Made by a program: the position numbers and the translations under genes
Part shown: positions 1 through 34,604 of the stretch, piece by piece
Layout: every line of letters starts with the position of its first letter
Position numbering within the stretch: the stretch's first letter is position 1
The notes under the pieces: model-generated
Told to the model about the DNA's origin: nothing
The model's database searches: none
What the model saw: the letters and a program-made list of their open reading frames with translations, nothing else
Assembly (NCBI GenBank): GCA_021827845.1
Contig: JAKAUB010000252.1
Coordinates: forward strand, 1 to 34,604
From: Acidobacteriota bacterium
GTDB taxonomy: Bacteria; Acidobacteriota; Terriglobia; Terriglobales; Acidobacteriaceae
Direction: 5' to 3'
Length of the DNA stretch: 34,604 nt

Positions 1-1
1 G

Positions 2-112
2 TATGCGCTCTATGCGGGCGATGCCAGCTCGGCTCCAACGCTGCTGCCGGAAGTGTTGACGCGGTCGATTGTGCTGGACGCGCTGGCCAAATTACCGGCA
101 CCTTCGAAGTAA
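2..112 (+). CDS. C-terminal fragment of an unidentified protein (truncated by window edge)
   Basis: Open frame from base 2 reads YALYAGDASSAPTLLPEVLTRSIVLDALAKLPAPSK then TAA at 110-112; convergent with rarA. Too short to identify. Confidence 0.4.
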   Translation, partial: YALYAGDASSAPTLLPEVLTRSIVLDALAKLPAPSK

Positions 113-163
113 CGTGTTCCGGCTATCACATCCGTAACGGAAGCTGCTGATTCCCGCACAGCA

Positions 164-1507
164 TCAGCGCCGTTGGTTTCCGCGACGCACACGCGCAATC
201 TCTTCCATGCGTTCCTGCAATTGTTTTTCGCGCCCACGGCCTGACGGTTCGTAGTACCGCCGGCCCGCGAGGTTTGGCGGCAGGCATTCCATGTCCGACA
301 CGGCGCCGGGCTCATCGTGCGCGTAACGGTAGTCCTTGCCGTAATCCAGTTCCCGCATCAGGCGGGTGGGCGCATTGCGTAAATGCAGCGGAACAGGTTC
401 AGCGCGGCTGTTCTCGACGTCCGCAGCCGCCGCGCCAAACGCGTGATACAGGGAGTTGGACTTAGGCGCCAGCGCCAGATAGACGGCTGCCTGAGCCAGA
501 GCCAGATCGCCTTCGGGTGAGCCAAGAAACTCCATGGCATCGCGTGCTGAGAGCGTGAGATTCAGGGCTTCAGGTGCCGCCAATCCGATGTCTTCCACCG
601 CCATGCGCACCAGCCGCCGCGCAAGGTACATGGCGTCTTCGCCCGACCGGATCATTCGCGTCAGCCAGTAGAGGGCCGCGTCGGCATCGCTGTTGCGGAT
701 GGATTTATGCAGCGCCGAGATCAGGTTGTAATGCTCTTCGCCGCTTTTGTCATAGAGCAGAGTCTTCTGCTGCAGCGCCGCGGTCAGTGTCTCCTCGTCC
801 AGCTGCGGCTTGTTCTGCGAAACTGCCAGCCGCGCTGCGGCCTCCAGCACGTTGTATGCGCGGCGCATGTCGCCGTTGGAATATGTAGCGATCGACCGCA
901 GCTCCGTCTCCGCAGCCGTTACTCCCAAGGCTCCCAATCCGCGCTCGCTGTCTGCCAGCGCGCGCTCCAGTAGCCGCATCACCTCTTCGTCTTCCAGCGC
1001 TTCCAGCACGTACACGCGGCAGCGGGAGAGCAAGGCCGCATTCAGCGCAAAGGAAGGATTTTCCGTCGTCGCGCCAATCAGCCGGATGGAGCCCCGCTCC
1101 ACCCAGGGCAGAAAAGCGTCCTGCTGGCTGCGGTTGAACCGATGGATTTCATCGATGAAGAGGATGGTGCGCATTCCAGCCGACGCCGCGCGATCGGCCT
1201 CCGTCATCACCTGCTTGATCTCTTTAATACCGCTGACCACGGCCGAAAACTCAATGAACGTGGACTGCGTGGAGTGCGCGATGATCTTCGCGAGGGTGGT
1301 CTTGCCCACGCCCGGAGGGCCCCAGAGAATCATGGAACTGGCCTCGGCGCTCTCCAGTTGCGCTCGCAGCGCCTTTCCCGGTCCCAGCAAGTGATGCTGC
1401 CCGGCAAACTCCGCCAGCGTGACAGGGCGCATCCGCTCGGCCAGCGGCCGCTGTTCTGCAGCAGGGCGCGGACCGCGCTTCGCTGGGATCGGATCGAAAA
1501 GGCTCAT
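164..1507 (-). CDS. rarA: Replication-associated recombination protein A (AAA+ ATPase, RarA/MgsA family)
   Basis: MSLFDPIPAKRGPRPAAEQRPLAERMRPVTLAEFAGQHHLLG, Walker A GPPGVGKTTLA, Walker B ILFIDEIHRFNRSQQDAFLP, GATTENPSF. Start placed at the internal MSLFD rather than the longest ORF. Confidence 0.93.
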   Translation of the reverse strand: MSLFDPIPAKRGPRPAAEQRPLAERMRPVTLAEFAGQHHLLGPGKALRAQLESAEASSMILWGPPGVGKTTLAKIIAHSTQSTFIEFSAVVSGIKEIKQVMTEADRAASAGMRTILFIDEIHRFNRSQQDAFLPWVERGSIRLIGATTENPSFALNAALLSRCRVYVLEALEDEEVMRLLERALADSERGLGALGVTAAETELRSIATYSNGDMRRAYNVLEAAARLAVSQNKPQLDEETLTAALQQKTLLYDKSGEEHYNLISALHKSIRNSDADAALYWLTRMIRSGEDAMYLARRLVRMAVEDIGLAAPEALNLTLSARDAMEFLGSPEGDLALAQAAVYLALAPKSNSLYHAFGAAAADVENSRAEPVPLHLRNAPTRLMRELDYGKDYRYAHDEPGAVSDMECLPPNLAGRRYYEPSGRGREKQLQERMEEIARVRRGNQRR

Positions 1508-2304
1508 CACACTGCTCCCTGACGGCTGGCCGCATACAGTAGGATGGCCGCCGCCGTGGCGGCATTCAGCGATTCCACCGGACCCGGACACGGAATGTGC
1601 AGCATGCCATCGCACAACGCGGCGACCGGCCTGGACAGGCCCGACCCTTCACTGCCAATGACTAGCGCCCAGCGTTCTCCGAGCGCTGCCTGTTCGATCG
1701 ATGCCCCTTCATGGGCGGCGCAGCCGTAGATTGGGATTCCACCTTCCCGCACGCGTCCAAGGACCTGCGGGCCGGCCAGCGGCACCACCGGCAGCCGGAA
1801 GCTGGAGCCGGCCGAGGCGCGCAGAACCTTCTGGCGCCACGGCCCCACAGCCGGAGACAGCAGCAAGACCCCCGTCGCGCCGAAGGCCTCCGCCGTGCGG
1901 ATGATGGTGCCCGCATTGCCGGGGTCCTGAATGCCGTCGAGGATGATGAGTCGGGGAGCGACCGCGGCCAGCAGCGCGTCGAGTATCCACTGCGGCTGGC
2001 GGACGATGGCGGCGACCCCCTGCGGTGCCTGTGTCCCGCAAACACTGGCGAATACGCCGCCGGGTACGGCCAGCACGGCATCGGCGGAAAAGGGTGCGCC
2101 ATTTTCGAGCCAGGGATGGCCCTCGCGGAGAAACAATGTTCGGACCGGTAGCCCGCTGCGCGCGGCCTCCCGCAGCAGATTTTCGCCTTCGATCGCCAGC
2201 CAGCCATCCTCGGGCCCGCGGTCCGCCAGGCGCTGCCGCAGATCTTTCAGCCGCGGGTTCTGCCGGCTGGCGACCCGCTCGATGGTAAAGGTTGCTCCGC
2301 GCAT
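1507..2304 (-). CDS. TrmH/SpoU-family RNA methyltransferase
   Basis: SPOUT motifs: LIILDGIQDPGNAGTIIRTAEAFGATGVLLL, ALVIGSEGSGLS, IPCPGPVESLNAATAAAILLYA. Start at MRGATFTIERV; its TGA overlaps the rarA ATG (TGATG). Confidence 0.9.
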   Translation of the reverse strand: MRGATFTIERVASRQNPRLKDLRQRLADRGPEDGWLAIEGENLLREAARSGLPVRTLFLREGHPWLENGAPFSADAVLAVPGGVFASVCGTQAPQGVAAIVRQPQWILDALLAAVAPRLIILDGIQDPGNAGTIIRTAEAFGATGVLLLSPAVGPWRQKVLRASAGSSFRLPVVPLAGPQVLGRVREGGIPIYGCAAHEGASIEQAALGERWALVIGSEGSGLSRPVAALCDGMLHIPCPGPVESLNAATAAAILLYAASRQGAV

Positions 2305-2477
2305 GTTCTGGCGCGATTCTACCTCCGATGCAGGAGGGCCCGATACGTTGGGTAGGCCGCAGCCTGCTGCGTGGCGTGTCTGTTCTGCCACGGTATGATG
2401 GAGGGTACTGCGCACCGCTGAAGGTTCGCGGCGCCATTGCGAATCCACGCCGCGAACCGGCCGCTCCGGAGAGAACT

Positions 2478-3119
2478 TTGTCAGCCGAACTGTTGCGCGT
2501 GCATCCGGACGAGCCGGAGCCCGAAAAGGTTGAATACGTGGTGCAGTGCCTGCAGCAAGGCAACGTAGTCGGCATGCCGACCGATACGTTTTACGGGCTT
2601 GCGGTCGATCCCGTAAACCTTCGCGCCGTCGATCAGATCTACGTGCTGAAGTCGCGTATGCGGCACAAGCCCCTGTCGCTGCTGCTTGCGGAGGTGGCGC
2701 AAGCCTACGAGATTGCCCGGAACTTGGATGGAAAGTTCGATCGCCTGGCCGAACGCTTCTGGCCCGGTCCGCTGACGATAATTGTCCGCGCTGGCACGCG
2801 GCTGCCGCTGCGCGTTACGGCGAACACCGGAAACGTCGCGCTCCGTGTGCCGGATGCGGCGATTCCGCGTGCCGTGGTCCGCAAGCTGGGTCTGCCAGTG
2901 ACGGCAACCAGCGCCAACATTATGGGCGCGCCGGAATGCACCTACGCCGTGGGCGTGCGCGATCAGCTGGGCGACCGGATTCCGCTGATCGTAGACGGTG
3001 GTCCCACCGCGCGCAGCGCGCCGACGACCATCGTGGATCTTTCGGGCGCTCCGGGAAACTGGCAGGTTCTGCGCGAAGGTGCCATCGCCACGCATGAGAT
3101 CGCACTGGCGCTGCAATAG
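2478..3119 (+). CDS. Threonylcarbamoyl-AMP synthase (Sua5/YciO/YrdC family)
   Basis: GNVVGMPTDTFYGLAVDP, KSRMRHKPLSLLLAE, FWPGPLTIIV, VALRVPD, LPVTATSANIMGAPECT. Likely TTG start at 2478 preceded by GGAGAG; longest ORF begins 2292. Confidence 0.9.
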   Translation: MSAELLRVHPDEPEPEKVEYVVQCLQQGNVVGMPTDTFYGLAVDPVNLRAVDQIYVLKSRMRHKPLSLLLAEVAQAYEIARNLDGKFDRLAERFWPGPLTIIVRAGTRLPLRVTANTGNVALRVPDAAIPRAVVRKLGLPVTATSANIMGAPECTYAVGVRDQLGDRIPLIVDGGPTARSAPTTIVDLSGAPGNWQVLREGAIATHEIALALQ

Positions 3120-3182
3120 GCAGCCTCCCCTCGCATGCCATCGGGATTCGCGGGCGGTCCACGGCTGCTGGAAGGGAACGGC

Positions 3183-3776
3183 ATGGTTCGCTGGAAACTC
3201 GCCATCGTTCTGCTTCTGCTGATCGCCGCAGCCGCTGCGACCGTCTGGTTCTGGACGCTCTTCTGGAAGATCAATCGCGCTTCGGTTGGCCAGCCCCTGC
3301 AGCCGGCTGACGCCATCGCCGTCTTCGGCGCAGCAGAGTATCGCGGACGTCCATCCCCGGTGTTGAATGCTCGCCTGGAGCGGGCGCTCGATCTTTATCA
3401 TCGCGGCTACGCTCCTATCATCATCACGCTGGGGGGCGGAGGGGATCCGCAATACAGCGAGGGCGGCGTAGGGCGCAACTTTCTGCTGGCTCACGGCGTG
3501 CCGGACGATCGCATCATCGCTGAGACGCAGAGCAGCGACACCGAGGAGTCGATTCAGCGGCTCGCAGGCATCGCGCGCGAGAACCATCTGCAGACAATTC
3601 TCGCCGTGAGCGATGGAACCCATCTCTTCCGGATTGCGGCCCTGGCGCGCGCCGCCGGGTTGAACGTCCGCGTGACGCCGCGCGAGACTGGCCATTCAAT
3701 CCCCGGCGGCGACATTCTTCTGCGCTACGCGCACGAGATGGCGAGCTACACCCTCTGGCGCATGCATCTGCACTAG
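3183..3776 (+). CDS. YdcF/SanA-like DUF218 membrane-anchored protein
   Basis: N-terminal TM (KLAIVLLLLIAAAAATVWFW), DAIAVFGAAEYRGRPSPVLNARLERALDLY, IIITLGGGG, AQSSDTEESI-type DUF218 motifs. SD-like GGAAGGG before ATG 3183. Confidence 0.8.
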   Translation: MVRWKLAIVLLLLIAAAAATVWFWTLFWKINRASVGQPLQPADAIAVFGAAEYRGRPSPVLNARLERALDLYHRGYAPIIITLGGGGDPQYSEGGVGRNFLLAHGVPDDRIIAETQSSDTEESIQRLAGIARENHLQTILAVSDGTHLFRIAALARAAGLNVRVTPRETGHSIPGGDILLRYAHEMASYTLWRMHLH

Positions 3777-3834
3777 CTCACCGGAGGCGTGCCTCTAGCA
3801 TTCAAACCCTGACACCCCGTGCCGAGGCTCATGT

Positions 3835-4377
3835 ATGATGGCGGCCATGAAACGTCTCGCCCTATTCGCAATGCTGTTCGCCGCTCTCTTTGTCCCCTGT
3901 CTTGCTGCGCCGGCCCAGGCCGCGCCCGCCAACAGTGGAACCGCCAAGATTCTTCTGCCCGATGCCACCGCCAAACTAATGCCGCCCAGTGTCTTTTTCA
4001 GCGGCCAGGTCGCGCCGGTGCAAATGCGCAACACCTACGGGCTGCAGTTTGGGGACAACATGGTGGTGTTGGCCGGACTGGTGGACAGCAGCGGCTACTC
4101 CAGCGGAATGCAGGTGAAGTATCAGGGCTATCTGTTGAGTGAGGTTCCGCTGACAATCGAAGGCCAGACGCTGCCCGCGGGTGCGTACGGCTTCGGCTTC
4201 GTCGCGCCGCATTCGTTTCTTGTCATGGATCTCGGTGGCCATGATGTACTGCGCGTGGATTTTCACATGGATCCGAACCTGGCTCGGCCGCGGCCGCTGA
4301 TGATCGCCCCAAGCGGACAGCCGCGCAGCTATCGCCTGGTCGCCAACCGCCGTTATGTGACGATTCGGCGCAAGTAG
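3835..4377 (+). CDS. Secreted hypothetical protein
   Basis: Signal peptide MKRLALFAMLFAALFVPCLAAPAQA; stop TAG at 4375-4377 lies inside the 19-bp repeat. Confidence 0.75.
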   Translation: MMAAMKRLALFAMLFAALFVPCLAAPAQAAPANSGTAKILLPDATAKLMPPSVFFSGQVAPVQMRNTYGLQFGDNMVVLAGLVDSSGYSSGMQVKYQGYLLSEVPLTIEGQTLPAGAYGFGFVAPHSFLVMDLGGHDVLRVDFHMDPNLARPRPLMIAPSGQPRSYRLVANRRYVTIRRK

Positions 4378-4392
4378 CCGCCGCTACTTCGG
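4374..4392. repeat. 19-bp direct repeat, left copy (GTAGCCGCCGCTACTTCGG)
   Basis: Exact match to 5088-5106; together with flanking AA it forms the hairpin AAGTAGC-CGCC-GCTACTT. Confidence 0.9.
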
Positions 4393-4476
4393 GCAATTAC
4401 ATACTTGACACAATTCTCGCGCGCTTTCGGACCTTCGTGGTATTAGCGTTTCACAGTATTCCACCTCGAATCAACT

Positions 4477-5073
4477 ATGGCAAAACCACGAAGTAAAAGA
4501 AAGCGGCAAACGCAACAAGGAAAACAAAACTTCTCCCGGCCGCAGCAATCCAAAGCGCAAAATCTTGCAAATAATCCCTCCACAACTCGGAAAATGCTAT
4601 GGAAAAAACTGGTTAAAGGGGCGTTGTCCCTGTTTGGACTCATCGGCGTAGCGGTGGGTTTATTGGTTCTATACCCGTGGCTTGCGATAAATGAAGACTA
4701 CGCATCCGACTTCTCCAATCCATACAATGCGTCATTTTCCGTGACAAACGAAGGCTATGTACCACTGCTAGACCTGTCCGCAACATGCACGGCTGGATTT
4801 GAGATGCTAAACCCAGGATCGCCACGCGGACTGCCGCTTAAGACCACCACTACGTATGAGCATTTTGCTCCACAATTAAAGTATAAGCACCGCGCATCCA
4901 TTCCGTGCGACCACAATGTACTTGCGAATGGCCATCTAATTAAGCCCGGAGCGACTCTCACAATCCAAATAAGTTATCGTCTTCCAGTACTTAAAATCCG
5001 CCGCCATCAGGAGTTCCACTTCTGGACTCAATTGTGGTGGGACAACACCTATCACTGGAAATATGACAACTGA
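4477..5073 (+). CDS. Orphan single-pass membrane protein, lower-GC
   Basis: 198 aa: basic N-terminus (MAKPRSKRKRQTQQGKQ), one TM (LSLFGLIGVAVGLLVLYPWLAI), soluble C-terminal domain. AT-richer than its neighbours; TTGACA at 4405-4410 upstream but no clear -10. Confidence 0.7.
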   Translation: MAKPRSKRKRQTQQGKQNFSRPQQSKAQNLANNPSTTRKMLWKKLVKGALSLFGLIGVAVGLLVLYPWLAINEDYASDFSNPYNASFSVTNEGYVPLLDLSATCTAGFEMLNPGSPRGLPLKTTTTYEHFAPQLKYKHRASIPCDHNVLANGHLIKPGATLTIQISYRLPVLKIRRHQEFHFWTQLWWDNTYHWKYDN

Positions 5074-5087
5074 TGTGCGTCAAATAT

Positions 5088-5106
5088 GTAGCCGCCGCTA
5101 CTTCGG
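5088..5106. repeat. 19-bp direct repeat, right copy (GTAGCCGCCGCTACTTCGG)
   Basis: Exact match to 4374-4392; contains the stop codon of the convergent CRTAC1-like gene (cta at 5098-5100). Confidence 0.9.
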
Positions 5107-6873
5107 CGCACCGGACCCCTCGACCACGGTAAGAAAACGGTCGGCGCTGGACTGCGCCGCAGGATAGCGGAACGTCTCGCTCAATCCGCTGGGCCAGCGC
5201 ACGGCGACGCTGTCAATGTGGTTGCAGTTTCCCAGCCCGAAATGCAGCCGCATGTCATTGTTCGATAGATAGCTGGAACCGCTGCGCACTTCCTGCATCC
5301 ACCGCCGGCCGCAGGCAGCAACGGTGACCTGCGCGCCAATGCCATCCCGGTTGGACTTTGTACCGCGCGTGATGACGCCGAGCCAGTGATTTTTGTTCGC
5401 GGCCTGATTCACTAGCAGCATGGGGTGGCTGCTCATGTTGTTCACGACGGCGGAGACGCGCCCATCGTTCCAGAAGTCTGCAACCGCCAGCCCGCGGCTG
5501 GATGCGGGCGTGGTACAGCCGGGGCCACACTGCTTGCTGAAATCTTTGAAGGTGCCGTTGCCCGCATTCCAGTAGAACAAGCGCGGCTCTTCGTAGGTCG
5601 ATCCGAGATGCGCCGTATCCACTTCCGGGTAGACGTGACCATTCACGATCAGAATGTCCGGCCGTCCGTCATTGTCAAAGTCAGCGAACATTGTGCCCCA
5701 GCCCAGATACTGCGTATTGAAGCCGAGACCTGCGGCGTCGATCGATGGCGTGAAGGTGCCATCGCCATTGTTCTTGTAAAGGGAACTCGTATCGTCGGAG
5801 AAGTTTGTCTTGAAGATGTCTTCCAGACCATCGCCGGTGTAGTCGCCAATGGTTGAGCCCATCCCTGCCTGTTCGCGGCCGTCCTCGTTGTACGCCACGC
5901 CGGCGTCTGCGGCCACATCTGTAAAGGTCCCGTCCTTGTTATTGCGATAGAGAATGCTGGGGGTGCTGTCGCACGCAATGTAGATGTCCGGCCAGCCGTC
6001 ATTGTTGTAGTCCAGCGTGGATATGCTGAAGCAATAGTGGCCATCCGTTTTGAGAATGCCGGAGCTCTGGCTCACGTCCGCAAATTTTCCATTCCCCAGG
6101 TTGTGATACAGAATGTTCGGCGAATGCGGCAGCCCGCGTGGCCCGCACATAACCGGCGTGCCTTTCCAGATACACATCACACCCTCGCCCGGCTTCGGAA
6201 TGGTGGCCAGGTCAAACTTCACATAATTCGCAACGATCAGGTCCAGCTTGCCGTCGCGGTCATAGTCGACGAAGGCGCAGCCTGTGCCCCAATCCTTCCC
6301 ATTGCCCGCCACGCCGCTTTGCTGGGAAACATCCTTAAATGTGCCGTTGCGCTCGTTGTGATACAGGCGGTTCTTGCCGTAATAGGTCACGTACAAATCG
6401 TCGTATCCATCGTTGTCGTAATCGCCTACGCACACGCCCTGGCCCCAGCCAGAGCCTGTGAGCCCCGCCTGCTTCGTCACATCGGTAAACGTGCCGTCGT
6501 GATTGTTGTGGTAGAGATGCGACGTGGGAGCGCCCGGTGTATCGGTGTCTTCGCCCAGCTTCTGACCGTTCACGACAAAGATGTCGGGCCAGCCATCGCG
6601 ATCGTAATCGAATACCGCAACCCCGCTGCCGGTCGTCTCAATAATGTATTTTTTTGAGTCGACGCCGCCGTTCACGTTCAGCATCTTCAGGCCGGCTTCC
6701 GGCGCTACATCCACAAACCATGCTGGCCCGGGATGCGCATCGTTTGGCGGATAGGGCTGACGGGTACGATGACTGGAAGGCGCAGCGGTGGCTGTACGCT
6801 GTGCGATGGCGCACGCCATGCTGCAGAAGACCAGCAGAAGCAGCGTACCGCAAAGTTTCCCGCCCTCCCGCAT
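5098..6873 (-). CDS. CRTAC1-family secreted protein with FG-GAP/VCBS repeats and ASPIC/UnbV C-terminal domain
   Basis: Repeated VFDYDRDGWPDIFVVNG / VGDYDNDGYDDLYVTYYG / DFDNDGRPDILIVNG motifs; C-terminal NHWLGVITRGTKSNRDGIGAQVTV...LHFGLGNCNHIDSVAVRWPSG. Confidence 0.92.
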   Translation of the reverse strand: MREGGKLCGTLLLLVFCSMACAIAQRTATAAPSSHRTRQPYPPNDAHPGPAWFVDVAPEAGLKMLNVNGGVDSKKYIIETTGSGVAVFDYDRDGWPDIFVVNGQKLGEDTDTPGAPTSHLYHNNHDGTFTDVTKQAGLTGSGWGQGVCVGDYDNDGYDDLYVTYYGKNRLYHNERNGTFKDVSQQSGVAGNGKDWGTGCAFVDYDRDGKLDLIVANYVKFDLATIPKPGEGVMCIWKGTPVMCGPRGLPHSPNILYHNLGNGKFADVSQSSGILKTDGHYCFSISTLDYNNDGWPDIYIACDSTPSILYRNNKDGTFTDVAADAGVAYNEDGREQAGMGSTIGDYTGDGLEDIFKTNFSDDTSSLYKNNGDGTFTPSIDAAGLGFNTQYLGWGTMFADFDNDGRPDILIVNGHVYPEVDTAHLGSTYEEPRLFYWNAGNGTFKDFSKQCGPGCTTPASSRGLAVADFWNDGRVSAVVNNMSSHPMLLVNQAANKNHWLGVITRGTKSNRDGIGAQVTVAACGRRWMQEVRSGSSYLSNNDMRLHFGLGNCNHIDSVAVRWPSGLSETFRYPAAQSSADRFLTVVEGSGAPK

Positions 6874-6926
6874 GCGGCCATGCTATCACGCAAAATTTCC
6901 CGCCATGGCTCGCGGTATGCTGAGTC

Positions 6927-7982
6927 GTGATGCGCCGTTTCTTCCTTTTCGCTTTCATTCTCTGCGGTGCTGCCGGCGGATGGGCACAGTCAAAGACACC
7001 GTCTGCGCCGCAGCCCACGGACAGCGCTGCGCAACCATCGGGAACCGTCGCCGAGGAGCAGCAGAAACTCGCTCGCGGCGATACGCAGGCGGCGATTGCC
7101 ATCCTGCAGCCCTTGGCTGCGGCCAATCCTCCGGCGAAAGGCGCAGCCCGTACGCTGGGCCTTGCGTATTACCGCAGTGGCAAGCTGCTGGATGCGCTGC
7201 AGGCGTTTACCGACGCAGAGAAGCAGGATCCCAGTGACATGGAGTCTGTGCAGATGCACGGACTGACGCTGTATCGCCTGGGGCGGCCGGCGGATGCCAT
7301 CCCGTATCTTGAGCGCGTGCGGCATTGGATGCCGAATGCGGATGCGGACGCGAATCACGTTCTCGGTCTGTGCTATCTGAACGCCCGGCAGTACGACGCC
7401 GCCCGCAAAACATTTGCTCTGCAGTATGGCGTGGGCCCGGACACCGGCGCGGCCTACCTGCTGCTGGCACAGATGCTGATGCAGGCCAATCTGCCGGAAC
7501 TGGCGAAACTCGATGCCCAGCATGCGCTCACGCTGGCGCCGAATCTGCCATTGGCGAACTTCGTCATTGGAGAGGTGGACCTCTTCAAGTCCGATCCCAA
7601 CGGCGCGCTGGCGGCCTTCAACGCGGAACGCATGATCAACCCCGCCTATCCGGACACTTACGATCGCCTCGGGGATGTGTATCTCCGCCTGGGGCAGTAT
7701 CAGCAGGCGCAGGAATCGCTGACTCGCGCGCTTTCTCTCACCACGGCCAGCACCGGGCCGTTCATCCTGATGGGTAAGGTGCTGCTACGGCGGAAGGACC
7801 CAAAAACGGCCGCCATGTATCTGCAGCACGCCGAGAAGATGGATCCCGGCAATTACATGACCCACACGCTGCTCAGCCAGGCCTACCGCGCCATGGGGGA
7901 TACTGCTCGCGCGGATCAGGAGATGGATGCAGCTTCAAAGATCCACGCGGCCAGCCAGTTGCAATTGCAGCCGGTACGTTAG
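6927..7982 (+). CDS. Secreted TPR-repeat protein
   Basis: Signal peptide followed by TPR-like repeats (LGLAYYRSGKLLDALQAFTDAEKQDP, YDRLGDVYLRLGQYQQAQESLTRAL). Confidence 0.85.
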   Translation: MMRRFFLFAFILCGAAGGWAQSKTPSAPQPTDSAAQPSGTVAEEQQKLARGDTQAAIAILQPLAAANPPAKGAARTLGLAYYRSGKLLDALQAFTDAEKQDPSDMESVQMHGLTLYRLGRPADAIPYLERVRHWMPNADADANHVLGLCYLNARQYDAARKTFALQYGVGPDTGAAYLLLAQMLMQANLPELAKLDAQHALTLAPNLPLANFVIGEVDLFKSDPNGALAAFNAERMINPAYPDTYDRLGDVYLRLGQYQQAQESLTRALSLTTASTGPFILMGKVLLRRKDPKTAAMYLQHAEKMDPGNYMTHTLLSQAYRAMGDTARADQEMDAASKIHAASQLQLQPVR

Positions 7983-7999
7983 GTGGGCGCAGAGATCCC

Positions 8000-9262
8000 C
8001 TAGTGCGTATGGAGGGCAACCAGATGCGTTTGCAGCGGGACGCCGCCGGCGATGGTGGTCTCCAGGACTGCTTCAAATGGGCGGACAGTGTGATGCGGGA
8101 ACTTCGCAGCCTGGAATAACTGCTGCACCGATTGCGGCTGACTGACGAACTCCACCGCAGCCTGCGTCCCGAACGTCGTCAGTCCGCTGCAGGTCAAAAT
8201 CCATTTCCCAGGCTCAACGCCGGGCAGCAGCGCAACGATTGCGTAATCCCGCGTCAGCGGATGCTCCGGCCGCGAGAATGCGTCGGGTTCTCCGGGATGC
8301 GGGTTGCGGTTGACGATCACCGATTGATCCTTGATCGTTGCCAGCGCGAAGTCAGAGGTATCCGGCAGCACGCGCAGGGAAGGGTTCTCGGCGCGCGAGC
8401 CGATGAACACCAGATTCTTCATCCGCGCTTCGTCCCAGGTGACTAGCAGACTGCGCTTCAAGATGAATTGAGCATGATGTGCGTCAAAGAGCTGCGTCAG
8501 GTCATAGACCGCCGCGGCCTCGCCAATGCCCGTGTAGGTGTCCACCCGGTCTGGTGTGGTTTGCTCGCCGGCCGCTGCGTAGCGCAAACCCTGCTTCGAA
8601 TTTCCGACAAACACAGCATTGCTGTAGATGATGAGGGGTGTATCACCGGTGAAAAACGGTGCCCACAGGGCTTCCAGGGCTTGATTTGCTTTGGGAACTG
8701 GAGCGGCCGCCGTGGCGCCGCGTGTTAAGCTCCTGCGTCCCAGGAAGAAGGCTGCGACGATGAGCGTCGCCAGCACGATCGCTCCAAGCCCCAGCAAACG
8801 CCAATCCGTCCGAGGTGGCGGGGGCGCCGCAATTGCCCGGATGGGTGCAGCGGCGGCAACACCGGTGGACTCGTTGCCGATTTCTGTCGCGGCTCCATGC
8901 GCGGGCCGGAAGATCGGCAGGTAATGTCCCTTGGGGATTTCGACAATCAGCTCTTCCGCGCTGCCCTCTTGCGCAAAATACTCCGACAGCTTCTGGCGCA
9001 GAAGCCGGGCATTCGTTCGCACGATGCTGTCTTCACTGCAGTTGTATCCCGGTGCGCGTCCAAAAACGTTGATGCCGACCTGCTGCTCCGTCGCATCCTC
9101 CGGAGCGTTCCGGATCGCACATTCCGTCACGTAGAGAAGAAAATCCCGGAGCCGGGCGGTCGAGCGAAAGCCGGAGCTGTGGACGATGCGCTGGACGAGC
9201 TGCCATCGCGAATCCTCCGATGCAAACGCCGGCTTTTCTGAAATTGCGGAAGGGCTCAACAT
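8000..9262 (-). CDS. Membrane protein with N-terminal cyclase-associated/regulator-like domain, one TM and a periplasmic domain
   Basis: N-terminus EQQVGINVFGRAPGYNCSEDSIVRTNARLLRQKLSEYF...EIPKGHYLPIF resembles the N-terminal domain common in adenylate-cyclase-like regulators; TM LLGLGAIVLATLIVAAFFLG. Confidence 0.75.
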   Translation of the reverse strand: MLSPSAISEKPAFASEDSRWQLVQRIVHSSGFRSTARLRDFLLYVTECAIRNAPEDATEQQVGINVFGRAPGYNCSEDSIVRTNARLLRQKLSEYFAQEGSAEELIVEIPKGHYLPIFRPAHGAATEIGNESTGVAAAAPIRAIAAPPPPRTDWRLLGLGAIVLATLIVAAFFLGRRSLTRGATAAAPVPKANQALEALWAPFFTGDTPLIIYSNAVFVGNSKQGLRYAAAGEQTTPDRVDTYTGIGEAAAVYDLTQLFDAHHAQFILKRSLLVTWDEARMKNLVFIGSRAENPSLRVLPDTSDFALATIKDQSVIVNRNPHPGEPDAFSRPEHPLTRDYAIVALLPGVEPGKWILTCSGLTTFGTQAAVEFVSQPQSVQQLFQAAKFPHHTVRPFEAVLETTIAGGVPLQTHLVALHTH

Positions 9263-9512
9263 TGGAAACCTGCGCCTTCAGGCCGTTATACACGTGTTAC
9301 GTGACCGTGAACAACATTCCGCCCGGCCTCTTCCGCTTATAGAACTGCATCCGAAGGCATAACAACGGGCCTCGGCCGCGCCATGCGCGCTTTTCGGCCA
9401 TCTGCCCGTGATGACGAAAAACAAAAGAGCAGAAGGACGCCCACTCGCCACCTTCTGCAGGCGCATTGAACGCCCGGCGGTTGTTTCGAGCGGCAGCTGA
9501 TTTGGAGGCAAT

Positions 9513-12500
9513 ATGATGCGGCATCTCTCGGCTCGGCCGAATTCCCTGAAATCCCTGACACTTTCCCCAGACAGCTCGCGAGACATGGACCATCGCGGCA
9601 TTTTTGTATGGGCGCTCGCCGTGCTCTTGCTGCTGGGGTTTGCTGTCAGGCCTCCACAAGCCAGCGCTCAGGCTGTCTATGGGTCGGTCTACGGGACCGT
9701 TACGGATACCACTGGAGCGGTGATTCCGGGCGCGAAGATCACCGTTACCGACATCAGCAAGAACGTCTCCGTCTCCGTTATGTCGAACTCCTCCGGCGAC
9801 TACCGTGTGGATAAACTCATTCCTGACACGTATCGCGTGGAGGCTTCCGCCCAGGGCTTCAGCACGGCGACGGTCGAAAGCGTCGTCGTTTTCGCTGACA
9901 CGCAGCCCAAGGTGAACCTGCAACTGGCGGTCGGCGGCACTGCGAACGTTGTGCACGTCACCACCGCGGCACCCCTGCTGGTCACAGACCGAGCGGATGT
10001 CAGCACCATCCTGAACGCCCGCGCTCTCGAGAATCTGCCCAACCTGAACCGCAACTTCACATCGTTCGAACTGCTGACTCCCGGTACCACCTACATCGGC
10101 TGGAACGTGGGGCAGGCGACCAATCCCCAGCAGAGCCAGCAGATTGAGATCAACGGTCAATTGCCCTTTGCAACTGGCTACCAACTGGACGGAACCGACA
10201 ATCAGGATCCGATCGAAGGTGTTGCGGTCATCAATCCAAACCTGGACGCCGTATCCGAAATGAAGGTGACGGCGCAGAACTATCAGGCTGAGCTGGGCGG
10301 CTCCGTCGCCGGAATGGTGACCGCACAGACGAAATCCGGCACGAATCAGTTTCATGGTTCGGCGTTTGAGTTTCGCCGCACCGATGCTCAGCAAGCGCGC
10401 GACCCGTTCACGGAATACGCAAAGAATCCTCTGACGGGCCGCTTCATCAGCCCCAACGAGCAGAACATGTTTGGCGGCTCCATCGGCGGCCCCATCCGGA
10501 AAGACCGCATCTTCTTCTTCGGCGATTATCAAGGGGTCCGGCAGAAGACAGGCAGCGCCGTAGTGACGACCGTTCCCACGGCAACCGCGCATAACACCTG
10601 CATCTCTGGCGGCAACTGCGATCTAAGCGATTATCTGAACCCTTCACTTGGCGGCGGTCCCCAGTTCACCGTTTACGATCCCGCAACCGATCAAACATCC
10701 ACGGCCGGCCGCACCCCGTTTACGGGAAACATTATCCCGGCCACGCGGCTGTCAGCGCCGGCTATCAACCTGATGAAGCTGATGCCGCTGCCCAATACCG
10801 GAAACGGCAGCATCGTGAATAATTACGTTGCCTCCGGATCGGGAATCTTCAACACGGATCAGTTTGACGTCCGCGGTGATGTTCAAACCACGCAGCGCTT
10901 CCACTCGTTTGGCCGCTATACCCGCTTTAACTCATCGCTCTCGGGTGCGCCTTACTTCGGGGCTGCCGGCGGAGCTGGCTTTGGCGCCGGTGGATTTGCC
11001 GGAACGGACACCGCGCTGGATCAAAGTGTGGCCGCGGGTGGTGATTATGTCGTTTCCTCCAAGTGGGTGACCGACTTCCGGTTTGGCTGGTTCCGTATTC
11101 ACATCAACGAAGAAGGACCGGACTATAACAAGCCGCTGGGTAACGAGCTGGGGATTCCCAATGCCAATGTCGGCGACCTGGCGCTGAACGGCGGTCTGCC
11201 GCAGTTCAACATCGACATTCTTAGCAACGGCAGCAATGGCAGCAGCAATCTTGAGATGGGTACCTCCGCGAACCAGTTCTTGCAGACGGAGAATCAGTTC
11301 CAGGCCGTGAATAACTGGACGCATGAAGCAGGGAACCACACCATCAAGTTCGGCGCTGACCTTCGCTATGCCATGAACCATCTGGTCGGGCTCGACAATA
11401 ATAATGTCCGCTCCGGCAACTTCCACTTTGCGGCATCCCGCACCGCCGGCCCTCCCGTTGGTTCCGCGCCTTCACAAGGGCTCGGCTTTGGAACCTTTGT
11501 TCTCGGCGATGTCACAAGTTTCCAGCGCACGCAGACGCAGAACACAAATGCGCAGGAGCGCCAGAAGCGCGCGTTCCTGTATGCGCAGGATCAGTGGCGC
11601 CCCACCAGCAATCTGACCGTGAATTATGGACTGCGCTATGACATGTTCTTTCCGGAGTCTGTGAACGGAAAGGGTCAGGGCGGTTTGCTGGATCTCAATA
11701 CCGGAGACATCCGCATCGCCGGCTATGGTCCGTACGGGACGAATCTCAATGTCGCCAAAAACTGGACAGAGTTTGCGCCTCGCATCGGTGTGGCCTGGCA
11801 GGTGCTGCCGCGTACCGTGGCGCGGGCCGGCTACGGCCGCGCGTATGGCATGGGATGGTCGGGAGACATCTTCGGCGAAGTTCTGACCTTCTCCTACCCG
11901 ACGCAGGTCTCGCAAAACATCAACCCGGTGTCGAATGCCGCTTCGATCTTCCAGTTGTCGCAAGGGCCTCCGGGATATACGTTCCCGACAATCCCTGCCA
12001 GCGGTAACTATCCTCTGCCAAATGGCGTCGGCGTGCCAACCCGCCCGCTGCGCATGCGCAACCCAACGGTAGACGCCTGGAACGTAGCCATTCAGCAGCA
12101 GCTTACGCCGACCACGTCGCTGCAAGTCAGCTACATTGGCACGCACGGCATCCACAACATGTTCGACTCGTCCAACCAGGCCAGCCCGAACCAGCCGACT
12201 ATAACGGGTTTCAACAACTGTAAGTCGGCGGCCGGATGTCCCTCGCAATTCATCAATCCCGCCACGGGGCTGCCATTCACCCAGAGCGATCGCCGGCCGT
12301 ACTACGATGGCGCTGCGCAGCAGTATCTTGGGCTCGGCTACGGTCATCCTTTCGGATGGACGCAGGACCTTCGCTATAACGCGAACGAAGCGACCACCAG
12401 TTATGAGGCGCTCCAGACCGTATTCCAGAAGAGCTACTCGAATGGTGTGCAAGTGCTGGCCCACTACACGTGGTCCAAAGCACGCGCGCATGAGTCAGAC

Positions 12501-13175
12501 TATTTCTTCAACGATCCAGCGGCAGACTACGGCGACAGCTATTACAACCGGAAGAACGTGTTTGTGATGACAGGGAACTGGAACCTGCCGTTCGGTCATA
12601 ACCAGGCGTTCGGCGGGGCCGTTTCAGGGGTGGCGAATCAGATCATCGGCGGCTGGTCGCTGAATGGCGACTGGACGTGGGCGAGTGGTCTTCCATTCAC
12701 GCCCTCCTACTCGCTTTGCACGGCGGACCAGGATATCGATGGTCAGGGCGGAACACTTTGCCGTCCGAATAATGCCCGCGGGGCCAGCTACGGCCTGGGC
12801 GCGCAGGGCTTCAATCCACTAACCCACAGCAACCGCTACTTCAACAACGTTCCGCTGCTGGCCTTCAACGGCGCCGTGGAAGGGCCGTATCAGCGGCCGG
12901 CGTTCGGTACGTTCGGTAACATTCAACGCAACTCGCTGACCGGGCCCGGCATGATCGACGTTGATGCTTCCGTCACGAAGGCATTTCTGCTTCCGCGCGG
13001 CGTCAACTTCCAGCTCACCGCACAGGCGTTTAACGTCTTCAACCATCCAAACCTCGGACAGCCCAGTTCCTGTGTGGACTGCGGCACCAGTTCCGGTCTG
13101 GTCAACGACATCGTCGCATCACAGAACGGGAGCTCGATGCGCATCCTGCAGTTTGCCGGAAAGTTTCAGTTCTAG
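9513..13175 (+). CDS. TonB-dependent receptor, Oar-like, with N-terminal carboxypeptidase-regulatory-like domain
   Basis: VYGTVTDTTGAVIPGAKITVTDISKNVSVSVMSNSSGDYRVDKLIPDTYRVEA; plug and barrel segments (ALENLPNLNRNFTSFELLTPG, QTKSGTNQFHGSAFEFRR, GGSIGGPIRKDRIFFFGDYQG) and terminal aromatic residue. GGAGG before ATG 9513. Confidence 0.92.
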   Translation: MMRHLSARPNSLKSLTLSPDSSRDMDHRGIFVWALAVLLLLGFAVRPPQASAQAVYGSVYGTVTDTTGAVIPGAKITVTDISKNVSVSVMSNSSGDYRVDKLIPDTYRVEASAQGFSTATVESVVVFADTQPKVNLQLAVGGTANVVHVTTAAPLLVTDRADVSTILNARALENLPNLNRNFTSFELLTPGTTYIGWNVGQATNPQQSQQIEINGQLPFATGYQLDGTDNQDPIEGVAVINPNLDAVSEMKVTAQNYQAELGGSVAGMVTAQTKSGTNQFHGSAFEFRRTDAQQARDPFTEYAKNPLTGRFISPNEQNMFGGSIGGPIRKDRIFFFGDYQGVRQKTGSAVVTTVPTATAHNTCISGGNCDLSDYLNPSLGGGPQFTVYDPATDQTSTAGRTPFTGNIIPATRLSAPAINLMKLMPLPNTGNGSIVNNYVASGSGIFNTDQFDVRGDVQTTQRFHSFGRYTRFNSSLSGAPYFGAAGGAGFGAGGFAGTDTALDQSVAAGGDYVVSSKWVTDFRFGWFRIHINEEGPDYNKPLGNELGIPNANVGDLALNGGLPQFNIDILSNGSNGSSNLEMGTSANQFLQTENQFQAVNNWTHEAGNHTIKFGADLRYAMNHLVGLDNNNVRSGNFHFAASRTAGPPVGSAPSQGLGFGTFVLGDVTSFQRTQTQNTNAQERQKRAFLYAQDQWRPTSNLTVNYGLRYDMFFPESVNGKGQGGLLDLNTGDIRIAGYGPYGTNLNVAKNWTEFAPRIGVAWQVLPRTVARAGYGRAYGMGWSGDIFGEVLTFSYPTQVSQNINPVSNAASIFQLSQGPPGYTFPTIPASGNYPLPNGVGVPTRPLRMRNPTVDAWNVAIQQQLTPTTSLQVSYIGTHGIHNMFDSSNQASPNQPTITGFNNCKSAAGCPSQFINPATGLPFTQSDRRPYYDGAAQQYLGLGYGHPFGWTQDLRYNANEATTSYEALQTVFQKSYSNGVQVLAHYTWSKARAHESDYFFNDPAADYGDSYYNRKNVFVMTGNWNLPFGHNQAFGGAVSGVANQIIGGWSLNGDWTWASGLPFTPSYSLCTADQDIDGQGGTLCRPNNARGASYGLGAQGFNPLTHSNRYFNNVPLLAFNGAVEGPYQRPAFGTFGNIQRNSLTGPGMIDVDASVTKAFLLPRGVNFQLTAQAFNVFNHPNLGQPSSCVDCGTSSGLVNDIVASQNGSSMRILQFAGKFQF

Positions 13176-13215
13176 AATTTAAGCAGAGCGGCCAGGCCGC
13201 GCAGGGACCCCGCGA

Positions 13216-16038
13216 GTGGAAGTCTCAAACAATCCGGAATCGCGGGGAACCAGGCGCTGCCTTCGTGGCGGATTGCTGTTGGCCTCGCTCGCTTTGGCAC
13301 CGGTGCTACGGGGGCAGCCAGCGCCTGTCAGCATGCGGAGGCAAACGCCAGCCATGGCCGGCCACTATGACCCAGTCGCCAATCCCGGCGCCACCGTAAT
13401 CATGGGCCACGCGCGGTTCACCGTGCTCACGCCGCAACTCATCCGCATGGAGTGGGCGGCGGACGGGAAATTCGAAGATCGCGCATCCTTTGTTTTCCTG
13501 AATCGCAACCTGCCTGTCCCTGCGTTCACGCACTCGGTACGCGGCGGCATCCTGACGCTGAAGACCAGCGCTGTGACTATTACCTACAGTCCGCGCTCCG
13601 GCGATGACGGCCAATTCACTGCCGACGATCTCCACATCGAATTTTCGGTGGATGGCCGCACGTCAACCTGGCAGCCGGGCATGGCCAACCCCGGCAACCT
13701 GATGGGTACCACGCGCACACTGGATGGCTCCCACGGCAGTCACACGATGGAGCCGATCGGGCAGGGACTTATCTCCCGCGACGGATGGGTGCTGGTGGAC
13801 GACTCCACCCGGCCGTTGTTCGATTCCGCGAACTTCAGCTTCTCTGAAGGCGAGCAGAGTCCTTGGCCCTGGGTGGTCCTGCGCCCGCCTGGCGCCCGGC
13901 AGGACTGGTACTTCTTCGGCTACGGGCACCAGTACAAAAAGGCACTGCATGACTATGTGGAAGTGGCCGGCCGCATTCCCATTCCACCGCGCTTCGTGTT
14001 CGGCAACTGGTGGTCGCGCTACTGGGCCTACAGCGATCAGGAGCTCAACGCGCTGGTACGCGGGTTTAACGAAAATGACACGCCCCTATCGGTGCTGGTC
14101 ATCGATATGGACTGGCATAAGACCTTCGATCTGAACTGGTGGAAGCCGCGCGAAGACGTCTCCGGTCATACGCTGGGATGGAGCGGTTACACCTGGAACC
14201 CGCTGCTGTTTCCCCATCCAAAGGAGTTTCTGGCGGGCATCCATCAGCAGGGTCTTCATGTCGCTCTCAACCTGCACCCTGCTTCGGGGATTCAACCGTG
14301 GGACGCGCACTTCGACGCCATGGCTCGATCCATGGGGATGAATCCCGCCACCACGAAGTATGTCCCCTTCGATATCACGGACAAGAAATTTGCCGAAAAC
14401 TACTTCCGCATCATGCTGCATCCGATGGAGCGCGAAGGCGTCGATGTCTGGTGGCTGGATTGGCAGCAGGAAAATCACACCCGGTTGAAGGGCGTAAATC
14501 CCACGTGGTGGATTGGCTATACCTACTTCACCGATCAGGCTCGCGAAGGCAAGCGGCCCATGACCATGAATCGCTGGGGCGGTCTCGGCGGCCATCGATA
14601 TCCCATCGGGTTTTCGGGCGACACAATCTCTGACTGGGCGTCGCTTGCCTTTCAGCCATGGTTTACGGCGACCTCTGCCAACGTCGGCTTCGCGTACTGG
14701 AGCCACGACATCGGCGGCCACATACCCGGCGCTGTCAGCCCGGAGCTGTACACGCGATGGCTGCAATTTGGCATCTTCAGCCCAGTGCTGCGCACACACA
14801 CTACAAAAAATCCAGACGCAGAGCGCCGCATCTGGGCGTATCCCGAACCGTACTCCAGCATCATGCGGCGCACCGTTCATCTGCGCTACGCATTAGAGCC
14901 CTACATCTATACAGAGGCACGCCGCACCTACGACACCGGGCTGGCATTCCTCCGTCCGCTCTACTACGACTGGCCGGAGCAGGATGGATCGTATGCCGCA
15001 AAAAACGAGTACATGTTTGGCGACTCCATGCTGGTGGCGCCGATAACCACGCCGGTTGCGGCCGCCACGCAGCTCGCGTCGGAGCACATCTGGCTGCCGC
15101 CGGGACAGTGGGTTGAACGGGCGACCGGAAGTCATCTGAAAGGACCAGGCTGGTTCGATCGAAATTTCTCCATCGATCAGATTCCGGCTTATGTGCGGAG
15201 TGGCTCTATCTTCCCCATGGCGCAAGCCCCCAAGCATACTGGCGCGGCACCGCTGGACCCGCTGATTGTCACCGTCTTTCCGTTGGCCGAGGGGCAAACA
15301 TCCAGGTACACCCTGTACGAAGATGCCGGCGATACGCGCGCCTATCAGGAGGGCCAGGCAGCGTGGACCCGCCTGTCCGCCGACGAAAAGGGCAGCGATT
15401 TGGAGCTTACGGTTTCGCCCGCGCAGGGTGAGTATCCAGGCATGCTGCAATCGCGCGCGCTGCAGATTGAACTGCCGGGTGACTGGCCGCCATCGGCAGT
15501 CTCGGTGAATGGGCATGATGTCCCGTACCACGCGCAAGCCGGGACGGTCGGATGGCGATTTGAAGGAAACACGCTGACAACTGTCATCACGCTGCCGCGC
15601 ACCGCCGTCAATCAGCCGGCACATATTGTTGTGCATCGCTCGGCCGCCCTTGTCGCACGCCGCGCGGAGCTCGACGGCTTTGCGGGCACCATGACGCGCC
15701 TGCGCGAGGCCTATGACACGCTCAATCAAACATTCCCGTTAGCATGGTCGCCGGATTCATTGATCGACGCGGCGCAGACCGGCGACCGGCTTACCTACCG
15801 TCCGCAGACTGCGCAAACCGAGATCGCTCATCTCCAAAGCACGCTGCCACGCGCGCTTGCGGATGTGCGGGCAATGCGCAATGCAATCACGCAGCAGGAT
15901 CAGGTAAAGATTGGCAAGATGCTCGGCAGCCACTGGACGCAGGAGATTGCGAAGCATCTGGCGGACTATAACCATCAGGTCGATCGCGCTTCCGCGCTGC
16001 TGGCAGACATCCCGGCATCCGGCGGGAACGCGCACTAA
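13216..16038 (+). CDS. Glycoside hydrolase family 31 (alpha-glucosidase/alpha-xylosidase-like) with C-terminal helical extension
   Basis: LSVLVIDMDWHKTFDLNWWKPRED...GYTWNPLLFPHPKEFLAGIHQQGLHVALNLHP; GVDVWWLDWQQ; RWGGLGGHRYPIGFSGDT; SHDIGGHIPG. GTG start, signal peptide. Confidence 0.9.
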   Translation: MEVSNNPESRGTRRCLRGGLLLASLALAPVLRGQPAPVSMRRQTPAMAGHYDPVANPGATVIMGHARFTVLTPQLIRMEWAADGKFEDRASFVFLNRNLPVPAFTHSVRGGILTLKTSAVTITYSPRSGDDGQFTADDLHIEFSVDGRTSTWQPGMANPGNLMGTTRTLDGSHGSHTMEPIGQGLISRDGWVLVDDSTRPLFDSANFSFSEGEQSPWPWVVLRPPGARQDWYFFGYGHQYKKALHDYVEVAGRIPIPPRFVFGNWWSRYWAYSDQELNALVRGFNENDTPLSVLVIDMDWHKTFDLNWWKPREDVSGHTLGWSGYTWNPLLFPHPKEFLAGIHQQGLHVALNLHPASGIQPWDAHFDAMARSMGMNPATTKYVPFDITDKKFAENYFRIMLHPMEREGVDVWWLDWQQENHTRLKGVNPTWWIGYTYFTDQAREGKRPMTMNRWGGLGGHRYPIGFSGDTISDWASLAFQPWFTATSANVGFAYWSHDIGGHIPGAVSPELYTRWLQFGIFSPVLRTHTTKNPDAERRIWAYPEPYSSIMRRTVHLRYALEPYIYTEARRTYDTGLAFLRPLYYDWPEQDGSYAAKNEYMFGDSMLVAPITTPVAAATQLASEHIWLPPGQWVERATGSHLKGPGWFDRNFSIDQIPAYVRSGSIFPMAQAPKHTGAAPLDPLIVTVFPLAEGQTSRYTLYEDAGDTRAYQEGQAAWTRLSADEKGSDLELTVSPAQGEYPGMLQSRALQIELPGDWPPSAVSVNGHDVPYHAQAGTVGWRFEGNTLTTVITLPRTAVNQPAHIVVHRSAALVARRAELDGFAGTMTRLREAYDTLNQTFPLAWSPDSLIDAAQTGDRLTYRPQTAQTEIAHLQSTLPRALADVRAMRNAITQQDQVKIGKMLGSHWTQEIAKHLADYNHQVDRASALLADIPASGGNAH

Positions 16039-16047
16039 GCAGGCAGC

Positions 16048-18669
16048 GTGCGAATGCCCCGAGCCTCTGCCTATCTCTCGAAGCGTGGTTCCACGGAGCG
16101 GGCGAAGCCTGCTTTTTTGATGGGCGTGCTGTTCGCCGCAGCGGCGCTGTTCCCACTGCGCGCTCAATCCACTTCGCATGCTCAAATCGCGAAGGATTCA
16201 CTCGCGCCGTTATCGATAAGCACGCGCGCCGTCTCGCCGGACCGCTTTCTGGCAGTGCATGGCCGCAAAGCGTTGCTCGATGGCTACGCCACCGGCGGAC
16301 TGGAGATGTGGGCATATCCGCTCGAAGTTCTCGACGGCTACCAGATCGCCTTTCGCGAACCCGGTACCACGTCGGCAATCTCGGGGCCTTCGATCCTGCG
16401 GCGCGTCATCTATCGGCCGGAGTCCGTCACCCGTATCTACATCGGACCGGACTTCATCGTGCGGGAACGATTGTTCGTCCCGCTCGACCATTCCGCCGCC
16501 ATCCTCACGTATCAGGTGACCGGCGTGCCTTCGCTGCAGATCGCCGTTCACTTCCATCTAGTGCTGAACCTGATGTGGCCGGCGGGCATTGGCGGGCAGG
16601 ACATATCCTGGAATGCGCAGGCCCACGGCTACATTCTGTCGGAGCCGACGCACCGTTTTTCTGCCGTTATCGGCTCGACGGCCGTCGTTGCGCATGACCC
16701 TGTTTACAACCGGCCGCACAGCTCACCCGACGCGGGCTCCGGCTTCACGATTGTTGCAAAGGCCAATGCGCCCGAAGCCGACGCCACGGTCGTGATCGCA
16801 GCGGGAACCGGAGATATCGCCGCCACCTCGGGCAAAGTCGCAGCGTTGACGGCGTCTCGCGGAACGCTCTACGAGCAAGCCCTCGAGCACTATCGGTCTC
16901 TGCTGCAAAGTTCCATTGCTGTCGAGACGCCCGATGCTGCGCTCAACCAGGAACTCCGCTGGTCGCAGATCGCCCTCGATCAGGCATGGGTGTGCAATCC
17001 GCAGCTCGGCTGCGGTCTAGTAGCCGGCTACGGACCTTCGCGCGGCGCGCGACGGCCGCAATATGCGTGGTTCTTTGCTGGCGATGCCATGACGGCTGTC
17101 GATGCGCTGCTGAGTGAAGGCGAATACTCGCGCGCGCGGGATGCGCTGAATTTCATCGCCCGCTATCAGGATCCGAAGACGGGCATGATCTGGCATGAGA
17201 TGTCGCAGAGCGCGGGTCTGATCGACTGGGTCCACGGCTATCCCTACATGTTCGTTCATGTAGACATCAGCTTTCAGTATCTGCAAACGGTGGAGCATTA
17301 TGTGGCGGCCAGTGGTGACGCGGAGTTTCTGACCGCGCACTGGAACTCCGTTGCCGCGGCATACCGTTACTGCTCATCGCTGATCGGCACCGACGGATTG
17401 CCAGAAATTCCTGCCGACAAGGAGGGCGGGGACGAGCAGGATCGCATGCAGGATGAGCTGACGCTGTCCGCCGCCTGGGTTGCTGCGTCGCAGGCGTATT
17501 CGCAGATGGCGACCTGGATGGGCAAGCCTGCCGAAAGCGCGGCGGCCCACACCGCCAGTGAGCGTGCGCGCCGCGCGAGCGCCGCGCGCTATTGGGATCC
17601 GCACGCAAACTTCTGGGTGGACGGACACACGGCGCAGGGCAAGCCGATCTTCCATCGCAGCAGCAACGGCAACGTTGCGCTCCGCGATGGAATTTTTTCA
17701 GCGTCGCAGCAGAGCATTGCGCTCGATGCTCTCGCCGCGGCTACCTTCCAGACCGACTGGGGAACGCGCAGCGTTCCGACGGACTCCCCCGCCTATCAGC
17801 CCGGCTCTTACGCCACGGGGAGTGTCTGGGCGGTGAATACTGCGAACGTTGCGCGCGCCTTCTGGAGCGCGGGCCGCGCCAGCACCGCCAACCAGATTTG
17901 GAGCAGCCTTGAAGTGTGGCCTCGGATGAATGCACTGGGCCACATGGATGAGGTTCTCGCCGGCGATACTTTCCATGAGCAGATGGAATCCGTGCCCGAG
18001 CAGACCTGGTCGTCAGCCGGCTTCCTGCGGACAGCGATACAGGGATTGCTCGGGATCACCATCGACTCGAAAGATCGAACTCTAACCCTGACGCCGCAGC
18101 CACCCGCGGACTGGAACTTCTTTACCGTCCGCAATGTTTCCATCGGCGACTCGGTTGCCACGCTTGCCTGGCAGCGAACCAACGACGGTGAGCAATTGAC
18201 CATCACCAATGCAGGCCCACCCTTCACGTTGAACGACACCATCGCCCTACCATCCGGCGCAACACTGCAGAGCATCAAGGTTAACGGCAAGCCGGTTCAG
18301 GCCGATCGGACAGGGAAGTCTCCGAGCGTCCACATGTCCATTCCTCGCGGCACCACCACAATACGCGCTCGGATCGCGGGGGGAATCGCGGTCGTCGTTC
18401 CGCGGACAAACCCACTGCTGGATGATGCCAGCCGCGGCGTGAAACTGATTCGCGAGCAATTCTCCGGCGGCGAATACACCCTGACCGTTGACGCCAGCTC
18501 CAGGTATGGCGCGACGCTCTCGCTGCTCACGCCTTCGCAAATTGTGGCTGTTGACGGCGCACAGTGGAAGCCGGATGGCGACGCCCACTATCGATTGACC
18601 ATTCCGCCTGATCTGGCCGCGGCCGCGTACCGGCGCGTCATTATCCGCGTTCACCTACGGACAAAGTAA
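16048..18669 (+). CDS. Secreted six-hairpin glycosidase (glycogen-debranching/GH15-like fold)
   Basis: LRWSQIALDQAWVCNPQLGCGLVAGYGPS...YAWFFAGDAMTAVDALLSEGEYSRARDALNFIARYQDPKTGMIWHEMSQ; 10 bp downstream of the GH31 gene. Confidence 0.8.
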   Translation: MRMPRASAYLSKRGSTERAKPAFLMGVLFAAAALFPLRAQSTSHAQIAKDSLAPLSISTRAVSPDRFLAVHGRKALLDGYATGGLEMWAYPLEVLDGYQIAFREPGTTSAISGPSILRRVIYRPESVTRIYIGPDFIVRERLFVPLDHSAAILTYQVTGVPSLQIAVHFHLVLNLMWPAGIGGQDISWNAQAHGYILSEPTHRFSAVIGSTAVVAHDPVYNRPHSSPDAGSGFTIVAKANAPEADATVVIAAGTGDIAATSGKVAALTASRGTLYEQALEHYRSLLQSSIAVETPDAALNQELRWSQIALDQAWVCNPQLGCGLVAGYGPSRGARRPQYAWFFAGDAMTAVDALLSEGEYSRARDALNFIARYQDPKTGMIWHEMSQSAGLIDWVHGYPYMFVHVDISFQYLQTVEHYVAASGDAEFLTAHWNSVAAAYRYCSSLIGTDGLPEIPADKEGGDEQDRMQDELTLSAAWVAASQAYSQMATWMGKPAESAAAHTASERARRASAARYWDPHANFWVDGHTAQGKPIFHRSSNGNVALRDGIFSASQQSIALDALAAATFQTDWGTRSVPTDSPAYQPGSYATGSVWAVNTANVARAFWSAGRASTANQIWSSLEVWPRMNALGHMDEVLAGDTFHEQMESVPEQTWSSAGFLRTAIQGLLGITIDSKDRTLTLTPQPPADWNFFTVRNVSIGDSVATLAWQRTNDGEQLTITNAGPPFTLNDTIALPSGATLQSIKVNGKPVQADRTGKSPSVHMSIPRGTTTIRARIAGGIAVVVPRTNPLLDDASRGVKLIREQFSGGEYTLTVDASSRYGATLSLLTPSQIVAVDGAQWKPDGDAHYRLTIPPDLAAAAYRRVIIRVHLRTK

Positions 18670-18858
18670 ATCGCGATGAGCAGCGAGCCTTGGAGCTTCG
18701 TAGACTCACTCGCTGGCTTGAGCGTTGGCCTGCTTGTACGCGCGCGTGGCGGGCCTAAGCGTGCGCTACATCCCGCCTGCTCTCTCTTGGGCAATGCGCG
18801 CTGCGCCGTTGCAACCACTGCGGCTTTGCCAGTAGACTCGAAAGGGCTGATGCCTTGC

Positions 18859-18950
18859 GGAGAGGTGGCAGAGCCCGGTTGAATGCACCTGACTCGAAAT
18901 CAGGCATACCTTTACGGGTATCGGGGGTTCGAATCCCTCCCTCTCCGCCA
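18859..18950 (+). tRNA. tRNA-Ser (anticodon CGA), CCA encoded
   Basis: Acceptor GGAGAGG/CCTCTCC, anticodon stem-loop CCTGA-CTCGAAA-TCAGG, long variable arm ATACC-TTTACG-GGTAT, T-loop GGTTCGAATCC, discriminator G then CCA. Confidence 0.96.
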
Positions 18951-19005
18951 TTTACCCCAAAATCTGCCGGAGACCTGCAAATGCAGCAGCGGTTGCCACC
19001 CGTCC

Positions 19006-19253
19006 GGCGGCCTCCACTTTGTCCCCTTCAGTTGTTACCGAAGCCAGCAGATTCCTGAACTCCCCGCGTCCAGGGAAGTCTTCGAACACTCGCTTGAAAT
19101 TATGCGGCTACGGTACGAATTCTTCGTAAGCGGCAACGTGGTCATGCCGGAGCATGTGCATCTCCTGCTCAGCGCATCGAAAAAAGACCGCTGACGAAGG
19201 CACTCCAGGCCTTGAAACTTTCCGTAGCCGTGCAGCGATCCGAGTGCCCATGA
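19006..19253 (+). pseudogene. Remnant of a REP-associated tyrosine (Y1/IS200-like) transposase
   Basis: GGLHFVPFSCYRSQQIPELPASREVFEHSLEIMRLRYEFFVSGNVVMPEHVHLLLSASKK, then the frame changes at an A6 tract to PLTKALQALKLSVAVQRSECP*. HUH (HVH) motif kept; region with the catalytic Tyr absent. Confidence 0.8.
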
Positions 19254-19304
19254 AAGTCGCTGAATCCGGTCGGAAGGTGCAAATCGCTTGGTTACCGGCA
19301 ATAG

Positions 19305-20852
19305 CTAAGGCGAGATCTTCATCCGGAGGAGCAGGTTGGCGAAGCGCGGGTCGGCATGCAGTTTCGTTAACAAAGGGTCAGTCTGGATTGCAATGAGGCT
19401 GGCGTCGCGGCGTTCCAACGCACGGTCAAGCCAAGTAAACGCTTCACCCATCTCTCCGCGGTATGCGTAGGCACACGCGATACTGTAAGGTTCGGACGGG
19501 TATGTGGCGATGAGGCGCTGGAGAGCTGCATCCGATTCGGTTGTCCGTCCCAGATCATGCAGCACGAGAACCTCCCCCAATAGGCGCCAGAGTTCGCCGG
19601 GTTCAAGCTCCACTTCCTTGAGAGCTTCGGTGGGAAGGCCTTTCGCCAGCAGGATCTCGGCGCGGTTCAAGTGGATATATTCCAGTTGCGGATCAAGTTC
19701 CAGGGCACGACGGTGGGCGGCGAGGGCCTCATCCAGCTTGCCGGCAGCGAAGAGGCGAACGGCCAGGCCTCCGTACGATGCACTGTTGAGAGGATCGAGG
19801 GCAATAACCTGCCTTTGCAATGCAATGGACCGGTCGAGTCGGCCACGGGCCCTGCTTAGGACAGCCAGCGCATTCAGTGTGCTCACGTCGCTCGGCGCAA
19901 GGTGGCGCGCCTTGGCAAGGGTCGCTTCCGCTCCGGGCAAGTTCCAATCGTGGTTCATCTGAATGTACGCCAGGGAGATATATCCCGAGGCGCGATGAGG
20001 GTCCAGCTCGATGGCGTGGAGCGCGTCGGCCCGCGCTCGATGACAGGCTTCCTCATTTTCAATGACGCCCATCTCGCCAAGCCGCTCAAGCAGGGAGGCG
20101 CGGAGGGCAAAAGCTGGAGCATACTTTGGCTCGATGGCGATCGCACGGTCGTCGAAGATGAGCGCAGTTTTTACATCGTCCACGATCCAGCGCTGGCTGA
20201 ATTCTTTCGCCTTGAGATAATCCTGCTGCGCTTCTGGATTGACTTTTAGAGAAGCCGTCGGCGGAGAGACGATGTTCCCTCCTTGCGCCCGTGAACGAAG
20301 ATATAAACCGGCAGAGATCACAACTGTGGCTGCAATTGCGCCGGCCCATAGGCTGCGCGGCACGCGACGCTGCCGGGTATTTAAGCCATCAAGTCCCGGC
20401 GGGGCGTCACGGTCTGGTTCAATGGACGGGGCATTGTGGGAAACCCGCGCGAAAACCGTTGGCGTGCTGCTCTGCGAGGCCGGTTGGGCTGCAGTTTGCT
20501 GCGGGACCCCTGGATCGGGAGCAGCGGCCGGGTCCGGTTGAAGTCCGCCCACGAATCGATAACCACGCCGGGGAATCGTCTCGATCAAACGCGGCCGCAC
20601 CGGAGAATCTTCGAGGACCTCTCGAAGTTTTGCGACGGCAACCCCCAGGTTCTTGTCGTAATCGACGAAGGTCTGCCCCGGCCAGAGCGCTTTATATAGA
20701 TCGTCTCGCGTGACAAGTTCGCCCGGTCGCTCCACTAAGATCGCAAGCACCGACAACGGCTTTCCTTGGACAGGGATCAGGATGCCGCGGCGGCGCAGCT
20801 CGCCCGTGCGAAAGTCCACTTCAAAGTCGGCAAAGCGCACTTTTCCAGTCAC
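19305..20852 (-). CDS. Winged-helix (OmpR/CadC-like) transcriptional regulator with TM and TPR repeats
   Basis: N-terminal FADFEVDFRTGELRRRGILIPVQGKPLSVLAILVERPGELVTRDDLYKALWPGQTFVDYDKNLGVAVAKLREVLEDSPVRPRLIETIPRRGYRFV; TM LWAGAIAATVVISAGLYL; TPR repeats. Confidence 0.9.
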   Translation of the reverse strand: MTGKVRFADFEVDFRTGELRRRGILIPVQGKPLSVLAILVERPGELVTRDDLYKALWPGQTFVDYDKNLGVAVAKLREVLEDSPVRPRLIETIPRRGYRFVGGLQPDPAAAPDPGVPQQTAAQPASQSSTPTVFARVSHNAPSIEPDRDAPPGLDGLNTRQRRVPRSLWAGAIAATVVISAGLYLRSRAQGGNIVSPPTASLKVNPEAQQDYLKAKEFSQRWIVDDVKTALIFDDRAIAIEPKYAPAFALRASLLERLGEMGVIENEEACHRARADALHAIELDPHRASGYISLAYIQMNHDWNLPGAEATLAKARHLAPSDVSTLNALAVLSRARGRLDRSIALQRQVIALDPLNSASYGGLAVRLFAAGKLDEALAAHRRALELDPQLEYIHLNRAEILLAKGLPTEALKEVELEPGELWRLLGEVLVLHDLGRTTESDAALQRLIATYPSEPYSIACAYAYRGEMGEAFTWLDRALERRDASLIAIQTDPLLTKLHADPRFANLLLRMKISP

Positions 20853-21179
20853 GACGATGCTCTCTTGCCCTTTTGCTACTCGACATCCGTCGAGCAGAGC
20901 AGTGTAGCAGTTCGAGCCGCCCGCTGGTCAAGAGGACTTGTGGTGATCCTATCTACTAGATAAAAAGCCGGTTAGCGGTTAGTGAAAAATTTGCATGGAA
21001 TTTGCCTCCGCTTTGTTCCCAGAAGTCGTGGCGCATGAAACAAAAGCAATCAACCTGTAGCAACTGCTTCAGGACCCCCCCCCTGGTTTCGTTCCAATTC
21101 CATTTGGGTCAGTGACGAACATTAACGCATTCATCAGCAGCCAGTTCTGCCTAGCCGATCGTGGGACCTCATTATCCAA

Positions 21180-21262
21180 AACGGATTTCCTGCAAATCCT
21201 GTAAGCGGACGAGCCACAGGGGCTACGTAGATTGCCAGTTCAAACGATAATCAGGAGGATGA
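21180..21262 (+). promoter_or_regulatory. Structured 5' leader, possibly GEMM (c-di-GMP-I)-like
   Basis: Perfect hairpin GGATTT-CCTGC-AAATCC (21183-21199), then GCGGACGAGCCACAGGGGCTACGTAGATTGCC and AGGAGG before the secreted-protein gene. Only partial resemblance to the GCAAA...GGACGCAAAGCCACGGGG core. Confidence 0.25.
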
Positions 21263-21266
21263 TCCC

Positions 21267-23087
21267 GTGATCAAGAAATTTCAGCTGTTGGCGATCAGCA
21301 CGTTTAGCATTGCCGTGCTAGGTCTGGCGGTCCCATGTGCCTTTCCTGCATGGGCGCAGAATTCTTCCGTGGTACCACCCAGCAACAATGGCACCTTTGG
21401 AAATATGCGGCAGCTGGAGCCTGGCCAACCGCCTGCCTCCATCTTTCCGACGGTAGAAGCAGCGAAGCGAGCCCGCACTTCGGCCGGCACCGGCCCTTCG
21501 GGCCCCCTGAGTTACAACGGAGGAGACGTGGAGACGGCTCCCAGAATTTATCTGGTGTTCTGGGGCTCGCAGTGGGACAACAACGATCCGAGCAATGAGG
21601 CGAGCATTCTAGAGGGCTTCCTCCAGGGCGCCAGCGGCAGTCCCTGGCTGAATACAGTGACGCAGTATTGCCAGGGAGTCAACATCGGCACCGTCTTCTG
21701 TAATGGCGAAGGCACCCCTATCGGCAATACGACCGGCGAGTATGTTTCTTACTGGTATGACAATGCCTCTGCGGCGCCGGCGCATCCGACCCAGTCACAA
21801 ATTGCCAGCGAAGCCGTGAATGCTGCCGGGCACTTCGGCGTAACCAGCGCCGCAGACAATGCCAGCGCGCAGTACGTCATCGCAACTGCCACAGGAAACA
21901 GTCCGTACGGTTTCCCAATCAATTACTGCGCTTATCACGACTGGACGTCTTCTTCTTATGGGATTATCGCTTATACCAACCTGCCTTACATCACTGACGC
22001 CGGTGCAGACTGCGGTGCCAACTTCAATGGCTTGGGGCCTGATGCCGGCATCACAATCGTTGAAGGTCACGAGCTCGCGGAGGCGATCACCGACCCGAAC
22101 CCAAACCTGTACCCCGGCGGCGCCTGGTTTGATTCCAACGGCTACGAGATCGGCGACAAATGCGAATGGCTCTCCAGCGGCCAGGGAGCGGCGGCAGACG
22201 TGACCTTCTCCGATGGCACCTACCCGGTGCAGTCGCTTTACAGCAATGCTTTCAACGGTGACGCAGGCGGCTGCGTGATGGAGAGCCCAGGCGCACCGAC
22301 GATCAATTTTGCAGTCGGAACGCAAACCTACGGTGAAGCGCCGTTCGCGGTCAGCGCCACATCCAATTCAACCGGCGCGATCACCTACTCTGTGGTCAGC
22401 GGCCCGGCTACGATCAGCGGCAGCACGGTCACGCTGACTGGTGCCGGGACGGTCACGCTCAAGGCCAGTCAGGCGGCCGCAGGGGATTACACCGCCGGCA
22501 CCCAGACGGCCACGTTCACGGTCCTGCAAGCGGCCCAGACCATCACCTTCGCTCAGATCGGCACGCAGATGCAGGGAGGAACGGTCACGTTGACGGCGAC
22601 CGGAGGAGGGTCGGGAAATCCCGTTACCTTCACGTCCTGGACGCCTTCGGTCTGCGCAGTTTCCGGCTCGACGGCCACACTGAGCGCACCCGGAACGTGC
22701 ACGATTGCGGCCAACCAACTTGGCAACGCCAACTACTCTGCGGCTCCGCAGGTTACGCAGAGCTTCACGGTGACTCCCGTATTTACGTTGGCGGTGACGC
22801 CAACGTTACAGTCGGAGACGCCTCCGACAGCCGCTCCAGTGGTGCTCACTCTAGCTCCTGTGAATGGGTTTAGCGGAGCGGTAACGCTGAGCTGCTCCGG
22901 CCTGCCTGCGGGAGCAAGATGCACCAGTCTGCCGCTTACCTTCAACCTGAACGGAAAGAATACGATCGTTCTCAATCTCGGAGTCAAGTTCGCTAAGGGC
23001 ACGACTCCGGGGACCTACGCAGTCACCTTTGCCGGCGTGGACGGCAAATACAACAACGCCGCCACCGCCAGCTTTGCGGTGCAATAG
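21267..23087 (+). CDS. Secreted protein with HELAE metallopeptidase-like motif and C-terminal Ig-like repeats
   Basis: Signal peptide; PRIYLVFWGSQW, ITIVEGHELAEAITDP, GYEIGDKCEW; MBG/Ig-like repeats (INFAVGTQTYGEAPFAVSATSNSTGAITYSVVSGPATISG; TITFAQIGTQMQGGTVTLTATGGGSGNPVTFTS). Confidence 0.8.
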   Translation: MIKKFQLLAISTFSIAVLGLAVPCAFPAWAQNSSVVPPSNNGTFGNMRQLEPGQPPASIFPTVEAAKRARTSAGTGPSGPLSYNGGDVETAPRIYLVFWGSQWDNNDPSNEASILEGFLQGASGSPWLNTVTQYCQGVNIGTVFCNGEGTPIGNTTGEYVSYWYDNASAAPAHPTQSQIASEAVNAAGHFGVTSAADNASAQYVIATATGNSPYGFPINYCAYHDWTSSSYGIIAYTNLPYITDAGADCGANFNGLGPDAGITIVEGHELAEAITDPNPNLYPGGAWFDSNGYEIGDKCEWLSSGQGAAADVTFSDGTYPVQSLYSNAFNGDAGGCVMESPGAPTINFAVGTQTYGEAPFAVSATSNSTGAITYSVVSGPATISGSTVTLTGAGTVTLKASQAAAGDYTAGTQTATFTVLQAAQTITFAQIGTQMQGGTVTLTATGGGSGNPVTFTSWTPSVCAVSGSTATLSAPGTCTIAANQLGNANYSAAPQVTQSFTVTPVFTLAVTPTLQSETPPTAAPVVLTLAPVNGFSGAVTLSCSGLPAGARCTSLPLTFNLNGKNTIVLNLGVKFAKGTTPGTYAVTFAGVDGKYNNAATASFAVQ

Positions 23088-23108
23088 AGGCGTCCTATGT
23101 GTGTGAGA

Positions 23109-23146
23109 CCCAGCCGCCGAGGAAACGGATTCGGCGGCCGGGTTTT
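23109..23146 (+). terminator. Rho-independent terminator-like hairpin
   Basis: CCCAGCCGCCGA - GGAAACGGAT - TCGGCGGCCGGG with one mismatch, followed by TTTT, 22 bp after the stop at 23087. Confidence 0.7.
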
Positions 23147-23408
23147 ACCGCGGATGCTCCACAACTGAAATCTGGGTGCCCCCTATCTCGCTTTTGAGAT
23201 GTGGGATCTCTCCCCGCTTGCCGCTTCTTCGATCGCAGCAACTCCTCGAGCCGCTGCCGCGGCGCTTCAGATAAAAACCGATGAACAGCACCATCGCAAA
23301 ATAGACAGCGATGATCGCGAGATCCAGCACTCCCAGGTGCGCCAGGCGGTCAGGTTCTGCCAGCAGAACAAAGCTGGCCGCGGTCTGAATGGTAAGCAGG
23401 GAACTCAT
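23145..23408 (-). pseudogene. Probable 5'-end remnant of a sodium:solute symporter (SSS) gene
   Basis: AHLGVLDLAIIAVYFAMVLFIGFYLKRR resembles the first TM of SSS transporters; reading frame then turns into low-quality sequence. Confidence 0.4.
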
Positions 23409-23719
23409 CCTCCAGAGCGATCCTCAAAGAGCGGCTTTAATGGGGATCCATGATGGCTCCGGGCACGGCGTGCCGGAACGTTCCCCGTGTCGCTTCGGCG
23501 TACAATGGTCTCGGAAAGCTGCTGCCTTCGACGCCATGTACTGGCTGTTTACTCCCATACTGCTGAAGCGCTGGCGGCGCGGTCGTCCAGACCGCGGCTG
23601 AAGCCTCCGTTTCGCCTCCTGTCAGGTATCGTCGCCGTGCAATCGATGCCGGTATTTCCGTCTACAATCGCGGGTCTTCGCAGCTCTGCCCGCTCATGCC
23701 ATTTGATGAGGAGCCATCG

Positions 23720-26518
23720 ATGAACAGTTTTGGAAGCCGCGCGTCGCTCAAATCCGGCGACCGGACCTATGAAATCTTCCGCCTGCAGGCATTGAACAGC
23801 CGCGGCGTGTCCCTCGAAGCCCTGCCGTACGCCCTCCGTATTCTGCTTGAAAATCTGCTGCGCCATGAAGACGGCAAGAGCGTCACTGCGGAGGATATTG
23901 AGTTTCTGGCTAAGTGGGACGCCAAGGCCGAGCCTTCGCGCGAGATCGCGTACATGCCGGCGCGCGTGCTGATGCAGGACTTTACCGGCGTGCCCGCAGT
24001 GGTCGATCTCGCGTCGATGCGTGACGCCATGCGCGCGCTCGGCGGCGATCCGGAGAAGATCAATCCACTGCAGCCGGCGGAGTTGGTCATCGATCATTCC
24101 GTGCAGGTCGATCAGTACGGCACGCAGGACTCGTACCAAATCAATACGGTGCTCGAGTATCAGCGCAACGTGGAGCGCTACGCGTTTCTCAAGTGGGGAC
24201 AGTCGGCCTTCCGGAACTTCTCCGCCGTCCCTCCCGGCATGGGCATCTGCCATCAGGTGAATCTGGAATATCTGGCGCGCGTTGTGTTCACGACATCCCC
24301 CGACGCGAAGGGCGTGGCGCAGGCGTACCCGGATACGCTGGTCGGAACTGACTCCCACACCACGATGATTAACGGTCTGGGTGTGCTGGGCTGGGGCGTC
24401 GGCGGCATTGAGGCGGAGGCGGCCATGCTGGGCCAGCCAGTCTCCATGCTGGTTCCGCAGGTGGTGGGCTTTAAGCTGCACGGCCGGCTGCGCGAGGGCA
24501 CCACTGCGACCGACCTGGTGCTGACCGTGACCGAGATGCTGCGCAAACACGGCGTCGTCGGCAAGTTTGTGGAGTTTTATGGCGAGGGCATCAGCGAACT
24601 TGCGCTTGCCGACCGCGCCACCATCAGCAACATGGCGCCGGAGTATGGCGCGACCTGCGGCATCTTTCCCGTGGATGCCGAGACGCTGCGCTATCTGCGG
24701 CTCACCGGCCGCAGTGAGGAGCAGATTCGTCTGGTCGAGGCCTATTACAAGGAGCAGGGGCTGTTCCATACGCCCAACGCGCCGGAGGCAAAATATTCCT
24801 CCACATTGTCGCTCGATCTGAGCACCGTGCAGCCCAGCGTCGCCGGCCCCAAGCGTCCGCAGGATCGGGTCGCCTTGCGCGATGTGCCGGGCAGCTTTCA
24901 GCAGCAGCTTCCTGCGCTGAAAGGGCCGGACGGCAACAAGGGCTCCGTGCGGCAGTTGCTGCGCTGGACCGGCGAAGGCGGCCACGCGTCGGGCAACGGC
25001 ATCACCAGCTCCACGGGCGCGCCGGAGCAAGGGCATACGGCGTCGGTAAAAGAGCGGGACGGCGTGGACGTGGATCAGTATCTGGGCGACGGCTCGATCG
25101 TCATCGCCGCCATCACCAGCTGCACCAATACGTCGAACCCATCGGTTATGCTGGCGGCCGGTCTGCTGGCAAAGAAGGCCGTGGAGAAGGGTTTGAGTGT
25201 TCCGCCGTGGGTAAAAACTTCGCTGGCGCCGGGGTCGCGCGTGGTCTCGGATTATTACGACAAGGCCGGTCTCACGAAGTTTCTGAATGCGCTGCGGTTT
25301 AATGTTGTCGGCTACGGCTGCACCACCTGCATAGGCAACTCTGGCCCGCTGCCGCCGGATGTCTCCAAGGCGATCGACGATCATTCGCTGGTCGCCGTCT
25401 CGGTGTTGAGCGGGAACCGCAATTTTGAGGGCCGCATCAACTCCGACGTTCGCGCTAACTATCTGATGTCGCCGCCGCTGGTCGTCGCCTACGCGCTGGC
25501 CGGCAGCATCGATCACAACTTTGACCGCGATCCGCTGGGCAAGGACAAGCAGGGCAATCCCGTCTACCTGCGCGACATCTGGCCGAGCCAGAGCGAGGTG
25601 GAGCAGACGCTCGCCAGCGCTATGGATTCCTCCATGTTCCGCAAGCAGTACGCGACCGTATCCGACGGTGACAGCAACTGGCAGAACCTGAAGTTTCCCG
25701 GCGGAGAGACCTACGGCTGGGAGCAGAACTCCACGTACATCCGTAAAGCGCCGTATTTCGACGGGATGGGAGCAACGCCCGCGCCGGTTGAAGATATTGC
25801 GGATGCGCGCGTGCTGGCGGTGCTGGGCGATAGCGTGACCACGGACCACATTTCGCCTGCGGGCTCCATCAAGCTGAACAGCCCGGCAGGGAAGTACCTG
25901 ACTGAGCATGGCGTAAAGCCCGCGGACTTCAACAGCTACGGCTCGCGGCGCGGCAACCATGAGGTGATGGTGCGCGGCACCTTTGCCAATGTGCGCCTGC
26001 GCAACAAGCTCGCGCCAGGCACCGAGGGTGGCGTGACGCGGCTGCTGCCCGAGGGCGAGACCATGAGCATCTTCGATGCCTCGCTGAAATACGCCGAGCG
26101 GAAGACGCCGCTGATCATCCTGGCCGGTAAAGAGTACGGCTCGGGTTCATCCCGCGATTGGGCGGCCAAGGGACCGCGCCTGCTGGGCGTGCGCGCTGTA
26201 ATTGCCGAAAGTTTTGAGCGGATTCATCGCTCGAACCTCGTTGGGATGGGAATTCTTCCGCTGCAGTTTTCGGCGGGAGAAAATGCCGAGTCCCTCGGGC
26301 TTACCGGCGAGGAGACCTTCGACATCCCCGGCTTGCAGGCCATGCTGGCGGCAAAGTTCGCGAGTGGCCGCACAATCCGCGTGCGCGCGAAAGCTGCGTC
26401 GGGGCAAGTGCGGGAGTTCGACGCAACCGTGCGCATCGACACCCCACAGGAGATCCTCTACTACCAGCACGGCGGCATCCTGCTCTACGTGCTGCGGCAA
26501 CTGGCGGGTAAGGCGTAG
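23720..26518 (+). CDS. acnA: Aconitate hydratase A
   Basis: [141 protein letters not shown]. Confidence 0.97.
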
Positions 26519-26647
26519 CGCACAACAGTAGAATGCTAAGACGAAAGAAGGGGCGGCTGGGAAGTCCTGCTATCCTATAGCCGCTCGGTCGCAGTCGAGG
26601 TGGATTTCGCTGAGACGTGAACTATTCGACCTACGATCTGCTCACTC

Positions 26648-27838
26648 ATGGCCTCAATTAGCTCAGCTCGCAAAACCATAATATTTCTGGCGGTATACGT
26701 CGCGATTGTTCTGCCGTTGTGCTTCCTTGGTTATGGAAGCGACAATGACACATACGGCGTACTTGAGGCAGGAAAATCGACATGGCGCGATGGTCACCTC
26801 GCCACATCGAGAAATCCAGGCTACTGGCTGTATGAAGGAATTGTTTACGCAATAGCACATCTGGGCGGCTATGTGGCAACCAACATTGCCTCGATGTGTG
26901 CTGGGGCCTTTATCCTTTGGCGCTTTCTTTCCCTGTGCCGTAAGCTCCGGATTCCCAATGAATACATCCTGGGTTTTTGCGTACTGTTCGTTCCCACATT
27001 TTTGATCGCAGCCAGCTCGACGATCGACTATTTGTGGTCGCTTGCCTTTCTCGTCGCGACGGCAGAATTACTTCTCGATGACCGGCTTGCATTGGCCAGT
27101 CTTACTGGCGCAATAGCCGTAGGGTTTCGCGCCAGTAATTCGATCATCGTCGCCGGGACGTATGCCGGGCTGCTGATATACGGAATTTACGTCCGCTGGG
27201 GGGGGCGGCGGATCGCGGCGATCCTTGGCTCAGGCTTTGCCGCAGCCGCTCTCGGCGCATTATTTTTCCTACCCTCATGGATAGTGGCGCATGGCACCTT
27301 AGGTTTCTTAACGCCTGGAATTGGGCCAGCAGCGATGTGGACGTTCAAAATGCACGCTGGACGATTCATCTACAAAACAATCTATCTTTTCGGACCGATA
27401 GCGACCATAATCATGCTGTTTCTCCTAGTGCGCAATCGGTTGCACTTGAAGTTTCCTAAGAATTCGGATGTGAGGCGAAGAGGATTCGCGATAGCTCTAG
27501 GTGCATTTTTGGCGAACATTGCACTATTCGCGAAATTTCCGGTCGAAGTCAGCTATCTGCTTCCTGGCATGTTCTTCTTTATGCTGCTGGCAGGACTTAC
27601 ATTTTTGAATGATTCACGCACCTCTGCGCTCTTAGTGCTCGGCGGAATTCTGACGTTCAATCTATTTTCCATTTCGTTTGCTAAACCGAACGTTCCGCTT
27701 CACGCGACCAATGCTACGTTAACGGTGGCACCACAAGCTGGAATTTTGATTGAGGACATACGCATCCGACTCAAGGCAAAATCGTGTGAAACCGTTCCAT
27801 GCTGGGCACAAAAGGTCCAACAGCAGCCGGCTTTGTGA
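26648..27838 (+). CDS. Multi-pass membrane protein, GT-C glycosyltransferase-like (gene X), lower-GC
   Basis: About 8-10 hydrophobic segments; early GSDNDTYGVLEAGKSTWRDGHLATSRNPGYWLYE resembles the first loop of GT-C-type enzymes; AT-richer than its neighbours. Confidence 0.65.
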   Translation: MASISSARKTIIFLAVYVAIVLPLCFLGYGSDNDTYGVLEAGKSTWRDGHLATSRNPGYWLYEGIVYAIAHLGGYVATNIASMCAGAFILWRFLSLCRKLRIPNEYILGFCVLFVPTFLIAASSTIDYLWSLAFLVATAELLLDDRLALASLTGAIAVGFRASNSIIVAGTYAGLLIYGIYVRWGGRRIAAILGSGFAAAALGALFFLPSWIVAHGTLGFLTPGIGPAAMWTFKMHAGRFIYKTIYLFGPIATIIMLFLLVRNRLHLKFPKNSDVRRRGFAIALGAFLANIALFAKFPVEVSYLLPGMFFFMLLAGLTFLNDSRTSALLVLGGILTFNLFSISFAKPNVPLHATNATLTVAPQAGILIEDIRIRLKAKSCETVPCWAQKVQQQPAL

Positions 27839-27855
27839 AGGCTGCGGCGTGGTAT

Positions 27856-28075
27856 GTTGCCTAAACCCCGACGCCGTACTCGACGGGGCCACCGTTGTCG
27901 CCCGCGTGAGAATAAAAATCGTACGGGGTGCTGTGCTTGAAGCGGTAGCGGTCACGCAGGTTGCGGCCCACAAAAAAGCCCAGCGCCAGCGCGCCAGTGG
28001 CCACCGATCCCCAGCCCAGGATTTGAACCCAGGGAATGTCAGAGAGCTCGGGAAGCTTTTTCTGGATGGCTCGCA
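27856..28075. repeat. Direct repeat copy A (about 220 bp), 5'-truncated copy of the small membrane-protein gene
   Basis: Aligns to 29537-29756 with constant offset 1681; nine substitutions counted by eye; similarity ends at gctcgca. Confidence 0.93.
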
Positions 28076-28082
28076 AGTACAC
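27861..28082 (-). CDS. Partial duplicate of small membrane protein (73 aa from a GTG start)
   Basis: MYLRAIQKKLPELSDIPWVQILGWGSVATGALALGFFVGRNLRDRYRFKHSTPYDFYSHAGDNGGPVEYGVGV; last 71 aa identical to 29542-29814. May be a pseudogene or a functional short form. Confidence 0.55.
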   Translation of the reverse strand: MYLRAIQKKLPELSDIPWVQILGWGSVATGALALGFFVGRNLRDRYRFKHSTPYDFYSHAGDNGGPVEYGVGV

Positions 28083-28173
28083 CTGAGCTCTTCAAACGCG
28101 ACCATAGTGAGGAGTCCGAGATCCTGAAGGAACAGCGCTGCGTCGCTAACTATACGGACAACCCTGCCGGCGT

Positions 28174-28204
28174 TTGGCATTAATGCGTTGCAAAACGGTA
28201 TAAT
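28174..28204 (+). promoter_or_regulatory. Candidate sigma70-type promoter for the acyltransferase gene
   Basis: TTGGCA (28174-28179), 19-bp spacer, perfect TATAAT (28199-28204), within the segment between the two direct repeats. Confidence 0.4.
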
Positions 28205-28242
28205 CGGGCACACAATAAAGCCCGCGCCCCCCGTCGCGCCAT

Positions 28243-29463
28243 TTGTTGCCCTCGCCGTACTCTATGGTCGACTTCAGGCAGTCCTTTAAAAAAGCGCATG
28301 AAAAAGGGATCACCCCGGCGGTCTCAGCCCATTTGGACGCAATCCGCGGGCTAGCCGCGATCGCTGTTCTACTTATGCACGCTCGTCACCTACTGCTGAG
28401 GGATTGGGCGGATCTTCACCATCACAACCTCGGTCTCGAGTTCGTTTACGGTATCACTGAGTTTGGCCATCAAGCCGTAATCGTTTTTTTTATATTGAGC
28501 GGATTTTTCATCGGTCCGGGAGTCTTGCGCGACATCCATACTGGACGCTGGTCTTTCACTGCATATTTTGTCAAGAGGTTCATCCGTCTTGAGATTGTTC
28601 TGCTACCAGCGTTGTTGCTTTGCTTATTTTGGGATTTAAGCGGGTCTCACATTTTCGGTTTGAAATCGATTTATGGCGGGCATGCAGATTTTTATCCGGT
28701 GGCGTACAACATACAGGCATGCATTTCGGCGCCGATCTTTTTTGGCAATTTGGCATTCCTGCAAATGATCAAGGTACCTCCGCTAGGAAGTGACAGCCCA
28801 CTATGGAGCTTAGCGAACGAGTTCTGGTACTACCTCCTGTTTCCATGCACCGCGCTGGCATTACTATCCAGAAAAAAACTTGCCGTGCGTTCCACGTACG
28901 GGGGTGCCGGAGTTCTAATCGTATGGCTTGTGCGGAAATCAATCTTGATTTATTTTCCTATCTGGCTAATTGGTGTCTTATCCTATTACCTCCCGAAAAC
29001 GAAACACCCTAAGAGCATCAAGCGCGCTTTTTTAATAGCTTCCTCCGTTCTATTTTGTCTTGATTTGCTTTCCACCAAGCAATACTGGAGCAACTCCATC
29101 GCCTCCGATTATGTTCTCTCCGGCTGTTTTGCGTTATTCCTTTATTCCCTATTGAATCGAACGACGACGATTGGCGAGCGTTATAGTCGGCTGTCTCACG
29201 GTCTAGCATCCTCCTCGTATACCCTCTACGTCGTGCACCTTCCCTTGCTAGTTTTTCTCGAGGTCTGGATCGGAAAGCGCTGGGTGCCCACGCCATTGCA
29301 TTTGGTATTGACTCTGGGAATCGTGTATACAGACTGGCTCTACGCCCGCGGGATATATCGCCTTTTTGAGGCGCGAACGCCCACAGTCCGGCAGTGGACC
29401 GAAAAAAAGCTCAAAGGTCTATATGCCAAAATGGGTCGAAAGGAGAGGCAGGGGGTACTGTAA
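28243..29463 (+). CDS. Acyltransferase family 3 (OafA/YrhL-like) membrane protein (gene Y), lower-GC; true start may be 28264
   Basis: AHLDAIRGLAAIAVLLMHARHL...FGHQAVIVFFILSGFFIGPGVL...SLANEFWYYLLFP...SSYTLYVVHLPLLVFLE. Confidence 0.9.
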   Translation: MLPSPYSMVDFRQSFKKAHEKGITPAVSAHLDAIRGLAAIAVLLMHARHLLLRDWADLHHHNLGLEFVYGITEFGHQAVIVFFILSGFFIGPGVLRDIHTGRWSFTAYFVKRFIRLEIVLLPALLLCLFWDLSGSHIFGLKSIYGGHADFYPVAYNIQACISAPIFFGNLAFLQMIKVPPLGSDSPLWSLANEFWYYLLFPCTALALLSRKKLAVRSTYGGAGVLIVWLVRKSILIYFPIWLIGVLSYYLPKTKHPKSIKRAFLIASSVLFCLDLLSTKQYWSNSIASDYVLSGCFALFLYSLLNRTTTIGERYSRLSHGLASSSYTLYVVHLPLLVFLEVWIGKRWVPTPLHLVLTLGIVYTDWLYARGIYRLFEARTPTVRQWTEKKLKGLYAKMGRKERQGVL

Positions 29464-29536
29464 CGCCCAGTCCGTCCAAGCTTGAATCGCACCCGCGGAC
29501 CTGTGGCGAAGTCTACGTGGCAATGGGCAGAAGACG

Positions 29537-29756
29537 GTTGCCTAGACCCCGACGCCGTACTCGACGGGACCACCGTTGTCCCCCGCGTGAGAATAAAAAT
29601 CGTACGGGGTGCTGTGCTTGAAGCGGTAGCGGTCGCGCAGATTGCGGCCCACAAAAAATCCCAGCGCCAGCGCGCCGGTGGCCACCGATCCCCAGCCCAG
29701 GATTTGAACCCAGGGGATGTCGGAGAGCTCGGGAAGCTTTTTCTGGATGGCTCGCA
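29537..29756. repeat. Direct repeat copy B (about 220 bp), 3' part of the full-length small membrane-protein gene
   Basis: See copy A at 27856-28075. Confidence 0.93.
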
Positions 29757-29814
29757 GTTCTTTCCGGGGTTCTGAAGTGCTTCGTGTGATGAAGCGCATG
29801 CTGAGGCTTCTCAT
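29542..29814 (-). CDS. Small single-TM membrane protein (90 aa), full-length copy
   Basis: MRSLSMRFITRSTSEPRKELRAIQKKLPELSDIPWVQILGWGSVATGALALGFFVGRNLRDRYRFKHSTPYDFYSHAGDNGGPVEYGVGV; coding status supported by synonymous-only divergence from copy A. Confidence 0.75.
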   Translation of the reverse strand: MRSLSMRFITRSTSEPRKELRAIQKKLPELSDIPWVQILGWGSVATGALALGFFVGRNLRDRYRFKHSTPYDFYSHAGDNGGPVEYGVGV

Positions 29815-29907
29815 GGCCGAATCTTACCGCAAATCGGCCCGGCTTCGCCAAATTTCCATGAACGTTTCATCCCGGAATAATAATCGACGGTCCGTCCCGC
29901 AAATCTT

Positions 29908-30975
29908 CTACCGGGCGCGATCTTCAAGGTCGGGATACTGCTCGATTTGGCGCAGCAGTTGCAGCTTGCGTGCCGGCGGCAGCAGGCTGGCTTCTACGGA
30001 ATTGCCCGCAAGCTCCCGCAAATGTTCGGCCGTAAAACCGAAGACGCGGCTCGCCAGTAGATACTCCTCCGCAAGGTCGCTGCCAAACAGCGCGGGGTCG
30101 TCGGAGTTCAGCGTCACCATCAGGCCGCGGTCAAAATAATTGCGGACGGGGTGGTCCTCCACTTTCACACAGCAACCGGTGCGAACGTTGCTGGTGATGC
30201 AGATTTCCAGCGGAATCTGCTTCTGTGCCAGCACTTCGAGCAGATCTTCATCTTGCGCCGCGCTCAGCGCATGTCCCAGCCGTTCCGCGCCGATGTTAAT
30301 CGCTGACCAGATGCCCTCCGGCCCGACTGTTTCGCCGGCATGTGCCGTCAGGTGCAGGCCAGCCTGCCGCGCCTCAGCGTACAGATCCCGAAATGGCTCG
30401 GCCCCGGTGCGCCGCTCATCGCCGCCGATGCCGATTCCAGCGATCGACGGATGCTCGGCCTGCATCTCCGCCGCCTTGCGAAAGACGCGCGCTGCTTCTT
30501 CGGCGCCAAAGTGCCGTACCGCGTCGAATATCCAAAGTACCGAGACGCCGAAGTCCCGCTCGCCACGCACCCGGCCCCGCTCCATACCGGCAAAAAGCGG
30601 CTCGAAGGCAACGCGCTTCCAGTAATAGACCACACCGACGGAGACGTAGACTTCCGCGTGCGCCACCCCCGCGGCTCGGAGGCCGCGCATCATTGCGTAG
30701 GTAATCTCCTCGTAGTCCTCGGGCGTGCGCAGCCGCTCCGTAATCGCTTTGAACGCGAGGAGAAAGCCGGTGAAGTCGGTGTAGTGATACAGCGACTGCG
30801 CGGCCTCTAGGGAAAGCGGCTCCGCGTCGCTCCGGCGGCTCAGGCTTACCAGCGTCTCCGGTGTGACGGTGCCTTCCAGATGAAGGTGCAGCTCCGCCTT
30901 GGGCAGCCCGCGCACCCATTGCGCCAACGCTGCGTCATCGGTTGCCTGCGACGGGGAGTGCGGACGCGCGTGCAT
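29908..30975 (-). CDS. add: Adenosine deaminase family protein
   Basis: LPKAELHLHLEGTVTPETL, LTAHAGETVGPEGIWSAINIGAERLGHALSA, EICITSNVRTGCCV, VTLNSDDPALFGSDLAEEY. Start at MHARPHS; overlaps the permease stop (TGATG). Confidence 0.9.
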   Translation of the reverse strand: MHARPHSPSQATDDAALAQWVRGLPKAELHLHLEGTVTPETLVSLSRRSDAEPLSLEAAQSLYHYTDFTGFLLAFKAITERLRTPEDYEEITYAMMRGLRAAGVAHAEVYVSVGVVYYWKRVAFEPLFAGMERGRVRGERDFGVSVLWIFDAVRHFGAEEAARVFRKAAEMQAEHPSIAGIGIGGDERRTGAEPFRDLYAEARQAGLHLTAHAGETVGPEGIWSAINIGAERLGHALSAAQDEDLLEVLAQKQIPLEICITSNVRTGCCVKVEDHPVRNYFDRGLMVTLNSDDPALFGSDLAEEYLLASRVFGFTAEHLRELAGNSVEASLLPPARKLQLLRQIEQYPDLEDRAR

Positions 30976-32495
30976 CACGCCCGCTTCCGTGCGGAGGCAG
31001 CAAACTCGCTGTGGTGCCGGCTGTACAGGAAGTAGACCAGCAGGCCGAGCCCGAGCCAGACAAAAAAGCTGAGCCACGTCAAAATGGGCAGCCCAACCAT
31101 CAGTAATCCACAGAAGAAGACGCTCAGCAGCGGAATAATCGCGCCGCCCGGACAGCGAAACGCGCGATGCCGGTTGGGATCCTTATAGCGCAGAATGATC
31201 ACGCCCGCCGATACCAGCACAAACGCGAACAGGGTGCCGATGTTCGAGAGATTGGCGAACGTGCCGATGTCGAGCAGGCCCGCAGGAACCCCAACGAAGA
31301 CTCCAGCAATCCACGTGGCGGCCGCCGGCGTGCGAAAACGCGGATGAACGCGGCTGAACAGCGCCGGCAGCAGACCGTCGCGCGACATGGCAAACCACAC
31401 CCGCGCCTGGCCGATCTGAAATACGAGAATGGACGAGATCATCCCCAGCAGCGCGCCAAAGATCACAACCAGCTCCACCCAGTGCAGGCTGTTGCTATGG
31501 TTGTGCAGATACAGCCGCCGCAGCGTGTTCACGACGGGGGCAGCGTCATCGGTCAGCAGCTTCCAGTGCACCAGGCCGGTCAGCACCAGCGCGACGGCAA
31601 CGTACAGGAGGGTGGCGACGATCAGCGTGGCAATAATTCCGATGGGAACATCGCGCTGCGGGTGCCGGCACTCCTCGGCCGCCGTCGAGACCGAGTCAAA
31701 CCCGATATAGGTGAAAAAGATGATCGATCCGCCGGTCAGAACGCCGGGCCAGCCATTCGGATAAAACGGGTGCCAGTTGCTGGTGTGAATAAACTGTGCG
31801 CCAAAGGCGACGAACAAAAGCACCGCGCCGATCTTGAGCAGCACCATCACGTTGTTGGTTTCGGCCGACTCCCGGATGCCACGCACCAGCACCACCGTGA
31901 TGAGCATGACGATTAGAAATGCCGGGACGTTGAAGCCAAAGTGCCATCCAGGCAGGTAGAGCGTCGCGCCACTCAGGCTCTGCAGGCCGCTGGGCAGGTA
32001 GGCCGGCGTAATCCATCGCAGCGCGGGATGAATGCCAAACCAGTCGAGCAGCGCCACCGTATGCGCCGCGAACCCGACGCTCACGGCCATGTTTGAAAAC
32101 GCGTACTCCAGGATCAAATCCCAGCCGATGATCCACGCGATCAGCTCGCCCATGATCACGTACGTGTACGTATAAGCGCTGCCCGCAATAGGGATCATGG
32201 AGGCGAGCTCCGCGTAGCAGAGGCCGGTGAACCCACAGACGATGGCGACGAGGAACAGTGAGACGGCAAGCGCTGGCCCCGCGCCGGGACGGCCGGCCAT
32301 GGCACTGTGGCGCACTAGAAAGTCGAGAACCGGCGTATCCAGCAGGGAAGCGCCGGAGCCGCTCTCGCCCGCAATGGCGGTGCCGATGACGGTGAATATG
32401 CCGGATCCAATGACAGCGCCGATGCCGAGAGCCGTGAGAGAAACCGGCCCCAGCGTCTTTTTCAGGCGCGTCTCGGGGTTCTCCGAATCCTGCAC
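30975..32495 (-). CDS. APC-family amino-acid permease (cationic amino-acid transporter-like)
   Basis: LKKTLGPVSLTALGIGAVIGSGIFTVIGTAIA, GLCYAELASMIPIAGSAYTYTYVIMGELIAWIIGWDLILEY, FFTYIGFDSVSTAAEECRHPQRDVPIGI. Confidence 0.93.
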   Translation of the reverse strand: MQDSENPETRLKKTLGPVSLTALGIGAVIGSGIFTVIGTAIAGESGSGASLLDTPVLDFLVRHSAMAGRPGAGPALAVSLFLVAIVCGFTGLCYAELASMIPIAGSAYTYTYVIMGELIAWIIGWDLILEYAFSNMAVSVGFAAHTVALLDWFGIHPALRWITPAYLPSGLQSLSGATLYLPGWHFGFNVPAFLIVMLITVVLVRGIRESAETNNVMVLLKIGAVLLFVAFGAQFIHTSNWHPFYPNGWPGVLTGGSIIFFTYIGFDSVSTAAEECRHPQRDVPIGIIATLIVATLLYVAVALVLTGLVHWKLLTDDAAPVVNTLRRLYLHNHSNSLHWVELVVIFGALLGMISSILVFQIGQARVWFAMSRDGLLPALFSRVHPRFRTPAAATWIAGVFVGVPAGLLDIGTFANLSNIGTLFAFVLVSAGVIILRYKDPNRHRAFRCPGGAIIPLLSVFFCGLLMVGLPILTWLSFFVWLGLGLLVYFLYSRHHSEFAASARKRA

Positions 32496-32556
32496 CAGCT
32501 TGTCGATGGATTTGGTCGCGAAGATCTGTTTCGACAGAGTCTGGCTCCTGCGGTCG

Positions 32557-32585
32557 CCGGCGCCTGCGGGGATTGCAGGCGCCGG
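32557..32585. other. Perfect 11-bp stem-loop between permease and K/R-rich ORF
   Basis: CCGGCGCCTGC - GGGGATT - GCAGGCGCCGG; T-rich tail (TTGGTTTT) on the + side only. Confidence 0.7.
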
Positions 32586-32607
32586 TTGGTTTTCGCCGTT
32601 GTGCTGG

Positions 32608-32763
32608 CTAGCGCTTGCTGGCTCCGCGGGTCAATTTCCGGACTTTCTTCTTGGCGGAGCCACGAGGGGTGGTCCGCTTGGGCTTGGGGGTGGCCTTTTT
32701 GCGTGCGGTCCGCTTCACCTTTTTGCGTTCCGTGCGGTCAGAGATTGCTTTTGTATTTGCCAT
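32608..32763 (-). CDS. 51-aa Lys/Arg-rich basic protein (histone-tail-like); not in the supplied ORF track
   Basis: Manual translation: MANTKAISDRTERKKVKRTARKKATPKPKRTTPRGSAKKKVRKLTRGASKR then TAG; 22 K/R of 51 residues, 2 acidic. GGAG about 12 nt upstream of the ATG. Confidence 0.65.
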   Translation of the reverse strand: MANTKAISDRTERKKVKRTARKKATPKPKRTTPRGSAKKKVRKLTRGASKR

Positions 32764-32838
32764 TCGTTGTCAGTGCTCCGTACTTCTCCAAAAAAGTTAT
32801 GCCAGCGCGGTCCGCAGAAACATCCGTCGCCGGGCGGA

Positions 32839-34604
32839 CTACATCCGCTCCAGTTGCGCAAATTTCTCTACAAGTTTCTTGATGCCGAACCGAGAGAATT
32901 GTACCGTAACCTTCGCATCTTCCCCTTCACCCTCACGGCGGAAGACCACGCCTTCGCCGTATTTCGGATGACGCACACGCTGCCCGCTGCGAAAGCCCGT
33001 CGCGCCGGAGGTTTCAGGTGTGGGCAGCTTCGGCCGCGGAAACTTTTGTCCGCGTACCTTGAAAAACTCCGCCACGTTGTCGATGGAATTCTTCTCGCGT
33101 CCGGCTGCTCCGGCTGCCGGCTTGTATTCCGCGCTCTGGTCCTCATCCTCGTACGACCACTGGCTGGCGGCGGGCCGCTGCTGACGCGCACCCTGCCACG
33201 GCCGCGTGGATTGCGCCGCATAACCGCCCCAGCTTTCGGCTGGCGCAGGCGCGCTCAGGTCTTCAATCAGGTTCGGCGGAATCTCACCGACAAAGCGTGA
33301 GGGCGTCGAGGGTTCCGGTGAATCATTGCCATAGCGGCGGCGGAAGCGCGCCCGCGTCACCAGCAGGGCATTCATCGCTCGCGTTATGCCGACGTAGCAA
33401 AGCCGCCGCTCCTCTTCCAAACCTGCGGGGTCGCCCGCTGTGCGCGAATGCGGAAACAGTCCCTCTTCCATGCCCGCGAGAAACACCAGTGGAAACTCCA
33501 GCCCCTTGGCGGCGTGCAGCGTCATCAGCGTGACGCGCGCATTCGGATCGTACTTGTCCGTATCGCTGGCCAGTGCCGCGTGGTCCAGAAACTCCATCAG
33601 GCTCTCGCCGCGCTCATGGGCATCCTGGGCCGCGTTCACCAGTTCGCGCAGGTTTTCAATCCGCGACAGCGACTCCGGCGAAGCCTCCATCTCCAGCGCG
33701 CGGATGTACCCGCTGCGATCGATGAGAAACTTCACCAGCTCCGGCAACGTGGCGGCCTCGCCGGGTGCGCGGAACGCGGGCCGCTCTGAAACGTCCTCCG
33801 CGCCGCTGCGCATCTGGGCGGCACTCACCAGCGGCTTCTGCCGCTCGCCCGTGGGCTGGGCAAATGGCGAAAACTCCGCTGGATCGAAGGCGATATCCGC
33901 CTGCCCGGAGTCCTCGTCGGCCGCTGCCCCAAAGTCGAAGGCGATCGCCGCATCCTCGGTCGCATCCCCATTTGCATCCGCCGGCACGCCGTCCGCTCCG
34001 GCGTCGGCCGCCAGTTTTTCGGCGAATCCGGGGTGCAACATCGCGCGCGCATCGTCGATCAGCGTGCGAAACGTTTCGAGGGCTGCCACGGCGCGGGCCG
34101 GCACCAGCCGCTGCTCCACGGCATCCCGCAGCGCCTCCCAGGTGCTGCGGCCGGTCTCCAGCGCCATCCGCTCCAGCGTCTCTAGCGTCGCCTTGCCAAT
34201 GCCACGCACCGGAGTATTGATCACGCGCTGCAGCGCAATTGAGTCGCTGGGGTTCAGCACCAGCTTCAAATAGCTCAGCAGGTCTTTGATCTCCGCGCGC
34301 TCGTAGAAACTGAAGCCGCCGACCATGGTGTACTTCACGCCGTAGCGGCGCAGCGCCTCTTCAATCAGGCGCGACTGCGAATTGGTGCGGTAGAGCACGG
34401 CGACCCGCGGCGGCTCTTGCTCATTGCCGGTCTCGCGCAGAAATTTCTGGATGCGATCGGCAATGAACAGTGCCTCACCCTCGCCATCCAGCGCCTCATA
34501 CATGCCGATCAGGCTGCCGCCGTCACGCGCCGTCCACAGCTTCTTTCCCTTGCGCTGCAGGTTGTTGCCCACCACGGCGCCCGCTGCTTCAAGAATCACC
34601 TGCG
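32839..34604 (-). CDS. UvrD/PcrA-family ATP-dependent DNA helicase, C-terminal part (5' end outside window)
   Basis: VAVLYRTNSQSRLIEEALRRYGVKYTMVGGFSFYERAEIKDLLSYLKLVLNPSD, VRGIGKATLE, VTLMTLHAAKGLEFPLVFLAGMEEGLFPH, EEERRLCYVGITRA; C-terminal TGFRSGQRVRHPKYGEGVV. Confidence 0.95.
   Translation of the reverse strand, partial: QVILEAAGAVVGNNLQRKGKKLWTARDGGSLIGMYEALDGEGEALFIADRIQKFLRETGNEQEPPRVAVLYRTNSQSRLIEEALRRYGVKYTMVGGFSFYERAEIKDLLSYLKLVLNPSDSIALQRVINTPVRGIGKATLETLERMALETGRSTWEALRDAVEQRLVPARAVAALETFRTLIDDARAMLHPGFAEKLAADAGADGVPADANGDATEDAAIAFDFGAAADEDSGQADIAFDPAEFSPFAQPTGERQKPLVSAAQMRSGAEDVSERPAFRAPGEAATLPELVKFLIDRSGYIRALEMEASPESLSRIENLRELVNAAQDAHERGESLMEFLDHAALASDTDKYDPNARVTLMTLHAAKGLEFPLVFLAGMEEGLFPHSRTAGDPAGLEEERRLCYVGITRAMNALLVTRARFRRRYGNDSPEPSTPSRFVGEIPPNLIEDLSAPAPAESWGGYAAQSTRPWQGARQQRPAASQWSYEDEDQSAEYKPAAGAAGREKNSIDNVAEFFKVRGQKFPRPKLPTPETSGATGFRSGQRVRHPKYGEGVVFRREGEGEDAKVTVQFSRFGIKKLVEKFAQLERM

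Follow-up and report, generated by a model that had tools for sequence, protein, structure and literature searches.

Genes and repeats at the locus

The window, meaning the whole stretch of 34,604 bp that was analysed, contains two convergent host genes between which a single further gene lies, enclosed by two exact copies of the 19-mer GTAGCCGCCGCTACTTCGG spaced 714 bp apart (Table 1). Both copies had been described in an earlier note on this DNA, and so had the position of the host stop codons within them, which our analysis bears out: the TAG at 4375-4377 that ends the plus-strand gene 3835-4377 falls in the left copy, and the stop of the minus-strand gene 5098-6873, at 5098-5100, falls in the right one. 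Both stop codons are intact after the insertion, hence neither host gene was broken by it. The target itself is a hairpin at the two convergent stops (RNA fold -12.8 kcal/mol, z -1.9). The chance of finding an exact 19-mer repeat within 34.6 kb, previously put at about 1 in 500, comes to 1 in 460 when recomputed as 34604^2/2/4^19. No third copy occurs in the 2.76-Mb MAG to which the window belongs (G000), the sole other match having 3 mismatches.

Table 1. Coordinates of the features at the insertion locus (positions in the window).
Feature	Position	Strand	Basis or remark
Upstream host gene, 180 aa, function unknown, signal-like N-terminus	3835..4377	+	ORF; sister copy 94% identical
19-mer, left copy	4374..4392	+	target flank (9 bp) and target duplication (9 bp), then the element's first G
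Target duplication, left copy, GCTACTTCG, 9 bp	4383..4391	+	adjoins left element end
Very probable mobile element, 705-bp passenger-only IS1595-type cassette	4392..5096	+	both ends top matrix matches; missing from sister site
Left terminal inverted repeat, GGCAATTACATACTTGACACAATT	4392..4415	+	matrix score 25.0
Passenger gene, 198 aa	4477..5073	+	ORF; homologs in relatives; hydropathy
Right terminal inverted repeat, GGCGGCTACATATTTGACGCACAT (outside-in), degenerate tip	5073..5096	-	matrix score 13.2, rank 2
19-mer, right copy	5088..5106	+	element tip GTAGCCGCC (9 bp) and target duplication (9 bp), then one flanking base
Target duplication, right copy, GCTACTTCG, 9 bp	5097..5105	+	adjoins right element end
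Downstream convergent host gene, FG-GAP/ASPIC-UnbV (CRTAC1-like) protein	5098..6873	-	ORF + domain match

The passenger is the sole gene between the repeats and, as had been proposed, it is AT-richer and foreign to its surroundings at the convergent junction. Its GC content is 47.6% (GC3 49.5%), and no lower value occurs among 330 ORFs of 200 aa or more that were sampled from the same genome and average 61.9% (sd 3.5). No transposase domain was found inside the element, where the 198-aa passenger is the only ORF; the locus has thus the passenger unrelated to transposition, unaccompanied by a transposase, that is expected of a mobile insertion cassette, and an autonomous IS1595-family insertion sequence was rejected because the element holds no DDE_Tnp_IS1595 gene. 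Elsewhere in the genome, a search for the element found no further copy.

An empty site in the sister species

In the sister species (G001, same genus, 94% nucleotide identity, the sole congener compared) a contig of 3,971 bp carries both neighbours at 91-94% nucleotide identity and lacks the insert. The empty site (L024:636-660) reads caaGTAGCCGCTACTTCGGtgcgcc. The prediction that a relative would have a single copy of the repeat is thereby borne out in kind, not in length, since the copy measures 16 bp instead of 19, with one GCC fewer; an IS1595-derived mobile insertion cassette should leave such a site in a relative, and the one found is 3 bp shorter. The insertion event is real, a foreign gene having been placed between two host genes in the chromosome of this soil bacterium, and the empty site rules out a chance repeat as the origin of the 19-mer. 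None of the 60 relatives that were searched with its single sequence, the congener included, has the passenger gene, and from the comparison with this one sister we infer an insertion in the lineage of the window rather than a loss in the sister. An occurrence of TACATAYTTGACRCA already in an unfilled site would speak against a cassette.

The 69 kb aligned between the two genomes revealed no like insertion elsewhere; they display tandem arrays and intergenic replacements. One region of the window, 26519-29491, spans about 3.0 kb here against 1.2 kb in the sister and is the site of a direct repeat of 220 bp (27856-28075 and 29537-29756, 96% identity, spacing 1681 bp), and an intergenic array whose unit resembles GTCATCCTGAGCGCAGCGAAGGATCTCTGCATT is larger in G000 (L093:8020-8490, G000:C2) than in the sister (L083:2900-3080).

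IS1595-type ends inside the repeats

The insert had been pictured without transposon features, a view that does not survive inspection of its ends. Its inner boundaries hold an inverted repeat, TACATACTTGACACA (4398-4412, plus strand) and TACATATTTGACGCA (5090-5076, minus strand), and among the loci examined a similar inverted pair was found at L223, a locus from another genus of the same family. The element at that locus measures about 2.7 kb, has AGCAAGAACATACTTGACACACAT and GGCAACAACTTACTTGACGCACAT as its boundaries and encodes an IS1595 transposase (DDE_Tnp_IS1595/Zn_ribbon_IS1595, 1.9e-42; NCBIfam IS1595, 3.5e-55), a second TM protein and a homolog of the passenger (9.7e-14), the latter being the best match of the window protein among the element-borne proteins compared. 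In further relatives (G044 and G009) the end pattern of the insert falls at the starts of IS1595 transposase genes. A transposase of the L223 type is present in 28 of the 61 genomes searched and was not found in G000, a MAG that is 82% complete, or in G001.

Relatives of the L223 transposase gathered from viral contigs gave 28 elements with resolved ends, 1.5-4.0 kb long and with passenger ORFs in most, whose terminal inverted repeat reads about GGYAATAATATACTTGAC and whose target duplication is 8/8 bp in all 28, a figure favoured by the method, as these elements (window and L223 left out) were picked by consensus similarity plus duplication. Duplications of 8 bp usually flank members of the IS1595 family (PMC8101967). 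From 19 of the viral-contig elements, again leaving out the window and L223, we built a 24-bp matrix and scanned 567 kb of G000 on both strands (about 1.1 million positions). Position 4392 (plus) came first at 25.0 and position 5096 (minus) second at 13.2, the third reaching only 9.0; known ends score about 20-35 with the same matrix. When the outermost 7 matrix positions were dropped, the same two positions still held ranks 1 and 2. Since a matrix built independently of the locus ranks precisely this pair at the top, the element extends from 4392 to 5096, and it has an IS1595-type inverted repeat on either side, as an IS1595-derived cassette should. Three neighbouring bases of the right tip do not match the consensus. 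Reading the TTGACA near the left end as a promoter box only was discarded, the matrix test having placed it within the terminal repeat.

It follows that a 19-bp duplication does not bracket the insert, as the earlier note had it: the repeats contain the element ends, and the target duplication spans 9 bp. The 19-mer is composed of this duplication, GCTACTTCG, of the 9 bp of the right tip, which are identical to the left flank, and of 1 bp; the duplication directly abuts the ends within the 19-bp repeat and is one base longer than the 8 bp of the 28 related elements. Identity between flank and tip amounts to 0-3 bp in 38 other elements and to 9 bp in the window, the lone outlier. Judged from the left end of the element, the expected right tip is GTAATTGCC, and three base changes (ATT to GCC) turn it into the left flank GTAGCCGCC. 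The right tip was probably made identical to the left flank by a micro-conversion between the two junctions that share the 9-bp duplication, and the same event might have donated the extra GCC that is missing from the sister flank (AAGTAGCC followed by GCTACTTCG). A pre-existing difference in GCC repeats plus chance is a possible alternative, if a less simple one.

A passenger family shared by two types of element

The passenger protein begins with a basic N-tail that has a net charge of +13, followed by a single TM helix at roughly residues 48-68 and a C-terminal domain. It has no match in Pfam, PHROGs, NCBIfam or PADLOC and no significant one in PDB, and in a single-sequence structure prediction (mean pLDDT 47) the TM helix is the only reliable part. 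As a plausible guess, the protein may be anchored in the inner membrane and may have an extracytoplasmic domain of beta type. The gene had been called an orphan, a label that does not fit, since distant homologs are spread over many genera of its class. With a lenient threshold, 29 of 399 genomes of the class, its own genome counted, have a diverged homolog (about 20-30% identity), and within the same family a 13-sequence profile recovers homologs in 25 of 398 genomes, from 15 of 79 genera. Its members share the basic N-tail, the single TM helix, the motif DxSNPFxAxFxITNxGxxxxxxVxxxC and a C-terminal VSYxP...FxF...G...W. These single-TM proteins, the passenger among them, form a family with a patchy distribution in Acidobacteriota. 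A viral or plasmid origin was set aside, neither the passenger nor its homologs, used as queries, having matches in phages, plasmids or viral contigs.

A simple search for flanking repeats at the first distant homologs returned nothing; the wider set displayed repeats and inverted ends. Several homologs are enclosed by a pair of GGTAGTGTCCTAATTTG inverted repeats and flanked by target duplications of 8 bp (L222, L226, L227, L232), and another one by the same ends and a duplication of 7/8 bp (L238), the homologs within such IS1-like ends forming transposase-less units of 0.6-0.7 kb. This 15-mer end occurs in 84 of the 398 genomes of the family, in many cases as two inverted copies with a spacing of 0.1-3.3 kb, and its reversed control pattern has no match in any of the genomes listed. 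Complete units of 34-1032 bp encode other single-TM proteins or nothing, and most of them are flanked by 8-bp duplications. Two loci with this end encode an IS1-like transposase, as told by a weak Pfam IS1 match, an NCBIfam IS1 match below cut-off and plasmid homologs annotated as IS1. The IS1-like repeat was ruled out as the vehicle of the window, the 15-mer being absent from G000 and also from G001. Of the 33 homolog loci, with the window counted, 8 show a strong IS1-like end on one side or both, and an IS1595-type end is present at 3 (window, L223, L235), from which we conclude that one passenger family rides two transposon families.

Some features of these elements deserve mention on their own. 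Two head-to-head IS1-like ends stand alone at L260:1499-1532, L268:1499-1536 and L273:1480-1517 (34-38 bp), flanked by an identical 8 bp, TTCAGTCC and AGAAAAGG, and by GGTATGAA with one extra base at L273; they are either transposed units of minimal size or what an internal deletion left behind. A unit of 157 bp at L270:1499-1655 has two perfect IS1-like ends and unmatched flanking 8 bp, and is perhaps a recombinant of two copies. At L224, L227, L229 and L232 the stop codon of the passenger comes from the right inverted repeat (CAAATTAGGACAC or a near variant, ...AAT TAG). Cargo that looks single-TM was also seen between IS1-like ends at L255, L257, L261, L271, L276, L277, L280 and L272, and between IS1595 ends at L286, L223:2134-2922 and L284. 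Several of these cargo proteins have an 'I.N.G.SPA..V' domain, and the cargo of L286 (IS1595) and that of L280 (IS1-like) are weakly similar.

Alternative origins of the repeat

IS1202-type insertion sequences make long target duplications, about 17-29 bp, and have their own inverted ends; this type was rejected here, the ends being of the IS1595 type and the 19 bp splitting into 9 + 9 + 1. The broader proposal that the 19-mer is a true target duplication, left by some long-stagger element or transposase not known so far, would set the insert at 4393-5087, take the likeness to IS1595 as partial and suppose that the right tip was never there. The exactness of the repeat over 19 bp speaks for it, as does the chance of about 4e-6 for a 9-bp coincidence of flank and tip, but the left end opens exactly with GGCAA of the consensus, a single base into the repeat, the right tip retains GGC at the correct distance and ranks second in the genome sample, and both the 28 relatives (28/28) and IS1595 elements in general (PMC8101967) have duplications of 8 bp; we consider this origin unlikely. 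It is very improbable that the gene is ancestral here and was lost from the sister through recombination between the repeats, since its absence from 60 of 60 relatives searched, the sole congener compared among them, and its foreign composition weigh more than the fact that direct repeats make a precise loss possible.

Hardly any credence is left for a loose DNA fragment captured at a staggered break by end joining, the duplication arising by chance and no transposon taking part: inverted ends of the IS1595 type at both boundaries would stay unaccounted for, even if a transposase was neither present in the insert nor found in the MAG and transposed genes with flanking repeats have been described in Arabidopsis (PMC2869330). 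Site-specific integration by a tyrosine recombinase or an integron, with the 19-mer as attachment core, seems just as far-fetched. The hairpin target AAGTAGC-CGCC-GCTACTT at a gene end does resemble known attachment sites, but there is no integrase and no further 19-mer copy in the genome, and the ends are of the DDE-transposon type; an integron gene cassette was discarded in the same way, inspection of the boundary sequences having disclosed no attC cores (GTTRRRY/RYYYAAC).

A probable transposase-less cassette and its significance

With the observed ends, repeats, empty site, foreign composition and homologs travelling with a transposase, the segment 4392-5096 is very probably a transposase-less, passenger-only element of the IS1595 family, that is, a mobile insertion cassette, inserted at the convergent junction. 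Against this reading stand the duplication of 9 bp versus 8 in 28 relatives, the altered tip, the lack of a second copy and the failure to find an L223-type transposase in G000 or G001. IS copies that carry passenger genes (transporter ISs) are known (Siguier 2009 on the IS1595 family, cited in PMC3129680), and a passenger-only derivative that a cognate transposase can activate is termed a mobile insertion cassette (PMC3129680). The element at 4392-5096 shares with IS1595 transposons of the transporter-IS kind the ends of the L223/L284/L287 subgroup (GGCAANNACATACTTGACRCACA), the adjoining short duplication and a passenger unrelated to transposition, and differs from them in having no transposase, a duplication of 9 bp and an altered right tip. 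Cassettes of type MIC231, derived from IS231, likewise have a passenger ORF between IS-family ends, no transposase and presumably a movement in trans, whereas the ends of the present element are of IS1595 and not of IS231 type and its mobilisation in trans is presumed. The IS1-like elements of Acidobacteriota (terminal repeat GGTAGTGTCCTAATTTG, 8-bp duplication) carry the same passenger family and differ from the present element in end sequence and transposase.

Probably an IS1595 transposase encoded by another element recognised the inverted ends of about 24 bp in trans and brought the unit of 705 bp, which holds one gene for a membrane protein, out of a donor of lower GC content. The unit would then have inserted into the short hairpin between the two convergent genes, duplicating the 9 bp GCTACTTCG, after which a small gene conversion between the junctions would have made the right tip match the left flank GTAGCCGCC. 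A resident helper transposase in G000, given a MAG that is 82% complete, is possible.

The locus offers a caution, namely that an exact flanking repeat can exceed the true target duplication in length. It also points to a route, as cargo of non-autonomous insertion sequences, by which patchy, AT-rich 'orphan' membrane genes reach the chromosomes of Acidobacteriota, within cassettes that escape annotation owing to the shortness and divergence of their ends. Whether short single-TM membrane proteins are a recurrent and selected cargo of Acidobacteriota, packed in transposase-less one-gene cassettes and exchanged between IS1595-type and IS1-like families, so that the gene itself is the stable mobile unit, is in our judgement evenly balanced. 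If the cargo is truly common to two transposon families, it would provide a tractable case of passengers kept for their own function, and the end matrices could be used to test many unexplained singletons.

Follow-up and report, generated by a model that had tools for sequence, protein, structure and literature searches.

A gene-swapping slot between acnA and a small membrane-protein gene in Acidobacteriaceae, and the probable merger of two of its alleles

Between the aconitase gene acnA and a conserved gene for a 90-aa single-helix membrane protein, here named p90, some Acidobacteriaceae appear to hold a slot for single membrane genes, which would be gained, lost and swapped there without any mobile-element enzyme. 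In the stretch of DNA analysed here (hereafter the window, 34,604 nucleotides of contig JAKAUB010000252.1), this slot holds two such cargo genes, X and Y, with a truncated copy of p90 (copy A) between them and an intact p90 (containing copy B) behind them. We read this X-A-Y-B arrangement as the probable merger of two alleles with alternative cargo, completed by one illegitimate joint at 28075/28076; as such it would be the visible scar of an exchange.

The window comes from a draft assembly (G000) in 258 contigs that is 82% complete, and its species is represented by this one genome. It was compared with the one other available genome of its genus (G001) and with ten genomes of a sister genus (g79). 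Gene and Pfam annotation bore out the gene order given by a first-pass annotation made from the sequence alone, which from 5' to 3' runs acnA(+), X(+), copy A, Y(+), copy B within intact p90(-) and add(-):

23696 to 26518, plus strand: acnA (aconitase), the conserved left flank, at whose stop codon sister-species homology stops exactly; the orthologue matches Pfam Aconitase.
26648 to 27838, plus strand: gene X, the first cargo, a polytopic membrane protein of 396 aa; a 68% identical gene lies straight after acnA in G196 and a truncated remnant lies in G138 (both g79).
27856 to 28075, minus strand: copy A, a p90 allele reduced to its 3' part (codons 19-90), a repeat in X-p90 junction context whose left flank matches G138.
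28075 to 28076, no strand: the novel, putatively illegitimate joint between the end of copy A and unique DNA upstream of Y, where A and B diverge abruptly.
28243 to 29463, plus strand: gene Y, the second cargo, an acyltransferase-3 of 406 aa (Pfam PF01757, E 5e-24) with closest homologues at about 40-44%.
29492 to 29545, plus strand: remnant of a second acyltransferase type (GAT3), its final 17 codons and stop (PADLWRSLRGNGQKTVA*), which align to the 3' end of the G001 acyltransferase gene (411 aa; PADLWRSLRGNGQKTIG*).
29537 to 29756, minus strand: copy B, the repeat stretch inside intact p90, in direct repeat with copy A.
29542 to 29814, minus strand: p90, intact, 90 aa, the right conserved flank; 96% in G001, with homologues in many Acidobacteriaceae.
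29908 to 31077, minus strand: add (adenosine deaminase), co-oriented with p90 and lying upstream of it (Pfam A_deaminase, E 4e-77).

The GC content of X is 0.51 and that of Y 0.49, against 0.60-0.64 in neighbouring genes. As first noted by eye, neither integrase nor transposase is present in the window's acnA-p90 interval, which contains cargo genes only and no tRNA, the sole tRNA of the window lying at 18859. A search of Rfam over 26400-30000 gave no match, promoters found in a sigma-70 scan were at chance level, and terminator-like matches fell inside genes.

Copies A and B constitute a family of direct repeats (D1) with two members of 220 nt at 27856-28075 and 29537-29756, spaced by 1681 and 96% identical, with a longest exact run of 53 bp. 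These are the coordinates and offset first reported for the repeat, which is indeed the 3' end of the 90-aa gene. The remaining direct repeats of the surrounding 9 kb are chance-type matches of 21-30 nt; a stretch of 15 nt at 28253-28267, which resembles the p90 3' end (87%) and spans a possible ATG of Y, is likewise at chance level. A search of the whole assembly for extra copies, as had been suggested, found p90 only as A and B within the 82% that is complete. Truncation at the 5' end sets A apart from B, which keeps the full 5' end, just as the first reading held: A lacks the first 18 codons and retains, in an open 73-aa frame from a GTG (27861-28082), the whole conserved core of p90, a small single-helix protein found throughout Acidobacteriaceae and frequently adjoined by add.

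The clearest evidence for a merger lies in the DNA beside each copy. In a two-by-two test, the 150 bp that adjoin the p90 stop on its left, in A and in B, were set against the corresponding flanks in G138 and G001. The flank of copy A matches G138 at its X-p90 junction (z 8.5, against 0.0 for G001), whereas that of copy B, which is the 54-bp GAT3 remnant, matches G001 at its acyltransferase-p90 junction (z 10.3, against -0.1 for G138). Because the z-scores pair A with G138 and B with G001, each junction in the window occurs alone in a relative, and on this comparison the X-p90 and acyltransferase-p90 junctions are pre-existing ones that have been brought together in the window. No full GAT3 was found in G000 at E 1e-40. 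On its other side, copy A ends in something new: similarity between A and B stops abruptly at 28075/28076, where the unmatched DNA upstream of Y begins, and a search with the segment 28060-28270 found nothing similar in the rest of G000, in G001 or in the ten sister-genus genomes.

Comparison of the acnA-to-add interval among relatives, proposed when the repeat was first noted, uncovered both empty sites and other cargo, in support of the suggestion that this is a plug-in site: each relative carries one of several unrelated cargo genes (two kinds of acyltransferase-3 among them), a remnant of one, or nothing. G001 (contig JAJXUS010000079.1, 'BP5.bin109') is collinear with the window as far as the acnA stop codon, and collinearity resumes at window position 29492. 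Between these points it has p90 once and one different acyltransferase-3 (GAT3, 411 aa), which aligns with Y over part of its length at 24% identity. Within g79, GAT3 is intact at the slot in G227, frameshifted and matched in two frames in G087, reduced to a 3' remnant in G225 and present as a 5' part, linked via overlapping contig ends, in G180. G162 carries a 383-aa PMT_2-like GT-C protein, G196 an X gene and G138 a 5'-truncated X (92% identical between these two), while G226 and G210 have no gene between acnA and p90. A cargo gene or remnant thus occupies the slot in nine of the eleven resolved g1/g79 genomes, with G223 outside the resolved set. Relatives uniformly carrying X-A-Y-B and no other cargo would, on the first reading's own terms, have pointed to one old duplication; the arrangement occurs in no relative examined, and several have different cargo or an empty slot, which favours the insertion site. 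Seven genomes of more distant genera have convergent acnA and p90 genes 70-94 bp apart, and in others from such genera the gap is somewhat larger, with no obvious gene. Since these genera are mostly empty between acnA and p90, the empty site is probably ancestral, and the g1/g79 clade would have gained and swapped its cargo.

Several features of these sites deserve record in their own right. The 5'-only acyltransferase of G180 (L182:242-907) is followed by unrelated genes (hydrogenase-maturation-protease-like and ROK-like by eye), and p90 was not found in the G180 genome. A palindromic element, 'ATTCTGA...GAAGAATCC', stands upstream of the slot acyltransferase in G227 (L146:389-490), with similar sequence in G180, and may be an intergenic repeat found in these genomes. 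The acnA-p90 interval of Acidobacteriaceae ZG23-2 and of Silvibacterium bohemicum (L056:10275-10926 and L063:10257-10890) holds a PIN/MazE-type toxin-antitoxin pair with a terminator-like hairpin on each side.

The flanking genes bear marks of exchange as well. The acnA of G227 is G180-like to about alignment column 1850 and G162-like thereafter (chi2 102; 0/2000 permutations). Between G138 and G196, acnA identity is 92.4% across the first 2350 columns and 76.4% across the last ~480 (0/2000 permutations), so that the 3' end of the gene was replaced in one or both, being only 76% identical there against ~92% in the rest of the gene and in X. This mosaicism in the relatives (G227, G162 and the G138/G196 pair) marks recombination beside the slot; the window's own acnA has no mosaic break against that of G001. 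In the part of the right flank at p90, the two genomes with an empty slot are about 68% identical to those with GAT3 or X, which are at least 79% identical among themselves. G162 also has a second acnA, a broken C-terminal fragment with internal stops, on another contig (L160:3207-3716). A further possibility, which we hold only tentatively, is that the slot has long served as an allelic switch point, where X and GAT3 alleles, present in two genera and similarly diverged, are kept as alternatives while the flanks reshuffle them; were this so, the agent keeping both might be, for example, selection by phages or grazers on surface glycans.

How A and B have diverged bears on whether they were ever one gene copied in place. 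All nine coding differences between them are synonymous and at third positions, and in polarity they comprise four changes in A only, four in B only and one three-way difference. Had copy A been dead, the probability that its four to five changes would all be synonymous is 0.001-0.008. Synonymous differences number nine between A and B and 12 between either copy and G001, and because the first figure is the lower, A and B would have split after divergence from G001. As all nine differences are synonymous and evenly split, the simplest interpretation of the copies is that two strains each contributed an allele of a single intact gene and that these were joined recently, not that an old duplicate is decaying. 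The alternative to this two-allele reading is that copy A is a still-functional short gene, and it is the core of the strongest rival explanation, in which the p90 3' end was duplicated locally as Y inserted in a single lineage and A has since been kept as a second functional short gene. The open 73-aa frame, the whole conserved core and the purely synonymous changes all fit such a history, which we nevertheless consider unlikely: it leaves unexplained why A has an X-p90 flank and B a GAT3-p90 flank, A has no normal 5' end or start context, and the A-B divergence of nine nears the between-species value of 12. Capture by duplication, offered as an alternative in the first-pass annotation, is thus disfavoured on two counts, the restriction of the divergence to synonymous changes and the difference in junction context between the copies.

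The merger that we favour would have run as follows. Routine swapping at the slot would proceed by homologous recombination in both conserved flanking genes. On this occasion the recipient would have been an acnA-X-p90 chromosome (allele A) and the donor, presumably in that direction of transfer, a strain with Y, the GAT3 3' remnant, p90 and add (allele B). Incoming DNA, perhaps taken up in linear form, would have recombined homologously at one end, in p90/add, and at the other would have been joined illegitimately, codon 19 of p90-A meeting the DNA upstream of Y; this order of events is the one we consider plausible. What resulted would be X and Y separated by a p90-A that lacks its 5' end, with p90-B intact behind Y. 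One homologous side (p90-B/add) with one non-homologous joint is the pattern of homology-facilitated illegitimate recombination.

The same final order would arise if a small circle of 1681 bp, carrying Y, the GAT3 remnant and the 3' part of p90, had integrated by a single crossover in p90, with A keeping the X-p90 flank and B the full 5' end. We think this improbable. The 1.7 kb contains no replication or recombinase genes, an extra excision step would be needed that itself makes the very same illegitimate joint, and other occupied sites have no shared repeats; X has no match among plasmids, and the matches of Y to plasmids and phages are distant acyltransferases (23-35%), so no mobile donor was found for either. 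The circular molecule first invoked for this locus is therefore unnecessary, there being no sign of a circular element and two pre-existing junctions being joined. Just as improbable is that the assembly fused two coexisting strains into a chimera, for instance through a misjoin inside p90. The 258 contigs of the genome and the frequency with which relatives' contigs end at the acnA-p90 site invite that suspicion, but the longest exact A/B run is 53 bp, the novel joints at 28075/28076 and 29464-29491 have no repeat able to mislead an assembler, and a misjoin within A would still leave both junction types real. A cassette-like array, also raised at first, is rejected, as the repeat is p90 coding sequence and not a recombination site, no shared edge repeat occurs at other occupied sites (L013, L146, L147, L141) and the interval has no integrase; a transposon or IS insertion was likewise set aside, with no inverted repeat pair at the edges of the window's cargo and a 220-bp repeat far exceeding a target duplication.

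Y is a member of the Acyl_transf_3 family (85.3 bits against a cut-off of 31) with an alternative in-frame ATG at 28264; a 44% identical paralogue lies on another G000 contig (L049:363-1577), near a second acyltransferase-like gene (2449-3573). The description of X as 'GT-C-like' reflects only hydropathy and a weak motif. X has no match in Pfam, NCBIfam or PDB, its profile matched PDB by chance only, and its single-sequence structure model (pLDDT 50) was too poor for a fold search. By BLAST it has no detectable homology to the PMT_2-like protein, with which it shares a weak common stretch around 'RD..PGYWLY' (hhalign probability 16%). Modification of cell-surface or lipid-linked glycans is a common role of both acyltransferase-3 and PMT_2-like proteins. 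Judging by family, the cargo consists mostly of membrane proteins of glycan-modifying type, in keeping with the early suggestion of surface-variation genes, and probably alters surface sugars.

The locus offers a compact, dissectable case of single surface-type genes swapping without mobile elements, with parental junctions known from relatives, and it marks a position in Acidobacteriaceae genomes at which to search for strain-specific surface genes. Like the arrays of integron gene cassettes it has genes followed by a repeated sequence, but the repeat here is p90 coding sequence, full only once, an integrase is absent, and the other occupied sites lack any attC-like repeat. Hotspots of gene turnover without mobile elements are known to work through homologous recombination in their flanks (PMC5635113); the slot shares with them conserved flanks, changing content, the absence of integrase and transposase, and recombination in a flanking core gene, and differs in taking mostly single genes (about 1.2 kb) and in being seen across two genera. 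We regard as the closest described parallel to the window the effector-immunity arrays of the Vibrio cholerae T6SS, for which homology-facilitated illegitimate recombination has been proposed (PMC5361080; also PMC3240628). There too a new module sits beside a displaced older one, orphan fragments are left, and the copies come from different strains and not from duplication; here, unlike there, the cargo consists of surface-type membrane genes and the fragment derives from a conserved flanking gene and not from an immunity gene. The kind of event is thus already known, and the X-A-Y-B instance of it is new and unusually clear.
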